From an uncultured Oscillibacter sp. (lineage in GTDB: Bacteria; Bacillota; Clostridia; Oscillospirales; Oscillospiraceae), in NCBI GenBank assembly GCA_905200545.1, contig CAJKKQ010000008.1, positions 59,614-123,613 on the forward strand: a stretch of 64,000 bases of DNA, in the 5' to 3' direction. The first letter of the stretch is position 1. Each line of letters opens with the position of its first letter. The notes beneath the pieces were generated by a model that had not been told where the DNA came from, ran no database searches, and saw only the letters and a program-made list of their open reading frames with translations. The translations under genes and the position numbers were made by a program. Shown piece by piece: positions 1-64,000 of the stretch.

Positions 1-1644
1 TTTTCCGCTTATGTGACTGCCATGCTCTTTTTCCTGGGGGGCCGGTCTATCCGCAAGACCAACATCATGGACGTAGTTCAGGAGTCCCACAAATCCGAAC
101 CCATCCGTGAGGTGAAGCACTGGTACGGCTGGGTAGGGATGATTCTGCTGGCTGTGGGCGGTTTCTGCGGCTACATCGCCCCCACCGTGTTTGTCCGGGG
201 CCTTCACTGGTACCCTCCGGAGGGGCTCACCGCTGTTTTCTACCTGCCCGCCCTGGTAGGACTGTATATGATTCTGCTCCACACCGTAGCCAACGGCTGG
301 GGCGGCAAGCGGCGTAAGTATCAGGATATGATCTCTGTGTCCCAGATGCGTTTTCAGGGCCAGCAGACCGTGCGGAATATGCTGGTGATGACGGTACTCA
401 TCGCCGGGGCTTACTTCGCCACCTTTTACGCCCCCATGCTGGGCACCGGCGCCATGATGGGCTACGACGCCCGGCCGGTGGACTATGCCTATCACTTCCG
501 CGCCGACCAGGACATCCCCCAGGAGGGTGAAGTACGCGCTCTGGCGGAGGAATATAACGTTTCCATTACCTCCTGGGCCCAGGCCCCCATGGCCCGGCTG
601 GCAGTGGACGGAACCAGGCAAGTGGAGACCGAGGGATCTCTGGGCACCACCTGGGAGAGCGTCTACTATGAGCAGGCCAAATCCGACCTTTTCCTCTCCG
701 AGTCCGCCTACAACGCCCTTACCGGAGAAGATCTGAACCTGCAGCCCGGGGAGATCGCCGGAATTATGGACGCCACCGGCGACGGCCAGGGTGTTTTCGG
801 CGGAGAAGTCTCCCTGGTCACCAACCCCATCACCGGGGAGCGGTGGCCGGTGACCATGGTGGAAGATCTACGCAATGACCTTCTCTTTGGCCGTTATGTG
901 GTGGACGACGCCGACTACAAGAAGATGACCGCCAGTCTTCCCGACGACTGGCGGGAGGAAATGGTATTCTTCAACGTGGAGAATGACCAAGAGACCTACG
1001 ATTTTGCCAAGGCTCTCTTTTATGAGATCGTGGACCGCTCCGGTCCGGAAGTTGCACTGTACGACAGTTTCGATCCCATTGCGCGGGAGATCGAACTTGC
1101 CGAAACAGGGGAGTACTTTCTGGATCCGGAGACCTGCGAGAAGTACGGCTTTCCCTCCATCGACTACGGCCAACGGGACAGTTCCAACTTCCGCCTCTAC
1201 TGGCAGTACATGCCCCATTTCCGGGTGCTGGATAAGGCGGACTTCGTCAAGACCACAGCGGTATTCCTGATGCTCTTCCTCTTTATCGCCATTGTCTGCT
1301 TTTCCGCTGTGATTGTCATCGCCTTCACTCGCTGCCTCACCATTGCCATTACAAACCGGCGAGTCTATGACGACCTGCGCCGCCTGGGTTCCCCAAGGGA
1401 ATATCTGTTCCATTCCGCCCGCAGCCAGGTACGCCGTGTGTTCCTGGTTCCCATGGTGACCGGCACCACCCTGATCTACGCCTTCTATACCATGATCATG
1501 TACTTCAACGACAATCGCCTGACTACGGGCGAGGTGGCCGGGCTTGGCATCTGTCTGCTGCTGATCGCCGCCGTGTCCGCGGTGCTCTATGGGGTCTATC
1601 GGCTCACCCGCCGCAGCGTGTGCCGCAAACTGGGCATCGGATAA
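1..1644 (+). CDS. FtsX-like ABC transporter permease, C-terminal part (cut by window edge)
   Basis: The frame is open from the first base, so the gene starts outside the window; the GTG at 13 is internal. About 547 residues are visible. Counting from that GTG, hydrophobic segments lie near residues 41-60, 72-92 and 121-142. A polar, probably extracytoplasmic domain of about 270 residues follows, and three more membrane segments lie near 420-445, 475-495 and 505-530. This arrangement fits the permease of a BceAB/MacB-like ABC system that handles peptides or lipids at the membrane. Its ATPase would be expected upstream. A second full permease of this type lies at 5086-7053. Substrate is unknown. 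Confidence 0.8.
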   Translation, partial: FSAYVTAMLFFLGGRSIRKTNIMDVVQESHKSEPIREVKHWYGWVGMILLAVGGFCGYIAPTVFVRGLHWYPPEGLTAVFYLPALVGLYMILLHTVANGWGGKRRKYQDMISVSQMRFQGQQTVRNMLVMTVLIAGAYFATFYAPMLGTGAMMGYDARPVDYAYHFRADQDIPQEGEVRALAEEYNVSITSWAQAPMARLAVDGTRQVETEGSLGTTWESVYYEQAKSDLFLSESAYNALTGEDLNLQPGEIAGIMDATGDGQGVFGGEVSLVTNPITGERWPVTMVEDLRNDLLFGRYVVDDADYKKMTASLPDDWREEMVFFNVENDQETYDFAKALFYEIVDRSGPEVALYDSFDPIAREIELAETGEYFLDPETCEKYGFPSIDYGQRDSSNFRLYWQYMPHFRVLDKADFVKTTAVFLMLFLFIAIVCFSAVIVIAFTRCLTIAITNRRVYDDLRRLGSPREYLFHSARSQVRRVFLVPMVTGTTLIYAFYTMIMYFNDNRLTTGEVAGLGICLLLIAAVSAVLYGVYRLTRRSVCRKLGIG

Positions 1645-1666
1645 AAACCGGCGCTGCTGCCGGAAC

Positions 1667-1708
1667 AGCGGGAATGGCCTCCGTGAAAACACGGAGGCCA
1701 TTCCCGCT
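1667..1708 (+). terminator. Strong hairpin after the first permease
   Basis: A perfect 19-bp stem (arms 1667-1685 and 1690-1708) closes on an AAAA loop, 23 bp after the permease stop codon. No clear T run follows, so it may stop transcription inefficiently or protect the mRNA 3' end. Confidence 0.6.
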
Positions 1709-1834
1709 ATAGCCGTCATTCGGGAGATCTATGCTGCAAAAAATCCTTCTATTGCGCTGTGCAACCCAAAGTTGACAAATAGTTGATGGCACATATTCGG
1801 GATTTTCTTTATAATTGGGGCAGAGGTGATGCAA

Positions 1835-2461
1835 ATGAGCATAGGGGCCAGGATCGCTGAACTGCGAAAAGAACATCGTGTTTCCCAAGAGTATCTTGCG
1901 GAAAAGCTGGGTGTCAGCCGGCAAGCCGTATCAAAATGGGAACAGGACTTGACCCATCCCGACACAGGAAACCTAATCAAGCTGGCCGAGCTGTTCCATG
2001 TTTCTGTTGAATATCTTGCAACCGGGAAAACGGAAGATCCCGCTCCCACTGAAAGGCCCGCGAAGCGCCGCTTCAAATGGAAGAAAGAGCATGTTGCCAG
2101 CATCATCGTTTCCGCCGCATTTTGTCTTGTGATAGCCGGAATCATTCGGATCGCCACTTTACCTGTGGACTGGGATGCGGGTGCCTGCGCAGGGGGCTAT
2201 GCCACGCATATTTTCAATATTTATGGCGATGAATTGGTTCAGAATTATCTGAACGCCTCTTCAAAAAAAGACGACATCCTCTCTATTTCCGCTGTACCTG
2301 GAACACAGGAGGCAGAATGGGAGGGAAGGACGATCTTTCTCCATTTTGATATTCAATATGAGGATCGTTTTGAAGGAACAACCACCGAGCATCTAACTTT
2401 TATCGGAAACCGGTACTGGTTCGACACGTTCAAGTGGCGGGGCGCTATCATAGCAGGGTGA
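1835..2461 (+). CDS. XRE-family regulator with a membrane anchor
   Basis: About 208 residues. An N-terminal Cro/C1-type helix-turn-helix covers roughly residues 5-60, with the recognition segment VSRQAVSKWEQ. A basic linker (KRRFKWKK) and one hydrophobic segment near residue 90 follow, then a polar tail of about 100 residues that would lie outside the cytoplasm. This is a common layout for small membrane-linked regulators in Clostridia. In-frame GTG 1826 and ATG 1829 are also possible; ATG 1835 is preferred because GGCAGAGG sits at normal distance. A TATAAT at 1810-1815 is close upstream but lacks a well-spaced -35 box. Target genes are unknown; the sensing and resistance module that follows is a candidate. 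Confidence 0.75.
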   Translation: MSIGARIAELRKEHRVSQEYLAEKLGVSRQAVSKWEQDLTHPDTGNLIKLAELFHVSVEYLATGKTEDPAPTERPAKRRFKWKKEHVASIIVSAAFCLVIAGIIRIATLPVDWDAGACAGGYATHIFNIYGDELVQNYLNASSKKDDILSISAVPGTQEAEWEGRTIFLHFDIQYEDRFEGTTTEHLTFIGNRYWFDTFKWRGAIIAG

Positions 2462-2502
2462 TGTCCTTGTGTCTGCAGCACACCCGGCACCCCCCACCGT
2501 CA

Positions 2503-2531
2503 TTGACAATCCCATCACAGGATGGTAGGCT
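2503..2531 (+). promoter_or_regulatory. Sigma-A-type promoter of the two-component genes
   Basis: TTGACA at 2503-2508 and TAGGCT at 2526-2531 are separated by 17 bp. They lie 25 bp before the response regulator start, which has an AAGGAGG ribosome site. Confidence 0.5.
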
Positions 2532-2555
2532 TTTTCCTATCAAGGAGGTAGGGCC

Positions 2556-3230
2556 ATGTATCGTATTTTTGTGGTGGAAGATGACGAGGTCATCGCAGGG
2601 GCTGTGGCCCGGCACCTGGAGGGGTGGGGCTATACCGTCCGCTGCGCCCGGGAATTTGACCGGGTGCTCCAGGAATTCGCCGCCTTTGACCCCCAGCTGG
2701 TCCTGCTGGATATCTCCCTGCCCTTTTTCAATGGCTACCACTGGTGCCAGGAAATCCGTAAGGTCTCCAAGGTGCCCATTTTATTTTTGACCTCCGCAGG
2801 AGACAGCATCCATACCGTCATGGCCATGCAGCTGGGCGGGGACGACCTGCTCTCCAAGCCCTTTGACCTGCAGGTCCTCTCCGCCAAGATCCAGGCTATG
2901 CTGCGCCGGGCCTATGACTTCGGCCCGCCGGCGCAGCTGCTCCAGTGCGGAGGGGCAGTGCTGAACGTGTCCGACGGGACGCTGACTGTGGCCGGGCAGC
3001 GGGTGGAACTGACGCGCAACGAATTCCGCATTTTACAGATGCTGCTGGAGCGCAAGGGCCAGACCGTCAGCCGGGAGGCATTGATGACCAGGCTGTGGGA
3101 GTCCGACAGTTTCGTGGATGAAAACACCCTCACCGTCAACGTGGGCCGTCTGCGGCGGAAGCTGGAGGCGGCGGGGCTGCCGGACTTGATCCACACCCGC
3201 AAGGGTACGGGCTATCTGGTGGAGGAGTGA
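2556..3230 (+). CDS. OmpR/PhoB-type response regulator of a Bce-like system
   Basis: 224 residues, full family length. The receiver domain has the acidic pair D9/D10, phospho-acceptor D52 in LVLLDISLPFF and the conserved lysine in SKPFD. The C-terminal winged helix (about 130-224) ends in the typical RKGTGYLVEE. It should bind DNA when phosphorylated by the kinase encoded 3 bp downstream. The small intramembrane-type kinase and the ABC pair that follow identify a BceR-like regulator that switches on a peptide-antibiotic resistance transporter. The probable target is the inverted repeat at 4221-4236. Confidence 0.88.
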   Translation: MYRIFVVEDDEVIAGAVARHLEGWGYTVRCAREFDRVLQEFAAFDPQLVLLDISLPFFNGYHWCQEIRKVSKVPILFLTSAGDSIHTVMAMQLGGDDLLSKPFDLQVLSAKIQAMLRRAYDFGPPAQLLQCGGAVLNVSDGTLTVAGQRVELTRNEFRILQMLLERKGQTVSREALMTRLWESDSFVDENTLTVNVGRLRRKLEAAGLPDLIHTRKGTGYLVEE

Positions 3231-3233
3231 TCC

Positions 3234-4217
3234 ATGGTGCTTTGGGCATATCTGAAGCGGCAGTGGAAGCTGCTGCTGTTGCTGGTGGGGATCGCCGCAG
3301 TGTTCGCGGCTGTGTTCTCCCTGTACGACCTGCCGGTGGAGGCGGTGGGGTATGGGGCGGCGCTGTGCGTGGTGCTGGGGATTATCCTGTTCCTGCTGGG
3401 CTTCCGGCGGTTTTACACCCGGCACCGGGAGCTGCAGCGGTTGCTGGACCGGGCGGAGGAGCCGGTGCTGCCCCTCCCCCCTGCCGGGGATCTGCTGGAA
3501 GCAGACTACCAGGCGCTGCTGACGGCGGTGGCCTCCCACCGGACGAAGCTCTTGGCCCGGGAGCGGGACAAGCTGGAGGACATGACCGACTACTACTCCC
3601 TCTGGGCCCACCAGATCAAAACCCCCATGGCCGCGGCCAGCCTTCTGCTGCAGGAGGACCCCCCGCCCCGGGAGCCGCTGGAGGCGGAACTCCTGAAAAT
3701 CGGGCAGTATGTAGACATGGTTCTCGGCTACCTGCGGCTGGACAGCGACTCCACCGACTATGTCTTTCAGGACACGGAACTGGACATTCTGATCCGTCAG
3801 GCGGTGCGGAAATTCGCCCGGCTGTTCATTCTCAAACACATCACGTTGGACTTCCGGGAAACCGGCCGCAAAGTGGTAACCGACGGCAAGTGGCTGAGCT
3901 TCGTGGTGGAGCAGCTTTTATCCAACGCCCTGAAATACACGCCAGCCGGAGGCACCGTCCGCATTTACGGAGACGGGGAGACATTGGTGATCGCCGACAC
4001 CGGCATCGGCATCCGGGAGGAGGATCTGCCCCGGGTCTTTGAGAAGGGCTTCACCGGCTACAACGGACGCACCGGGCAAAAGTCCACCGGAATCGGGCTG
4101 TACCTGTGCCGCCGGGTGACGGAGAAGCTGGGTCACGGCCTGACCATTGTCTCCCGGCCGGGACAGGGCACCATCGTCCGGCTGGATCTGAGCCGGAAAC
4201 AGCGGACCATGGAGTGA
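3234..4217 (+). CDS. Intramembrane-sensing histidine kinase (BceS-like)
   Basis: 327 residues. Two membrane helices (about 12-30 and 41-58) are joined by a very short loop, so no real extracellular sensor exists. That is the mark of BceS-type kinases, which read the state of their partner ABC transporter. The phospho-acceptor is H126 in SLWAHQIKTPM. The ATP-binding domain shows the N box (QLLSNALKYTP), DTGIGI and a G box near STGIGLYL. It starts 3 bp after the regulator gene, so the two are co-transcribed. Signal specificity cannot be read from the sequence. Confidence 0.88.
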   Translation: MVLWAYLKRQWKLLLLLVGIAAVFAAVFSLYDLPVEAVGYGAALCVVLGIILFLLGFRRFYTRHRELQRLLDRAEEPVLPLPPAGDLLEADYQALLTAVASHRTKLLARERDKLEDMTDYYSLWAHQIKTPMAAASLLLQEDPPPREPLEAELLKIGQYVDMVLGYLRLDSDSTDYVFQDTELDILIRQAVRKFARLFILKHITLDFRETGRKVVTDGKWLSFVVEQLLSNALKYTPAGGTVRIYGDGETLVIADTGIGIREEDLPRVFEKGFTGYNGRTGQKSTGIGLYLCRRVTEKLGHGLTIVSRPGQGTIVRLDLSRKQRTME

Positions 4218-4220
4218 TCC

Positions 4221-4236
4221 CTTACAAAACTGTAAG
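4221..4236 (+). promoter_or_regulatory. BceR-type operator before the ABC genes
   Basis: CTTACAAAACTGTAAG is a perfect inverted repeat with 6-bp arms and a 4-bp centre. It matches the published BceR-family pattern TNACA-N4-TGTAA. A second TGTAAG half-site lies at 4251-4256. The likely -10 box is TATACT at 4290-4295, and no good -35 box lies at the right distance, which is expected of a promoter that needs an activator. The operator centre is about 75 bp upstream of the expected start point. Confidence 0.72.
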
Positions 4237-4325
4237 ATACGGAGCCGGACTGTAAGCCAAAACCATGGTGGGCAGCCCGGCTCCCTTGCTATACTGGGGC
4301 CATCCCAAGCAAGGAGGCATGTTTT

Positions 4326-5093
4326 ATGGCACTGCTGGAAGTACAGCATCTGCAGAAAATCTACACCACCCGCTTCGGCGGCAACCAGGTTCAGGCATTG
4401 TCCAACGTGAATTTCTCCGTGGAGCCGGGAGAGTACGTGGCCATCATGGGGGAGTCCGGTTCCGGAAAGACCACGCTTTTGAACATTCTGGCCGCCCTGG
4501 ATCGACCTACCGCCGGGGAAGTCTTTTTGAACGGCAAGGCCCTCTCCGACATCCGGGAGCGGGATCTGGCTGCCTTCCGCCGATCCCACCTGGGCTTCGT
4601 GTTCCAGGACTTCAACCTGCTGGACACCTTCTCTCTCCAGGACAACATTTTTTTGCCCCTGGTCCTGGCAGGGTTGGATTACCCGACCATGCGCAAGCGG
4701 CTCTTACCCATCGCGGAGCAGCTGGGAATCACGGATCTTCTGGCCAAATACCCCTATGAAGTCTCCGGCGGCCAGAAGCAGCGGGCCGCCGTGGCCCGGG
4801 CCCTCATCACCGACCCCCAGATCATCCTGGCGGACGAGCCCACCGGCGCCCTGGACTCCCGGGCCTCGGACAATCTGCTGGATCTGTTCGGAGAGGTGAA
4901 CGCCGGCGGCCAGACCATTTTGATGGTGACCCACTCGGTGAAGGCTGCCAGCCACGCCGGACGGGTGCTGTTTCTCCGGGACGGGGAGGTGTACCACCAG
5001 CTCTACCGGGGCAGTGAGAGCCGGGAGAGCCAGTTCCGCCGCATCTCCGACACCCTGACGGTTTTGGCGGAGGGAGGAAGCTCCCATGCGTAA
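4326..5093 (+). CDS. ABC transporter ATP-binding protein (BceA-like)
   Basis: 255 residues, typical MacB/BceA-class length. Walker A GESGSGKT is at 42-49, the signature is VSGGQKQR, and Walker B ILADEPTGALD carries the TGALDS extension common in this class. It hydrolyses ATP to drive the permease encoded next, with which it overlaps by 8 bp, so translation is probably coupled. The AAGGAGG site precedes ATG 4326. By analogy with Bce systems it removes or frees targets of cell-wall-active peptides and also feeds the kinase. The actual drug is not predictable. Confidence 0.88.
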   Translation: MALLEVQHLQKIYTTRFGGNQVQALSNVNFSVEPGEYVAIMGESGSGKTTLLNILAALDRPTAGEVFLNGKALSDIRERDLAAFRRSHLGFVFQDFNLLDTFSLQDNIFLPLVLAGLDYPTMRKRLLPIAEQLGITDLLAKYPYEVSGGQKQRAAVARALITDPQIILADEPTGALDSRASDNLLDLFGEVNAGGQTILMVTHSVKAASHAGRVLFLRDGEVYHQLYRGSESRESQFRRISDTLTVLAEGGSSHA

Positions 5094-7053
5094 GTCCAGT
5101 TTCTTTCCCCGGCTGGCCCTGGTGAACCTGCTGCGCAACAGCCGGTACTACGGGCCGTACCTGCTCTCCTGCGGCGGTACCGCCTCCATGTTCTATATTC
5201 TCCGCTACCTGACGGAAAGCGACATTGTGGCATCCGTCCGGGGCGCCGGGTACCTCCAGAGCCTGATGTACCTGGGGTGTATCGTGGTGGCGCTGTTTTC
5301 CGCCGTGCTGCTGCTCTACGCCAACAGCTTTGTCATGAAGCGGCGGCAGCGGGAGCTGGGTCTCTATAACATCCTGGGCTTGGAAAAGCGGCATATCGCC
5401 CTGCTGTGCCTGTGGGAGGCCCTCTACTGCGCCCTGGCCGCCATTGCAGGCGGCATCGCCGCCGGGATCCTCTTCAGCAAGCTGACGCTGCTGCTGTTGC
5501 TGCAGCTCTCCCGGCTGCCGGTGGAGTTTGGCTTCGAGATCAGCGTGAGCGCTATTTTCTCCACCGTTGCTCTCTTTGCGGTCCTCTTTGCCCTAACATT
5601 GGTGTGCAACCTGGTCCGTATCGGCCGGGCCAGGCCCGTGGAACTGCTCCACAGTGAGTCCGCCGGAGAGCGGGAGCCCCGGACGAAGCGGCTGCTGGTG
5701 GTCTTTGGCCTGCTGACTTTAGGAGGAGGGTACTTCCTCTCCTGGAAAGTCCGGCAGCCTACGGAAGCCCTGGCCCTGTTTTTCCTGGCGGTGGTGCTGG
5801 TGATGATCGGCACCTACTGCCTGTTCACCGCCGGATCCGTGGCTGTGCTGAAGACTCTTCGCTCCAACCCCGGCTACTACTATCAGACCCGGCACTTCAC
5901 CGCGGTGGCAGGATTGCTGCACCGGATGAAGCAAAATGCCGTGGGCCTTGCCAATATCTGCATCCTCTCCACCATGGTGCTGGTAACCGTGTCCACCACC
6001 GTCACCCTTTACCTAAGCTGTGAGGAGACATTGGATCAGATGTACCCCTATGACATCCAGGTGGCTCAGCGCCTCACCGGCTACGACGAAAATGCGGAGC
6101 TTCCTGCGTCAGGAGACGTTCTGGATCAGGCGGAAGAGATTCTCGCCGCCTCCGGCCAAACCGCGTCTCATTTCGGTTGGCTCAACCTGGTGGAGGGCCA
6201 GTGCTGGTACAGCGGCAATATCCTCCAGTGGGAGACGGGCTCCGAGGTCCGTCTGCGGCTGGTAACGGAAGAGGATTACATCCGCTGCACCGGTCAGGAG
6301 GCTCAACTGGAGGCAGATCAGGTGCTGGTCTATACCCAGGGGCTTGATCTGCCGGACACCTTCTATATCGGTTCCCTGCCCTTTCATGTGGCGCAGCGGC
6401 TGGAGGCTGATCTGCCGGTCAACGGCAACACCCTTGTCAGCAGCGAAGTCTCATGGGTGACACTGGTGGTGTCAGGCCGGTCGGTGCTGGAAGATGTCAT
6501 GGCACAGCCTTCCGGAGACCATTTCTCCGAAGAATTCCTGATCCAGATGAATCTGGACGGTACGGAGGAGGAAAAACTTGACCTGTCCTGGGATCTCCTG
6601 GGCGGCATTTCCGGCGAGGGCATCACCGTCAACAGCCGCCAGGACAACACCGCCACCCTCTATACCATGTACGGCGGGTTTTTATTCCTGGGTGTCTTCC
6701 TGGGACTGCTGTTCCTGCTGGCCACAGCCCTCATCATCTACTACAAGCAGATCTCCGAGGGGTACGAGGACCAGCGGCGCTATGCCATCATGCGCCAGGT
6801 GGGCATGACGGATCGGGAAGTTCGCGCCTCCATCCACAGCCAGATTCTGCTGGTATTCTTCCTGCCCCTGGGCATGGCGGGCATCCACACGGCAGCGGCC
6901 TATCCCATGGTGTCCAAGCTGCTGGCACTGTTCCAGCTGACCAGCACCGCCCGATACGCCCTGTGCACGGCAGGCACCTTTGCGGTGTTCTGCGGCATCT
7001 ACGCCCTGGTGTACGGACTGACTGCCCGTTCCTACCGCCGAATCGTGGCTTGA
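5086..7053 (+). CDS. FtsX-like permease (BceB-like)
   Basis: 655 residues, close to the usual BceB length. Ten hydrophobic segments are expected: one near 20-40, a block between about 60 and 275, and three after residue 525. A large polar domain (about 310-520) sits before the last three helices. That extracellular domain is diagnostic for peptide-sensing BceB permeases and sets ligand choice. The gene overlaps the ATPase gene and closes the operon; a long hairpin follows at 7172-7207. Function in peptide detoxification and signalling is inferred from module architecture. Confidence 0.87.
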   Translation: MRKSSFFPRLALVNLLRNSRYYGPYLLSCGGTASMFYILRYLTESDIVASVRGAGYLQSLMYLGCIVVALFSAVLLLYANSFVMKRRQRELGLYNILGLEKRHIALLCLWEALYCALAAIAGGIAAGILFSKLTLLLLLQLSRLPVEFGFEISVSAIFSTVALFAVLFALTLVCNLVRIGRARPVELLHSESAGEREPRTKRLLVVFGLLTLGGGYFLSWKVRQPTEALALFFLAVVLVMIGTYCLFTAGSVAVLKTLRSNPGYYYQTRHFTAVAGLLHRMKQNAVGLANICILSTMVLVTVSTTVTLYLSCEETLDQMYPYDIQVAQRLTGYDENAELPASGDVLDQAEEILAASGQTASHFGWLNLVEGQCWYSGNILQWETGSEVRLRLVTEEDYIRCTGQEAQLEADQVLVYTQGLDLPDTFYIGSLPFHVAQRLEADLPVNGNTLVSSEVSWVTLVVSGRSVLEDVMAQPSGDHFSEEFLIQMNLDGTEEEKLDLSWDLLGGISGEGITVNSRQDNTATLYTMYGGFLFLGVFLGLLFLLATALIIYYKQISEGYEDQRRYAIMRQVGMTDREVRASIHSQILLVFFLPLGMAGIHTAAAYPMVSKLLALFQLTSTARYALCTAGTFAVFCGIYALVYGLTARSYRRIVA

Positions 7054-7171
7054 CAGCTCGGATATCCCCACTTCAGGCCATGCTCCTAAGGCGCAGCGCT
7101 TGGCTCTCCCAGGGGGGCAAAAGCGGCTCAAGTACAAAACCGTGCAATGCGGAAAATCCTACTAATCAGGA

Positions 7172-7207
7172 CGTCAAGGAGCCGGGCTGCTGCCCGGCTC
7201 CTTGACG
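7172..7207 (+). terminator. Hairpin closing the Bce-like operon
   Basis: A perfect 16-bp stem (7172-7187 with 7192-7207) closes on TGCT, about 120 bp after the permease stop. The stem is GC-rich, but no T run follows. Confidence 0.6.
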
Positions 7208-7514
7208 CATGGCAGGCCCCGCCCCTGCTCCATGGAGCCGGCTGCCAAAGAACGACTGCTCAGGATTTCCGGAGGTAGAGATGTCGTTCCACAGGTTCAG
7301 AGACGGGAGATGGCGGACCGCCTTCTGCGATAACAGGGTCCAAAACAGAAAACGCCATCCCCAAAAGTTCTATTTCCCAGGAAACGGTTGAGCTGCTCAC
7401 GAAAGAACAAGCCTTATCACATCATGATTTATATTTTTTGGGACTTTTCCGATTTTCCGGAGGTATTATAAGTGAAAAGCTTTTCAAGAAAATCAGGACA
7501 GGAGACAGAGCGCT
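7208..7514. other. Spacer before the sigma factor, with a palindrome
   Basis: No convincing gene. The stretch becomes AT-rich near 7420 and contains the perfect palindrome TGAAAAGCTTTTCA at 7473-7486, about 30 bp before the sigma factor start. It could be a regulator site, but no partner copy was found. Confidence 0.35.
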
Positions 7515-7991
7515 ATGCGGACAGAGCAGGAATTCAATGCGGCAGCAGAGCAATATCTGAATATGGTCTACCGCATTGCCTTAAACTGGTTCGGCTGTGT
7601 CCACGATGCCGAGGACGCGGCGCAGGAGGTGATGCTGCGGCTGTGGAAAGCAGAATCCGTACCAACAGAGGAAGCCCATCTGCGGCACTGGTTGGTCCGG
7701 GTGACATTGAACGTCTGCAAGGATCTCTCCCGGCCGTCATGGCACTTCCCCTTTGTTTCCCTTGCTGATATACCGGAAACATACGTGTCGGAAACCGAGT
7801 ATCAGGGGGTACTGGAGGAGGTCATGCGCCTTCCGAAAAAGTACCGCATCCCGCTGTATCTCTACCACTATGAGGGATATTCCGTCAAAGAAGTCGGGGA
7901 ACTGCTCAAACTCAACCCATCCACCGTCAGAACCAGACTGGCCAGGGCCCGCGAGAAACTGAAATCACAACTGGAGGAGGGTGACCAATGA
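7515..7991 (+). CDS. ECF-family RNA polymerase sigma factor
   Basis: 158 residues. Region 2 is visible as AEDAAQEVMLRLW and region 4 as a helix-turn-helix near residues 105-150 (EGYSVKEVGELLKLNPSTVRTRLARAR). Short sigma-70 factors of this kind direct transcription of stress or envelope genes. The gene overlaps the next one by 4 bp; that neighbour is a one-helix membrane protein with the layout of an anti-sigma factor. I could not identify the autoregulated promoter with confidence. Confidence 0.87.
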   Translation: MRTEQEFNAAAEQYLNMVYRIALNWFGCVHDAEDAAQEVMLRLWKAESVPTEEAHLRHWLVRVTLNVCKDLSRPSWHFPFVSLADIPETYVSETEYQGVLEEVMRLPKKYRIPLYLYHYEGYSVKEVGELLKLNPSTVRTRLARAREKLKSQLEEGDQ

Positions 7992-9124
7992 GAACTCCAT
8001 ATCAGGAAGCATTCGATCATGTCACCGCCTCCGAGAGGTTGAAAGCAGAGGTGTTAGACATGACCAAACGTGAAAAACAAGACCTATGCAGACGCATCCC
8101 AAAATTTGTCCTGATTGCCGCAGTGATTGCCCTGCTTCTGGCCGGGACTGCTTTGGCAGTCAATATGCCCCATCTTCAGGACTGGTTCCGGCAATACTGG
8201 GAAGAAGCTACCGGGGAAGAACTCATGAATGCGCAGCAGGAAGAAGTCATGAACAGCCTGACCCAGTCCGTGGATGCAACGTCAAATATGGAGGATGGAT
8301 CGGAAAATACTTCCTCTGAGACAACATCCCCCAACGATATCCCCGCCCAGACAGCGGATAATCCGGAAGCTCCGGATACAACGCAGTCCCCGTCTGCCGG
8401 GCAAGCCCCGGCAGCATCCCCGGATCCAACCGTAACCGTGTCACTGGACTCCGTTACTGCCGGAGAAGATACGCTCTGGATGCTGGTGCATGTCACCGGA
8501 AACTATGAAGCCGGAAAGAGATACTCCTTTGGACGGGGGGAGCTGCTGGGAGCCCCGAAAAAGGAGTTTTCTGAACTGGGGATCACCGTAAGCAGCGGAG
8601 TCACAACGGAGCAGTGTCAGATTTTGACTGACGGCAGCTTGCAGATCTTACTCCGGTATCAGTGCCTGAATCCCACTGCGGATTTGACTCAAGGAGGAAC
8701 CTATCAGCTCCAGCTGGAGAACCTGAAGATGGAGCGGGATCTGGTCTGGGAGGGCCAGTGGAATCTCTCCTTCTCGCTGGACAAGACAACAGCCTCGGCA
8801 CCCGTGGTCTTGGAGCATATTACATTGCCTGTGGAAGGGTTAGAAGGCCAGGACACCGTAGAGTTTGAAGAGATCCGAATTACATCTACAGGGGTCAAAT
8901 TGGTATGTCAGCCTCAATTCTCCGGGTACAGGCTGTGGGCGGATGTAGCGCTGATCCTGGCGGACGGATCGGAGATTTCCGGCTCCAGAGGACATGGCAC
9001 CTGGACAGGTGAGGCGGATACCAGCAACTGGTATTCTGCATACAACTGGAACCTGCCGGTGGCAGTGGAACAAGCCGTAGCGCTTCGTATTGGTGAGACG
9101 ATCGTTCCTTTCTCCCAAGGATGA
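7988..9124 (+). CDS. Membrane-anchored anti-sigma-like protein
   Basis: 378 residues. A short cytoplasmic part (about 1-37) precedes one membrane helix (about 38-58, FVLIAAVIALLLAGTALAV). A low-complexity Ser/Thr/Pro/Asp stretch (about 90-145) and a C-terminal domain outside the membrane follow. The 4-bp overlap with the ECF sigma gene and the single-pass layout fit an anti-sigma factor that holds the sigma factor until an envelope signal arrives. No zinc-binding HxxxCxxC motif is seen, so it would be a non-ZAS type. Confidence 0.7.
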   Translation: MRTPYQEAFDHVTASERLKAEVLDMTKREKQDLCRRIPKFVLIAAVIALLLAGTALAVNMPHLQDWFRQYWEEATGEELMNAQQEEVMNSLTQSVDATSNMEDGSENTSSETTSPNDIPAQTADNPEAPDTTQSPSAGQAPAASPDPTVTVSLDSVTAGEDTLWMLVHVTGNYEAGKRYSFGRGELLGAPKKEFSELGITVSSGVTTEQCQILTDGSLQILLRYQCLNPTADLTQGGTYQLQLENLKMERDLVWEGQWNLSFSLDKTTASAPVVLEHITLPVEGLEGQDTVEFEEIRITSTGVKLVCQPQFSGYRLWADVALILADGSEISGSRGHGTWTGEADTSNWYSAYNWNLPVAVEQAVALRIGETIVPFSQG

Positions 9125-9201
9125 AGGAAACCGGGCGCAGTCGGCAACGATATGCTGCCTTAGGCCGGCCCCAGGACGAACCCTCTTTCTAATCAAGATC
9201 A

Positions 9202-9235
9202 GTCGCCGGCACCCGATGGGCGCCGGCGACTTTTT
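9202..9235 (+). terminator. Rho-independent terminator of the sigma/anti-sigma operon
   Basis: GTCGCCGGC (9202-9210) pairs with GCCGGCGAC (9222-9230) and is followed by TTTTT. It lies 78 bp after the anti-sigma stop codon. Confidence 0.82.
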
Positions 9236-9377
9236 CAGCGCGGCGGTAAGCGTGTGAGATAATACGGCTCCATGGAGTTGGTCCGTTTATTACCGCCGTT
9301 ATAAACAGCAGCCTTTCGCCGGGCAATAGCTGTGCCTCTATAAAGGAAAAACGGACTCTCTTCTGTTACACGGCTGA

Positions 9378-9563
9378 ACGAAGTCGGTTGTCAGGCTTGA
9401 TCAATACATCGCAAGCGAAAAGCAGGGCACCGCAAAGGTTCCCGTGTTTGACCAGGGGATTGTGCTGCTGTCAGGCGAGAATAAAGAGATTTGCTTGATA
9501 GCTCTGTCTTATATGGCAGAGTGCCAAAAGGAAATCATACGGTGCAAATCATGGACGATATAG
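9378..9563 (+). pseudogene. Unrecognised gene fragment
   Basis: A 61-codon open stretch follows a stop codon and has no start codon. Its amino-acid pattern looks genuinely coding: it reads RLDQYIASEKQGTAKVPVFD, then GIVLLSG and ALSYMAECQKE, but I cannot name the family. It lies in an AT-richer gap of more than 800 bp between the anti-sigma gene and the next membrane protein. The N-terminal part appears lost. Confidence 0.35.
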
Positions 9564-9959
9564 ATGGAATGGGGCCGCCGAGGATCGGCTGCCCCATTCC
9601 TATTGCAGCAGGCAAAAACTTCCACCCATAAAACAGGATTGAAGAAAATTCCAGGAGCAAGTATAATCGAATATCATACGTGCGTAAACGTATTGTGTGA
9701 AATTTGAAATGCGATTGCATGAAAAGATACCACCAAAAAAGAGCGCATGCTGTGAGCAGAATCTTAAGCCAGTGCCCGATTGCCGTCATGAAAGGAAAAA
9801 GCAGGTTAACAGCCCAGTCACATCCACAGATGGATGTGCGACTTCTGGTGCGGCCATTTTATGCCTTGTACCAAATTGTCTATCTGAGGCTTGGTACAGG
9901 GCATTTCCTGTCTCTCGGCCTGATTTAAGAAAGCATTCAATAGATACAAGGAGGATACC
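9564..9959. other. AT-rich spacer with an inverted repeat
   Basis: No supported gene. TGTACCAA (9867-9874) and TTGGTACA (9891-9898) form 8-bp arms around a 16-bp centre. This could be an operator or an mRNA leader hairpin about 60 bp upstream of the next start codon. Confidence 0.35.
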
Positions 9960-11639
9960 ATGGACGCAAAGAGAACTTCTAAAAAACGATTTTATCTCAA
10001 ATGGCCCTGGAATGTGCTGGTCTACATTGTTCTGGTGGTGCTGCTGCGCATTTTTGCCATTCCGGTGATCCTCCTCATTATGTGGTGGAACAAAAAGCAG
10101 CAGCCGGACGGTCCCGAGGAGGGCTACTGCCTCCAGCGCACCCGGGGACGACTGACCGGGTTGATCTGGGCCGCCCTCTTTCTGATTGGAGGCGGACTGG
10201 CAATCTGGTTCTTCTTGGTGGCTCAGACCATGCCGTACGAGGTAGAGCAGTTAAAAGAGGAGCTGAAGTTCGGCTACTACTTGATCCCCGTGGCGGGAGG
10301 AGTTGCCATACTGGCGGGTCTCTTTCTGGCCTACCGGAGCCTGCGGGACGCCCTCTGCCCGGAGAAAAGCGCCCTGGCCCAGTCTATCCGGGACCAACTC
10401 CCCTACCCGGACGAGGCGCCGACGGTGAAGGAGCTCTTCGCAATGGTGGATCGGGATCTGCGGGAAAACGGCCAGTGGTGCGGCAAACTAGGGATTGGCA
10501 AGGAGTGGGTGCTGGGGGATGAAGTCTCCCGCATCCCCCGCATCCGGGGCGTATTCGGCCGGGTAGAGCGGCACACCCGCCGCGCCGGCAAACGCACCCA
10601 GGTCATCTACATCTATGAAATCTGGATCGTGGACGACCGCCGGCAGCGGCAGGTCACCTCATTGAAGTCTAAGCAAGAGCTGGATGAGGCCCTGGATTGC
10701 CTGCACCGACGGGCCCCCGCAGCCGTATTTGGGACCTACGACTCCAAAGAGTATCAGGATCTGGCCTACGCCAAAGAGGAGGAACAGCAGTACGCCCAGG
10801 AGCGGGCCTACCGCCAGAGGAAGGCTCGGCAGGAGGAGCAGGAACGTCAGGAGCAGGAGCGGCGAGCCCAAAACCAGGTGCTCACTTTGCCGGACGGTTC
10901 CGTGACCTCCCGCATCACCTGGGACACCATCCATCAGCTGCTGCTCCGGCCCAGCCGGACGGGGGAGGCCAGTCCCTTCCAGTTGGTACCCGGTGTTCCC
11001 ATCCAGGGACAGGGCTATACTTTCAGCCGTCTGGCCTGCCTGCCCGGCGGTGTACAGGCGCTCACCCGCATCTTGCTGGAGGAGTATTCCGGCACGCCGG
11101 GGGTTCCCGGGCAGTACGCCTGGACCCGGGATGCCGCCGCAGGCGAGGCGGAGGATGTGCTGCGAGGCTGGCTGCGGGGGGAGATTCCCTCTCTGGAAGG
11201 CTGGACACATATGGAGCGCGCCGGCCGTACCTGGCAGCCCTTGGACGGCGGGAGCACCGGGACCGCCTCCACCCCGCCCCAGCCAAATCCAGACTGGCCC
11301 TGGATCCTGTCTGTGGGCGCGGTTTCCAGTACATCCAATCCCAGCTGGAAGGACGTTGAAGCATCCTTGCAGAAGCTCAGCCAGGAGGCGGACAGCTTCC
11401 TGATCCTGGAGCAAAAGGATCCCCGGGATTCGGAGATCTACTGGTTCATTCAGTGTGCTGTGGCCCGGCAGGGCCCGGATCAGGGTAAATATGCAGTGGA
11501 GATCGGATCCTCTGTCTCCGGCAGCCCTTGCCTGTGGGAGCGGACGGTGACTGATGTGCAGGAGGCCATCGGGTATTTCTCCGCTGCCTACTATCACATG
11601 GAAGTGGATGTGTCCGGTTTTGAGGAGATGAAGCTTTGA
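9960..11639 (+). CDS. Uncharacterised membrane protein with a charged coiled-coil
   Basis: 559 residues, not recognised. Three N-terminal hydrophobic segments (about 18-40, 62-82 and 100-122) are followed by a soluble region. Residues about 262-305 are a run of Glu, Gln and Arg (EERQEQERRAQ-type) likely to form a coiled coil. The C-terminal half has no motif I know. An AAGGAGG site precedes ATG 9960. A Sel1-repeat gene follows 74 bp later in the same direction with no terminator between, so the two probably form an operon. Confidence 0.7.
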   Translation: MDAKRTSKKRFYLKWPWNVLVYIVLVVLLRIFAIPVILLIMWWNKKQQPDGPEEGYCLQRTRGRLTGLIWAALFLIGGGLAIWFFLVAQTMPYEVEQLKEELKFGYYLIPVAGGVAILAGLFLAYRSLRDALCPEKSALAQSIRDQLPYPDEAPTVKELFAMVDRDLRENGQWCGKLGIGKEWVLGDEVSRIPRIRGVFGRVERHTRRAGKRTQVIYIYEIWIVDDRRQRQVTSLKSKQELDEALDCLHRRAPAAVFGTYDSKEYQDLAYAKEEEQQYAQERAYRQRKARQEEQERQEQERRAQNQVLTLPDGSVTSRITWDTIHQLLLRPSRTGEASPFQLVPGVPIQGQGYTFSRLACLPGGVQALTRILLEEYSGTPGVPGQYAWTRDAAAGEAEDVLRGWLRGEIPSLEGWTHMERAGRTWQPLDGGSTGTASTPPQPNPDWPWILSVGAVSSTSNPSWKDVEASLQKLSQEADSFLILEQKDPRDSEIYWFIQCAVARQGPDQGKYAVEIGSSVSGSPCLWERTVTDVQEAIGYFSAAYYHMEVDVSGFEEMKL

Positions 11640-11713
11640 ATGAAGGACTCCGCGCTTGGTGAGCAGCCCCCAATTAACGCAGAATTTCAAAAGCAAAACA
11701 GGAGGACATACAG

Positions 11714-12955
11714 ATGGGACGGTTTTTCAGTGATCCTGTAGAGCGGGCACTCAAATACATCTACTATGACCTGCGGTCCGGACGGGGGCAGGAAGGCTTC
11801 CGGTTGCTGGGACAGGCAGTACAGGATGGAGACGCGGACGCCTGTTGTCTGCTGGCCCGGTGCCTGTACGGGCCGGAGTACACCTGGCCCGGCCACAATT
11901 TCCCCGTGGACGAGCAGGCGGGGGACGAGTTCATGCGCCGCTCTGTGCTGGGAGGTAGCGCTATCGGGGCGCTGCTGTCCCTGCGCTGCGGAGTGATGGA
12001 CCGGAAGCTGGCCCAGGCCATGCCCCTGACGCTCCAGGAGGCCTTTGATACCGTGCTGGACAAGGCGGAGCACGGAGAGCCCCTGTGCCAGATGATCATT
12101 GGGAATGTGTACTACTGGGGAGATTTCCCGGAAGTCCAGGTCAAGACCCGGGAGGATTTTGACAACGACGATGCCATCCAGAGTTACCTGCGGGAGAACT
12201 ATGCCAAGTGTGAGGACTGGCTGTGGAAGTCCCTGCGCAGCGGGATCAGCACAGGCGGCGTCAACCTGGCCAATTTTTACCGGGAGGGGAAACCGGGGCT
12301 CATCTCTCCCCGGCCGGAACAGGCCATCGAGGTATACCGCTACGGGGCGGAGCAGGGCTATCCGGATTACCTCTTCTACTACGCCAATGAGCTCTACAAC
12401 CAGGGGAAAAAGGGAGAAGCCTTTGATCTCTACCGGAGTTCGGCAGAGCTGGGAGAGCCCCGGGCCTTTTTCTGGGCGGGCTATTCCTACGAACTGGGCG
12501 ATGGCGTGCCCAAGGACAACGCCCAGGCCGCCCAATATTACCAGCAGGCGCTCTCGGCCCCCATTCAGGAAAAAGTGAATCCCGCCAACCGGCTGGGGAT
12601 GTTCTACTATGACGGTCATGGCGTGGAGCGGGATTACGCCAAGGCCTTCCAGCTTTTGAAGTGGGCGGAGGACCACGGCGGACCGGCCATGCTTTACTAC
12701 CTGGGCGCCTGCTACGCCAATGGCCAGGGGACCCAGCAGGATTACGCCAAGGCCTTTACCTACCTGGATCGGATCAACTGGAACTGCCATCCCGGATTTT
12801 ATCTCTTGGGAAAGATGTACTGCAATGGCCTAGGCGTCCCGGCGGACATTGCCAAGGGGGTGGAATACCTCCAGAAGGCCGGTGGCGATCCCGACGCCAA
12901 GGAGGAGCTAAGGCACTACAAAAAGACCCTGTTCGGCAAGTGGGTGCGGCGGTAA
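11714..12955 (+). CDS. Sel1-like tetratricopeptide repeat protein
   Basis: 413 residues with no signal peptide. From about residue 180 to the end it carries tandem Sel1-like repeats of about 36 residues, recognisable from recurring segments such as GYSYELGDGVPKDNAQAAQY and YANGQGTQQDYAKAF, LGMFYYDGHGVERDYAKAF, and YCNGLGVPADIAKGVEYL. These repeats form alpha-helical solenoids that scaffold protein complexes. Ribosome site AGGAGG lies 9 bp before ATG. Partner proteins are unknown; the membrane protein upstream is the obvious candidate. Confidence 0.85.
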   Translation: MGRFFSDPVERALKYIYYDLRSGRGQEGFRLLGQAVQDGDADACCLLARCLYGPEYTWPGHNFPVDEQAGDEFMRRSVLGGSAIGALLSLRCGVMDRKLAQAMPLTLQEAFDTVLDKAEHGEPLCQMIIGNVYYWGDFPEVQVKTREDFDNDDAIQSYLRENYAKCEDWLWKSLRSGISTGGVNLANFYREGKPGLISPRPEQAIEVYRYGAEQGYPDYLFYYANELYNQGKKGEAFDLYRSSAELGEPRAFFWAGYSYELGDGVPKDNAQAAQYYQQALSAPIQEKVNPANRLGMFYYDGHGVERDYAKAFQLLKWAEDHGGPAMLYYLGACYANGQGTQQDYAKAFTYLDRINWNCHPGFYLLGKMYCNGLGVPADIAKGVEYLQKAGGDPDAKEELRHYKKTLFGKWVRR

Positions 12956-13146
12956 AACAAAAACAGCCTGCGGAGAGAGCTGCTGGTGCGCCGATGCGGC
13001 CGATGCGAAGCCAGCACATTCTGCTGACAAGGGTGCCCTGGTCTCGGAAAAATTCTGGAAGGGGGCTAGCTGGATGACTACCGCAACATCCAGCTGCTGC
13101 CGGCTGGAATGGTATGGTCGCAGCCACGGATCCCGCTTTCTCGATG

Positions 13147-13497
13147 GGGACCACTGCGGGGGAGCACTGGAACCCCTGCGGTGGGAGGATCTGGACATCG
13201 AAACCGAAACCAGTTCCGTCAACAAGCAGGCAATGAAAAAATGAGGACAACCACCCCCGGGAACGGGCCAAGCACCCAGACACTCCCCGGCTCTTCCCCC
13301 CCTCCCGAACCGGATCCATGTATTGCCCGAATTCTGTGGCTGCCCTTCACCAGAGAATCCTCAGAGGCCCCAGACTGGAGCACATCCGGCCCCACGATCT
13401 TCGGCACACAGTTACCCTGGCCCTTCAAAAACACAGCGGCGCACCGGACGGGAAGCTATCCTTCCCTGCCGGTGCGCTGCAATTTTTTCGTGGTATG
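13147..13497 (+). pseudogene. Tyrosine integrase remnant (copy A)
   Basis: Two disconnected pieces of an integrase catalytic domain survive. One reads LEPLRWEDLDIETE and SSVNKQAM (near 13158-13220). After a stop and frameshift comes one reading MYCPNSVAALHQRIL then HDLRHT (near 13318-13415). They match the same parts of the longest copy at 63082-64000. The hairpin with arms around GCGCACCGG and CCGGTGCGC plus a T run (13436-13487) closes the remnant, as in every other copy. The active-site His and Tyr after HDLRH are missing. Nothing else is recognisable in 12956-13146. Confidence 0.75.
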
Positions 13498-13558
13498 AGT
13501 CGTGACGTGAGGCTGCCTTTCAAGGTCCGAAATCTCAGAATTTGCACCACTGTGAATG
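13490..13558 (+). repeat. Right-end segment and core repeat of the integrase element (copy A)
   Basis: After the hairpin comes TATGAGTCGTGACGTGAGG, then the core-like TCAGAATTTGCACCACTGTG (from 13534). The same order (GTGGGTC-rich segment, then CAAAATC-rich core) recurs near 22590-22661 and 44618-44687. Confidence 0.5.
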
Positions 13559-13575
13559 CGGCAATGGCCTCCTAT

Positions 13576-13918
13576 TTATTTCAGGCAGAAGCCCAAAACC
13601 AATAGGCTTGACTCCAGATCGTAAATTCCCAGAATATCCTCCGTGATTTCCACTGGCTCCATATGATCCATAATATCAATCCGTCCTCCATCTGAAGTCC
13701 AAAAGGCCCAGCCGCTTTTCTTCCACGCCTGTTACTTCCACAGAAAGCGCTCCGTATTCAAATATTTCTACGGTCCCATCGTCCCCGGCGCAAGCCGGCG
13801 ATTCCTGGTCCTGCTGGGGGGAAGCCGCAGCACCATCTGTACATCCAGGCAACATGATCAGCGCCGCAAGCATCATCCCGCAAATTTCCCTGACCACAGC
13901 AAAATTTTTCTCTTTCAA
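13576..13918 (-). pseudogene. Frameshifted small lipoprotein
   Basis: The N-terminal frame shows a hydrophobic leader ending in the lipobox LIMLPGCTD, then a polar region containing VEVTGVEE. This frame stops at 13676. The other frame takes over near 13710, reads SGWAFWTSDGGRIDIMDHME and continues to a stop at 13576. One frame change joins them into a protein of about 113 residues. No ATG precedes the leader (TTG 13918 is possible). It lies downstream of a 55-residue gene and an XRE gene on the same strand. Confidence 0.5.
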
Positions 13919-14025
13919 ATATGGTTCACAGAGCCTATCAACGTATGGCGCGCATGTGGCTGGCACACGCTTTCCATCACTGCGGAAATCCCTTCGCCGC
14001 GGGAAAGATCGTCGGAATGTCAGCC

Positions 14026-14193
14026 TCACTGGTAGCGATACCGCTCCCCGGTATAGCGATCCACACACCGCAGGAACAGCTCCCGGCTCTGGAACTCCAA
14101 AAAATGGAAGCCGTTCTCAGGATGGAAGGAAACGATCTTCCGCTCCGGGCAAACCCACATCCGCCAGGGCCCGGTCATGACGGTCTGTTCCAT
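14026..14193 (-). CDS. Small protein of 55 residues, unknown function
   Basis: ATG at 14193 is preceded by AAAGGAG at correct spacing, only 19 bp after the stop of the XRE gene upstream on the same strand. The protein starts MEQTVMTGPWRMWVCPERK and is rich in Arg, Phe and aromatic residues, with two cysteines. It has no membrane segment and no family that I recognise. Strong translation signals and tight operon spacing support a real gene. Confidence 0.6.
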   Translation of the reverse strand: MEQTVMTGPWRMWVCPERKIVSFHPENGFHFLEFQSRELFLRCVDRYTGERYRYQ

Positions 14194-14211
14194 AGTGCAT
14201 CTCCTTTCTTG

Positions 14212-15291
14212 TTACAGGACGAAGTCGTCAGAGGCTGCCCGTTCCGTCTCCAGATCCACGCCCTCCCGGCGCAGCTGCTCCTGCAATCGCTTCTGCCGCT
14301 CCGATGCCGTCAGCAGATGCTCGGTAAATTCCGGGTCCAGAGTGTCCGGCCAGGTCTCCGTAACAGACCCATCCACCATGTCGTAGACTGTGTAAGGTTT
14401 CTCCGGCCAGCGGGTGCGGACCAGCAGCTCCGTGACGCCGTCGCCGTCCCAGTCCACTGCAGCAAAGGTCAGGCAGTCCTTCACCGTCAGCAGCAGCTCC
14501 GTGTTCCAGGTCTTCCCGTCCCCCCGCCAGAAGTTGTAGGTGAAGAGAAAACCGTCCCCAATGGGGTAAGGGTAAATGTGCCGGTACTCAAACGTCGCGT
14601 CATAATAGCCAAACAGGGCGTCTCCGGTCTCCAGGTTGTAGTCCAGTCCCACGGCACCGCCCACCTGGTCCATCGTGGAGCCGATGGAAAACTGGGCGGT
14701 TGCAGCGCAGGCGGTAACGGTGCCCTGGTGGGTCAGCCGGTTCCAGCGGCAGTCCATCCGGTAGCAGATGTCTGTCCCCCGCTCACTTTTCAGGGGGGTG
14801 CCGTCAAAATCTACGTTCCCTTCGCACCGGAGCTTGAGCAGGTGGTCCCCCTCCTGCAAATAAAAGTAGTTGACTCCGTCCACGGTCTCCTTCAGCACCA
14901 GCTCCTGTGTGCGGGTCTCCGTCACGTACAGGGCGCTGTAAGCGATCACCAGGGCCGCCGCAATCACCAGCGCCAGCACCGCCCCCACACGGCCCCAGGA
15001 CCGCCGGCGTTCCCGACGAAGGCTGTCATCGGAAATGGTCAGTAAGTTCTTCATGGGGTCCTCCTCTCCGCTAGGGATAGCCCGCCGCCGGCAGGCCATC
15101 AGCTCCTCCACCCTCAGCCCCAGGGCTGATGCCAAGGGCTCCAGCAGCGTCACGTCCGGGTAGCTGAGGCCCCGCTCCCACTTGCTGACTGCCTTGTTAG
15201 TCACATGGACTTGCTCCGCCAACTCCTGCTGAGTCAGGCCCAGTTCACGGCGGCAATCGCTGATGAAGGTGCCCAGCCGTTCCTTGTTCAT
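14212..15291 (-). CDS. XRE regulator with membrane segment and extracytoplasmic domain
   Basis: 359 residues from ATG 15291, which follows AGAGGTGAT; the longer upstream reading has no support. Residues 1-65 form a helix-turn-helix (LTQQELAEQVHVTNKAVSKW). One membrane helix lies near 107-127, and about 230 residues would be outside. The C-terminal part contains DWDGDGVTELLVRTRW, a calcium-binding-like FG-GAP/VCBS pattern also seen in lipoproteins of unknown role. It may sense an envelope signal and control its own operon with the 55-residue gene downstream. Confidence 0.75.
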   Translation of the reverse strand: MNKERLGTFISDCRRELGLTQQELAEQVHVTNKAVSKWERGLSYPDVTLLEPLASALGLRVEELMACRRRAIPSGEEDPMKNLLTISDDSLRRERRRSWGRVGAVLALVIAAALVIAYSALYVTETRTQELVLKETVDGVNYFYLQEGDHLLKLRCEGNVDFDGTPLKSERGTDICYRMDCRWNRLTHQGTVTACAATAQFSIGSTMDQVGGAVGLDYNLETGDALFGYYDATFEYRHIYPYPIGDGFLFTYNFWRGDGKTWNTELLLTVKDCLTFAAVDWDGDGVTELLVRTRWPEKPYTVYDMVDGSVTETWPDTLDPEFTEHLLTASERQKRLQEQLRREGVDLETERAASDDFVL

Positions 15292-15470
15292 GTGTATCAC
15301 CTCTTGGGGAAAGTGTAACGTCAACCGTGCGAAAAGGCAATCGACCAGCAGTAGAATCGGCACAAAGCCCTTCTTCCTTCTGCGCTGCAGATAACTTCTT
15401 TCTGCCATACTGGTGACGATACTGCTGCCCTGCATCGTGATGCACACATGGAAGAAACCGCTCCCGGCTT

Positions 15471-16937
15471 TCACTCCGGATACACCAGCTCCTCCGGCAC
15501 CCGGTAGATCTGCCCCCACAGGTCACCGTTTTCATCGCGATAGATGACTGCCACAAAGGTGCCCTCATCCTGGTTATGAACGCCCTGCACATAATAACCG
15601 TTTTCGTCAAACGGCAGGCCTTCCGAAATATAAAAGTGGTTTTCCATAAGTCCAATCCAATAAGAAAACACATCTGTGACCGGCTCTCGGTGAATCAGTT
15701 CCAGCTCCGACATAGGAAGATTGCAATAGTAGTCAAACTCCGCCAGTTCCTTCAGGCGCACTTCCTCACTGACCGTCCCGGAGTGGACGGTAAAGCCTCC
15801 GTTTCCGGTCGCCTGTGACTGGGAATCAGTCTCCGCCTCAGAAGGCTTCGGTGCGGGATGCTCTGGCGTTATCTCCGCAGAGGGCGGCTCTTCCGGCAAA
15901 TCAACGTCCGGGACGGACGTGACCTCCTGTTCCGCCTGCTGCTTCGCCTCATTCTCCCGGGAATACTCCAATTCCTGGGGCACTTTGTAGAGCTGGGTCA
16001 CGCACGTGTCACCTTCCAGCCGGAACACCGGCAGATAGAACGCTCCGCTGATCCGTTGCCGGCGGCCCCTGTATTGTCCATCCTCGTCAAATAACTCCCG
16101 CTCCGGCATCTGGATGGTCAGTGTATAACCGTCTATCGTGTATTCGTACAGATCCGTCACGGTCTGCTCATCTACCAGCTCACAGTCCGCCAAGGGCAGG
16201 TTTTGGTAATATTGAGACTGATGATATGCTACGGGCATGCCGTCCCGGTCATCCGTCTGCGCACTTCCGCCGAAAACGCCCATACCGGAGAGGTCCAGGC
16301 AGACGTTCACAGTCTGGGTACCGCCGTCCCGGAATACCGCTTCCGCGGTAATTTTCGGATTTTTGGGAATATCGTCCGCACTGAGCGCCTGAATGCCCCA
16401 GAACAGCAGCAGTCCCTCCTCCATCTCCGTGCCCTCCAGGGTAACGGAGCTGCCGGAGACGGTGAACTCCTCGCCGAACACGATCAGCTTGTTCTCCGGT
16501 CCCACATAGATGGAGGACACCTGCTCCTCCGGTATGTCGGGCGTGATCCGCTGTTGGGCGAAGAAGCCCTCCTGGGTGGTAAAGGTAACCCGTTCAATGT
16601 TTTCGCCTTCGTAGCGCAAGCCCATGCTCACGTAGTAATTCTCTCCGTCGCAGTACCCGCCCCAGTAGTCGGACTTCTCCAGCAGATCCTCCTCCCGCAG
16701 CACCACCATACCATCCTCATCCAGATCCAAGGCATAGGCCTTGACGGTAAACAGGCCTGCGGGCTGCTGAGGCAGGAGCGCATACAGAACAGCCACCAGG
16801 CACAGAAGGGCGGCAACAGCTGCTCCCCCCCGCCAAAGCCGCGTCAGCCTCCGCTTCTTCCAGGAATAGGTCTCCGCCTCCAAAACGAATTTTGGATCAA
16901 TGCTGCTGATTGCTTGGGAAAGTTCCTCCCGTTTCAT
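15471..16937 (-). CDS. Anti-sigma-like membrane protein, second sigma locus
   Basis: 488 residues. A short cytoplasmic N-terminus (KREELSQAISSIDPKFV...) precedes one membrane helix near 38-57 and a large extracytoplasmic part. The outside part holds a DUF4179-like region, a Pro/Glu/Ser-rich linker (about 330-380) and a repeated motif: NLPLADCELVDEQTVTDLYEY and NLPMSELELIHREPVTDVFSY are clearly duplicated units. The start overlaps the sigma gene stop by 4 bp, which supports an anti-sigma role. Confidence 0.72.
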   Translation of the reverse strand: MKREELSQAISSIDPKFVLEAETYSWKKRRLTRLWRGGAAVAALLCLVAVLYALLPQQPAGLFTVKAYALDLDEDGMVVLREEDLLEKSDYWGGYCDGENYYVSMGLRYEGENIERVTFTTQEGFFAQQRITPDIPEEQVSSIYVGPENKLIVFGEEFTVSGSSVTLEGTEMEEGLLLFWGIQALSADDIPKNPKITAEAVFRDGGTQTVNVCLDLSGMGVFGGSAQTDDRDGMPVAYHQSQYYQNLPLADCELVDEQTVTDLYEYTIDGYTLTIQMPERELFDEDGQYRGRRQRISGAFYLPVFRLEGDTCVTQLYKVPQELEYSRENEAKQQAEQEVTSVPDVDLPEEPPSAEITPEHPAPKPSEAETDSQSQATGNGGFTVHSGTVSEEVRLKELAEFDYYCNLPMSELELIHREPVTDVFSYWIGLMENHFYISEGLPFDENGYYVQGVHNQDEGTFVAVIYRDENGDLWGQIYRVPEELVYPE

Positions 16938-17491
16938 ACCGGCACGCCCTCCTTTCTCAAGTAGGCCTTCAGTTTTTTTCGAATACGGTGGAGCCGGACG
17001 GACACCTGATTTTCGCTCATGCGCAGCCGAATGGCAATGGCGGAAACAGAGTCCGCATACCAGTACCGCCGCAGAAAAATCACCCGGTTCTCCCGATCCA
17101 ACGCACCCAAAAAGCGGTTCAGCAGCTCCACCAGTTCCTTGGCGGAAAAGGCGGTTTCCGCTGTATCCGGTACCGACAGACAGGTTTCCAATTCCTCCAG
17201 CGCCACGTCATAGTAGCTGTTGCGCTTGACTGCTGCACTGGCATGATACTTCTTCAGCGCCAGATTCCGGGTGATGCTGCACACATAGGTCATCAGGGGA
17301 TTCGGCTGCTGAGGCGGCACCGAATTCCACACGCACAGATACGTGTCGTTGACGCATTCCTCCGTATCCAGGGAGTTGTGCAGGATATTACCGGCAATTT
17401 TACAGCAGAGCCTTCCATACTTGTTTGAAAGTTCTGATATAGCCTGTTCCGACCGGTCAAAAAACAGGGTAATGATCGCTTGATCCTCCAT
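16934..17491 (-). CDS. ECF-family sigma factor, second locus
   Basis: 185 residues. Region 2 includes DTEECVNDTYLCVWNSVPP, and region 4 the helix-turn-helix YWYADSVSAIAIRLRMSENQ followed by VRLHRIRKKLK. The DTEECVNDTYL pattern is typical of the sigma factors found next to DUF4179 anti-sigma proteins in Clostridia. GGAAGGAGAG precedes the ATG. The partner follows with a 4-bp overlap. Confidence 0.87.
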   Translation of the reverse strand: MEDQAIITLFFDRSEQAISELSNKYGRLCCKIAGNILHNSLDTEECVNDTYLCVWNSVPPQQPNPLMTYVCSITRNLALKKYHASAAVKRNSYYDVALEELETCLSVPDTAETAFSAKELVELLNRFLGALDRENRVIFLRRYWYADSVSAIAIRLRMSENQVSVRLHRIRKKLKAYLRKEGVPV

Positions 17492-17599
17492 TTTCTCTCA
17501 CTCTCCTTCCCGCCTCACCCATATACTACGGATTACAGAGCAAATCTTACAGGAAAACATCATTTTTTATTTCACGAAGAGTGTACCATCGCTGTATGA

Positions 17600-17934
17600 T
17601 GCCGGCAAGCGGGCCACGAAGGATGAAGCAGGCAATCTCGTGGTCACCCGCCCCCAAACCGAAAACTCCATTCCAGATCTTCATTCCCCAGGAGGCAGCA
17701 GATCTGCTGGAAAAAGAGTACGCCAAATACCCGCGCAATCCCTGGCTGTTCTCCTCTTCCCGAGCCGGGGCCATGCACCGTCTTCACTCAGGGGGCACCC
17801 TCCATCAGCGAATTCTGAAAGGCGGAAGCAGGACGAGGCAGCGCAAGCCATGGGAAACCTCATGGTGCAGATACAGTGAGGACAATAATGAACGTAAAAC
17901 AGCGCACCGGGCGGGAACTTCCTGCCGGTGCGCT
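17600..17934 (+). pseudogene. Tyrosine integrase remnant (copy B) with its hairpin
   Basis: Fragments with small frame changes read KRATKDEAGNLVVTRPQTEN, IFIPQEAADLLEKEYAKYPR and GTLHQRILKG. The remnant then jumps straight to the integrase C-terminus (RQKQDEAAQAMGNLMVQIQ near 17821-17878), deleting the HxxR, His and Tyr region. The hairpin AGCGCACCGG / CCGGTGCGCT follows at 17901-17934. A GTGGGTCTGACTTTCAAAG right-end segment near 18035-18053 runs into the stop of the converging gene. No other gene is seen in 17492-18048. Confidence 0.75.
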
Positions 17935-18048
17935 TTATCATGCAGCAACGTGGGCTGCGGTGGAAAAGGAGGCACAGTGAAAAGAACTTGCCTTGCCCCA
18001 ATGGGCAAAGCGTGGGGTCTGGAACTTGTTCCAATGTGGGTCTGACTT

Positions 18049-19257
18049 TCAAAGCAATTCCCGTTTTCTCTGACGGCGGCAGGTCAGGACACAGAGAACG
18101 ATGCTGACCGCCAGGAGTCCGGCTGCCACCGCCGCCTCCGTTCCTCTGGGCACCCAGGGGCCGCCCTCCCAGAGACGCCGGAAGCAGAAGGGCTGGTCCA
18201 GGAGCCAACTCCCCAGCGCCGCTCCCACCGCTGCAAACAGAGGCAAGGCCTTGAGCAGCATAGCGATGTAGCTGCCGCTGTATTGGGAGAGGAACACGGT
18301 CAATCCGGCAGCCGCCAGAGACAGCGTCAGGATCAGTCCCGCCAGCACCACGAGATAGGTCCCGTAGGTCCAGTCGAACCAGGGCGAGCTCCATTCCCAG
18401 ATCCCGCCCAGGCCGCAATCGCGAAATCGCAGGGGCTCCTGATCCAGAAACGGAATGGCATAAGTCACGAGATTGACGGCTGTCAGCACCAGTGCGGAGC
18501 ACAGGGCAGCCGCCATCTGTGTAGTCAGAACGGATCGTCCCCGGCGAGAGGTCCACTGCATGGCGCGGGTCCTCCGCAGCCGGTCCCGCACCAGCGTGGG
18601 GCAGAGCAGCAGCACGATGCTCAAAACACACCACACCGCCAGATCCCTGCCATACTCCCGGGTAGATTCCTTGACAGAGAACGGAAGCAGCCCGTGAGCC
18701 CTCTCCGGTTCGGCCAGTTGCTTCTCCCGCAGGATCATGGCCTGCGGATCGCCCTGCTCTTCACGGTTTGAGATGACCAGGGCCAGATGTTCATCCTGGG
18801 TGTCATAGGTATCCATGGTCTGCTCCAGCTCCCGGATCACATACCAGTTGGTGCCGCCGTACACCCGGCTCAGCAGATATTCCATGTCCATGTCCGCCTG
18901 ACCACCGCCGTCGCGAGCGTTGTTCAGATAGTCCTCCCGAAATTGATCAAAGGTCTCGTAGTCCGTCAGGCCCGCGGCGGCAGTCTCAGGGATGCCGGCG
19001 ATCTGCCGGTCAAACGCCTGGATCTCCTCTGCCAGTTGGCCGTCCAGCTTCGCCCGCTCCTCCGGCTCCAGGGTGGGGCCGTATTCCGTCACCCACTCGG
19101 AAGCCAGCTGGAACTGGGCCTGAGAAGCAGGACCGTTGCAGAAGTATTCGATGTAAAACTCCGGGAACATCCAGTAGTACACCGCTCCCAGCAGCAAGAT
19201 GGCCGCCAGGATACCGGGACGCCAGATCTTCCGCAGTTCCCACGCCAAAAGTCTCAT
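18049..19257 (-). CDS. ABC transporter permease (second of a pair)
   Basis: 402 residues from ATG 19257, overlapping the preceding permease stop by 4 bp. The start MRLLAWELRKIWRPG is typical of ABC-2-type permeases. The first membrane helix lies near 17-35. A long polar loop (about 40-195) precedes a C-terminal cluster of five helices. This loop-then-helices layout matches the lantibiotic/bacitracin-type ABC-2 exporter family. It forms an exporter with the ATPase at 20399-21250 and the permease at 19254-20402. Substrate unknown. Confidence 0.75.
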   Translation of the reverse strand: MRLLAWELRKIWRPGILAAILLLGAVYYWMFPEFYIEYFCNGPASQAQFQLASEWVTEYGPTLEPEERAKLDGQLAEEIQAFDRQIAGIPETAAAGLTDYETFDQFREDYLNNARDGGGQADMDMEYLLSRVYGGTNWYVIRELEQTMDTYDTQDEHLALVISNREEQGDPQAMILREKQLAEPERAHGLLPFSVKESTREYGRDLAVWCVLSIVLLLCPTLVRDRLRRTRAMQWTSRRGRSVLTTQMAAALCSALVLTAVNLVTYAIPFLDQEPLRFRDCGLGGIWEWSSPWFDWTYGTYLVVLAGLILTLSLAAAGLTVFLSQYSGSYIAMLLKALPLFAAVGAALGSWLLDQPFCFRRLWEGGPWVPRGTEAAVAAGLLAVSIVLCVLTCRRQRKRELL

Positions 19258-20402
19258 GTGAGCACATCCTTTCTTCGAAAGCGGCGCCGAGCCAGGGCCG
19301 TCCCGGCGCCGAGCAGCAGCAGATCCGCCCCCACGGCGATGGTCTCCTGCCAGGGCAGCACCGCGTTGAGGCCCAGCTCCGTAAACCAGCCGCCGCAGCA
19401 GAGCCACACGATGGTAGGCTGGAAGCAGGAGAGGACATATCCCACCCACAGCTTCAGATTCCCCAGCGCTGAGGTAAGCCCCAGGCCGCCGAAGCAGAAC
19501 AGTCCCAGCACCAGCGCCGCCAGATAAGGGCTGCGGACCAGGGTGCCGCAAAGAGACGCCAGCAGGGAAAACGATGCCGTCAGGGCAGCTCCCAGAACCA
19601 ACGCCGCCGCCAGGTACTCCGCCACAGTGAAGTCCCCCCAGGTGAGGAAGGGCCGGATCAGCATCAAATCCGAAAGGTAGTTGAACTGGCTGGAGACGCT
19701 GGCGTCCCAGATGCCGCCGTAGTCGAATCGGGCAAAGTACAATCCCAGGGTGGGTACGGCCACCAGGGCCAGGAGGACCAGTGAGGCTCCCAGAGCGGCC
19801 AGGACCTTGGTCCGCTGCAGCCGCCGCCCGGTCCGTGAGGCGCAGGTAAGGCTCTCCGTCCGGTGCATTCCCTCGTAGCCCAAGAGGTACAGCGTTCCCA
19901 GCATGGCGGCGATGGCCGTTTCCCCCAGGAGGGAACGCATCAGCGTTCCGAAAAGGAACTGATGGCTCCCCTGGGTGACAGGCCCGGCGTACAGATCCAT
20001 CCCGGCGTCTGTTTGCGCCAGGTGCTCCACCCGGGCAGACAGGGCATCGTATTTCCAGGCCACCCACGACACTACTGTTGGGGAATTTTTCACTACAGCC
20101 GTATAGAAATCTTTCAAAATGCCGGTGTCGTAGGTCTCAAAGCTGTCCTCCAGGCCGGTGACGGACTGGAGCAGGACAGTCCGGTTCTCCGTCTCCGGCA
20201 GGGCGGCCAGGCCATCGCAAAACGCCTGATCCACCCGCTGGCCCAGGAGGGCAGCATCCGCCGAGGTGTCATTGAAAAAGGTTCTGTCCCACTCCGAGAG
20301 GGTGCAGATGAGAAGGGCGTTAAACAGAAAGCTCAGCACCAGGAAGGCCCACAGGGCCGGCAGTCGGAAAAGCTTGCGCCACTCATACACGGCAAGGCTC
20401 AT
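19254..20402 (-). CDS. ABC transporter permease (first of a pair)
   Basis: 382 residues from ATG 20402, overlapping the ATPase stop by 4 bp; the longer reading runs back through the ATPase gene in another frame and is rejected. It begins MSLAVYEWRKLFRLPALW with a helix near 16-36, then a polar loop to about residue 150, then a multi-helix C-terminal half. It is the same architecture as its downstream neighbour, so the pair probably forms a heterodimeric membrane pore. Confidence 0.75.
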   Translation of the reverse strand: MSLAVYEWRKLFRLPALWAFLVLSFLFNALLICTLSEWDRTFFNDTSADAALLGQRVDQAFCDGLAALPETENRTVLLQSVTGLEDSFETYDTGILKDFYTAVVKNSPTVVSWVAWKYDALSARVEHLAQTDAGMDLYAGPVTQGSHQFLFGTLMRSLLGETAIAAMLGTLYLLGYEGMHRTESLTCASRTGRRLQRTKVLAALGASLVLLALVAVPTLGLYFARFDYGGIWDASVSSQFNYLSDLMLIRPFLTWGDFTVAEYLAAALVLGAALTASFSLLASLCGTLVRSPYLAALVLGLFCFGGLGLTSALGNLKLWVGYVLSCFQPTIVWLCCGGWFTELGLNAVLPWQETIAVGADLLLLGAGTALARRRFRRKDVLT

Positions 20403-21250
20403 AACTGATCCTCCCGGTAGATGGCGAGGAATGCGTCCTCCAGCCCCGGCACCGCGGGAACAGCCCCGACGGGCGGGTTTTCCGTCAGGATGCGCAGCAC
20501 TGGCCCCGCCTCGCTCTGACCTTCGCTGAGCAGGAACTGGTCCGGCCCAAGCGCGGTCCCCGCCGGAACCTGACAGACCTTCCCGCGGAACCGGGCACAG
20601 ATATTGGCGGGGGTATCGCAGCAGTAGAGCCGGTGGTCCCGGAACATGACGATCTGCCCGGCAATGGTCTCTACGTCGGAGACAATGTGGGTAGACAGCA
20701 GCACGATCCGGTCCTCCGCCAGGGAGTGGATCAGGTTTCGGAACCGCACCCGCTCCCGGGGATCCAGTCCGGCTGTGGGCTCGTCCAGGATCAGCAGCCG
20801 GGGATCGTTCAGCATGGCGGAGGCGATGCCCACCCGCTGGATCATGCCGCCGGAGAACTTCTTCAGCTTCCGATCCCCGTCCGCTCCCAGGCCAACCAAT
20901 TCCAAAAGGCGGCTGATGCGTTCCTCCGCCTTCCGCTTGGGGATACACTGGAGAGCGGCCGCATACCGCAAAAACTGCCGGGGCGTGTAGTTGGGATAAT
21001 ATCCAAACTGTTGGGGCAGATACCCCAGCAGCCCCCGATAGTCCGCCCCCAAAGCCAGGATGTCCTCTCCGTCCCAGAGGATCTCCCCCTTTGTGGGAAA
21101 CAGCAACGTGGCGAGCATTTTCATCAGGGTGGTCTTTCCTGCGCCATTGGGGCCCAACAGGCCATAGACACCCGGGGAAAAGGTCAGGGAGATGTCCTCC
21201 AAAGCGGTGAAATTTCCGTATTGCTTTGTGACATGTTCAACTGAGAGCAT
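20399..21250 (-). CDS. ABC transporter ATP-binding protein
   Basis: 283 residues from ATG 21250. Walker A GPNGAGKTTL lies near 34-43, the signature is FSGGMIQRV, and Walker B LLILDEPTAGLDP. The Q loop is LPQQFG. It resembles ATPases of antibiotic/peptide exporters (CcmA-like). The start lies inside the end of the upstream membrane protein gene (14-bp overlap) and the stop overlaps the next permease by 4 bp, so the whole locus is one tightly coupled operon. Confidence 0.87.
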   Translation of the reverse strand: MLSVEHVTKQYGNFTALEDISLTFSPGVYGLLGPNGAGKTTLMKMLATLLFPTKGEILWDGEDILALGADYRGLLGYLPQQFGYYPNYTPRQFLRYAAALQCIPKRKAEERISRLLELVGLGADGDRKLKKFSGGMIQRVGIASAMLNDPRLLILDEPTAGLDPRERVRFRNLIHSLAEDRIVLLSTHIVSDVETIAGQIVMFRDHRLYCCDTPANICARFRGKVCQVPAGTALGPDQFLLSEGQSEAGPVLRILTENPPVGAVPAVPGLEDAFLAIYREDQL

Positions 21251-21992
21251 AGATGCTTCCTCCTTCTGCGCACCGCCGGCAGAAGCGGCGCAGTTCCGTG
21301 AAATACAACGCCAACGCGGCGGCAGTGAGCAGGCAGAACAGCACGGTGGGCACTCCATTGAGCCACCGGGCAGCCCGCTCCCACAGCAGCGGCACAATCC
21401 CCAAAGCTGACCAGGCTGCCGGGGCTGTCAGCAGCCCCGCGATTCCCCGCAGCCGCAGACAGTAAAGGGACAACACCCCATACACACACAGGCTGGAAAC
21501 GGACAGGGCCACCATCCAAAAGAAAGAGACTTCCCCGCCCGCCAGGTACCACAGCAGCAAATTGGCCGGCACGCACACCAGCACCGACGCACTTCCGAAC
21601 ACCAGCATCCGCAGGGCCGTCATAGTCCCCAGAGAGATCCGGCAGGTCTGCCGCCACTCCAGTGTACCGGACTGTGTCTCCTTCCAGGCAGTCAGCAAAT
21701 GCAGGGCGGCGTACAATGCCGGGGACAGCAGAAACAGTACCGGGCCCAGAGATCCCTGCCGGGCTGCCGCGGCTGCCGCCGGCAGCAGGCACAAAACCAG
21801 AAACAGCACCGCAAGGAACAGACAATCTGCCGCCCCGAAAAACAGCGTTCGCAAGCCCACTGCCTGAAAAGTTTCCGTCAATGTGTGCCAAAGTCCCGGT
21901 CGGGCCGGAAGTCCGGCGTCCAGGATTTGGCACACGGCGGCATCTTTTTCCGCCTCCGTGGGCACGGGAATTTCGTCCCAGAAGTTATCCAT
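21237..21992 (-). CDS. Multi-pass membrane protein between sigma factor and ABC exporter
   Basis: 251 residues from ATG 21992 (TTG 22001 is also in frame). A polar N-terminus of about 45 residues (MDNFWDEIPVPTEAEKDAAV) precedes six hydrophobic segments, near 50-72, 78-98, 122-142, 148-170, 178-200 and 207-228. It overlaps the sigma factor stop by 8 bp. The position suggests an anti-sigma or sensor role, with the N-terminal tail available to bind the sigma factor; this is inferred from context only. Confidence 0.65.
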   Translation of the reverse strand: MDNFWDEIPVPTEAEKDAAVCQILDAGLPARPGLWHTLTETFQAVGLRTLFFGAADCLFLAVLFLVLCLLPAAAAAARQGSLGPVLFLLSPALYAALHLLTAWKETQSGTLEWRQTCRISLGTMTALRMLVFGSASVLVCVPANLLLWYLAGGEVSFFWMVALSVSSLCVYGVLSLYCLRLRGIAGLLTAPAAWSALGIVPLLWERAARWLNGVPTVLFCLLTAAALALYFTELRRFCRRCAEGGSIYALS

Positions 21993-22516
21993 GTGGATCA
22001 AACTCCTCTCTCAGCCGCCCCAACAGGCGGTAATAGCGGGATTTCACCGCTGCCTCCGGCTCACCCAGCGCGGCGGCGATTTCCGGAAAAGACTGCTCTC
22101 CATAAAGCCGCAGGCGGAACACCGCCTGGGTCTGGGGCTCCAGGCCGGAAACGTAGGCTTCGATCTGCTCCAGCAGAGCTCGATTCTGGATTTGAGTGGT
22201 GAAATCCTCCTCCCACGGCACCTCCAGTTCCTCCATGGGCAGGGGGTATCAGGTGTGATCTCCTGCGGGCGTCGATGACTTTGTTGGCGGCGATGCGGTA
22301 AAGCCAGGTGCGGAACGCCCCCCGCTCCGCCCGGTAGGCGGGCAGCGCCCGCAGCATGGCCAGGAAAATGGACTGGGTCAGGTCCATGGCGTCCTCCTTG
22401 TGGCCGGTCTGGCGGTAGACGAAGCGGTAGATTTCGTCGTAGTGGGCCCGGATCAGATGATCCGCTGCAGTGTGGGAGCCTTTGCGCTGTATCTCCCGAA
22501 TCCATTGCTCTTCCAC
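21985..22516 (-). pseudogene. ECF sigma factor split by a frameshift
   Basis: The N-terminal half starts at GTG 22516 (EEQWIREIQRKG...) and has region 2 (HKEDAMDLTQSIFLAMLRAL and RTWLYRIAANKVIDARRR). It shifts out of frame at a run of five C on the coding strand near 22240. The C-terminal half continues in the next frame with MEELEVPWEEDF and region 4 (QSFPEIAAALGEPEAAVKSR). Removing one C restores a continuous protein of about 176 residues. A true frameshift and a homopolymer sequencing error cannot be told apart. The overlapping downstream genes are intact, which slightly favours an error or a recent event. Confidence 0.75.
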
Positions 22517-22589
22517 TGCCTCACCGCCTTTCCGACTATATATTCGCACAATAGGGCGCCATCGTTTCAAAAAAAGGAGAAGAAATTTT

Positions 22590-22661
22590 TGGTCGCAGCT
22601 CAACGCCTGACTTCCAAGTTGAAATTCTCAAAATCTGGGGTGCAGTAAAGGAAAAGAATAT
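22590..22661 (+). repeat. Integrase-element right end and core without integrase
   Basis: GGTCGCAGCTCAACGCCTGA is followed by CTTCCAAG and then the core CTCAAAATCTGGGGTGCAGT (22627 onward) and AAAGGAAAAGAATATG. Order and spacing match the segments after the hairpins of copies A and E. No integrase sequence precedes it; the region immediately upstream is the start of the sigma gene. Confidence 0.55.
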
Positions 22662-22719
22662 GCTGTGAGGATTCGACATAATCCGCCTGCTGCCGGGAAC
22701 AATAGTCAAGGTGATGATG

Positions 22720-22911
22720 ATGAAATACGAAAATCCCAATATGGAAGCCTATTGGAATACCCTTTCCCCGCAGGTGCAGGCCAAGATCAACGATACGGGT
22801 ATTGAGCTGTGTTCTCTGGGGATGCTGATGAAGCTGGGGGATTACTATCAAAACAGCCAAAGCGAAAACGGCGCAGATACGCCGCCTGTAGAAACCGGAC
22901 GAAAGGAGTGA
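22720..22911 (+). CDS. Small acidic protein, unknown function
   Basis: 63 residues from ATG 22720, the last of three tandem ATG codons after a GTG (22711) and the best spaced from AAGG. It begins MKYENPNMEAYWNTLSPQVQ, has a single cysteine in ELCSLGM and no membrane segment. Its stop lies 4 bp before the next small gene, and an AAAGGAG site for that gene sits in its end. The tight pairing implies a two-gene operon. I do not recognise the family. Confidence 0.6.
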   Translation: MKYENPNMEAYWNTLSPQVQAKINDTGIELCSLGMLMKLGDYYQNSQSENGADTPPVETGRKE

Positions 22912-22915
22912 CCTC

Positions 22916-23065
22916 ATGAACAAGCAGAAGAAAGAGCTTACCAGCCCCAAGCCAGATCAGATTGAGCGGCCCATTCCCGCCAAGATCTATCCCACCATTG
23001 ACACGGACCTGGCCCGCGACAACCTGGAAAACGATCTCCCCGCAGCAGATCTGGAAGATCTGTGA
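22916..23065 (+). CDS. Small acidic, proline-rich protein, unknown function
   Basis: 49 residues, beginning MNKQKKELTSPKPDQIERPI and ending in an acidic stretch (DLARDNLENDLPAADLEDL). GAAAGGAG lies 6-7 bp before ATG. The basic start and acidic tail suggest a protein-binding or precursor-type peptide, but no modifying enzyme lies nearby. Its 3' end is about 40 bp before the left core of integrase copy C, so it may be cargo of an integrated element. Confidence 0.6.
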   Translation: MNKQKKELTSPKPDQIERPIPAKIYPTIDTDLARDNLENDLPAADLEDL

Positions 23066-23107
23066 CACAGGTACCATGACTCGTTTTCTCCAGGCCGGGT
23101 TGTGCAC

Positions 23108-23475
23108 AATTTGCGTCGCTGTAAAAGGAAAAATGGCGCGACGAGCGAAGCTGGCGGATCTTGAGAATGAGCTGCAAGACGAGATCTCTCCGGAGAGTTT
23201 CCTCTCTGGATTTAAACTTGCACCGGGGATCGCGGCGGATTTTGCCTTCTCCTGCTCCTTTCATGATGACGAGCCTAGAGGTTCAGAAGCTCTACAAGGA
23301 CCTGCTGGAGCACTACAACGCCGAGTTCACCCTCCAGACCTACGCCCGCACCACACGGCAAAAGCAGGACGAAGCCGCCCAGGCCATGGGAAATCTCATG
23401 GCACAGGTACAGTAAAGACATTTGGAAACAAACAGCGCACCGGACGGAAAGCCGAGCTTCCCTGCCGGTGCGCTG
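23108..23475 (+). pseudogene. Integrase-element remnant (copy C): helper gene joined to integrase tail
   Basis: The left core AATTTGCGTCGCTGTAAAAG (23108) is followed by the end of the DUF6809-like helper (KLADLENELQDEISPESFLS, then GFKLAPGIA, near 23148-23240). It then jumps to integrase pieces: EVQKLYKDLLEHY (23279) and the C-terminus FTLQTYARTTRQKQDEAAQA, ending in MGNLMAQVQ. Nearly all of the integrase is deleted. The hairpin with arms CAGCGCACCGG (23433-23443) and CCGGTGCGCTG (23465-23475) plus TTTT closes it. Confidence 0.78.
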
Positions 23476-23670
23476 CGTTTTCCCCGAGGCGTGTGTCGTG
23501 ATTTTGGTGTTCCTCAAATCCGGAACTTCTCGCAAAAAAAGCGCCCCGAAAATGGTTGGTTTCGGGGTATTCTTGTAAAGATGCTACAATGTGGATCTCT
23601 CACCCGCGAATACCACGCGCCGCAAAGATTCCGCGCCGCCCGTTCAGGCACCGATTCCGGTATCACGCAG

Positions 23671-23711
23671 CAAGGGAGCAGATCCCGTTTGGGATCTGCT
23701 CCCTTGGCGTT
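23671..23711. terminator. Long hairpin downstream of the beta-galactosidase gene
   Basis: A perfect 16-bp stem, 23671-23686 with 23691-23706, loop GTTT. The T run lies on the plus-strand side (23710-23714). On the minus strand it follows the galactoside operon stop at 23733 by 27 bp, so it probably acts in both directions. Confidence 0.65.
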
Positions 23712-23732
23712 TTTCCGTAATGCAAACCGATT

Positions 23733-25688
23733 TTATTCCGCGGCAGGCTCCACGCAGCACTGGAAGGGAGCAACGGACCTGTCGTCATATACGGCTTCCT
23801 GGGGATTGTGGTTGATGACCATCCGCACCCGGCCTTCTCCGGTGCCCCGGCAGATCACTTCCACCCCGGCAGCGAAGGCCTCCAGAGGGAGGTTCTGTTG
23901 AACGGAAATCGCTTCCAGAATCTTGTCCAGAACCGACTCCTCCAGGCCGCAGCCCAGATAATACACCCATCCGTCTTTCTGGGCCTTTCGGGTGACGGCG
24001 GCAAATTCCTGATAAAACGCGTCATGGTACCGCAGCAGCACATCCGCTCCGTGAACCTCCAGCATATCCCGGAAAATCCCGCCTTGGCCCTGTATACCGG
24101 CAAAATTTCCCTCTCCTGTCACGGGGAACTTCTGTCCCTCCTGCAGGCTCTCCGTCTCCGCCACGCAGACACCGGCAAAATCGGTAAAATCGATGGGAAG
24201 CTGCTTGCCCAGCACCAGGTTATTGTCAGGGTCCTTGACAAAATCCCGGTAGGTCAGAACCACCGTTCCGCCCCGCTGCGCAAAATCCCGGAGCTTGCGC
24301 TGGAAGTCCGGCTTGGCAATGATCATCTGAGGCAGGATCACTACCTGATAGCCGGTAAGGTCACGGTCCGCAGGGATCACATCCACAGGGACATTGCGGT
24401 CATAGAAGAATTTATGGTATTTCTTCATCTCGGCTTCGCAGTCCAGCAGCACACTCTGGCGTTGGATGCGAAAGGCCGCCAGAGAGTCGTAGTCGTACAC
24501 GATGGCCACTTGACTGGTGATGGGGGTCTCCAACTGAGATGCATACTGCCGGATGTCCCGGAAGAAGCTCTGTACCTCATAGAATTTCCGGCGCTTGACA
24601 TTGTCCGGATCCAGAATGCCGTAGCAGAACTGCTCGGCACCCTTGGTGGCACCCCGGTAACGGAAGAAGAACAGGGATTCGCAGCCCCGGGCCATAGCCT
24701 GGTACGCCCACATCTTCGCCTGGTTGGGCCGGGGGGAAAAGCCGGTGATATCGTGTCCCTGGGCACCCATAATGGCCTCGGTGATCCAGAAATTTCGCTG
24801 TTTCAAGCCCCGGATGTAGTCCAGGCCGAAGGCAATCTCATTGGGCGGCAGCGGCTCAGGCTGGCCGCCCCATACGGGGTAGTTGTTGTAGGCGGCTACA
24901 TCCAGATGCTTGGACACAGCGGAGTAATCCGCATGCTTGCCCAGTCCCCCGCCCGGGAAATCGTGGATCACCACCACGCCGGGAATGATCTCCCGGAGCA
25001 GCCGGGCCTGAAAGGCGGCAAACTTCACAATGCTCTCACTGCGGAATCGCTCCCAATCCAGCCGAAGAGCCGGGTTGTGGGTGGTGATGGTTCGGGCGGG
25101 CAGAGGGATCTCGCCAAAATCGTTGTACGTCTGGGACCAAAACACCGTGCCGTAGGCATCGTTGAGAGATCCGATGTTCCCGTGGAACTTCTCCTTCAAA
25201 TAGGCCTGGAAGGCATCCCGGCACTGAGGGCACCAGCAGATGTCACTGTCCTCATGGCCGAATTCGTTGTCGATCTGCCAGGCCACGATGGCCTTCTCGT
25301 CCTTGTAATGCTCTGCCATCGCCCGGATGATGCCCTCTGCGTACCGGTACAGCGTGGGACTATTGAAGCAGTACACATGCCGTCCGCCGAAGACCCGTTT
25401 GGTTCCATCCTCAAATTCCGAGAGGATGTCCGGGTGCTTTTTGGCAAGCCAGGCAGGAATGGTGGCCGTGGGGGTGCCCATGACAATGGACAGTCCCCGG
25501 GCTTTGGCCCGCTCAATCACATGGTCGAAAAAGGAGAAGTCGTACTGCCCCTCTGCCGGTTCCATGAGGTGCCAGCCGAATTCCGCGATACGGATGGCAT
25601 TGCCCCCCAGTTCACAGATATTGTCCAGATCCTCCTCCAGCAGGGAGGGATCCCATTGCTCGGGATAGTAGTCTACGCCAAGATACAT
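23733..25688 (-). CDS. Beta-galactosidase, glycoside hydrolase family 42
   Basis: 651 residues, full GH42 length. It opens with MYLGVDYYPEQWD, the family hallmark. The acid/base is E142 in WQIDNEFGHE and the nucleophile E304 in FWITEAIMGAQ. Four cysteines (C107, C151, C153, C156; CWCPQC) match the zinc site of GH42 enzymes. It releases terminal galactose, probably inside the cell because there is no signal peptide. The start abuts the sugar symporter gene with shared bases, so the two are co-translated. It is the last gene of a galactoside operon. Confidence 0.93.
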   Translation of the reverse strand: MYLGVDYYPEQWDPSLLEEDLDNICELGGNAIRIAEFGWHLMEPAEGQYDFSFFDHVIERAKARGLSIVMGTPTATIPAWLAKKHPDILSEFEDGTKRVFGGRHVYCFNSPTLYRYAEGIIRAMAEHYKDEKAIVAWQIDNEFGHEDSDICWCPQCRDAFQAYLKEKFHGNIGSLNDAYGTVFWSQTYNDFGEIPLPARTITTHNPALRLDWERFRSESIVKFAAFQARLLREIIPGVVVIHDFPGGGLGKHADYSAVSKHLDVAAYNNYPVWGGQPEPLPPNEIAFGLDYIRGLKQRNFWITEAIMGAQGHDITGFSPRPNQAKMWAYQAMARGCESLFFFRYRGATKGAEQFCYGILDPDNVKRRKFYEVQSFFRDIRQYASQLETPITSQVAIVYDYDSLAAFRIQRQSVLLDCEAEMKKYHKFFYDRNVPVDVIPADRDLTGYQVVILPQMIIAKPDFQRKLRDFAQRGGTVVLTYRDFVKDPDNNLVLGKQLPIDFTDFAGVCVAETESLQEGQKFPVTGEGNFAGIQGQGGIFRDMLEVHGADVLLRYHDAFYQEFAAVTRKAQKDGWVYYLGCGLEESVLDKILEAISVQQNLPLEAFAAGVEVICRGTGEGRVRMVINHNPQEAVYDDRSVAPFQCCVEPAAE

Positions 25689-27052
25689 TAGTTTTCCACC
25701 TTTTTCGCTTTCAGTTGCTGGGTAATGCTCTCCAGATAGCTTCCCTCCAGCTTATAGCCCCGGACATAGATGACAAACGCCAGCACCGTGATGATGGAGG
25801 GCACCACGCCCATGAGGATCCGCATGCCCAGAATGGTGGTGGCGGTCTGCGGCACGTTCTCCACATAGCCGCAGATAGTCAGTCCCACACCGATGAGCCA
25901 GCCAGCCACGGCGGAGGCAGTCTTCACCAGCAGGGTCTGGAAGGAAGCCACAATGCTCTCGTTCCGGGTGCCCAGGGTCACCTCACCGTAGTCGATGACA
26001 TCGGCCAGCATAACGGTGGTCGCGCCCAGGGTCAGGCCGGAACCGAACTTATAGAGCAGGCCGCAGATGATGATGATGGGAATGTTGGCAGGCACCACTG
26101 CACCGGCCACCAGCAAAGCGATGAGGCCCACGGCGGGGGTGAAGCTGGCGATGGCGAAGACCTGCTTCTTGCTCATGAAGCGGGAGAGGATCGGGAAGAG
26201 GAACAGCGCGCCCATCTCGGCAAAGGAGGCGGCGGTGGTGAAATAGGGGAACAGATCCGCATCCTGGGTGACATACTTGAAATAATAGAGCGCCATGCCG
26301 CCGGCCAGCTGGACCACCAGGTTATAGGCCAGCACCACGCCGATGTAGACCTTCAGCTGGTCGTTGGCCGTGATGACATGAATGGCGTACTTTAAAGAGG
26401 TGCGCTGGGCCTTCTGGCCGGAGGCGGCGTCCAGGCTGCTGCGGTCCCGGGCAAAGATCACGGTGACCAGAATGGTGCCCACGAAGACCGCCGCAACCAC
26501 AATGGAGGAAGCAGCGTAGCCCTTGGCTTCGTTGCCCTGGCCCAGAGTGTCGATCATCTTCAGGCCGAAGGCGCCCACCAGCAGCCAGGCGCTGCTGGCG
26601 AAAATGCGGGGAATGACGGAGGTGGAGTCCCGCTCTTCCTTGGTAGAGGACATAGAGGGCAGCATGGACCAATAGGGGATGTCCATGATGGTATAGGTCA
26701 TGCCCCAGAGGATATACATGACGGAGTAGTAAGCATACAGGGCAAAGCCCTCCAGCTCAGGCCCCTTGAACAGCAGCACCAGAATGACCGCGTTGATCAG
26801 CGTTCCGATGAGGATCCAGGGGCGGAACTTGCCCCAGCGGGTACGGGTGTTGTCCACGATAAAGCCCATCATGGGATCGTTGACGGCATCCCACACCCGG
26901 GCCACCAAAAACAGGTTGCCCACAAAGAGGGGGGCCAGTCCCACGGTGTCGGTAAGATAAATGGTGAGATAGGTGCTGATCATGGCGTAGCACAGATCCT
27001 TGCCCAGGGCGCCTACGCCAAAGCATAATTTTCTTCCAGCGGACAGTTTCAT
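25688..27052 (-). CDS. GPH-family sugar:cation symporter (MelB-like)
   Basis: 454 residues with about twelve membrane helices. Typical GPH features are the early DxxND-like segment RVWDAVNDPMMGFIVDNTRT, used for cation and sugar binding, and a central loop near 195-230. The protein imports galactosides such as melibiose, raffinose-type sugars or lactose with a cation. It lies between alpha-galactosidase and beta-galactosidase genes in one operon, which fits uptake of mixed galactosides. GGAGGGAGAA precedes the ATG. The exact sugar cannot be assigned. Confidence 0.88.
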   Translation of the reverse strand: MKLSAGRKLCFGVGALGKDLCYAMISTYLTIYLTDTVGLAPLFVGNLFLVARVWDAVNDPMMGFIVDNTRTRWGKFRPWILIGTLINAVILVLLFKGPELEGFALYAYYSVMYILWGMTYTIMDIPYWSMLPSMSSTKEERDSTSVIPRIFASSAWLLVGAFGLKMIDTLGQGNEAKGYAASSIVVAAVFVGTILVTVIFARDRSSLDAASGQKAQRTSLKYAIHVITANDQLKVYIGVVLAYNLVVQLAGGMALYYFKYVTQDADLFPYFTTAASFAEMGALFLFPILSRFMSKKQVFAIASFTPAVGLIALLVAGAVVPANIPIIIICGLLYKFGSGLTLGATTVMLADVIDYGEVTLGTRNESIVASFQTLLVKTASAVAGWLIGVGLTICGYVENVPQTATTILGMRILMGVVPSIITVLAFVIYVRGYKLEGSYLESITQQLKAKKVEN

Positions 27053-27093
27053 ATTCTTCTCCCTCCAATGATATTTGTCCGGATCATTCCGTT

Positions 27094-29175
27094 TTAAGGT
27101 TCCTTTTCAAACCGCACCACGGCACTGGCATAGTCACCACTCAGATGCAGCGGCAATCCGTGATGCATGAGATAGCTTCCGCTCTTGGTAATTTCTCCCT
27201 TGGAGGTGTGCAGGGTATACAGCCCGTCCTCCTTCAGGCCCCGCAGCCGGACGGTGGTACCCCGGTGTCCCACCCGGCTCTGAGGCAGGAAGGCAAAGAG
27301 CACGCCCTGATCCTCCTTCAGGTACTCATAGAGGAAATATTGCTGGGCGGAGGGATTCTCCAACCGGTAGAACATCCCCTCTTGAATAATGGGCCGGATT
27401 TCCTTGTAGAGCCCGATCATTCTCTGGGAGAGTTCCATCTCCTCCGGCGTAAATTTCAGGATGTTGCAGCCCACACCCAGAGAGCCCATCATGGCGCTGT
27501 GGAACCGGAAGGTCAGGGGGATCACCCGCCCGGAGAGGAAGTTGGGGCAGTCGGTGACCCAGGCCCGCATGGCCTTGATGGGATAAACGCGGGAGTAGGC
27601 GTCCTGGATGTACAGCCGGTCATAAGCGTCGGTATTGTCGCTGGTCCAGAAATCATCGAAGATTCCCAGGATGCCGTAATCAATCCGTCCGCCCCCGGAG
27701 GCACAGGCCTCAAAGAGGACATCGGGGTGTTGCTTCTTCAGTTCGGTGACAATCTCATAAATGGTCTGGATGTGCTTATACCAAATATCCCGCTGAGGGC
27801 CGGTCTGGGATATGGGACGGTTGGCGTCCCACTTGATGTAGGCGATATCATACCGGGTCAGGAGGTTATCCAGCATATCGTAGATAAACGCCCGCACTTC
27901 CGGCTTGGTGACGTTGAGGACATACTGAACCCGGGAGGTATCGGTCTCCCTGGTCTCGTAGTGATAGATCCAGTCCGGATGCTGCTGGTAAAGCTGGGCC
28001 TTGGGATTGACCATCTCCGGCTCCACCCAAATGCCGAACAGCATTCCCTGTTCCTTCACGGCGTCGATGAGCTCTTCCAGCCCGTTGGGGAATTTCCCCT
28101 CGTTGACGTACCAGTCTCCCAGACCGTTCTGGATGCTGTGGCGCTCGCCGAACCAACCGTCATCCAGCACGAACAGCTCCGCGCCCATCTCCCCGGCCTT
28201 ACGTGCCAGATTGATCTGATCCCGGCTGTTGACATGGAACTCCGTGGCCTCCCAGGAGTTGTAGAGCACCGGCCGGAGGCCCTGACGCATGATGCGTTCC
28301 AGGGCGAAGCGGTGGAGGTTGTGGGACATGGTCTCAAAACCTCCGTCCGTATAGCCGCAGAGAATGGCAGGGGCGGTGAACGCCTCCCCCGGCCCCAGCT
28401 CCAACAGGCAGTCATGGGGATTGAGGCCCATCTGCACCAAGGTCTCGCCGTATGCGGTCTGCTCCACCACGCCGCTGAAGTTTCCGCTCAGCCGCAGGGC
28501 GCCGAAATACACCTCTCCGGCGGTCTCCGTGGCGTCCCGATCCAGAATGAAGTAGGGATTGTGGTTGTGGGAGGAGATGCCCCGCCGGTTTTCAATGACA
28601 ATCTTTCCATAGCTGACCTTCTGGACAAACCGCTGCTGCTCCGCCCCCCAGTGACCGTGGACATTGGAGAAGTTCAGATTCTCGTAGGGGATGTGGAACT
28701 GGGCGGAGTGGATCTGCTCGATCTGGACGGGATCCTCACTCTCGTTGCGGAGCACCACACTGCGCTCCATCAGGTCGTACTCGGGATAGATCCTGTAGCG
28801 GAGATCCAGGAAGAGGGCATAGTGTTCATCCCGCAGGTGAACAATCAACTCTTCCCTGCCGTCCGTCTCATCCACATCGTATCCGCAGTATTGATACGCC
28901 AACTCCCGCGTACCATCGGCAAAGGTGACTTTCAGGCAGTGCTCCTTGTACCGCAGGCCACCGTGGACGGGAAATTCCTCCGGCGTGATCTGGAAAACCG
29001 GATCGTTGGTGGAAACCTCCGTCAACTCCGGCATTTCCAGTTCGTCCGCAGAGGGGATCCGCCTTCCCCAATACAGGTGCCGTACCAGTCCCCGATCGTC
29101 AACGCCAAAGGCATAACTCGTAGATTTTGTACTCAAGAGAAAAATGGTATTTTTTGTGCTAACTGCAATACCCAA
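27094..29175 (-). CDS. Alpha-galactosidase, glycoside hydrolase family 36
   Basis: 693 residues, standard for the long GH36 class. The nucleophile is D450 in YIKWDANRP and the acid/base D513 in FWTSDNTDAYDR. Other family marks are LDDGWFG, WVEPEMVNP and EACASGGGRID. There is no signal peptide, so it should cleave alpha-1,6-galactose from melibiose or raffinose-type sugars in the cytoplasm. The start is TTG 29175 behind GGGGGAA; no ATG is available nearby. It is the first structural gene after the promoter at 29213-29241. Confidence 0.93.
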   Translation of the reverse strand: MGIAVSTKNTIFLLSTKSTSYAFGVDDRGLVRHLYWGRRIPSADELEMPELTEVSTNDPVFQITPEEFPVHGGLRYKEHCLKVTFADGTRELAYQYCGYDVDETDGREELIVHLRDEHYALFLDLRYRIYPEYDLMERSVVLRNESEDPVQIEQIHSAQFHIPYENLNFSNVHGHWGAEQQRFVQKVSYGKIVIENRRGISSHNHNPYFILDRDATETAGEVYFGALRLSGNFSGVVEQTAYGETLVQMGLNPHDCLLELGPGEAFTAPAILCGYTDGGFETMSHNLHRFALERIMRQGLRPVLYNSWEATEFHVNSRDQINLARKAGEMGAELFVLDDGWFGERHSIQNGLGDWYVNEGKFPNGLEELIDAVKEQGMLFGIWVEPEMVNPKAQLYQQHPDWIYHYETRETDTSRVQYVLNVTKPEVRAFIYDMLDNLLTRYDIAYIKWDANRPISQTGPQRDIWYKHIQTIYEIVTELKKQHPDVLFEACASGGGRIDYGILGIFDDFWTSDNTDAYDRLYIQDAYSRVYPIKAMRAWVTDCPNFLSGRVIPLTFRFHSAMMGSLGVGCNILKFTPEEMELSQRMIGLYKEIRPIIQEGMFYRLENPSAQQYFLYEYLKEDQGVLFAFLPQSRVGHRGTTVRLRGLKEDGLYTLHTSKGEITKSGSYLMHHGLPLHLSGDYASAVVRFEKEP

Positions 29176-29212
29176 AGCGCTTCCCCCTCTTTATTTTCTT
29201 ACTATAATAACA

Positions 29213-29298
29213 AGAATATCATTCCGTTACAGGCCCGTCAACGCCATTACTAAAAGTTTTATTTCGTTACGTTCATTTTAGTAAATTATTAACTAAAA
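29213..29298 (-). promoter_or_regulatory. Promoter and candidate LacI-type operators of the galactoside operon
   Basis: On the minus strand, TTGACG (29236-29241) and TATTCT (29213-29218) are spaced 17 bp. Upstream lies an inverted repeat TTTTAGT (29276-29282) / ACTAAAA (29292-29298), and TTACTAAAA at 29247-29255 is the same half-site again. The LacI-family gene next door is the likely binder. The operator assignment is inferred. Confidence 0.5.
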
Positions 29299-29318
29299 CA
29301 ATTACTCTTTTTTATGAA

Positions 29319-29347
29319 AAATGCAGAAGAGAACCTCTTCTGCATTT
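29319..29347 (-). terminator. Terminator of the LacI-family gene
   Basis: A perfect 13-bp stem (29319-29331 with 29335-29347) lies 10 bp after the regulator stop codon and is followed on the minus strand by a short T run. It separates the regulator from the structural operon. Confidence 0.7.
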
Positions 29348-29356
29348 CCCACATAT

Positions 29357-30424
<1,068 letters not shown>

Positions 30425-30544
30425 TCAGAAGGTAAAAAAGTAACCATCAATTTTTATAATTTTACCGCATTCCCCAAAATGACACAAGTAAAATCTAAAG
30501 CAGCTCCGCACGGGTCTGCCATGCAAACTGCCGGCAACCGGTTG

Positions 30545-30600
30545 AAACTGTTCCCCAAGTCCAGGACAAATTCAATTTTCCGCAGACGCAGCATACCTTC
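30545..30600 (+). repeat. Diverged intergenic repeat shared with 44456-44513
   Basis: The segment containing TTCCCCAAGTCCAGGACAAA then TTCAATT and GCAGCATACC matches CTCCCCAAGTCAAGGACAGA, TTCAATT and GCAGCATGCC at 44456-44513. Both lie next to integrase-element remnants (copies D and E), so it is probably a further part of that element. Confidence 0.55.
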
Positions 30601-30739
30601 GGGTGACTCCCCTGTGGCAATCTCACGATCATCCTCATGACGCGAAAGCTTTGCCAACTCCTGCTAGCAGCCGTCACCTGCGGCGTGTAGGGATTCTCTC
30701 CAAGGTGCTTGAGTTCCTTTGATTTGAATTTCTTTCTCA

Positions 30740-30998
30740 TGTCCGCTCTGACCCTCCACAACGGCGTGGGCATTAAGACCGTCTCCGCCATGTTGGCCAC
30801 TACGACGCCGGGTTCACCCGGCCGGCCTACGCTCACACCACAAGGCAGAAGCAGGACGAGGCAGCGCAGGTTATGGGAAACCTCATGGCACAGGTACGAT
30901 AAAGACAGGCGGAACGAAGCAGCGCACCAGACAGGGACTTCCCTGCCGGTGCGCTGCGTTTTCTGGCAATATGGGTCGCAGTGTGAGTCAGACCTCTA
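30740..30998 (+). pseudogene. Tyrosine integrase remnant (copy D) with hairpin and right end
   Basis: Only the integrase C-terminal coding region remains, with frameshifts. NGVGIKTVSAMLATTT corresponds to the region around the last catalytic His, then DAGFT-like and TRQKQDEAAQVMGNLMAQVR follow in alternate frames. The hairpin AGCGCACCAG / CCGGTGCGCT with TTTT (30920-30962) comes next, then AATATGGGTCGCAGTGTGAG and TCAGACCT, which run into the end of the converging kinase gene. No gene is seen in the rest of 30413-30987. Confidence 0.72.
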
Positions 30999-32784
30999 AA
31001 GCACTTTTTTCAGCCAATGGAAGCTGGATCTGAAAGCAGACACCGCCCTCCCGGTTTTCCACAGAGCAGTCTCCGCTGTGAGCCAGCACTGCCGCCCGAA
31101 CGATGGCAAGGCCCAGGCCCGTTCCGCCGCTATCGCGGTTATGGGACTTGTCCCCTCGATAGAAGGGCTCAAAGAGATGGGGCAGATCCTCTGCCGGGAC
31201 GGCGGGTCCGTCGTTATACACGCTGAGGTTGGCCTGTGACTCATGTCGTTCCAGCCGCACCTGGATCTGGCCTCCCTGTGTGCAGTGCCGCAGGGCATTG
31301 GAGGCCAGATTTTCGATGGCCTCTTTCAACCGTACCCTGTCCCCCTCTACCTGTATTTCCTCCAGCTCCATAGAAAGCGTGATATCTTTTTGTTCCAGCT
31401 GGAGGACCAGCGGCGCCCAGACTTCCCGGACCAGAGCGGACAGATCCACCGTCTCCCGGTTCAGCGTCGCGCCGGACTCCAGACGGCTCAACTCCAACAG
31501 CCGTCCCACCAGCTCCGCCATGCGGTCGGTCTCGTCCAGCACGATGTCCAGATAGTACTCCCGCTTCTCCGGAGCGATGTCTTCCCGCAGGGCCTCAGCG
31601 TGAGTTCGCAGGATGGCCAGGGGCGTTTTCAGCTCGTGAGCCGCCGCCCGAGTGAAGGCCCGTTCCCGCTCCAGCTGCCCGGCCAACTGTGCCTGGGCGT
31701 CGTTAAAGGCAGCGGCCAGGGTGTTGAGCTCTGTTACTGGCCCGTCCTCCCCACAGGAACCGTCCCGGACAGCTCGACTCAGCTCTTCCATCGGCTCGGT
31801 CACTTTCTTAGACAAATGGGCAGAGAGAATTAAAAGCACCATCGCCGCAAATATAAAAGCAGTCAGATACAGCGCCCATTGATCCTCTAAAACGTTCTTC
31901 ACAAGATCGCAGTAGGCTGAACACCAATACCCGAACCCCTCCTGATCCACTCCGGAGGACAAGCGCCCCCATTCCTTTAATACCGCCCGCCGTTCCCCAG
32001 CCCGATCGCGGTCAATGATGGCCTGTGCTTCCCGAAAACTGGCCAGCCGCCGTTCCATCTGAATGGGGCCGTTCTGTCCGTCGCCGGACCTGGATGGGAG
32101 GAGAACGCTCTTCACCTCCATCTGCACCAAATCCAGGGTGATATCCGCCGGTTCCTCGGCATCCGTCTCCAAAATCCGCTCCTGACTGCCGTCCGGGTGA
32201 ATGAGGTCCAGGGTCTGTACCTCCACTGCTCCGCCGGGACGTTCCACCCCGGTGATGCGAGCAAACGTGCCATCTCCAGTGCTGTTACTCTCATTTTCTT
32301 TCCCACGCGGGTAGATCGCATAGGCCCAGCCGCTGCGATGATTGATCATCCAGCGGGCAAAGTCCATTTGCCCCTCATCATCCAATCCCTGGTCGAAGTA
32401 GAGATACCACGCCTGGTCATTATCCGCCGCATATCCTTGCCCCCAGGTGATCTGGCTGCACACCGTAGCTTCTCCCAGTTTGACTGCCAGAGCAGTCCCG
32501 CCGTCCATATCCCGAATTCCATCCAATGTCAGGCTGCTGAGATGAGACATCAGGATATGGTCTGCTCGTTCTCCTAAGCCGTTGGCCCGGTTCTCTTGGT
32601 AGGCGGACAGCGCATCCATCCGCAGGCTGCTTGTGGTCCGCTGAAAAGAATTCCCTACTGCGTCCTCCAATTCGGCCATGCGGCTGTTATAGACCAGCAG
32701 TGCAAATCCCAGCCATAGCAGAACGGTTGTAACGATCAGAGCGCTTGCCAGATGCCATCGAAGCTTCCTGGGTCTGTTCTTCAT
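30988..32784 (-). CDS. Sensor histidine kinase with large extracytoplasmic sensor
   Basis: 598 residues from ATG 32784, which overlaps the response regulator stop by 4 bp. One helix near 13-35 and another near 290-312 flank an extracytoplasmic sensor of about 255 residues. HAMP-like (about 313-365) and HisKA (RAAAHELKTPLAILRTHAEA) regions follow, then the ATP-binding domain with NLASNALRHC, a divergent D box and GTGLGLAIVRA. It should autophosphorylate on the His of AAHELKTP and pass phosphate to the regulator. The signal is unknown. Confidence 0.88.
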   Translation of the reverse strand: MKNRPRKLRWHLASALIVTTVLLWLGFALLVYNSRMAELEDAVGNSFQRTTSSLRMDALSAYQENRANGLGERADHILMSHLSSLTLDGIRDMDGGTALAVKLGEATVCSQITWGQGYAADNDQAWYLYFDQGLDDEGQMDFARWMINHRSGWAYAIYPRGKENESNSTGDGTFARITGVERPGGAVEVQTLDLIHPDGSQERILETDAEEPADITLDLVQMEVKSVLLPSRSGDGQNGPIQMERRLASFREAQAIIDRDRAGERRAVLKEWGRLSSGVDQEGFGYWCSAYCDLVKNVLEDQWALYLTAFIFAAMVLLILSAHLSKKVTEPMEELSRAVRDGSCGEDGPVTELNTLAAAFNDAQAQLAGQLERERAFTRAAAHELKTPLAILRTHAEALREDIAPEKREYYLDIVLDETDRMAELVGRLLELSRLESGATLNRETVDLSALVREVWAPLVLQLEQKDITLSMELEEIQVEGDRVRLKEAIENLASNALRHCTQGGQIQVRLERHESQANLSVYNDGPAVPAEDLPHLFEPFYRGDKSHNRDSGGTGLGLAIVRAAVLAHSGDCSVENREGGVCFQIQLPLAEKSALEV

Positions 32785-33455
32785 TCCGCTCCCTCCTCCA
32801 ATCGATACCCAGCCTTGAACACGGTCTTGATCTGCCCGCCCGCCGGGCCCAGGGCGGCGCGGAGGCTGCGGATGCGCACGTCCACGGTCCGGTCGTCCCC
32901 CTCGAAGTCGATGCCCCACACCTTGTCCAGCAGCTGTGCCCGGGAGAGGACCTGCCCTCGGTTACGCAGGAGGCACACCAGTAGGTCATACTCTCTGGGG
33001 GAGAGCTTCACCGCCTGCCCCGCCGCCATACAGGTATGGCTGGCGGTGTCCACGGTAATTTGGCCACAGGTGAAGCATCCGGTTCCCTGTCTGCCCCGGC
33101 TGCGGCGGATCAGGGCCTGGGTCTTGGCCAGGAGTACCGCCAGGGAAAAGGGCTTTGTCACATAGTCGTCACAGCCCAAAGCATAGCCCCAGAGCATGTC
33201 CTCCTCATTGCCGAGCGCTGTGAGGAACAAAATGGGCACCTGGCTGTTCCGGCGCACCGCCGCACAGACCTGGAAGCCGTCTAGGTTGGGCATGAAGATA
33301 TCCAGCAAAATCGCGTCGTAGTCGTGGTCCCGCAGCAGGTCCAGAGCCTCTTCCCCGTCCCGTGCCAGGTCGCACGCCAGGCCGTGAGCAGAAAAGTAAT
33401 CCCGAACGATGTCGCGGATGCGCGCTTCGTCTTCCACGATCAGCACCGTTTCCAT
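32781..33455 (-). CDS. OmpR-family response regulator
   Basis: 224 residues from ATG 33455, preceded by GAGAGGGGGAA; an upstream in-frame extension to 33548 lacks a ribosome site. The receiver domain has EDE near residue 8, phospho-acceptor Asp in YDAILLDIFMPNLDGF and the lysine in VTKPFS. The winged helix ends FKAGYRLEEGAE. It is co-transcribed with the kinase (4-bp overlap). Its regulon is not visible; the pair stands alone between two integrase-element remnants. Confidence 0.9.
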   Translation of the reverse strand: METVLIVEDEARIRDIVRDYFSAHGLACDLARDGEEALDLLRDHDYDAILLDIFMPNLDGFQVCAAVRRNSQVPILFLTALGNEEDMLWGYALGCDDYVTKPFSLAVLLAKTQALIRRSRGRQGTGCFTCGQITVDTASHTCMAAGQAVKLSPREYDLLVCLLRNRGQVLSRAQLLDKVWGIDFEGDDRTVDVRIRSLRAALGPAGGQIKTVFKAGYRLEEGAE

Positions 33456-33519
33456 GGCAGTTCCCCCTCTCTTCACCATGAAGATACCACAGAGTTGTGT
33501 CGGAATTATGTTCAGTCCC

Positions 33520-33548
33520 ATTATAACCCGGAGGCAACAGCCGGGCAA
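33520..33548 (-). promoter_or_regulatory. Promoter of the two-component pair
   Basis: On the minus strand, TTGCCC (33543-33548) and a consensus TATAAT (33520-33525) are 17 bp apart, about 65 bp upstream of the regulator start. Confidence 0.55.
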
Positions 33549-33592
33549 TGGGAACCACCGGGAGGCATGTGCCTGACCCTAGGGGCAGAATC

Positions 33593-33725
33593 CTCAAAAT
33601 CCGCGCCACTGTAAAGAATATAGGGGTCTCCGGAGAATGAGAAAGATAGCGGAACGTTTTCGGCAGGTGCCCCCAGAGCCTGGGGCAAATCGGCTAATCG
33701 TTGCCGCCTGTGCAGACGCAAAAGG
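33593..33725 (+). repeat. Core repeat and short coding-like remnant before the LuxR-type gene
   Basis: CTCAAAATCCGCGCCACTGT then AAAGAATATAGG (33593-33624) matches the core at 38912. About 70 bp later LIVAACADAKG is readable (near 33693), equivalent to the PIVAAY segment at 39108 and AIIAACEGLY near 50666. This is a decayed copy of a second repeated unit, not part of the LuxR-type gene. Confidence 0.5.
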
Positions 33726-33801
33726 CCAGCCCCACGCCTTGCAACCATGCGCCATCGCGCATATAATGGAAACCGGAAATTTCCTTACAGGGGGCGAAAT
33801 C

Positions 33802-35004
33802 ATGGAATCTCTTACTGCGCGGCAGGCCGCGGAAAAATGGGGGCTCGCTCCTCGGACCGTGCAGCAGCTGTGCACCCAAGGGCGGATCCCCGGCGCGCAA
33901 AAGTTTGGAAAATCCTGGGCTATTCCCGCGAATGCAGCCAGGCCGGAAGACCTGCGGCGCAACAAACAGGAACCCGCAGCCCCGCCGCCGGATCTGGTCA
34001 TGCCGGACGCGCCCTTTACTATGATGCCCCTGATGAATACGCCCTTCCGGCCTGGGCAGTGCAGGGCCACCGTGGAGGCCATGGCGGAGGGCCCCCGAAA
34101 GGACATGGCCTGGGCCGAATACTATTATTTCAGCGCCCAGGCGGAGCAAGCAGCCCAGGCGGCAGAGCCTTATCTCATCAGTCCGGATCTGGGCCTGCGG
34201 CTGTCTGCCTGTTGGATCTATGGCTATGCCAATCTCACTACCGGCCAAATCCGGCAGGCCCGCCACGCCCTGGAGACGGTGCAGCGCACCCTGGCCGAGG
34301 GAGAGAACCTGTTCCCCAGCCTGCGGGCAGCGGTATCCTTTGTGGCCGCCGGAGCGGCGGTGCTGCTCCATCTGCCCCTGCCGGTGGGCCTGCCCTCCAC
34401 CCGGGATCTCCTTCCCCTGCTGTCCCCCGGCCTGCGGGCCTTTGCTTTGTATGTCCAGGCTCACTATCTCTATTTGCAGAAGGACTACGCCAAAAGCGTA
34501 GGCATGGTGGAGGCCGCCCTGGTCATGGGGGCGGAGGCATACCCCATTCCCGCCATCTACCTCCATCTGGCGGCGGTGATGGACTATATGCGCCTTCGGC
34601 AGCTGCCCCAGGCCCAGGCCCATCTGCTCTCCGCCTGGACGCTGGCCCGGCCCGACGACCTGATTGAGGGCTTTGGGGAACACCACGGCCTCATGGGCGG
34701 GATGCTGGAATCCACATTCAAGGTGAAGTGGCCGGAGGATCTGCGTCGGATTTTGGATGTGACCTACCGTTTCTCCTGGGGGTGGCGGCGGGTTCACAAC
34801 CCAGACACAGGGCACGAGGTGGCGGATAATCTGACCACCACCGAATTTTCCGTGGCCATGCTTACCGCTCAGGGATGGACGAGCCGAGAAATCGCCGCCC
34901 ACATGAATATTTCTCCCAACACGGTGAAACGGCACCTGGGGGAGATCAAGAAAAAACTGGGAATCTCCAACCGGAAGGAACTGAAACAATATATGCTTCC
35001 ATGA
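33802..35004 (+). CDS. Hybrid regulator: excisionase-type HTH plus LuxR HTH
   Basis: 400 residues from ATG 33802; the upstream in-frame stretch is repeat sequence and is excluded. Residues 1-45 form an excisionase/MerR-like HTH (LTARQAAEKWGLAPRTVQQL then GRIPGAQKFGKSWAIP). The middle is all-helical and TPR-like (about 85-320). The C-terminal 60 residues are a LuxR HTH (TSREIAAHMNISPNTVKRHL). Two DNA-binding domains flank a helical sensor, a layout found in gut Clostridia near surface genes. It may control the SLH protein downstream. Confidence 0.8.
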   Translation: MESLTARQAAEKWGLAPRTVQQLCTQGRIPGAQKFGKSWAIPANAARPEDLRRNKQEPAAPPPDLVMPDAPFTMMPLMNTPFRPGQCRATVEAMAEGPRKDMAWAEYYYFSAQAEQAAQAAEPYLISPDLGLRLSACWIYGYANLTTGQIRQARHALETVQRTLAEGENLFPSLRAAVSFVAAGAAVLLHLPLPVGLPSTRDLLPLLSPGLRAFALYVQAHYLYLQKDYAKSVGMVEAALVMGAEAYPIPAIYLHLAAVMDYMRLRQLPQAQAHLLSAWTLARPDDLIEGFGEHHGLMGGMLESTFKVKWPEDLRRILDVTYRFSWGWRRVHNPDTGHEVADNLTTTEFSVAMLTAQGWTSREIAAHMNISPNTVKRHLGEIKKKLGISNRKELKQYMLP

Positions 35005-35058
35005 CCTTGGTCACCGGCCTACTGTGCGCATACGCGCACAGTAAAAACGCGCATGAAA

Positions 35059-35105
35059 ACGGCAGGATATCCCTCTATAAGGGGATGTCCTGCCATTTTT
35101 GTTTT
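35059..35105 (+). terminator. Terminator of the LuxR-type gene
   Basis: GGCAGGA (35061-35067) pairs with TCCTGCC (35088-35094), with an inner ATCCC/GGGAT stem, followed by ATTTTTGTTTTT. Another hairpin with 9-bp arms (35021-35042) lies just before it. Confidence 0.82.
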
Positions 35106-35471
35106 TATAAAAAAGGCCATTTTTCTTTTGCTTTTTTAGCAACTCACGCAAATTATCCGTTTTTTCTTTTGATAGATCATAGGAAAATCATTGTCCCCCA
35201 ATCCGCTCTATCCGCCGTTTTCTTACCGATTAACCCGCTTCCAGGCTGTATTTTTCCAAAAAGATGGGCCATTTTAGGGGTCGAAAAGGAGAATGGTGGA
35301 AGCGGATTTTTTATGGTACAGTAACAAATAAAGGCAAAACGCATCACCTATCCTCGCAGAAAACAAAGACATTGGAAAACGCCACGGCACTTTCCGGTAT
35401 GGGGCCCCAACCGGATCGTCTCTGTCCATGAGAAACGCAAGGGCGGCCCCGCCGCCCGGAGGAGGGAATCT
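35106..35471. other. AT-rich leader of the SLH protein gene
   Basis: No gene is supported. The stretch is AT-rich from 35100 to 35340 and probably holds the promoter and regulator sites of the large surface protein, whose ribosome site GGAGGAGGGAA ends 7 bp before its ATG. I could not pick one promoter with confidence. Confidence 0.35.
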
Positions 35472-38400
35472 ATGAAGAAACGAGTTTTAAGTACCCTATG
35501 CGCTCTGGCCCTGTGCCTGACGCTGCTGCCGGTAACGGCGGGGGCGGCGGACCAGTGGGAACATAACAACCACTCCGACTGGATAGAGCTGACAAGAGAT
35601 AAACTGAATATATTAAATTACACACTCACATCTGGAAAATACTATCTATCGGGAAATGACTTTTCTTTCCTATCTTTGTCTCAGACAATTACGATTCCTG
35701 CTGGAACAACTGTTATTCTTTGCCTACATGCTGTAAATTGCGTTCCAACGGTAGGTGCAGCAATTAAGGTCGAAGCAAACGCTATACTGACCATCTGCGA
35801 TTGCTCGCCCAATGATAACGCATGCTTGGGCGGGTCTATAGGGAGCACCGGGCCTGCCATCGAAAATTACGGCACGCTGAATATCGTCAGTGGAAACATA
35901 GGCGGCATCGAGAGCATTACAGGTGACTACCTTGCTGTGGACAATAATGAAGGAGCAACGCTGAACCTGGGTGGATCGCCCGCTTTGTTTAAAATCACCT
36001 CCGCCGGAACCATTTCGGCAGCTTATGACGGTAGGCCATACACCGGCAGCTATTATAGTAGTTTCTCCTTCCCTCTTTCTATTGACTATACCGGAGATCC
36101 TGGAAACCCGGTTGTGACCTATGTAACTGAGAACAACTATAACCTTTTTCTAGATATAAATGGCAACTCCTTTTCCTATGACGCGGCCAGCGGCACCCTG
36201 ACCGCTGGGACACCTGTAACTTACAGCAGTTTGACGTTTGCGGGCTCTCCTGTGGGAGATGGGGTCTATTATCAAATCAACTACGGTGAAGTAGTAGACC
36301 CTGATTGGGAAACGAAATATTACGCGGTAGAGCTGACCAAAGGCGACAAGAATGACTATAATCTGTTCTGGGACGAGGAAAGCAAAACCTTGACCCTGCA
36401 AGACGCAAAGGTCATTTCCAGCGTATTCGGCTTTCAGAATTCTGCGGAAAGCCTGTTCTCTCTCGCCAGCGGGACGCTCACGGTCAATCTGATCGGGGAG
36501 AATGAGATCACCGTATACAGCCATTCGGATGGAATTAATCGGGACGCCTACGCTTTTGAAAGCCAGGACGGCGGCATCGTATTCCAAGGTGATGGATCGC
36601 TTGCGGTCACCATGCTCCCGGGCACTGAGCAAACCGGAGGTATTGACATTACCGGTATCATTGCTTTTGAAACGGTAGAGAACCGGGCGGACCTCACCAT
36701 CTCCGGGTCCCCCGGCAGTCTAACCTGGAGCGGCGATATGACCGGCGTTTCCTGTGATTCCTTCACCAACAGCGGAACCTTGGACATTGAGTTTTCAAAT
36801 CTTTCCAATGGCGTCGGCATCATTGTGGATGGCGGTACTTTCACCAACAGCGGCACCGTGGATATCCAATTTACCGAAACCGATGGCGTCGGCATCTTTT
36901 TGGGGCAGAACACAAGCAGGTTCCATAACAGCGGCAGCGTCACAGTGGATATTCCCGCCGCAGACAGCGCCCAGGGCATTCTGCGGCATGGCAGCCAAAC
37001 AGAAAACGGCTTTATCTGGACCAACGCAGCGAAAGGACAGATTATCATTTCCGTCAGCAACCACGGAGCAGCCACCGCCGCTTTTGGCGGCGGTGCCCTG
37101 GCAGGACTGGACCTGCGCTCCGGTGGACACATCGAATTGAACAACGACGGCTCTCTGAAAGTGACCGCAGAAAGCGAACGTCCGGCTCCATTGAGCATGG
37201 CCGACTGGCCCTATTGGTGGTATTTTGACACAGTGGGATTGCTACTTCTCGCCGACACCTGTACCCTGACCAATACAGGTACCATGGACCTTACCGCCCT
37301 GAACGGCTACACTGCAGGCATCTCTGTTTGTGCTGATGAGACAAGCATTTCCATAGCCAATAGCGGAACCATGGATATCACGACCACCACCCAAGGCGGA
37401 GAGAATATCCGCTCCGTCGGCATCTATGCCCAGCTGCCTTTCATTACAGATGGACAAGTCAAAGAGCTCCCATTTACGATGCAGGGAGACGCCATTCGCA
37501 TCAGCACCAGCGCAGCGGATGGATTTACCGTAGAAGACGATAAGCTCATGGGCATCTGCCTGGTGCAGACCTTTGAGGGTAATGTGCCCAGTGATTTGAA
37601 CAGCCTGCAGCAGATCAATGCGGAGGGCATGGCTCTGCCGGGCGAGCCGGTCGTGATCAAAGTAGATAACGATGGAACCGGCAAAACTGCATTTATTAAC
37701 ACGATCGGCACCGCGGCGGCAGATGGAACAATCATTCCCGTCACGGACATGACCGTGCTTCCGCTTATTACGGGCACCGTCAGCATTGGTGGCCGTGCTC
37801 TGGTAGGCAGCACCCTCACCGCACAAGTCTCCGACTTGCCGTCTGATGCGACCGTCAGCTATCAGTGGCAGGTAAGCGACAGCGCCGACGGGCCCTTTAC
37901 CAACCTTGCGGGACAAACCGACACGACCTTGCTTCTAACCAGCGATCATGCAGGAAAATACATTCGCCTGGTCGTCACACCGACAGATGGCATTTACGGC
38001 GGAACGCTGACTGCTCTCACCTATTCCCGGGTCTCGTACCCCGACTCCTCCGATCCCTCCTACTCCATCAAGCTGGACATCGGTGACCACGGCTCAGTCC
38101 ACTCCTCCCATCGCACGGCGGAGGCTGGGGAGACCGTTACCCTTACTGTTACCCCAGATGACGGCTATGTGCTGAAAGGCCTCACCGTCACTGACAGCCG
38201 GGGAAATGCGCTGGAGTTGGACCCCAAGGGCAGCAATCGCTACACTTTCAAGATGCCTGCCCGGGCCGTCACCGTCAAAGCGGAGTTTGTTCCAGGCAGC
38301 CTATCTGCATTTCCCTTCACCGATGTGGCAGAGAACTACTGGGCGTACGACGCGATTGCCTGGACTTACGAGAATGGCTGCATGAGCGGCACCACCGCCA

Positions 38401-38804
38401 CGACGTTCAACCCAGGCGGTGCCATCACCCGCCAACAGGTGTGGATGATCCTGGCCCGAATGTCCGGGACCTACCCCGCCAATATGACGGAAGCCAAGGC
38501 ATGGGCGTTGGCAAATGGGATCTCCGACGGCACGAATCCCGGCAATCCCGTGACCCGTCAGCAGCTGGCGGCCATGCTCTACCGCTACGCGGTGCTATTC
38601 GGCTATGACGTATCTGTGGGCGAGAGCTCCAATATTCTCTCCTACACCGACGTTGAGCAGGTCAGCGAATATGCGATTCCTGCCATGCAGTGGGCCTGCG
38701 GCGCGGGGATCATCGCCGGTACTGGCGACGGCTCCACACTCTCCCCTCATGGCACTGCCACCCGGGCCCAGCTGGCGGTGATGCTGTACCGCTGGCTGGA
38801 CTGA
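35472..38804 (+). CDS. Large secreted surface protein with C-terminal SLH domains
   Basis: 1110 residues. A signal peptide (MKKRVLSTLCALALCL..., cut near AGAADQ, residue 26) directs export. Residues about 30-770 are beta-rich, Thr/Ser/Asn/Gly-rich and repetitive (several SGTMDI/NSGTVDIQF-type turns), like a parallel beta-helix. A domain near 775-860 resembles a bacterial Ig-like fold (YQWQVSDSADGPFTNLAGQT). An InlB/Flg_new-like repeat follows (GYVLKGLTVTDSRGN). Three S-layer homology units from about 950 (FTDVAENYWAYDAIAW, AITRQQVWMILARM, TRAQLAVMLYRWLD) bind secondary cell-wall polymer. It is probably an adhesin or S-layer-associated protein. Confidence 0.85.
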   Translation: MKKRVLSTLCALALCLTLLPVTAGAADQWEHNNHSDWIELTRDKLNILNYTLTSGKYYLSGNDFSFLSLSQTITIPAGTTVILCLHAVNCVPTVGAAIKVEANAILTICDCSPNDNACLGGSIGSTGPAIENYGTLNIVSGNIGGIESITGDYLAVDNNEGATLNLGGSPALFKITSAGTISAAYDGRPYTGSYYSSFSFPLSIDYTGDPGNPVVTYVTENNYNLFLDINGNSFSYDAASGTLTAGTPVTYSSLTFAGSPVGDGVYYQINYGEVVDPDWETKYYAVELTKGDKNDYNLFWDEESKTLTLQDAKVISSVFGFQNSAESLFSLASGTLTVNLIGENEITVYSHSDGINRDAYAFESQDGGIVFQGDGSLAVTMLPGTEQTGGIDITGIIAFETVENRADLTISGSPGSLTWSGDMTGVSCDSFTNSGTLDIEFSNLSNGVGIIVDGGTFTNSGTVDIQFTETDGVGIFLGQNTSRFHNSGSVTVDIPAADSAQGILRHGSQTENGFIWTNAAKGQIIISVSNHGAATAAFGGGALAGLDLRSGGHIELNNDGSLKVTAESERPAPLSMADWPYWWYFDTVGLLLLADTCTLTNTGTMDLTALNGYTAGISVCADETSISIANSGTMDITTTTQGGENIRSVGIYAQLPFITDGQVKELPFTMQGDAIRISTSAADGFTVEDDKLMGICLVQTFEGNVPSDLNSLQQINAEGMALPGEPVVIKVDNDGTGKTAFINTIGTAAADGTIIPVTDMTVLPLITGTVSIGGRALVGSTLTAQVSDLPSDATVSYQWQVSDSADGPFTNLAGQTDTTLLLTSDHAGKYIRLVVTPTDGIYGGTLTALTYSRVSYPDSSDPSYSIKLDIGDHGSVHSSHRTAEAGETVTLTVTPDDGYVLKGLTVTDSRGNALELDPKGSNRYTFKMPARAVTVKAEFVPGSLSAFPFTDVAENYWAYDAIAWTYENGCMSGTTATTFNPGGAITRQQVWMILARMSGTYPANMTEAKAWALANGISDGTNPGNPVTRQQLAAMLYRYAVLFGYDVSVGESSNILSYTDVEQVSEYAIPAMQWACGAGIIAGTGDGSTLSPHGTATRAQLAVMLYRWLD

Positions 38805-38830
38805 AAGACCGCTTCCCTATCATGGAATCA

Positions 38831-38860
38831 GCCCCCGGCGTCCAAAAGGACGCCGGGGGC
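38831..38860 (+). terminator. GC-rich hairpin after the SLH gene
   Basis: GCCCCCGGCGTCC pairs with GGACGCCGGGGGC around AAAA, 26 bp after the stop codon. No T run follows. Confidence 0.6.
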
Positions 38861-38911
38861 GTTCTCGCAGAGCGGCAGCTGGCCAGGCAAATGCCCCAAG
38901 GCGCCAAAACG

Positions 38912-39250
38912 CTCAAAATCTGAGCCGCAGTAAAGAATATAGGTTCCTCCAGAAAAAAGCCAAGAGAACTGAGCCCCTGAAGCAAATTGCCTATTTTTCG
39001 GTGAAGCAACCAAAGCAGTTACCGTGCCATTCCTGGTAACCAGAACTTTCCGGTCAGCACACAGGTCCGCTCTTGCGGCAAAAGCAGAATCCTCAGCGAG
39101 GTTCCGATACAGCCAATCGTCGCCGCCTATACGGGACTGTGTACCCCCCTTGGATGTGATGCAGGGTCCCTGCCCCACTATGCCCCGTTGGAGCGGGTTC
39201 GGACCGATTTTGAGGGCTCTATGAAGGGCCAAGGAAAAGCGGGGAAAAAA
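38912..39250 (+). repeat. Core repeat followed by a degenerate coding-like segment
   Basis: CTCAAAATCTGAGCCGCAGT then AAAGAATATAGG (38912-38943) matches the core at 33593. Between about 39105 and 39250 the sequence aligns with 50652-50800: both read AATCRTCGCCGCCT, a GGRCTGTRTACCC block, then ACCGATTTTGAGG/GCCGATTTCGAGG and GGAAAAGCGGG. In frame it gives PIVAAYTGLCTP. I see no intact gene in 38861-39363. Confidence 0.6.
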
Positions 39251-39363
39251 GAGGGAGAAAAGCAGGAAAGAAATGTTCAAAAATACTCATTTGTCCTTTT
39301 CTGTACTCCGGAGGCTTCGCTATACTAGCTATACAAAATACACAAACAAGGGGATGGGTTACT

Positions 39364-40224
39364 ATGAAAAAGGCCGAACATACGTATTCGTCGCTGCTGG
39401 GACGGATCCAAGGAGAGTGGAAACTGTATCTGCTAGCATTCTTGTTTATCCTGATTGCGGATTCCATCGGGCAGATCCAAATTCCGGTGTGGAAAGGGAC
39501 CTTCATTATCTTTCCTATTTTCTACGCGCTGTTTTTGGGTATTTTGACCGGCCCCAATACGCTCAAGCTCCTGGACAACAAGAAGGTAAAGGCCGCCTCG
39601 GGACTGGTGGGCGTGGCCATTTTGCCCTTCGTGGCCAAGCTAGGCATCAACGCCGGCGCCAACCTCTCGGTGGTAATCTCCGCAGGTCCGGCGCTGCTGC
39701 TGCAGGAGTTCGGCAACCTGGGAACCATCCTGCTGGCCATGCCGGTGGCCTTAGCTTTGGGTCTGAAGCGGGAGGCAGTGGGCGCCGCCCACTCCATCAA
39801 CCGGGAAACCAACCTGGCACTGATGCAGGATATGTTCGGCTCGGATTCCCCGGAGGCCCAGGGCAGCCTCTCTGTTTACATCGTGGGCGGCATGATCGGC
39901 ACCATTTACTTCGGCTTTATGGCCTCCATGGCTGCCGCCACTGGTCTGTTCCATCCCTATGCGCTGGGTATGGCCTCCGGCGTGGGTGCAGGCATCCTGA
40001 TGTCCTCTGCTGTGGCGGCCCTCTCCGAGGTGCTGCCCGCCTATGCCGACGAGATCTCCGCCCTGGCCTCCGCCAGCGAGACCATCTCCGGCATCGACGG
40101 TATCTACATGGCTATTTTCATTGGGATTCCTCTTTGCAATTTGCTCTACCGCAAACTGGAACCCACTCTGGGACGTATCACCAAGGCCGGACGCAAGGCT
40201 GCCCAAGAAGCACAGGACAAATAA
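39364..40224 (+). CDS. DUF3100-type membrane protein, probable transporter subunit
   Basis: 286 residues with about eight hydrophobic segments. It begins MKKAEHTYSSLLGRIQGEWK and has glycine-rich helices (GILTGPNTLKLL, INAGANLSVVISAGPALLLQ). These features recall the DUF3100 membrane family, whose function is unknown. It is followed 13 bp later by another small membrane protein, then a TauE-like permease and an amidohydrolase, all closely spaced. A role in moving the amidohydrolase substrate or product is inferred from this context only. Confidence 0.7.
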   Translation: MKKAEHTYSSLLGRIQGEWKLYLLAFLFILIADSIGQIQIPVWKGTFIIFPIFYALFLGILTGPNTLKLLDNKKVKAASGLVGVAILPFVAKLGINAGANLSVVISAGPALLLQEFGNLGTILLAMPVALALGLKREAVGAAHSINRETNLALMQDMFGSDSPEAQGSLSVYIVGGMIGTIYFGFMASMAAATGLFHPYALGMASGVGAGILMSSAVAALSEVLPAYADEISALASASETISGIDGIYMAIFIGIPLCNLLYRKLEPTLGRITKAGRKAAQEAQDK

Positions 40225-40237
40225 GGAGGAGAGAGTT

Positions 40238-40684
40238 ATGCGCATCAAGGAATGGATTTTTGTTCTGGCCATTACCGGCCTGGGTATGATGACAGCTAAT
40301 TTCATCGGCTTTGACGTGGCGTTTCTGGAGTCCCTGCCCGGCGTGCTAGTGCTGCTGGGGATCGCGCTGTGCGCGGCGGGCTTGTCCGCTGTGATCCCCC
40401 TGAAGCTGCCCACAGTGGCCTATTGCTCCATTTTGGGGCTGTTGTGCGCCTGCCCCATCTCTCCCATCTCCACTTTTGTCATCGAGTCGGCGGGGAAGAT
40501 CAACTTCACCGCGCCGCTGACCATGGTGGGGGCATTTGCGGGGATGTCCATCAGCAACCAGCTCAAGACCTTCCTCAAGCAGGGGTGGAAACTGATCCTC
40601 ATTACCATTTTGGTGATGACGGGCACCTTCTTCGGTTCCCTCATCATTGCCCAGGTGGTGCTGCGGCTGACCAATGCCATCTGA
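40238..40684 (+). CDS. Small four- to five-helix membrane protein, partner of the DUF3100 protein
   Basis: 148 residues from ATG 40238, preceded by AAGGAGGAGAG; the longer reading upstream overlaps the DUF3100 gene and is not used. It is almost entirely hydrophobic (helices near 5-25, 30-50, 58-78, 90-105 and 118-142). Such a small protein next to a DUF3100 gene suggests a two-component permease. No catalytic motif is visible. Confidence 0.65.
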   Translation: MRIKEWIFVLAITGLGMMTANFIGFDVAFLESLPGVLVLLGIALCAAGLSAVIPLKLPTVAYCSILGLLCACPISPISTFVIESAGKINFTAPLTMVGAFAGMSISNQLKTFLKQGWKLILITILVMTGTFFGSLIIAQVVLRLTNAI

Positions 40685-41429
40685 GGGAATGTCCTTTTTG
40701 TTTGCCGCGGCAGGCTGCTGTGCCGTAGGGCTCATGATCGGCTGGTGCGGTGTGGCAGGATTTCTGCTGCCCATCCTGTTTGTCAACGCCTGCGGACTGT
40801 CTGTCGCCGAGGGTTTGTTTTTCAGCTTCCTGTGCTTTGCGGTCTCCGGTGCCATCGGGGCCGTCAACTACCACCAGCGGGGGGAGCTGCCCCTGGGGCC
40901 CACGCTGCGGCTCTCCGGAGGGAGTCTGGGGGGGAGCCTGGCAGGTGCCGCCCTGGGAGGACTGGTGCCGGCAGAGACGGTGAAGATGATCTTGTATGCA
41001 GTGGTGCTGCTCTCCGGCAGTGCCATTGCCCTGCGGGAACTACATCCCCAGCGGGAGGCCTGTCGGGACCGGGTGCCCGGGAGCTGGCTGGTGCTGCTGG
41101 GAGCAGTTGCCGGGCTCATCTGTGCCCTCTCTGGAGCGGGGGGGCCCGTTCTGGTGATGCCGCTGCTGGTGGTCCTGGGGTTCCCTGCCAAGGCGGCGGT
41201 GGGGATGGCCCTGCTGGATTCCGTGTTCATTGCCCTGCCGGCGGTGGCAGTCTATGGAAGCCGGTGCCAGGTCCTGGCGCTGGTACCATTGCTGGCAGTT
41301 GCCCTTTGCAGTCACGCCGTGGGCGTCACCATCGGCAGCATAACGGCTGTCCGGGTACCTCAGTCCCTTTTAAAACGGGGCGTGGCGCTGTTCTCTATCT
41401 GCTTTGCGTTGTGGATGCTGCTGAAATAG
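40674..41429 (+). CDS. TauE/SafE-family membrane permease
   Basis: 251 residues; start ATG 40674 overlaps the previous gene by 11 bp, or ATG 40689 could be used. Two repeated halves of four helices each, with ICALSGAGGPVLVMPLLVVL and the earlier GWCGVAGFLLPILF as the matching signature segments, identify the TauE/SafE family. Members export sulfite, sulfoacetate or other small anions. The substrate here is probably linked to the amidohydrolase encoded 10 bp downstream. Confidence 0.82.
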   Translation: MPSEGMSFLFAAAGCCAVGLMIGWCGVAGFLLPILFVNACGLSVAEGLFFSFLCFAVSGAIGAVNYHQRGELPLGPTLRLSGGSLGGSLAGAALGGLVPAETVKMILYAVVLLSGSAIALRELHPQREACRDRVPGSWLVLLGAVAGLICALSGAGGPVLVMPLLVVLGFPAKAAVGMALLDSVFIALPAVAVYGSRCQVLALVPLLAVALCSHAVGVTIGSITAVRVPQSLLKRGVALFSICFALWMLLK

Positions 41430-41439
41430 GAGGTATTGT

Positions 41440-42768
41440 ATGGAAAAGCAAGTTCCGTCCTGTGATATTCTGCTGACGGATACCCGCTATCTGGCGCCGG
41501 ACATGACGGTGGTCTCCGGCAAAACTATTGCCATCGGGCACGGACGTATCCTGGATATCGTGGATGCCGGTGACCGGAAGTATCAGGCGAAGACGGTGCT
41601 GCGGGGGGATCATCTATTGTGGATGCCCGGCCTCATTGACGGCCATCTCCACACCAGCCAGCAGCTGCTGCGTGGGCGACTGCTGGATGAAAAGCCCGTG
41701 ATCTGGAAGCGGGTGAACGTGCCTTTTGAGAGCCGACTGACTCCGGAGACCTCCCGCCTGAGCGCCCAGCTGGCGGCCATGGAGATGATCTCTTGCGGCA
41801 CCACGGGCTTTGTGGACGCGGGAGGCAAGTACCCGGAGGAGTTTGCCCGGGTCTATGAAAGCTGCGGCCTGCGGGGGCGGCTGAGCGTCATGACCAACGA
41901 CAATCCCAATGCCCCGGAGAGCCTGCGCGCTCCATCGGTACCGGAGGCGGTGGCCCGGCTGCGGGCCATGAAGGGTGCACTGTCCGGGCGGATGAAGCCC
42001 ATCTACTCTGTCACCACTCCTACAGCGGTTAGTGAAGCGCTGCTGCGGGCGGTATTCCAGGCGGCCGCCGAGGACGGTGTCCCGGTGGAGACCCATATGA
42101 ACGAGTATGCCAGCGAGGTAACGGAGTTCATCGAGCGCTACGGCAGCCGTCCCTTTATCTGGCTGGAGGAAGAGGGGCTTCTGACGGTGCCACTGGTGGC
42201 ACCCCACTGCATCTTTCTCTCCCAGGATGAGGTGGCCGTCCTAGCGCGCCGAGACGTACGGGTGTCCCACTGTCCCTTCTCCAACTGCGGCAAGGGAGTG
42301 CCGCCCACGCCCCAACTGCTGCAAGCGGGGATCCCGGTGGGCCTGGGCACTGACGGCTCCGCCCACGGTGGATTGGACCTGTTCCGGGAGATGCGGCTTT
42401 TCCGGGGCGTAATAAATGTGACCCGTGGAGTGGCGGAGGCTAATTCCTCCATCATGCCTGCCCAGACACTGCTGCGCATGGCCACCCAGGGCGGCGCAGC
42501 GGCGCTGTTGGAGCCGGAAACGGGGGCCATCCAGCCCGGGAATCTAGCAGACCTCATTGCTGTAGACATCGACGCGCCCCACCTGTGGCCCACCCAGAAC
42601 CTGGTGCACACCCTGGTGGAGAGTGCCTCCGGCGCCGATGTGCGCCACTCCATCATCGACGGCACCCTGGTGATGAAGGATCGGGAGCTTCTGACCCTGG
42701 ATGCGGAGCGCATCCGCCGGGAAGCGGAGCTCCTCTTTGAAAAAAATTCCTGGTTGTGCCATTGGTGA
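41440..42768 (+). CDS. Amidohydrolase/deaminase (SsnA/TrzA/MtaD-like)
   Basis: 442 residues. Metal ligands are H69 and H71 (GLIDGHLHTSQQ), H219 (VETHMNEY), H256 (LVAPHCIFLS) and D305 (GLGTDGSAHGG). This pattern belongs to cytosine-deaminase-like amidohydrolases that remove ammonia or chloride from ring compounds such as guanine, thiomethyladenosine or triazines. SHCPFSNC is typical of the deaminase branch. AGGAGG precedes ATG. It is the last gene of a four-gene operon with three membrane proteins, suggesting uptake and breakdown of an N-heterocycle. The true substrate is unknown. Confidence 0.83.
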   Translation: MEKQVPSCDILLTDTRYLAPDMTVVSGKTIAIGHGRILDIVDAGDRKYQAKTVLRGDHLLWMPGLIDGHLHTSQQLLRGRLLDEKPVIWKRVNVPFESRLTPETSRLSAQLAAMEMISCGTTGFVDAGGKYPEEFARVYESCGLRGRLSVMTNDNPNAPESLRAPSVPEAVARLRAMKGALSGRMKPIYSVTTPTAVSEALLRAVFQAAAEDGVPVETHMNEYASEVTEFIERYGSRPFIWLEEEGLLTVPLVAPHCIFLSQDEVAVLARRDVRVSHCPFSNCGKGVPPTPQLLQAGIPVGLGTDGSAHGGLDLFREMRLFRGVINVTRGVAEANSSIMPAQTLLRMATQGGAAALLEPETGAIQPGNLADLIAVDIDAPHLWPTQNLVHTLVESASGADVRHSIIDGTLVMKDRELLTLDAERIRREAELLFEKNSWLCHW

Positions 42769-42771
42769 ATC

Positions 42772-42800
42772 TTGTCCACCTCCGGGGTCCATGGTATCAT
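42772..42800 (+). promoter_or_regulatory. Promoter of the Crp/Fnr-type gene
   Basis: TTGTCC (42772-42777) and TATCAT (42795-42800) are separated by 17 bp, 21 bp before ATG 42822. The -35 box lies 4 bp after the amidohydrolase stop. Confidence 0.55.
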
Positions 42801-42821
42801 GGGTTCTGGAGGTGGTTTTTT

Positions 42822-43538
42822 ATGCGCTTTGCGGAGCTGATGCAGATTGCGCCGGATCTAAAGAAATTTACGGACTCCATTCCTGAGGAACTGGACGGAC
42901 ATTTCACACTGCTCTCCTATGGCCCCCATGCGCTGATCCACCAGAAGGACTCTCGGCTGGAGCGAATCGGAATTTTGCTTAAGGGCTCCTTCCGGGTGGT
43001 CAATGAGTTTGAAAACGGCAATGTCTTTATGATCGAGATCAACGACGCCGTCTCCTTTACCGGTGAGGTGACACTCCTAGCGGGAGCCGCCACCACCTCC
43101 GTCACCATCGAGACGGTGTCAGACTGTCTGGTGGCATTCATGCCAGTGGCGGTGTTCGACGCGTGGCTGCACCAGGACATCAAGTTGCTGCGGGCGGTCA
43201 GCGAGCATGTGGCCGCCAAGCTGTACTGTTCCAGCTACCATCGGGGGGAGCGGCTGTTCTACTCCGCCAAATATGTGCTGCTCAAATACATCACCCAACA
43301 GGCGGAGGACCTGGGCATCCGCCGCAGCAGAAAGATTCTGCTGTCCAAAACCCGCCAGGAGATCAGCGAGGAAGTGGGAATGACGGTGAAGACCATCAAC
43401 CGCATCCTCACCCGGTTCTGCCGGGAGGGCATCATCTCCACCCAGCGGGGAAAGATCGCTCTGGATACCGCCCAGTATCGCCGGGCACAGCAGGAACTGA
43501 AAATCTATATCAACGAAAGCCGCAACGGTGCCCGGTGA
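42822..43538 (+). CDS. Crp/Fnr-family transcriptional regulator
   Basis: 238 residues from ATG 42822, which follows GGAGGTGG; the longer reading from 42756 overlaps the amidohydrolase and is rejected. Residues about 20-135 form a cyclic-nucleotide-binding-like beta roll (LKGSFRVVNEFENGNVFMIE then FTGEVTLLAG). The C-terminal winged helix is KTRQEISEEVGMTVKTINRI. No Fnr iron-sulfur cysteine cluster is seen at the N-terminus, so it probably senses a small molecule. It is likely to control the amidohydrolase operon upstream. Confidence 0.85.
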   Translation: MRFAELMQIAPDLKKFTDSIPEELDGHFTLLSYGPHALIHQKDSRLERIGILLKGSFRVVNEFENGNVFMIEINDAVSFTGEVTLLAGAATTSVTIETVSDCLVAFMPVAVFDAWLHQDIKLLRAVSEHVAAKLYCSSYHRGERLFYSAKYVLLKYITQQAEDLGIRRSRKILLSKTRQEISEEVGMTVKTINRILTRFCREGIISTQRGKIALDTAQYRRAQQELKIYINESRNGAR

Positions 43539-43557
43539 GGGCGCCGCAGAAAAAAAC

Positions 43558-43583
43558 AGCGCCCCCGGTGATCCGGGGGCGCT
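43558..43583. terminator. Hairpin between converging genes
   Basis: AGCGCCCCCGG pairs with CCGGGGGCGCT around TGAT. An A run just before it (43550-43556) becomes a T run on the minus strand, so it can end transcripts from both sides. Confidence 0.7.
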
Positions 43584-43604
43584 GCTGCATACGGTAGATC
43601 AATC

Positions 43605-43800
43605 TTACACACAGCTGCAGATGACGGCGTAGATCTTTTCGGCAAAGAAGGCCCCCTCCGCCTTTTTCTGCTCTGTCACCAGACCGGCTGCCTCCAGGCT
43701 ATGGAGAATGGGGCAGCGGGAGCCCTCCTTGAGCTCAAAGGTACGGTCGGAGCAGCGGACAAGCTCCACAATCATCTGGCAGCCGTTTGCATAGGATCTC
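43605..43800 (-). pseudogene. PadR-family regulator remnant
   Basis: The minus strand reads GCQMIVELVRCSDRTFELKE, then GSRCPILHSLEAAGLVTEQK and ends AVICSCV with a stop at 43605. This matches the core of PadR regulators (GYQMI-EL ... FELKEGTLYPILHSLE ... GLV). The N-terminal start and the beta-wing region after GLVT are missing or altered, so it is a truncated and decayed gene. Confidence 0.65.
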
Positions 43801-43954
43801 TGATGATTTGCCCCAGTCTCCTTCTGGTGGCCGGAAAATGGGGGACGCGGAAAGCCTGCCTGAGCGCCAGGAAAAACACAGGCGGGCTTACGTGAGAGAA
43901 GCGTGGTGCGTTTACCCCGGTATGGCAGATGCGAACCACCGGGAAAAATCTGTC

Positions 43955-44318
43955 TTACAGGATATCCACCGGCACTTGGGTACCGCAGATCACCAGTACG
44001 GCGATGGTATTGAGGTGGATGGGCTGGCCAAAGAAAGCCCCGTAGTCTCCCCGCCGCTCCAGAGCATGGGTTGCGCCACTGGAGCCGAAGTTAGGGTTTA
44101 TGATAGCGAGGTCAGTGCCGCCGGTCGGGTGCAGAGAGACGGTGAATGCTTTTGTGGCCTGGCTGTGGAAGGCTTCCAGGTCTGCCTCGCTGAGTTGGTC
44201 GGCGTTGGCGGGACGGAGGCGTCCACAGGATCCCTGACGCTGTCCACCTGCTTCGCCCCTACGGTCATTGTCATCAGCACTGCCGCAGCCACCAGAATCC
44301 GTACCTTTCGCAGGGGGC
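43955..44318 (-). pseudogene. Frameshifted secreted-protein remnant
   Basis: An N-terminal leader (LRKVRILVAAAVLMTMTVGA) and QVDSVRDPVDASVPP lie in one frame. The continuation ADQLSEADLEAFHSQATKAF, TVSLHPTGGTDLAIINPNF, then GSSGATHALERRGDYGAFFG lies in another and ends at 43955. One frame change near 44200 joins them into a secreted protein of about 120 residues. I do not recognise the family. Confidence 0.5.
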
Positions 44319-44408
44319 AGCGATTCCTTCCGTGGTATATCTCTCATAGCAGTAGAGGTCTACGGTCAGCCGCTGATTCCCGGGAAAGGAATACACCGGG
44401 AAAAGAAA

Positions 44409-44457
44409 CCAGCGTACCGGACGGGAACTCCCCTGCCGGTACGCTGCGTTTTTTTGC
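44409..44457 (+). terminator. Integrase-element hairpin (copy E) with paired base changes
   Basis: AGCGTACCGG (44411-44420) pairs with CCGGTACGCT and is followed by GCGTTTTTTT. Compared with the other copies (AGCGCACCGG / CCGGTGCGCT) both arms changed together so that pairing is kept. No integrase coding sequence remains before it. Confidence 0.72.
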
Positions 44458-44687
44458 TGAACTACTCCCCAAGTCAAGGACAGATTCAATTAACCCATGG
44501 CGGCAGCATGCCGTCGTGGTCCTCGCATGTGGATGCCGCAGACGCCCTTCGCATAGCCCTCAAATCAATATGCCTCCAGGGTCTGTTCAAACAGCGTCCT
44601 CGTTTGATTTCCTGCGACACTTCACAATGTGGGTCGGTCTTCCAAACGCCGAAAAGAGCAAAATCCGCACCGCAGTAAAGGGAATGC
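44456..44687 (+). repeat. Right-hand part of the integrase element (copy E) including core
   Basis: The segment shared with 30545-30600 (44456-44513) comes first. Then AATGTGGGTCGGTCTTCCAAAC (near 44628-44649) is followed by the core GAGCAAAATCCGCACCGCAG then TAAAGGGAATG (44656-44687). No gene is seen in 44319-44793. Confidence 0.55.
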
Positions 44688-44793
44688 ATGCACATATGGT
44701 TATGGCCGCTAATCTTGAGAATGGCGCGACAGACGGATCAAAGACAGCCTCTCTTCTGATAAAGGCAGAGTGGCAGCATCTGTGACAGAGCAA

Positions 44794-45438
44794 TCAGCCT
44801 AAAAACTCCACGCTGTCATCTTCACCGATGGCAAGCTTGACGTATGTCATGGCATCGCCTTCATAAATGCCGTATACCCCCAGGAAATCGGTATCCGGAG
44901 CCAATTCCTTTTTGCTGTAAGTCGTGCCGTTGAATGCAATATCCGGTCCGTCGGTCAGCACGCCAATAGCGGATTCCGTCTGCACAGTGACCCCCTCGCA
45001 GGATACAAACACCTTGATGAGGTTATCTTCCAGCGTGGTTTCCTGAGCAGCTCCGGGAGTAACTTCCTTACAGGTTACGATGGAACCATCCCCGAACGAG
45101 CAGCCTCCGCCCAAACTGACCATAGCGTGATAGTCGCCCACAATGGTGAGGCCACCGTTAAAGGTGCAGTTATCAAAATAGATATTGCTGCGCAAATCAT
45201 TGGATCCGTCGCGGGTACTGGCAGGATCCACGGTAACCGTAACCATTTCTTCAAACGTCACATCATAGACTTCCGTCTGCTCGCCGGCCTTCAGTTGATA
45301 GTCGTACTGCACCTCGGCAGCATCGGCACCGGTATTGTCAGCTTGGGCGGTATCGGCGTCATCCTGTACGTCTGTGCCGGAACAGGCACACAGCGCCAGC
45401 AGCATGGCCGCCATAAGGATTGTCAGTATCTTTTTCAT
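44794..45438 (-). CDS. Small lipoprotein, unknown function
   Basis: 214 residues from ATG 45438 (MKKILTILMAAMLLALCACS). The lipobox LALCAC places the anchored cysteine near residue 19. An Asp/Ala/Thr-rich linker (about 22-45) precedes a beta-rich domain (DGSNDLRSNIYFDNCTFNGG) that has the repetitive look of a small beta-helix. It is expected on the outer face of the membrane. The larger beta-helix lipoprotein lies upstream on the same strand. Confidence 0.75.
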   Translation of the reverse strand: MKKILTILMAAMLLALCACSGTDVQDDADTAQADNTGADAAEVQYDYQLKAGEQTEVYDVTFEEMVTVTVDPASTRDGSNDLRSNIYFDNCTFNGGLTIVGDYHAMVSLGGGCSFGDGSIVTCKEVTPGAAQETTLEDNLIKVFVSCEGVTVQTESAIGVLTDGPDIAFNGTTYSKKELAPDTDFLGVYGIYEGDAMTYVKLAIGEDDSVEFLG

Positions 45439-45564
45439 CGTCAATTTCCTCTCTCTTTTTCGCGATCCCCCTCAGGTACGGGCTGTTAAATGTCCGGACA
45501 AGGATCCAGATATACGTCCATGACTTTATCAGTATGCTTTCAGGCACAGCAAGATTTTGCTGGA

Positions 45565-45795
45565 TCATCTCAACACTTCGTCACGCCATATATCCAAATT
45601 ACCGTCAAAAAGAGTTTTGAAGTTGGGAATCACTTCAGCCGTAATTTCTGGTGGAACCGTCCCAGTATTTTCTACGGAGTACCCGGCGTGCTCACGGCCC
45701 GATCCATAGATGGCGCTGTACCCCAAAAGCCGTGAAATGTCCTCCCAGTACATATGGTTGGAGGAACCAGGACTCCCCTCAGGGTTGCTCATCAC
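45565..45795 (-). pseudogene. Short fragment of an unrecognised gene
   Basis: A 76-codon frame contains a protein-like stretch (MYWEDISRLLGYSAIYGSGR, then VPPEITAEVIPNFKTLFDGN) and ends at 45565. It lies between two lipoprotein genes and starts close to the stop of the larger one. There is no good ribosome site, so it is probably the tail of a lost gene. Nothing else is seen in 45439-45818. Confidence 0.4.
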
Positions 45796-45818
45796 TCAGC
45801 AAGACCGGATGCCGCCGC

Positions 45819-48125
45819 CTATGAGAAATATGCCGGATAGACTGTGAGCACTTCCCCGCTCTCATCTTTCAAAAAATCTGACACAAACGCCTGGGCATCC
45901 GGGCAGCAGTAGTACCCCGTACTGGCGCTGAGGAGGAGCGGACTGCTCCCCATCTGCACATACCGGTTGTTTTGAAAGTCGGGCAGATATTCCGGCACAT
46001 AAGTCTCCACATAGAGCAGGGTATATTCCCCGGTGAAAAACAGATTGTCCGTCACCTTCACCGTGCCGTCCTGCATGTTGGGTCCCCCTTGACTGCAAAA
46101 CGCCATCCCCAGATCGGTCCAATCGCTGTACCCGCTGAAAAGCACGTAGTTGCCGGTGAAGACGATATTCCGGAACTGATGATTGGGGTTGGCCTCCATG
46201 TCCCAGTTGAAGTAGAGCAGTGGGGCGGAACAGTGATAGAATACATTCCCCTCAAAGAGATTGTCAGTCAAATCCACTACGCCGCCTCCAAACTCGATCG
46301 CTGCCTCCAGTCCCAGCCCCTCCTGATAGCTCTCGTAGACATAGTTGTTGCGGAAGGTATTGCCGCTGGAGCTGGCTCCGCCCACACCGCCGTTGCGCTG
46401 GATACCGGCGGCATAGCCGGTGATGGTATCCAGGGCATAACTGGCCACACAGCCGCCGCCCCAGCCCAAAGCGCAATTCTGGATGAGCACACCCTCACAC
46501 CGGGGATCCACAGAAACTAAATCCCGCCCTGTGTAGCGCAGGTCCAGGTTATCCAGCACGACATCATCCTGAATCCCGTCAAACTGAGCATGTGGGGTGA
46601 GAAACTCAATCTGGTCATAGAGCTCTCCGGGGTTGCCTTGGTCACAGCGCAGATACAGTGGGCCGGAAGCAGTCATGCAGTAGAACTCCTCCTGCCCGCT
46701 GTCCATCCAGCCCAGCAGATAGACGGGCAAAGTGTCCGGCAGGGTGCTGTCCGCCTGGGAAAAGAAGGTCAAATTCTCAGTGAGCTCCGCCGCCACATCA
46801 AAGGCGGGCTGTGCCAGCTGATCCTCCCGGGCCGCCTCGTCATCTCCCTGGTTCCACAGCTGTGAGCAGACCTGATACGCCTCCCCGTTCCAGAAGGCGG
46901 CCACCTTTTTGGCTGCGTCCCCCTGGCTGCCCAGAGCAATGGCTCCGCAGTCCAGCATATCCCGATGGTAGAGCCAAATCTTCTCTCCGTTTTCACCCTC
47001 GTACCACAGCGTCCACTTTTCCGCTCCGCTGCCGTCCTCCGGTGAGCCGTAGAGCCCGGGTTTCGCACCTTCGCCGTAAGCGGAATAGGTGACGCCGGCC
47101 CGGCTTTGCACCTGTACCTCCCGCCAGATGTCCCCCCGATGGAAGAACACCGCATCGCCGTAGCGGAGCTGGGCCGCATTGAGCCGTTCAATGGTGGCCC
47201 AGGCAGTCTCCGGGCTGGTGCCGTCCGCCCTGTCATCCCCGTCGTTGGAGAGATAGTAGGCAGTGCCGGTGTAGGTCTCTCCGGGAATCAGAGTATCCGA
47301 GCGGACAATCTGGGTGTCGTCATTCCAGATGGTGTCCCGCTTGGCCCAAGCCTCCTCCAGCAGTTGAGCTGCCGCTTCCCGGTCCTCCGCATTTCCAGGG
47401 AACTGCTCCGCCACATCGGAAAAGCTCTCAAACAGGCGCACCACCGCCACCGCCCCTTCCTGGTAGGTCATGGGATCGGTGAGCCGGAGGGTGCTGCTGT
47501 CATAGTCAAAGTCCATCAGGGGTGCTCCCGTCACCCGGGAGAGCCGGCAGAACACGAAGTCCTGGCTGGCATTGTGGTAGTTCATCTCCACATTCTCTCC
47601 CCGCTGGGAGGAGATGGAGACGCAGGTCTGATCCCAGATCTCCTCCACCAGAGGATAACCTCCTCGGTTATCCTCATAGAGGGCAGTCCACTGGGCATCC
47701 GAAAAGTTGAGGAAATAGGGAGCATAGCCGTCGGTAAACCGAGTGGCCCCCTCCATCTCCTCGGCGGCGTAGAGCAGCAGCATGGCACCGTAAGCCCGGT
47801 ACACCTCATTGTCCGGGGAAGCTGCGGCGGTCAGCTCCGTCCAGCCGGCCACATCGCCCTCCCGGGCGGTGATGACGGCAGTGAGCATATCCACCAGCTC
47901 TTTTTCAGTAATGACGGAGGATGGGTTCCGGCCAGGGTTCGTCTCTCCAAAGCCATACCAGGAAAGCCGGTCATACTCCTCTCCGGGGGCGTCCCCCTGC
48001 GGGAAGTGCCAGGCAGTCTCCTCCTCCCCCAACAGATCTGCGCTCTGGGCCGAACCGGAACAGGCACACAACCCCAGCGCTAGGCACCAGGACAGTACAC
48101 AGGCAACCAATGGTCTCCATATCAT
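45819..48125 (-). CDS. Lipoprotein with right-handed parallel beta-helix domain
   Basis: 768 residues. The lipobox LALGLCACSG puts the lipid-bearing cysteine near residue 20-22. The N-terminal third is helical. From about residue 290 the protein follows a pectate-lyase-like pattern (YLSNDGDDRADGTSPETAWA, a common entry motif for such domains). Asn-rich turns run through about 530-720 (NNYVYESYQEGLG, NLFEGNVFYHCS). It may bind or cut a polysaccharide outside the cell, but no catalytic residues can be assigned. Confidence 0.78.
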   Translation of the reverse strand: MIWRPLVACVLSWCLALGLCACSGSAQSADLLGEEETAWHFPQGDAPGEEYDRLSWYGFGETNPGRNPSSVITEKELVDMLTAVITAREGDVAGWTELTAAASPDNEVYRAYGAMLLLYAAEEMEGATRFTDGYAPYFLNFSDAQWTALYEDNRGGYPLVEEIWDQTCVSISSQRGENVEMNYHNASQDFVFCRLSRVTGAPLMDFDYDSSTLRLTDPMTYQEGAVAVVRLFESFSDVAEQFPGNAEDREAAAQLLEEAWAKRDTIWNDDTQIVRSDTLIPGETYTGTAYYLSNDGDDRADGTSPETAWATIERLNAAQLRYGDAVFFHRGDIWREVQVQSRAGVTYSAYGEGAKPGLYGSPEDGSGAEKWTLWYEGENGEKIWLYHRDMLDCGAIALGSQGDAAKKVAAFWNGEAYQVCSQLWNQGDDEAAREDQLAQPAFDVAAELTENLTFFSQADSTLPDTLPVYLLGWMDSGQEEFYCMTASGPLYLRCDQGNPGELYDQIEFLTPHAQFDGIQDDVVLDNLDLRYTGRDLVSVDPRCEGVLIQNCALGWGGGCVASYALDTITGYAAGIQRNGGVGGASSSGNTFRNNYVYESYQEGLGLEAAIEFGGGVVDLTDNLFEGNVFYHCSAPLLYFNWDMEANPNHQFRNIVFTGNYVLFSGYSDWTDLGMAFCSQGGPNMQDGTVKVTDNLFFTGEYTLLYVETYVPEYLPDFQNNRYVQMGSSPLLLSASTGYYCCPDAQAFVSDFLKDESGEVLTVYPAYFS

Positions 48126-48210
48126 GAAATCCGCCCCCTTCTGCTTTTACATGAAATTTCTTTTTCAGTATAGCAGGGCACGGGAGCCAAGTGGTGCGCA
48201 GGCAGCGCAC

Positions 48211-50064
48211 TCACTCCCGATAGGCGATCTCAAAGGGGGCCTGGGACAGCTGCTCGTGAGCCAGGGTCTGATGCCGGGGGCTCAGGATCAAAAGTGTGAG
48301 CCAGGGGCACTCCAGCAGCGGCGTCAGATCCGTCAGGGGATTTTCCCGCAGATCCAGATCCGTCAGAGCCTGCATGGAGGAGAGAAAGGACAAATCCCGC
48401 ACCCCGGTCTCCCCCAGATTGACATTGCGCAGGGAGGAAAGTCCAACCAGCGCCTCGGGATGAGAGACGGTGCTGCCGAAAAAATCCACCTCCTGCAGAT
48501 TCTGGAATCCTGCAAGCAGGGTCAGATCCAGCGAAGGTGTAGAGTACAGCCGCAGTTCCTCCAGTCCCGTCAGCCCCGATAGGGTCTCCGCCGCCCCGTC
48601 CGGCATGCTTCCGGTAATCAGCCGGGTGAGCTGGGGGCAATCTTCCAGAGGCGTATAGTCCGTCACCCAGGTAGTGCGCACGTTCAAAAACTGAATGTTG
48701 CTGCCGGCAAAAGCCGCCACTGAGGTAACGCTGGTAGCTTCCAGCCCCACATCCCGGAGATTCAGCAGCTGTGCCAGCACGTCGGCGGAGCGCACGGGAT
48801 TTTCCCCCACATCCACCGTCTGGAGCTTCTGACAGTTGGTTAGGGGGCTCAGGTCAGAGACTTCATTTCCTGTGAGGCTCAGGTATTCCAAAGGCAAGCC
48901 GGTCAGCGGCGAGAGGTCGGTGATCTGCTGGTAGTCCAAAACCAGCACCCGCAGATTGGTGCATTGGGCCAGCAGGGCCAGATCCTGGTCGCTGATGTCT
49001 CCATGGGGAGTCTCCACTGCATAGAGGTCGTGGGCGGAGCTGACCATCTCCTCATGCTCCTGGAGCGTTCCCACCACCACCTGGCCGCATACCAGCAGCT
49101 GCTGCACCTCTTCCAGGCGGTTCATCGGAATCGGGGCATGTTCCTCCAGCCCCAGCTCCTGGCGCAGGGCGGTTTCCAACAAGGGGGATGCCTTCACGAT
49201 CTGACCGGAGGACAGCCACAACGCGGCCGCAAGGCATGCGGCGCACGCCAAGCCCGCCGCAGCCCCCACCACCGGCCGCAGCCGCTGGTGTTTCAGGGCC
49301 TTGCCGACAGCCTGGGCAGAGGGATATCGATCCCTGGGATCAAAAGCGGTGCAGCGCCGGATGACCCGACAAAGGGCCCGCTGGTTCGGCAGATTAGGCA
49401 GAGGATCAAACTTTCCGGAGAGCAAAAACCGCAGCAGCATACCCAGGCTGTAAATATCCGAACGCTGGTCGGTCTGCTGATAGCCGAACTGTTCCGGGGG
49501 TGCGGTTTCCTCCGTCCCCAGAAACACAGTATCGCCCTTTTGCTCCGCCCGGTAGCGGCGGGCGATACCCAGGTCGATGAGATGGCAGCAGCCGGTGGAA
49601 TCCATGACCACATTTTGCGGCTTCACATCCCGGCAGATGACGGGAGGCGTCTGGGTGTGGAGATACTGGAGAATCTGGCACAGGGAAAGGGCCGCCAACC
49701 TGGCCTGCGCCGGAGAGAGTGGGCCTTGGGCAGTCACCTGTTCATACAGGCTGATCCCCTCCACGTACTCCCTCACCAGATACTCTCGCCCATCTGCCTC
49801 CAGGTAGGTCATAGGGCGGGGGATCTGCGGATGATGGAGCTGGCACAGCAGCTCATATTCCTGCCGCAGGGAGTCCGCTCGCCCCACCGGCTGGATCTTC
49901 AGCACGGCAGGCTGTCCTGCCGAGTCCCGGACCAAATACACCTGCCGCTCTCCATCCTTGAGACAGGACACAGGCGTAAATTGCGTACGCAGCTCTGCAG
50001 GCAGCACCAGGGGCCTCAGAACCTGGTCCTGATACCTCTGCAAAAAACGTTCCTGCAGATCCAT
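48211..50064 (-). CDS. Transmembrane Ser/Thr protein kinase with leucine-rich repeats
   Basis: 617 residues. The Hanks-type kinase domain (about 25-275) shows the ATP-binding lysine in AVLKIQPVG, the catalytic loop CRDVKPQNVVM, a DLG in place of DFG, and PPEQFGYQQTDQRSDIYSLG. One membrane helix lies near 285-307. The outside part carries leucine-rich repeats (about 370-600), with units like LTGLPLEYLSLTGNEVSDLSP. So a surface LRR sensor is linked to a cytoplasmic kinase. It starts 1 bp after the small HTH-like gene. Confidence 0.85.
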   Translation of the reverse strand: MDLQERFLQRYQDQVLRPLVLPAELRTQFTPVSCLKDGERQVYLVRDSAGQPAVLKIQPVGRADSLRQEYELLCQLHHPQIPRPMTYLEADGREYLVREYVEGISLYEQVTAQGPLSPAQARLAALSLCQILQYLHTQTPPVICRDVKPQNVVMDSTGCCHLIDLGIARRYRAEQKGDTVFLGTEETAPPEQFGYQQTDQRSDIYSLGMLLRFLLSGKFDPLPNLPNQRALCRVIRRCTAFDPRDRYPSAQAVGKALKHQRLRPVVGAAAGLACAACLAAALWLSSGQIVKASPLLETALRQELGLEEHAPIPMNRLEEVQQLLVCGQVVVGTLQEHEEMVSSAHDLYAVETPHGDISDQDLALLAQCTNLRVLVLDYQQITDLSPLTGLPLEYLSLTGNEVSDLSPLTNCQKLQTVDVGENPVRSADVLAQLLNLRDVGLEATSVTSVAAFAGSNIQFLNVRTTWVTDYTPLEDCPQLTRLITGSMPDGAAETLSGLTGLEELRLYSTPSLDLTLLAGFQNLQEVDFFGSTVSHPEALVGLSSLRNVNLGETGVRDLSFLSSMQALTDLDLRENPLTDLTPLLECPWLTLLILSPRHQTLAHEQLSQAPFEIAYRE

Positions 50065-50065
50065 A

Positions 50066-50491
50066 TCAGGGTTCCTCCGTGTAAAGGCTTCGCTCCGGCA
50101 AAGAGGTTAGCAGTTCCTCTGCTTCCAGAAGGGTCATGTGCTGGTTCAGGGCAAAAATCACCGCCGCATCCCGGCGCACCCGAGGATAGAGAGCACCGCA
50201 GCCACCCACTGCCAGCAACCGTTGGGCATCCTCCAAAGAAAGATGCAACACCAGTGTCGTGCGCAGCAAAATGTCCCGTCCGGGTATTCTCTCCCCACGC
50301 AAAATCTGGTAGCCGTAGGATTTACTGAGATTAACCGCCGTCATCCACTCTGCGGCGGAAATCCCTGCCTTGTCCAAAAGATCCCGCAGGACCTGCGAGC
50401 ATATGGGGGCACTGCGGTTTTCCCGCAAAAAAGCCATGCCGCTTTCTGAACCGCGCAGCCTGTGAAACAGATTTCCAGTCGTTTCGTGCAT
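50066..50491 (-). CDS. Small HTH-like partner of the Ser/Thr kinase
   Basis: 141 residues. A Cro/C1-like helix-turn-helix is suggested near 35-80 (ISAAEWMTAVNLSKSYGYQI then GRDILLRTTLVLHLSLEDAQ). The C-terminal part contains AVIFALNQHMTLLEAEELLT, likely helical. Genes of this type sit directly before Hanks kinases in several Clostridia, and the protein is a plausible kinase substrate or DNA-binding effector. The TAA stop and the kinase start are separated by one base. Confidence 0.65.
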   Translation of the reverse strand: MHETTGNLFHRLRGSESGMAFLRENRSAPICSQVLRDLLDKAGISAAEWMTAVNLSKSYGYQILRGERIPGRDILLRTTLVLHLSLEDAQRLLAVGGCGALYPRVRRDAAVIFALNQHMTLLEAEELLTSLPERSLYTEEP

Positions 50492-50651
50492 ATTCTCTCA
50501 CCACCAATGATTTCATTATACCGGTGAGCAGATGAAATGCAACGGAAAATCTCAACGCCTTTTCAGCTTGCAGGAGCAAACGTGAAAACTCTCCCCAACA
50601 AACCTCTGGTGAACAAGGATGCACTAACAGAGTTCTGCACCAAGTCTCTGC

Positions 50652-50800
50652 GCAGGACAAGTAAAGGCAATCATCGCCGCCTGTGAGGGGCTGTATACCC
50701 TCTTTGGAGGCGAGGCAGAGTTCCCGCCCACCATGCCTCTTCAGAGCGGATTTGGGCCGATTTCGAGGACTCTGCGGAGGACGAAAGGAAAAGCGGGTGA
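50652..50800 (+). repeat. Second repeat unit with AIIAACEGLY coding-like segment
   Basis: GGCAATCATCGCCGCCTGTG (near 50666) through GAAAGGAAAAGCGGGTGAAA aligns with 39105-39250. In frame it reads AIIAACEGLYTLFGGEAEFP. No start codon and no long frame, so it is a remnant. The rest of 50492-50979 has no supported gene. Confidence 0.6.
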
Positions 50801-50979
50801 AAGAGGTCCCGTCACTGCCGCCTCTTTCACCAGGCACATCTGCCCACGCACTCGCCCGCAGGCGAGCGTTTCGGAGGCCACTCGCCCGCAGTGCGGGCAG
50901 CTCTTAGGTTGGAGATGTTCGGGCAGTTCCAAGGGGTTCCGGGATTGCCGGAAATGGGATTAAAAACAGCAGTAGGTGA

Positions 50980-51005
50980 AAATTGCGTTGCAAATTAAGG
51001 AAAAG
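50980..51005 (+). repeat. Left core of integrase element (copy F)
   Basis: AATTGCGTTGCAAATTAAGG then AAAAG lies 33 bp before the helper-gene start. It corresponds to AATTTGCGTCGCTGTAAAAG at 23108 (copy C) and TTGCGTCGCTATATCAAAG near 62638 (copy G), each just before the helper gene. Confidence 0.55.
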
Positions 51006-51037
51006 AACCGAAAGGAATAGCTGCCCGATGAGTTCTT

Positions 51038-51328
51038 ATGAGGGATTACATGATGGCGCTGCACCAGCGGTTCTGCAAGGAGCCGGAGTGCCGGGAGGTA
51101 AGAAAAGCAGATTGTGGAAGTTGAACGAGAGCTCCGACAAGCACTGGACCGACGAGGGCAGGAGAAACTGCTGAAGCTGGTGGACCTGGAGAACGAGCTG
51201 TTGGATGAGATCTCTCTGGAAAGGTTCCTCTCCGGCTTTAAACTCGCCCTGGGGATTGCGACGGAACTGGCTTCCTCCTATTCCTTCGACGATGACGAGA
51301 AGCAACGAGCCTGCGAGGCTCTTCGGCA
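51038..51328 (+). pseudogene. DUF6809-like helper gene, frameshifted (copy F)
   Basis: The start matches the intact copy at 62777: MRDYMMALHQRF then CKEPECREVRK. A frameshift follows near 51105, and the rest (RGQEKLLKLVDLENELLDEI, then SLERFLSGFKLALGIATELA) continues in another frame to about 51328. The helper is broken in the same element whose integrase is also deleted. Confidence 0.75.
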
Positions 51329-51340
51329 AAGGAGGGGCGA

Positions 51341-51874
51341 GCGAAGGCAAAGAGGCGGGCCAATGGGGAAGGAAACATCCGCAAGGGGGAACTGGTTGCC
51401 ATGCGATGGGAGGACCTGGATATCCCCAACAAAACCATTTCCGTCAGCAAGCAGGCCACGAAGGATGCGGACAACCACCTGATCGTGGCAAGGCCCAAAA
51501 CCAAAAACTCCGTCCGGCTGATTTCCATTCCCCAGGAGGCGGTGGAGTTGCTGGCGAGAGAACACACCAAATATCCGGACAATCCCTGGCGCTTCCCTTC
51601 CTCCCAGACCGGAACCATGTACCACCCGCACTCCGTGGCCACCCTTCACCAGCGCATTCTCAAGGGCGACGGACTGGAGCACCTTCGGTTCCACGATCTC
51701 AGGCACACCTTCGCCACCCTGACCCTCCAGAACAGCGTGGACAACAAAACCGTCTCCGCTATGCTGGGCCACTACGACGCAGGATTCACTTTGCGGACCT
51801 ACACCCACACCACAAGGCAGAAACAGGATGAGGCCGCCCAGACCATGGGGAACCTCATGGCGCAGGTGCGGTAA
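51341..51874 (+). pseudogene. Tyrosine integrase with N-terminal half deleted (copy F)
   Basis: The frame reads KRRANGEGNIRK and then continues directly as GELVAMRWEDLDIPNKT. The normal protein has about 180 more residues between those points. Both deletion ends carry an IRK codon trio, which suggests deletion at microhomology and keeps the first catalytic Arg in place. The rest of the catalytic domain is complete: KQATKDADNHLIVARPKT, HLRFHDLRHTFATL, AMLGHYDAGFTLRTYTHTTR with HxxR, the last His and a Tyr. The original ATG is AAG here and no other good start precedes it. Confidence 0.82.
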
Positions 51875-51894
51875 ATCCCACCCCCAAAAGCAAA

Positions 51895-51970
51895 GCAGCG
51901 CACCGGTTGGGAAGACGAGCTTCCCTGCCGGTGCGCTGCGTTTTTTCGCCAATGTGAGTCACGGTGTGGG
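51895..51970 (+). terminator. Integrase-element hairpin and right end (copy F)
   Basis: CAGCGCACCGG (51896-51906) pairs with CCGGTGCGCTG (51928-51938), followed by CGTTTTTT. Then AATGTGAGTCACGGTGTGGG and TCAGTCCCT repeat the right-end segment of copy D. A hypothetical-gene-free spacer continues to 52071. Confidence 0.75.
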
Positions 51971-52071
51971 TCAGTCCCTCCACTCATGATACAGGAACCA
52001 CAGTGCTCCCAATATGGCTGCAATCCTGGATCGTCCGCACATTGATTCCTGCTCCGTATGTCCAAAACAGC

Positions 52072-52506
52072 CTACTCCTCCTGTGCAATCGTCGTCTCAG
52101 CCGCCAATAGAAGGAGCGCTCTGAATTCCGTTCTCTGCTGATCTGACATCTGCCGGGTCATGCGCTGAAAGCACTCATCGATCTGCTTCCGGACAAAAGG
52201 ATATGCTTCCCAGGCTCTTTGTGTGGGCCGGATGTCATAGGTGCGCTTGTCCTTCGGGTTGGTGGTGCGCTCCAAAAATCCGGTCTCTTCCAGCTTGGTC
52301 ACTGTCTTGGCAATCACGCTTTTATCCAGTCCCAGCCGCTTGGTGATCTCGTCCTGAGTCAGGCATTTGAAATCGCAGGCAATGAGAATAACCGTGGCCT
52401 GCGCCGCAGTCAGTCCGCACTGCGCACAGCTGTTGTTCAGCCAGATGTGAGACTTTCGGTACAGGATTGAAATTGCCTTGAACGGGCTGTCCATAATATT
52501 TTCCAA
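52072..52506 (-). CDS. MarR-family regulator
   Basis: 144 residues, standard length. The winged helix is LTQDEITKRLGLDKSVIAKT then EETGFLERTTNPKDKRTYDI, with the DKR wing motif. N- and C-terminal helices give the dimer interface. It is divergent from an MFS transporter gene, and the shared region holds two copies of GCAGTTGC. It probably represses the transporter until a drug or aromatic compound binds. Confidence 0.88.
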   Translation of the reverse strand: MENIMDSPFKAISILYRKSHIWLNNSCAQCGLTAAQATVILIACDFKCLTQDEITKRLGLDKSVIAKTVTKLEETGFLERTTNPKDKRTYDIRPTQRAWEAYPFVRKQIDECFQRMTRQMSDQQRTEFRALLLLAAETTIAQEE

Positions 52507-52593
52507 GCCCCGCGCCCCCTTTTTATCTTGCAGGTATTATAGCGCGGGACAATGACTTTTGCAAATATCACCTCCTCTTCCCGCGCAAATTAG

Positions 52594-52661
52594 TAGCAAC
52601 TGCAACCAACTATTGACACTCATTCTTCGGCGTGCTATCATCATATGGTGGCAGTTGCCAC
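52594..52661 (+). promoter_or_regulatory. MFS promoter flanked by two putative MarR operators
   Basis: TTGACA (52613-52618) and TATCAT (52636-52641) are spaced 17 bp. GTGGCAGTTGCCAC (52648-52661) is an inverted repeat just downstream. GCAACTGC (52596-52603) upstream is the same core, GCAGTTGC, on the other strand. Two sites bracketing the promoter suit repression by the divergent MarR protein. Confidence 0.62.
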
Positions 52662-52699
52662 TATTTTTATTGCCTTGAGGCAAAAGGAGTTTTGCTTGT

Positions 52700-53866
52700 A
52701 TGGAAAAAACAGAAAAGATTTGGAACAGGAAATTTATCCTCCTGTTCATTACCAACCTTTTGGTGTTGGCAGCCTTCTACGCATCCATCCCCATTATCCC
52801 TGTCTACTGTGCAGAGATCGGAATTACTGGATCCAAGGTCGGCATTGTTTTGACAGCCATGTCCGTGGCCACGGTCCTATTCCGCCCTATGGCAGGATAT
52901 CTGCTGGATAACTTCAACCGCTACCGGGTCTATCTGCTGTTTCTGGCTCTGTTCTGTCTGTCCTTCCCGGCCTTTCTGATCTTCCCGGTGTTCGGGCTGC
53001 TGATCGTAGTGCGGCTTTACATGGGCGCGGTGTACTCCGTGTGTGCCTCTGCTACCATGACCATGGCCGGTGACGTGCTGCCTGTGGCTAAGATCACGGA
53101 GGGCATCAGCCGCTTTGCCTTTACGGTGTCTATCGGCATGGCGGTAGGCCCCTATGTTGGGCTGCAGGTACAGAGCAATATGAGCAGCAAGGCCTCCTTC
53201 CTCACCATTTTCGCCATCACGGTAGCCGCCCTGATCTGCGTGTCCTGCTGCCGCCTGAAGTACCCCAAGGTACAGCGGAAAAAGTTCTCCATCAAGGAGT
53301 CCCTCTACGGTCCCGCCGCTCCGTTCATGCTGAACATGATGTTTCTGATGATCCCCTACGGTGCGGTGATCGCCTATTCCTCCATCCTGGCCCAGGAGAA
53401 GGATATCATGGGATATCTCCCCTATTTCTACATCTGCCTGGTAGTGGGAATGCTGTTGTCCAAAATGTCTACCCAGAAGGCCATTGACGCCGGGAAGCAC
53501 CGCCCTCTGGTCTACGCCAGCCTGGTGGTACTGATCCTCACCATGATCAGTTTCCTGTTTTTGAATACCGGCGTGCATCTGCTGGCGGCCGGTTTCTTCT
53601 TCGGCCTGGGCTACGGCATCCTGCAGCCTCTGTTCCAATCCTTTGTCACCGGCACCACCCCTGCCCCGCAGCGGGGTGTGGCCAACTCCACCTACATGCT
53701 CTCTTACGATATCGGCATCGGCATCGGTTCTCTGCTGATGGGCTTTATGCAGGAGTCCATCGGCCTGACCACCGGCTTCGCCCTGACGGCCATTTTCTAT
53801 GTGGTAGGCGCTGTGGTCTATCAGGCATATGTAGACGGCTATTACCGCCGCCTGCGGGCCCAGTGA
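52700..53866 (+). CDS. Major facilitator superfamily transporter
   Basis: 388 residues, twelve predicted membrane helices. Motif A is seen as GYLLDNFNRYRVYL and the helix-5 type segment as GMAVGPYVGLQV. The layout is that of small drug or metabolite exporters. It lies divergent from a MarR gene and starts an array that continues without a terminator into the ATP synthase operon 42 bp downstream, so the two may be partly co-transcribed. Substrate is unknown. Confidence 0.82.
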   Translation: MEKTEKIWNRKFILLFITNLLVLAAFYASIPIIPVYCAEIGITGSKVGIVLTAMSVATVLFRPMAGYLLDNFNRYRVYLLFLALFCLSFPAFLIFPVFGLLIVVRLYMGAVYSVCASATMTMAGDVLPVAKITEGISRFAFTVSIGMAVGPYVGLQVQSNMSSKASFLTIFAITVAALICVSCCRLKYPKVQRKKFSIKESLYGPAAPFMLNMMFLMIPYGAVIAYSSILAQEKDIMGYLPYFYICLVVGMLLSKMSTQKAIDAGKHRPLVYASLVVLILTMISFLFLNTGVHLLAAGFFFGLGYGILQPLFQSFVTGTTPAPQRGVANSTYMLSYDIGIGIGSLLMGFMQESIGLTTGFALTAIFYVVGAVVYQAYVDGYYRRLRAQ

Positions 53867-53908
53867 CCCGCCGCGAAAGCAGAACACGCAAAAAAGAAGG
53901 AATATGTT

Positions 53909-54766
53909 ATGAAACAGAGCAAAAAGCGATTTCTGCTGCTTTGGATCTGCGTATGCGCCGTGCTGCTGGCAGGCGGTCTTCTGGCGCCTGGAGGCGGGGA
54001 ACAGGAGGCCATTCAAACCACCATGCGGGATGCCGTCCTGCACGAAGGGGACCGGATCAGCCTGTTTGGACTGCGTCCGGTAAACCCGGGGCTCATTTCT
54101 TCCCTGGTGGTGACCGTGGTGCTGCTGGCAGCCGCAGTCCTGATCCGGCTGTTCATCATCCCCAGATTTCAGTATGTCCCAGGAAAATTCCAGCTGATCC
54201 TGGAGCAGGCAGTGGGAATGTTTGACGGACTGGCCAAATCCAACAGCCCCTGGCGGAACGGCTTTTTAGGGGCGTATGTTTTCGCCGCCGGAACCTATAT
54301 CTTCTTCGGAACACTCTTTGAATTGTTTGGCTTCCAGGCAATCTCGGCCACCGGGCAGTCTGTCACCCTCCCGGCGCCGCTGTCCGACGTGAACGCAGCC
54401 ATCATGCTGGGCGTACTGTCCTATCTGGTGATTTTCTCCGGCGCCATCGCAGGAAACGGCCTGCGGGGCATCGGCAGCGCCCTGAAGGAGATCTCCCTGC
54501 TGATTTCCATGAGCTTTCGGCTCTTCGGCGCACTGCTCAGCGGCTTGCTGGTGACAGAGCTGGTTTATTACTACATCCAGCTGAGCTTTGTGCTGCCGGT
54601 GATCGTGGCAGTGCTCTTTACGCTGCTGCATGCACTGATCCAAAGCTATGTGCTGACCATGCTGACGGCGCTGTTTTACGGTGAGATGTCCGAACCGAAA
54701 GCCCGTCCAATCAAAGCCACCGGCAGGCACCCGGAGCCGGCGGAGAATGCCGCAATATCCAAATGA
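53909..54766 (+). CDS. atpB: F-type ATP synthase subunit a
   Basis: 285 residues. Subunit a conducts ions across the membrane past the c ring. The essential arginine is R204 in SMSFRLFGALLSG, in the expected helix. The Q/H/E-rich C-terminal helix continues HALIQSYVLTMLTALFYGEM. A hydrophobic N-terminus and an extended polar loop (about 27-60) precede helix 2. It starts the order a, c, b, alpha, gamma, beta, epsilon. AAGAAGGA precedes ATG. Confidence 0.93.
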   Translation: MKQSKKRFLLLWICVCAVLLAGGLLAPGGGEQEAIQTTMRDAVLHEGDRISLFGLRPVNPGLISSLVVTVVLLAAAVLIRLFIIPRFQYVPGKFQLILEQAVGMFDGLAKSNSPWRNGFLGAYVFAAGTYIFFGTLFELFGFQAISATGQSVTLPAPLSDVNAAIMLGVLSYLVIFSGAIAGNGLRGIGSALKEISLLISMSFRLFGALLSGLLVTELVYYYIQLSFVLPVIVAVLFTLLHALIQSYVLTMLTALFYGEMSEPKARPIKATGRHPEPAENAAISK

Positions 54767-54786
54767 TAAATATGGAGGTCTTTACC

Positions 54787-55158
54787 ATGCGTTTTGTAAA
54801 AAAATTCCCCGTTGTCTTTCTGATTTTGATGATGGTTTCCATGCTGGCCATTCCGGCCTACGCTGCGGATGAGGCAGAAGCCCCCGCCGAAGCCCAAACC
54901 GTAACGGAGACAACCACGACTGCGGAGGAATCCTCCGTGGGGCTCAAGGCTATTGCCGTGGGTGTGGCCATCGGCCTGGCCGCCGCAGGCGGCGCAGTAG
55001 GCATGGGCATCGTAGGCGGCAAGGCTGCCGACGGCATTTCCCGCCAGCCCGAGATGGAGGGGAAGATCCGTACCACGCTGATGCTGGATCTGGTGTTCAT
55101 CGAAACCGCAATCATCTATGCCCTGCTGGTGGTCATCCTGGTAATCTTTGTCCTGTAA
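54787..55158 (+). CDS. atpE: F-type ATP synthase subunit c with signal-peptide-like leader
   Basis: 123 residues from ATG 54787 (behind ATGGAGG); the usual length is 70-90. Residues 1-26 look like a signal peptide ending AYA before ADEAEA, followed by an acidic/Thr-rich linker (27-48). The mature hairpin has two helices with GMGIVGGKAADGISRQPEME between and the ion-binding Glu at E106 in DLVFIETAII. The Thr after E106 occurs in some Na+-type rings, but the helix-1 Gln of Na+ rings is replaced by Met, so H+ or Na+ remains open. Confidence 0.92.
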   Translation: MRFVKKFPVVFLILMMVSMLAIPAYAADEAEAPAEAQTVTETTTTAEESSVGLKAIAVGVAIGLAAAGGAVGMGIVGGKAADGISRQPEMEGKIRTTLMLDLVFIETAIIYALLVVILVIFVL

Positions 55159-55171
55159 AGGCGGTGCGGAT

Positions 55172-55675
55172 ATGAGTATTCCACTGAATATTGACTGGCA
55201 GCAAATCTTGCTGCATCTGTTCAATTTCGCCATTTTAAGCGGTGGGCTTTACCTGCTGCTCTACCGCCCGGTGAAAGCATTCATGGACCAGCGCCAGGCC
55301 TATTACCAGAACCTGCACCAGGAGGCGGAGCAGCTGAAAGAGCAGGCTGACCGGATGAAAGCCGATTATCAGTCCAAGATGTCTCAGGTAGAGGCTGACA
55401 TGGCCCGGCGCAGAGCCGACGCGGAGAAGGAACTGGATGCGCTCCGGGCCCAGCAGGTGGCTGCCGCCAAGCAGGAAGCGGAGGAAATTATCTCCAAAGC
55501 CCAAGAAAGTGCTCGGCGGGAGAAAGCGGAGGTGCTCTCCAAAGCCTCCAAGGAGCTGGTGGATATGGCGGTCACTGCAGCGGAAAAAATTGCACTGGGT
55601 TCCGAGGGCGATCCCTACGAGCAGTTCCTAAGCCTCGCGGAAGGGAGGGATTCCTGTGAGCAGCAATTCCAGTGA
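55172..55675 (+). CDS. atpF: F-type ATP synthase subunit b
   Basis: 167 residues from ATG 55172. One membrane helix near residues 9-31 ([20 protein letters not shown]) precedes a long Ala/Glu/Lys/Gln-rich coiled coil (about 40-140) that forms the peripheral stalk. The last 20 bp overlap the alpha gene. With no delta gene in the operon, the b tail must contact the delta-like extension of alpha. Confidence 0.9.
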
Positions 55676-57419
55676 GCCTACGGCCGTCCTTCGGGGAGGT
55701 ACCCCGCCCAGTGAGGAAAACCGTCAGCGGCTGCTGAACTTTTTGCAGCAGACTTATCACCGGGCATTCACCCTGGAGTGGGAGCAGGATGACACGCTCA
55801 CCGGCGGATTTGTGCTGCAGGTAGGCACGGACATCTATGACTGGAGCGTGGAGGGGCGGCTGCGTCAGTTTGAAGAACGGCTCAAACAGCTCAATCCCAC
55901 CAGAGATGATGTCCTGCCCCTGATCCGGGAGACCGTGACCAACTGGATGCCGGAGGTCTCGCCGGAGGAGGTGGGCCAGGTACTGACGGTGGGCGATGGA
56001 ATCGCCACCGTCTCCGGACTGGAGCACGCTGCCTACGGCGAGATTCTGGTGTTTGCCGGAGGTATCAAGGGCATGGTCCAGGAGCTCAAGGAGGATCAGC
56101 TGGGCTGCATCCTCTTTGGCGATGACCAGGAGATCACCCAGGGCAGCCGCGTCCGCAGAAGCGGCAAGATGGCCGGCATCCCGGTAGGCGACGCCTATCT
56201 GGGCCGGGTGGTGGACGCCCTGGGCTCTCCCATTGACGGCAAGGGCGAGATCCCCTCCGACGGCTACCGGCCCATTGAGTCCACGGCTCCCGCCATCATC
56301 GACCGCCAGGCGGTGAACCAGCCTATGGAGACGGGTATTCTGGCCATCGACTCCATGTTCCCCATCGGCCGGGGCCAGCGTGAGCTGATCATCGGCGACC
56401 GCCAGACCGGCAAAACGGCCATTGCCCTGGACACCATCCTCAACCAGAAAGGGAAAGACGTCGTCTGCATCTATGTAGCCATCGGCCAGAAGGCCAGTTC
56501 CGTGGCACAAGTGGTGGAGACGCTGGAAAAGTTCGGGGCTCTGGACTACTCCGTGGTGGTCAGCGCCTCTGCCAGCGATTCCGCCACGCTGCAATACATC
56601 GCCCCCTATGCCGGCTGCGCCCTGGGAGAGTATTTCATGAACAAGGGCAGGGATGTGCTGATCGTCTATGACGACCTTTCCAAGCACGCCATCGCATATC
56701 GCGCCCTGAGCCTGCTGCTGGAGCGCTCCCCCGGACGGGAAGCCTATCCCGGCGACGTCTTCTATCTCCACTCCCGGCTGTTGGAGCGCTCCGCCCACCT
56801 GTCGGAAGAAAAGGGCGGCGGCAGCATGACTGCCCTGCCCATCGTGGAAACCCAGGCAGGCGACGTGTCCGCCTATATCCCCACCAACATCATCTCCATC
56901 ACCGACGGTCAGATTTTCCTGGAGAGCGATTTATTCTTTGCCGGACAGCGGCCCGCCGTGAATGTGGGCCTTTCCGTCTCCCGTGTGGGCGGTGACGCTC
57001 AAACCAAGGCCATGAAGAAAGCGGCAGGTACCCTGCGGCTGGACCTGGCCCAGTTTCGGGAGATGGAGGTGTTCACGCAATTCTCCAGCGACTTGGACGA
57101 CTTGACCCGCAAGCAGCTGGTATACGGCCAGGGACTCATGCGCCTGCTGCGCCAGACCCAGTCCCACCCCATGTGCCAGCATCAGGAGGTCATCTTGTTG
57201 GTGGCTGCGCTGCGCCATATCCTGCAGGATGTCCCGCTGCGTCAAATAGATCAGTTCCGTTCCGACTTTCTTGCAAAAATGGAGCACGCAGCCGGTGACC
57301 TCTGCCGCCGGATCGATGAGACCGGCCAGCTGACCGATCAGGATATCCAATCCATCGCAGACCTGGCCCAGACCTTCACCGAGAAATGGCTGGGGGCCTC
57401 TAAGGCAGAAAAGGGGTAA
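55656..57419 (+). CDS. atpA: F-type ATP synthase alpha subunit with N-terminal delta-like domain
   Basis: 587 residues, about 80 longer than usual. Residues 20-80 read [16 protein letters not shown], then [20 protein letters not shown] then [12 protein letters not shown]. This matches the C-terminal domain of the delta (OSCP) subunit, where a GGF-x-ixVGD-x-xxDxSVxxxL pattern precedes a final helix. The alpha body follows: P-loop GDRQTGKT at 247-254 (about 78 residues further in than usual), and [17 protein letters not shown]. No separate atpH lies in the operon, so this is most simply a fusion that replaces the delta anchor. Start is GTG 55656 behind AAGGGAGGG. Confidence 0.9.
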
Positions 57420-57424
57420 GGCGC

Positions 57425-59729
<2,305 letters not shown>

Positions 59730-59730
<1 letters not shown>

Positions 59731-60137
59731 TGGAAGCATTCCAGGTCCATATTCTGGCATCCGATCATCCCTTTTACGAGGGGATGTGCTATTCCCTGAT
59801 CCTCCCCACTGCCGGAGGGATGTGCGGCATTCAGGCCCATCACAGCAACATGATCACAGCCCTGGTCCCAGGCACACTGACCTATCAGGTCCAGGAGAAC
59901 GTCTCCCAGGAGGCAGCGGTCTCCGGGGGCCTTGCCAAGGTGGAAAACGGCGAGGTTTTGATCCTGGTGGATACGGCGGAGCGGCCGGATGAGATCGACG
60001 CCAAACGGGCCAAGCGGGATGCGGATGCCGCCAAGGAGGCCCTGCTGCAAAAAAAGAGCATCCAGGAGTATCGGGCGGCCCAGGCCACCCTGGCCCGGGC
60101 CATCAGCCGCCTGCGGGTCAAGCGCCATTCCCGTTGA
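59730..60137 (+). CDS. atpC: F-type ATP synthase epsilon subunit
   Basis: 135 residues, normal length. The N-terminal beta sandwich (FQVHILASDHPFYEGMCYSL then MCGIQAHHSNMITALVPGTL) is followed by a two-helix C-terminal arm (DAKRAKRDADAAKEALLQKK). ATG overlaps the beta stop (TGATG). It couples the rotor to catalysis and may inhibit ATP hydrolysis through the helical arm. It is the last operon gene by order; no terminator is clear before the next gene. Confidence 0.92.
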
Positions 60138-60197
60138 CAACGGACTACCCAACGCTACAAGACTTCCCGTCATCGAATAGAGGAGGACATTACGGCC

Positions 60198-60809
60198 ATG
60201 AAAAACAGAGTCATCACCATCAGCCGCGAATTTGGCAGCGGAGGCCGCACCATCGGCAAACGGGTGGCAGCCGAACTGGGCATTCCCTGTTATGACAATG
60301 AGCTGCTGCAAAAAATTGCACAGGAGAGCGGATTCCAGGAAAGCTATATCAAGGAGGCCGGGGAGTATGCGCCCGGTGGATTTTTAGCCAACGCCTTTTC
60401 CCGCCAGGACTTCGGGCCCAACAATGCCGACTACCTCTGGCAGATACAATACAGGATTATCTCCGAGTTGGCTGAAAAGGGCTCCTGCGTCATTGTAGGC
60501 CGGTGCGCGGATTATATTCTCCGGGACAAGGCGGACTGCCTGCGGGTCTTTATCCACGCAGATATGAAGTTTCGGGCGGCGCGTATCGTGCAGGAGTACG
60601 GCGAGCGGACGGAATCCCCAAAGCAGCGGCTGAAGGACAAAGACAAACGCCGGGCGGCTTATCATCGCTTCTATACCGACATGAAATGGGGCCACGCGCA
60701 GAACTATGATCTCACCCTCAACAGCGGGACCCTTGGGATCGACCAGTGTGTGGATATCATCAAAGGACTTTACAAAGGCGCAGGTTGCATGTGCGCAGAA
60801 AAATACTAA
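60198..60809 (+). CDS. Cytidylate-kinase-like P-loop protein
   Basis: 203 residues. It begins MKNRVITISREFGSGGRTIG, the pattern of the cytidylate-kinase-like family, in which the phosphate-binding loop is GSGGRTIGK rather than a full Walker A of AdK type. The lid and CMP-binding regions of true Cmk are reduced. VIVGRCADYILRDK supports the family. Its substrate is uncertain. It lies 60 bp after the ATP synthase operon, and the radical SAM gene follows 20 bp later. Confidence 0.8.
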   Translation: MKNRVITISREFGSGGRTIGKRVAAELGIPCYDNELLQKIAQESGFQESYIKEAGEYAPGGFLANAFSRQDFGPNNADYLWQIQYRIISELAEKGSCVIVGRCADYILRDKADCLRVFIHADMKFRAARIVQEYGERTESPKQRLKDKDKRRAAYHRFYTDMKWGHAQNYDLTLNSGTLGIDQCVDIIKGLYKGAGCMCAEKY

Positions 60810-60829
60810 ATAAAACAGAAGGGATCTCA

Positions 60830-62209
60830 TTGGACGAAAAATCTATGATTGAAGCCGTACAGTCATTCGCGGCAAAGCAAGCACTGAAATACATGGAACA
60901 GGAGCCGGAAAAGAATCTCCCCAAGCTATTGGATTGGGCGGACAAATTTGATAAGAACGATCTCTACCTCGCTCAGCGGAGGGTCCTGCGCAAGGTGCTG
61001 GATCACCCAGAGGGAAACTGGTACCAGCTGATCCGGAAGGTACTCCAGCTGGACGAGGGCGTCCGGAACGCATTCCTGGAAAATTTTATGGTCAATGCCT
61101 CTTTGATCGGAGGAGCCCGCCAGGCTGCCATCCGCAGACAGGAGGGGTGCAATGTTCCCTGGGCCATTCTGCTGGACCCCACTTCCGCTTGCAACCTCCG
61201 CTGCACCGGCTGCTGGGCAGCGGAGTACGGGCATAACCTGAATCTGAGCCTGGAAACCATCGACAGCATCATTCGCCAGGGCAAGGCGCTGGGGACCTAC
61301 ATGTACATCTACACCGGCGGCGAGCCCTTGGTCCGCAAATCCGACCTGATCCGGCTGTGTGAACTGCACCCGGACTGCGAATTTCTCTCCTTTACCAACG
61401 GCACCCTCATTGACGAAGCCTTCTGCCAAGAGATGCTGCGGGTAAAGAACTTCGTCCCCGCTATCTCTCTGGAGGGTTTTGAGCCCGCCAATGACAGCCG
61501 CCGGGGCGGCGGCTGTTTTCAAAAAGTACAGGCAGCCATGCAGCTGCTCAAGGCACACAAACTGCCCTTTGGTATCTCCTCCTGCTACACCGCCGCCAAT
61601 TACGATGACATCAGCAGTGAGGCCTACTTCGACATGATCGTTGAAGCCGGAGCCCTGTTCGTATGGTTTTTCCACTACATGCCCGTGGGCAACGACGCCG
61701 TACCGGAACTGCTGCCCACCCCAGAGCAACGGAAAACAGTGTATACACGCATCCGGAACTTCCGGGAGAGCAAGCCAATTTTCAGTATGGACTTTCAAAA
61801 CGACGCCGAATTTGTAGGCGGGTGCATTGCCGGCGGGCGGAACTATCTCCACATCAACGCCGCCGGGGACGTGGAGCCCTGTGTGTTCATCCACTACTCC
61901 AATGTCAATATCCACGACCATACGCTGCTGGAAGCGTTGAAGAGTCCCCTGTTCATGGCCTACCACGACAGCCAGCCTTTTAACAAGAACATGCTGCGCC
62001 CCTGCCCCATGCTGGAGAATCCGGAGCGGCTGCGGGAGATGGTAAAGAAAAGCGGGGCCAAATCCACGGATCTTCAATCTCCGGAGAGTGTGGATCACCT
62101 TTGTGACAAGTGCCTTTCCTATGCCGAAAACTGGACACCAACAGCGGACGCCCTATGGGCAGAAAGCGGGCACGCCCGGCCGCAGACGCCATCCGCCGGC
62201 AGTCACTGA
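60830..62209 (+). CDS. Radical SAM protein with SPASM-like C-terminus
   Basis: About 459 residues from TTG 60830, which sits at good distance from AGAAGGGA; ATG 60845 is the alternative. The cluster motif CNLRCTGC holds the three cysteines for the 4Fe-4S cluster. An N-terminal helical domain (about 1-110) precedes it. YIYTGGEPL and the C-terminal cysteines (GGCIAGGRNYLHINAAGD, then CVF) resemble the radical SAM proteins of heme and peptide modification. No peptide substrate is identifiable nearby. Confidence 0.85.
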   Translation: MDEKSMIEAVQSFAAKQALKYMEQEPEKNLPKLLDWADKFDKNDLYLAQRRVLRKVLDHPEGNWYQLIRKVLQLDEGVRNAFLENFMVNASLIGGARQAAIRRQEGCNVPWAILLDPTSACNLRCTGCWAAEYGHNLNLSLETIDSIIRQGKALGTYMYIYTGGEPLVRKSDLIRLCELHPDCEFLSFTNGTLIDEAFCQEMLRVKNFVPAISLEGFEPANDSRRGGGCFQKVQAAMQLLKAHKLPFGISSCYTAANYDDISSEAYFDMIVEAGALFVWFFHYMPVGNDAVPELLPTPEQRKTVYTRIRNFRESKPIFSMDFQNDAEFVGGCIAGGRNYLHINAAGDVEPCVFIHYSNVNIHDHTLLEALKSPLFMAYHDSQPFNKNMLRPCPMLENPERLREMVKKSGAKSTDLQSPESVDHLCDKCLSYAENWTPTADALWAESGHARPQTPSAGSH

Positions 62210-62239
62210 AAACCGGGGGCTATAAGTATTTTTCTCCAG

Positions 62240-62262
62240 CTGTGCCGCAGTAAAGAATATAT
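62240..62262 (+). repeat. Core repeat downstream of the radical SAM gene
   Basis: CTGTGCCGCAGTAAAGAATA then TA matches the right half of the cores at 33593 and 38912 (GCCGCAGTAAAGAATATAGG). Its upstream half is lost or replaced by ATTTTTCTCCAG. Confidence 0.55.
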
Positions 62263-62297
62263 TCGTTTTCAAAATGGGACATTGTTGCAGTACTGAT

Positions 62298-62537
62298 ATG
62301 GGAAAACAGAAGTCAAATAGAAATTGTCCCATTGTTGCGGCTTATAGGCGGCTGTACAAGCCTTGCAGAAGGGGGTGCATCCTCTGGGCAGCTGCAAGCC
62401 GAGTGCGGCCTCTGTGGACGAAGATTGGGAAGGCGGTTTCGCAGAAATATCTCCAGGCAGAAAAAGCCGCGGCGGATGAAATGGGAGGTAGTTTTTGGGA
62501 AGATCCGGCAATTTGGACCAGGCGAAAAAAGTACTAG
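62298..62537 (+). CDS. Putative small protein in repeat context
   Basis: 79 codons from ATG 62298 (ATG 62274 is also in frame). The protein starts MGKQKSNRNCPIVAAYRRLY and is Arg/Lys-rich with a likely helical tail (KYLQAEKAAADEMGG). PIVAAYRRLY corresponds to the PIVAAY-type segment in the second repeat unit at 39108, 50666 and 33693. It may therefore be the longest surviving copy of that small gene. No strong ribosome site precedes it, so coding status is uncertain. Confidence 0.4.
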   Translation: MGKQKSNRNCPIVAAYRRLYKPCRRGCILWAAASRVRPLWTKIGKAVSQKYLQAEKAAADEMGGSFWEDPAIWTRRKKY

Positions 62538-62611
62538 ATAAAGGGAGGTGGTCGGTAGGCTAAAAAATCCAGCATTGCCAAACAGTTGCGCCGTGTCGGG
62601 CTGGAGCCGAA

Positions 62612-62663
62612 ACTTTTTCCCTCTGAAAGTTCGATCCTTGCGTCGCTATATCAAAGAAAAGGG
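62612..62663 (+). repeat. Left core of integrase element (copy G)
   Basis: AAACTTTTTCCCTCTGAAAG is followed by TTCGATCCTTGCGTCGCTAT and ATCAAAGAAAAGGG. The pattern TTGCGTCGCT...AAAGAAAAG corresponds to AATTTGCGTCGCTGTAAAAG at 23108 (copy C), about 110 bp before the helper gene. Confidence 0.55.
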
Positions 62664-62776
62664 TTGAGAGAAATAGAGCCCGAGGAGTTCTTAACATTCC
62701 GATAACTCCGCCCGTTTACCTTGGCTACTCTCCGCAAGTTGGAGTATTGTGTGTCGCTGAATAGGAGGCGATACGC

Positions 62777-63082
62777 ATGAGGGATTACATGATGGCCCTG
62801 CATCAACGGTTTCACAAGGAGCCGGAATGTCGGGAAGTCAGGAAGGAGCTGGAGGCGGTCCATCAGGAGCTCTACCAAGTGCTGGACGGGCGTGGGCAGG
62901 AGCAGCTGCTGAAGCTGGCAGACCTGGAGAACGAACTGCAGGAGGAGATATCCCTGAAAAGTTTCCTCTCTGGATTTAAACTGGCCCTGGGAATCGCAGT
63001 GGAACTGGCCCCCTCCTACTCCTTCGACGATGACGAGGAGCAGCGAGCCTGCGAAGCCCTCCGGCAAAGGAGGGGCAAGTGA
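62777..63082 (+). CDS. DUF6809-like small helper protein of the integrase element
   Basis: 101 residues and intact here. It reads MRDYMMALHQRFHKEPECRE, then LLKLADLENELQEEISLKSF then LSGFKLALGIAVELAPSYSF. This pattern of helices with a GFKLGxxI-type tail resembles the small DUF6809-like proteins that precede tyrosine integrases in Firmicutes; the family match is by eye. It overlaps the integrase start by the ATGA-type junction (TGATGG). Copies C and F carry broken versions. A role in recombination or its control is inferred. Confidence 0.65.
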   Translation: MRDYMMALHQRFHKEPECREVRKELEAVHQELYQVLDGRGQEQLLKLADLENELQEEISLKSFLSGFKLALGIAVELAPSYSFDDDEEQRACEALRQRRGK

Positions 63083-64000
63083 TGGCCAAGAAGCGGGCCA
63101 ACGGCGAGGGAAACATCCGCAAGCGGAAGGACGGGCGCTGGGAAGGTCGGTACACCGCGGGGTACGACCAGAATGGCAAGCAAATCATCAAGAACGTGCT
63201 GGGCAGGACCCAGGCGGAAGTGAAATCCAGGCCGGCCGTAGCGATTACGGAAAGCCAGCAGCTGGACGCCTCCCGATCCGGAGAGTACACCGTGGCAGAA
63301 TGGCTGCGGCTGTGGTTCGAGCTCTACGCCAAACTCACCAGCCGGGAGATTCAGAAGATGTACAAGGACCTGCTGGAAAACGGGAGACTGCGAAAAAAGC
63401 GGAGAAAGAAACACCCTGGTCTCAGCGGCTCCACAGTACGGGGCGTCCACATCATGCTCCACAGCGCCCTGGACCGAGCGGTGAAAGAGCGGCTGCTGAT
63501 CCGTAATCCCGCAGACAGCTGCGTGGTACCGAAAGTCCAGCACCAGGAGATGAAGACGCTCCAGCCAGAGGATCTGAAAGCCTACCTGGACGCGGCGGAG
63601 CGGCGGAACGCCCTGGCTATGTTCTATCTGGAGTTGGTCAGCGGCATCCGAAAAGGCGAACTGGTGGTGCTACAATGGGCGGACCTGGACGTGGAGCAGC
63701 GAACTATCCCCGTCAGCAAACAGGCTACCAAGGACGCAGATAACAATCTCATTGTGGCAAGGCCTAAGACTGAGAACTCCATCCGCCAGGAGGCGGTGGA
63801 CCTGCTTATCCAGGAGCACGCCAAGCACCCAAGTAACCTCTGGCTCTTCCCCTCCTCTCGCACCGGGGCCATGTACCACCCGAACTCGGTGGCTACCCTC
63901 CACCAGCGGATCCTGAAAGACGCCGGACTGGAACACCTCCGGTTCCACGATCTCCGGCACCCGTATGTCAAGCACACGACAAAAATTTTTAGCTTGCGCT
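63082..64000 (+). pseudogene. Tyrosine-type integrase, longest copy but internally deleted (copy G)
   Basis: The frame is open from ATG 63082 to the window edge (about 306 codons). N-terminal AP2-like DNA-binding (RANGEGNIRKRKDGRWEGR) and catalytic regions (VSGIRKGELVVLQWADLD, HLRFHDLRH) are present. Two losses are apparent. The SAM-like core-binding domain jumps from FELYAK to LTSREIQKMYKDLL, missing about 30 residues. The segment LISIPQ found in copy F is missing (NSIRQEAVDLL). After HDLRH the sequence diverges (63960 onward) and the last His and Tyr are not seen, so the gene is probably inactive. Confidence 0.78.

Follow-up and report, generated by a model that had tools for sequence, protein, structure and literature searches.

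The ion/ATP ratio of an ATP synthase is a basic bioenergetic constant, assumed to depend on the size of the c-ring. The closest described system is the engineered Bacillus PS3 enzyme of Ueno et al. 2025 (PMC12229609), in which the N-terminal domain of the δ-subunit was deleted and the remainder fused to the α-subunit. According to the available text of that article, in the resulting δ(ΔN)-α enzyme the fused domain docks b2, the mean number of stalks is two and the maximum three, and the H+/ATP ratio rises from 3.0 to 5.8. In the authors' view, the δ N-terminal domain, located on the three-fold axis, restricts the enzyme to one stalk. Three-stalk particles were very rare in cryo-EM, which was attributed to loss in preparation, and the pump activity was below that of wild type (PMC12229609). 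The same article reports a natural δ(ΔN)-α layout in Acidaminococcus fermentans, for which a multi-stalk structure is called “highly likely”, and its Discussion assigns similar features to UniProt entries G4Q3K6 and A0A1I2C5T3; natural multi-stalk enzymes remain there a suggestion drawn from few entries, and untested. As far as the accessible text of the sources goes, this is the only article found to describe a δ-α fusion in one open-access library, preprints excluded. Here we describe such a fusion in a stretch of 64,000 nucleotides from an uncultured Oscillibacter sp. (the window), together with its distribution among related genomes.

The ATP synthase operon and its fused α-subunit

The list of open reading frames and profile searches place seven ATP synthase genes on the + strand between positions 53909 and 60137, in the order a-c-b-α-γ-β-ε given by the original prediction. 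Subunit a (atpB, 53909..54766, +; 285 aa) scores 54.8 bits against PF00119 (cut-off 33.9), subunit c (atpE, 54763..55158, +; 131 aa) matches PF00137 at residues 64-126, behind an N-terminal extension resembling a signal peptide, and subunit b (atpF, 55172..55675, +; 167 aa from its ATG, with an alternative ORF start at a TTG at 55148) matches PF00430 with an E-value of 5.2e-18. These three subunits are divergent, lying above the Pfam cut-offs and below the NCBIfam equivalog cut-offs. They are followed by atpA (55656..57419, +), which starts with GTG and encodes an α-subunit of 587 residues with a δ C-terminal domain at its N-terminus, by atpG (γ; 57425..58333, +; PF00231), atpD (β; 58306..59730, +; TIGR01039) and atpC (ε; 59730..60137, +; PF02823 and PF00401). 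The NCBIfam cut-offs for F-type ATP synthases are passed by α (745.4 bits; cut-off 484.45), β (774.1; 462.85), γ (260.7; 194.45) and ε (91.2; 67.25). The expected absence of atpH from the operon was confirmed: the 3' end of b lies 20 nt inside the α reading frame, and the overlap leaves no room for atpH between the two genes. A GGGAGGG motif (55643..55649, +), read from the sequence as the likely ribosome-binding site of the fused α, is located within b, 6 nt upstream of the GTG. The C-terminus of b contains YEQFLSLAE and resembles b of other fused loci.

Residues 17-76 of α (55704-55883, +) match positions 112-172 of the 172-position PF00213 profile with 35.8 bits (cut-off 22.3; E 1.1e-8), in agreement with the δ C-terminal pattern proposed for residues 20-80 of a 587-residue α, and residues 1-91 alone score 40 bits. 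The matched part of the profile is the b-binding domain of δ; positions 1-111, which represent the N-terminal half capping the α3β3 head, are unmatched in this α. As a control, 24 separately coded α-subunits were searched and none displays a δ C-terminal match ahead of the core. TIGR00962 (profile positions 5-499) aligns from residue 84, giving a displacement of ~79 residues where ~78 had been suggested, and the P-loop GDRQTGKT occupies residues 247-254. The fused domain as a whole, supported by the PF00213 profile, the predicted fold and purifying selection, extends over residues ~8-78 (55677..55889, +) and is immediately followed by a retained α N-terminal helix at residues ~85-95 (55908..55940, +), where TIGR00962 begins and the model places a helix at 86-95. 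Comparison of residues 1-91 with PDB sequences revealed 12 distinct matches at E-values up to 1, all of them δ/OSCP, b-δ or engineered fusion chains; the best δ/OSCP match was weak (9itj_S, residues 16-74, E 8.6e-4). Over residues 15-564, the window α aligns with 9jc1_I, a chain labelled “ATP synthase delta subunit, ATP synthase subunit alpha”.

The AlphaFold2 model, calculated from an alignment of 37 rows, predicts a β-α-β3-α arrangement for residues 9-77, comprising a strand at 9-14, a helix at 20-34, strands at 39-44, 52-56 and 59-62, and a helix at 65-77. Block averages of pLDDT lie at 80-90 for residues 11-70 and at 76 for residues 71-80; the α core is modelled poorly (mean pLDDT 68). The fold check thus returned the δ-like fold that had been anticipated for the N-terminal residues. 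A Foldseek search with this model placed 9jc1_I, K and J at ranks 1, 2 and 5, with 573-575 columns against 475-516 for the other matches listed, at TM-scores of only ~0.5 because the core is poorly modelled. The best 50 VIA-align matches cover α cores only, and 9jc1 is not among the matches listed. Profile matches and predicted fold together support the identification of the α N-terminal domain as a δ C-terminal domain. There is next to no probability that the locus encodes an N-ATPase-like or other δ-less F-type variant whose N-terminal resemblance is incidental. N-ATPases do lack δ, according to the accessible part of PMC5706428, and the window α reaches 625.9 bits against the N-ATPase model TIGR03324, a value nevertheless below the cut-off of 750.5, whereas the TIGR00962 score exceeds its own. 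In addition, the N-ATPase gene order given in the available text of PMC5709465 is β-ε-a-c-b-α-γ, in contrast to the order in the window, and both the PF00213 match above cut-off and the δ-like predicted fold argue against an incidental resemblance. N-ATPase identity was ruled out by the TIGR03324 cut-off and gene order.

Two further features of the region were recorded. The N-terminal extension of c (54763-54940, +), of 50-60 residues, resembles a signal peptide followed by a linker and is likewise present in c of L003, L008, L014 and L058; most other c-subunits compared have 71-86 residues, and those of the canonical loci L032-L034 have 109. At the c ion site, GEGY with AETTGIY or AETTGLY (L030, L032) stands against GMGI with FIETAIIY in the window. 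Fused and canonical operons may use different ions, the c differences not deciding between Na+ and H+. The operon stretch is flanked by two sets of direct repeats, 79-84% identical (51038-51706 and 62777-63960), each consisting of a DUF6809 gene and then a tyrosine-integrase frame, which is shortened upstream and runs off the window downstream. Six flanking genes were searched for in 27 loci of relatives; the one match, to cytidylate kinase in L015, was weak. Judged from the repeats and the flanking genes, the operon may have moved.

Distribution, conservation and phylogeny of the fusion

One scan of species genomes yielded 27 loci, and 26 genomes were then searched (that of L021 was absent), 23 of which hold a fused α. 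Seven of the 23 (G001, which is Candidatus Ventrousia excrementavium, G002, G009, G010, G013, G017 and G018) also hold a separate full-length δ. In context, all seven separate δ genes adjoin their own b and c, and six are also accompanied by their own α, γ, β and ε, the contig of G010 ending next to δ; subunit a was recognised in only one of the seven (L033), with a distant query. The separate δ-subunits of these genomes belong to a canonical operon of their own. Accordingly labelled dual, six of the seven genomes have two β genes and G010 has three β pieces. Of 16 fused-only genomes, 14 have a single β match; G014 has two fragments, and in G007 there is none. Whether a separate atpH exists outside the fused operon, the point on which the original prediction could fail, was followed in relatives, with a divided outcome. 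The rows nearest the window in a 91-row tree are L001 and L002, whose genomes do contain a separate atpH, in a second, canonical F1Fo operon; in the genomes of the next nearest, L005 and L006, only the fused δ was found. The idea that fusion removes a separate subunit holds for the operon, which has no atpH, but understates the change, since the part lost is the δ N-terminal domain.

Of 391 genomes sampled from the same class, 37 carry a δ-α fusion (29 half-δ, 8 full-δ), counted as frames whose A2 match begins at position 25 or earlier and that contain no stop. Besides G001, 12 of these hold a separate full-length δ and 24 do not; eight additional fused genomes hold none. In total, a separate full-length δ accompanies the fusion in 19 of 67 genomes, and none was found in the other 48, of which those named are mostly metagenome assemblies of unstated completeness. 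Two fused-only genomes are nearly in one piece: G156 (a contig of 2.56 Mb in a genome of 2.6 Mb) and G231 (2.97 of 3.0 Mb). The assignment of five loci rests on the A2 match, as L043 and L050 have no match to the small C-terminal model and L044, L045 and L047 score below 8 bits; PF00213 falls short of its cut-off in the fused portions from G171, G339 and G133 and is not listed for that from G095. PF00213 matches extending back past a stop (G231, G306) were set aside after inspection of the frames before α in L075, in which b makes up the stretch ahead of the stop, and in L054, whose b occupies a different frame. In the family that includes G001, PF00213 matches occur in 45 of 61 sampled genomes and the fused frame in G001, G002 and G027 only, G041 being ambiguous, so the fused operon is patchy even there. 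The G041 match (G041:C11:29223-29423) is to a δ C-terminal domain in a 239-aa frame that is neither a normal δ nor a full fused α, possibly a broken frame. Agathobaculum butyriciproducens (G026) has two canonical F1Fo operons (L027, L035) with separate δ-subunits of two types, and G030, G056 and G069, from the same family, likewise have two separate δ genes each (L082, L083, L084).

At E-values up to 1e-3, 83 of 205 candidate proteins match residues 1-95 of the window α; some are fragments, and 79 of the 83 carry a precomputed PF00213 annotation; a search from the distant fused locus L016 found 241 proteins among 400 candidates (120 listed). Between L001 and L002, dN is 0.089 and dS 0.796 in the δ part (dN/dS ~0.11), compared with a dN of 0.031 in the α core, such that the δ part evolves faster. 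The δ-part dN/dS of the window is 0.22 against L003, 0.16 against L004 and 0.26 against L005; synonymous sites are saturated against L001 and L006. The fused δ domain is under purifying selection, less tight than that on the α core. It is highly improbable that the operon is a decaying or mis-assembled duplicate and the fusion a functionless δ remnant. The second, canonical operon of L001 and L002 would make loss of function tolerable in those genomes, but the sharing of the N-terminal part by so many proteins, the purifying selection acting on it and the exactly one β match of 14 of the 16 fused-only genomes contradict decay.

Four layouts occur among the loci. Apart from a separate δ, these are a full δ-α fusion of ~670-690 aa (L022, L023, L026, L048, L049 and L062-L067), the half δ-α fusion of the window type (~570-640 aa), and tandem δ C-terminal domains on α (~645-685 aa; L015, P0161, P0162, P0164, P0181, P0183, P0184, P0185 and P0188). 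In the full class, L023 is placed by length, its N-terminal half being unmatched by the small N-terminal model, and L062-L067 score only 5-6 bits in that model, with PF00213 positions 35-172 matched in their genomes. Loci of this class would place three whole δ-subunits on one F1 head.

An α-core tree without the fused part was calculated from 57 of the 91 rows, after 34 near-duplicates and long rows (among them L021, L053, L059, L013, L017 and L018) had been dropped. The window's clade comprises 21 half-fused and 4 tandem rows (support 100/100), and further half-fused rows lie outside it (L046, L051, L056; L069, L070, L074; L068). The half-fused state requires five changes on the tree, and starred branches force five; such counts do not separate gain from loss, and gene exchange between lineages may add to them. 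Forcing half-fused and tandem rows into one clade lowers the log-likelihood by 184 units (AU p 4e-7), and a single origin of the half-δ fusion was rejected; for all fused rows in one clade the cost is 250 units (p 6e-82). The group for the half-δ test was named after the first tree had been inspected, and the bootstrap of the 57-row tree had not fully settled. The sister of the window's clade, a 12-row clade (97/97), contains full fusions, the half fusions L046, L051 and L056, and separate δ-subunits, and this mixture suggests a path from separate δ through full fusion to loss of the δ N-terminal domain. Loss would follow full fusion because three full δ-subunits cannot share one position on the axis.

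Stalk number and the doubled δ domain

By analogy with the engineered PS3 enzyme, each fused δ domain probably holds its own b2 stalk and a-subunit, moving more ions per ATP. The fused domain on each α would dock a b2 stalk and, with the three-fold axis free of a δ N-terminal domain, stalks would occupy more than one of these docks. Every extra stalk would bring an a-subunit and multiply the ions per turn. In synthesis such an enzyme would act as a “low gear”, able to make ATP when the ion-motive force is low, in hydrolysis each ATP would drive more ions against a smaller gradient, and relatives with both operons would possess two gears, the canonical enzyme being the high one. The claim of three δ-like domains per F1, a stoichiometry unlike the usual one, was right, and that design is the one tested by Ueno et al. 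2025, in the available text of PMC12229609.

In 57 fused loci, a list that excludes L007 and L010 (cut by contig ends), b ends between -98 and +15 nt relative to the α start, the large overlaps resulting from over-long start calls. An F[L/I/F] motif, identified by eye, lies close to the b C-terminus in all 57 (window included, duplicate L036 excluded). Nothing in the operon indicates the additional supply of b and a that three stalks would require. A small model of the δ N-terminal domain, built from 8 canonical δ-subunits and applied to the sorted loci, found matches only in full fusions and none in half-fused loci, whether in a separate short reading frame or at the end of b. An unrecognised protein may have taken the place of the lost domain.

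It is possible, if doubtful, that the fused domain is a b dock of which one copy in three is used, leaving a single stalk and a fusion that merely spares a separate subunit and an assembly step. Natural F-type enzymes with solved structures are not known to have more than one stalk. Full-length δ-α fusions make up 11 of the 91 tree rows; with room for only one N-terminal domain on the axis, such enzymes seem to tolerate unused δ copies. However, half fusions, which lack the domain that enforces one stalk, occur in several separate places on the tree, a pattern to be expected if something beyond simple gene fusion were favoured, and the same layout gave multiple stalks in PS3, according to the available text of PMC12229609.

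The doubled loci bear on the docking role. A (δ-CTD)2-α arrangement occurs in five genomes of one lineage (G701, G711, G869, G879 and G858), in which no further PF00213 match was found at an E-value of 0.01. AlphaFold2 predicts two β-α-β3-α units in P0162, at residues 7-75 and 95-163 (12 rows, mean pLDDT 62). In the corresponding loci (L088, L089 and L096-L098), b is ~229-235 aa from its MPL start, compared with the usual ~160-173, and its C-terminus looks like an internal repeat, with self-alignment scores of 67-78 in L088, L089, L096 and L097 (none of 200 shuffles as high) and 48 in L098 (1/200). L099, nested in the doubled clade as sister to L098 (99/97), has a single δ domain and yet a long b (45; 2/200). 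In L100 and L101, which belong to the same family, a single δ domain goes with an ordinary b, and L015 combines tandem δ domains with an ordinary b of 161 aa. Co-doubling of δ and b is one event on the tree, and copy numbers are not strictly tied, as L099 and L015 demonstrate. That the δ domain and the b C-terminus doubled together supports the fused domain as the stalk dock. In L015 (L015:9728-11755), each repeat consists of a δ C-terminal domain and a copy of the α N-terminal helix; two other PF00213 matches in its genome (G015) fall below cut-off. The literature consulted, including the accessible text of PMC12229609, makes no mention of a lineage with tandem δ domains and a repeated b C-terminus.

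A wider proposal, for which we judge the chances slightly short of even, is that gut Clostridia have repeatedly made a three-fold, multi-stalk, multi-channel enzyme by placing the dock on α and losing the δ cap, that more than a quarter of the species examined pair this low gear with a canonical high gear, and that one lineage has six docks per head with doubled b hooks. A natural enzyme with several a-subunits, if real, would break the c-ring rule and require less ion-motive force for ATP, which would suit fermenting anaerobes. The survey supplies many candidate genomes, with lineages in which δ is separate, fully fused, half fused or doubled, and the genomes that hold both enzyme types permit their direct comparison.

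Comparison with described enzymes

The window has the δ(ΔN)-α layout, with a fused δ C-terminal domain, no δ N-terminal domain and no δ in the operon, and its fusion belongs to the kind already described in 2025 in the available text of Ueno et al. (PMC12229609). Added here are the class-wide distribution, the several positions on the tree, the co-existing canonical operons and the doubled lineage; recurrence, two operons per genome, full-length fusions and tandem domains receive no mention in the accessible text of PMC12229609. Like the window α, the engineered PS3 protein (9jc1) carries the δ C-terminal domain on the α N-terminus without the δ N-terminal domain, and in neither case is a separate δ present (in the window, none in the operon). 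In PS3 the domain is joined via a short linker; unlike the window enzyme, that construct is man-made and its ε C-terminus was removed, and its stalk number and H+/ATP ratio were measured. Acidaminococcus fermentans, G4Q3K6 and A0A1I2C5T3, compared through the authors' description, share the same fusion and the same missing domain (PMC12229609). The mycobacterial b-δ proteins of Gordonia and Mycobacterium, described in the available part of PMC5709465, resemble the window in that δ is fused to another subunit of the enzyme. Window b is not such a fusion, PF00430 being the only family above cut-off in its 167 residues. In the mycobacterial enzymes δ is carried on b, whereas in the window half a δ is carried on α and is hence present in three copies per F1.
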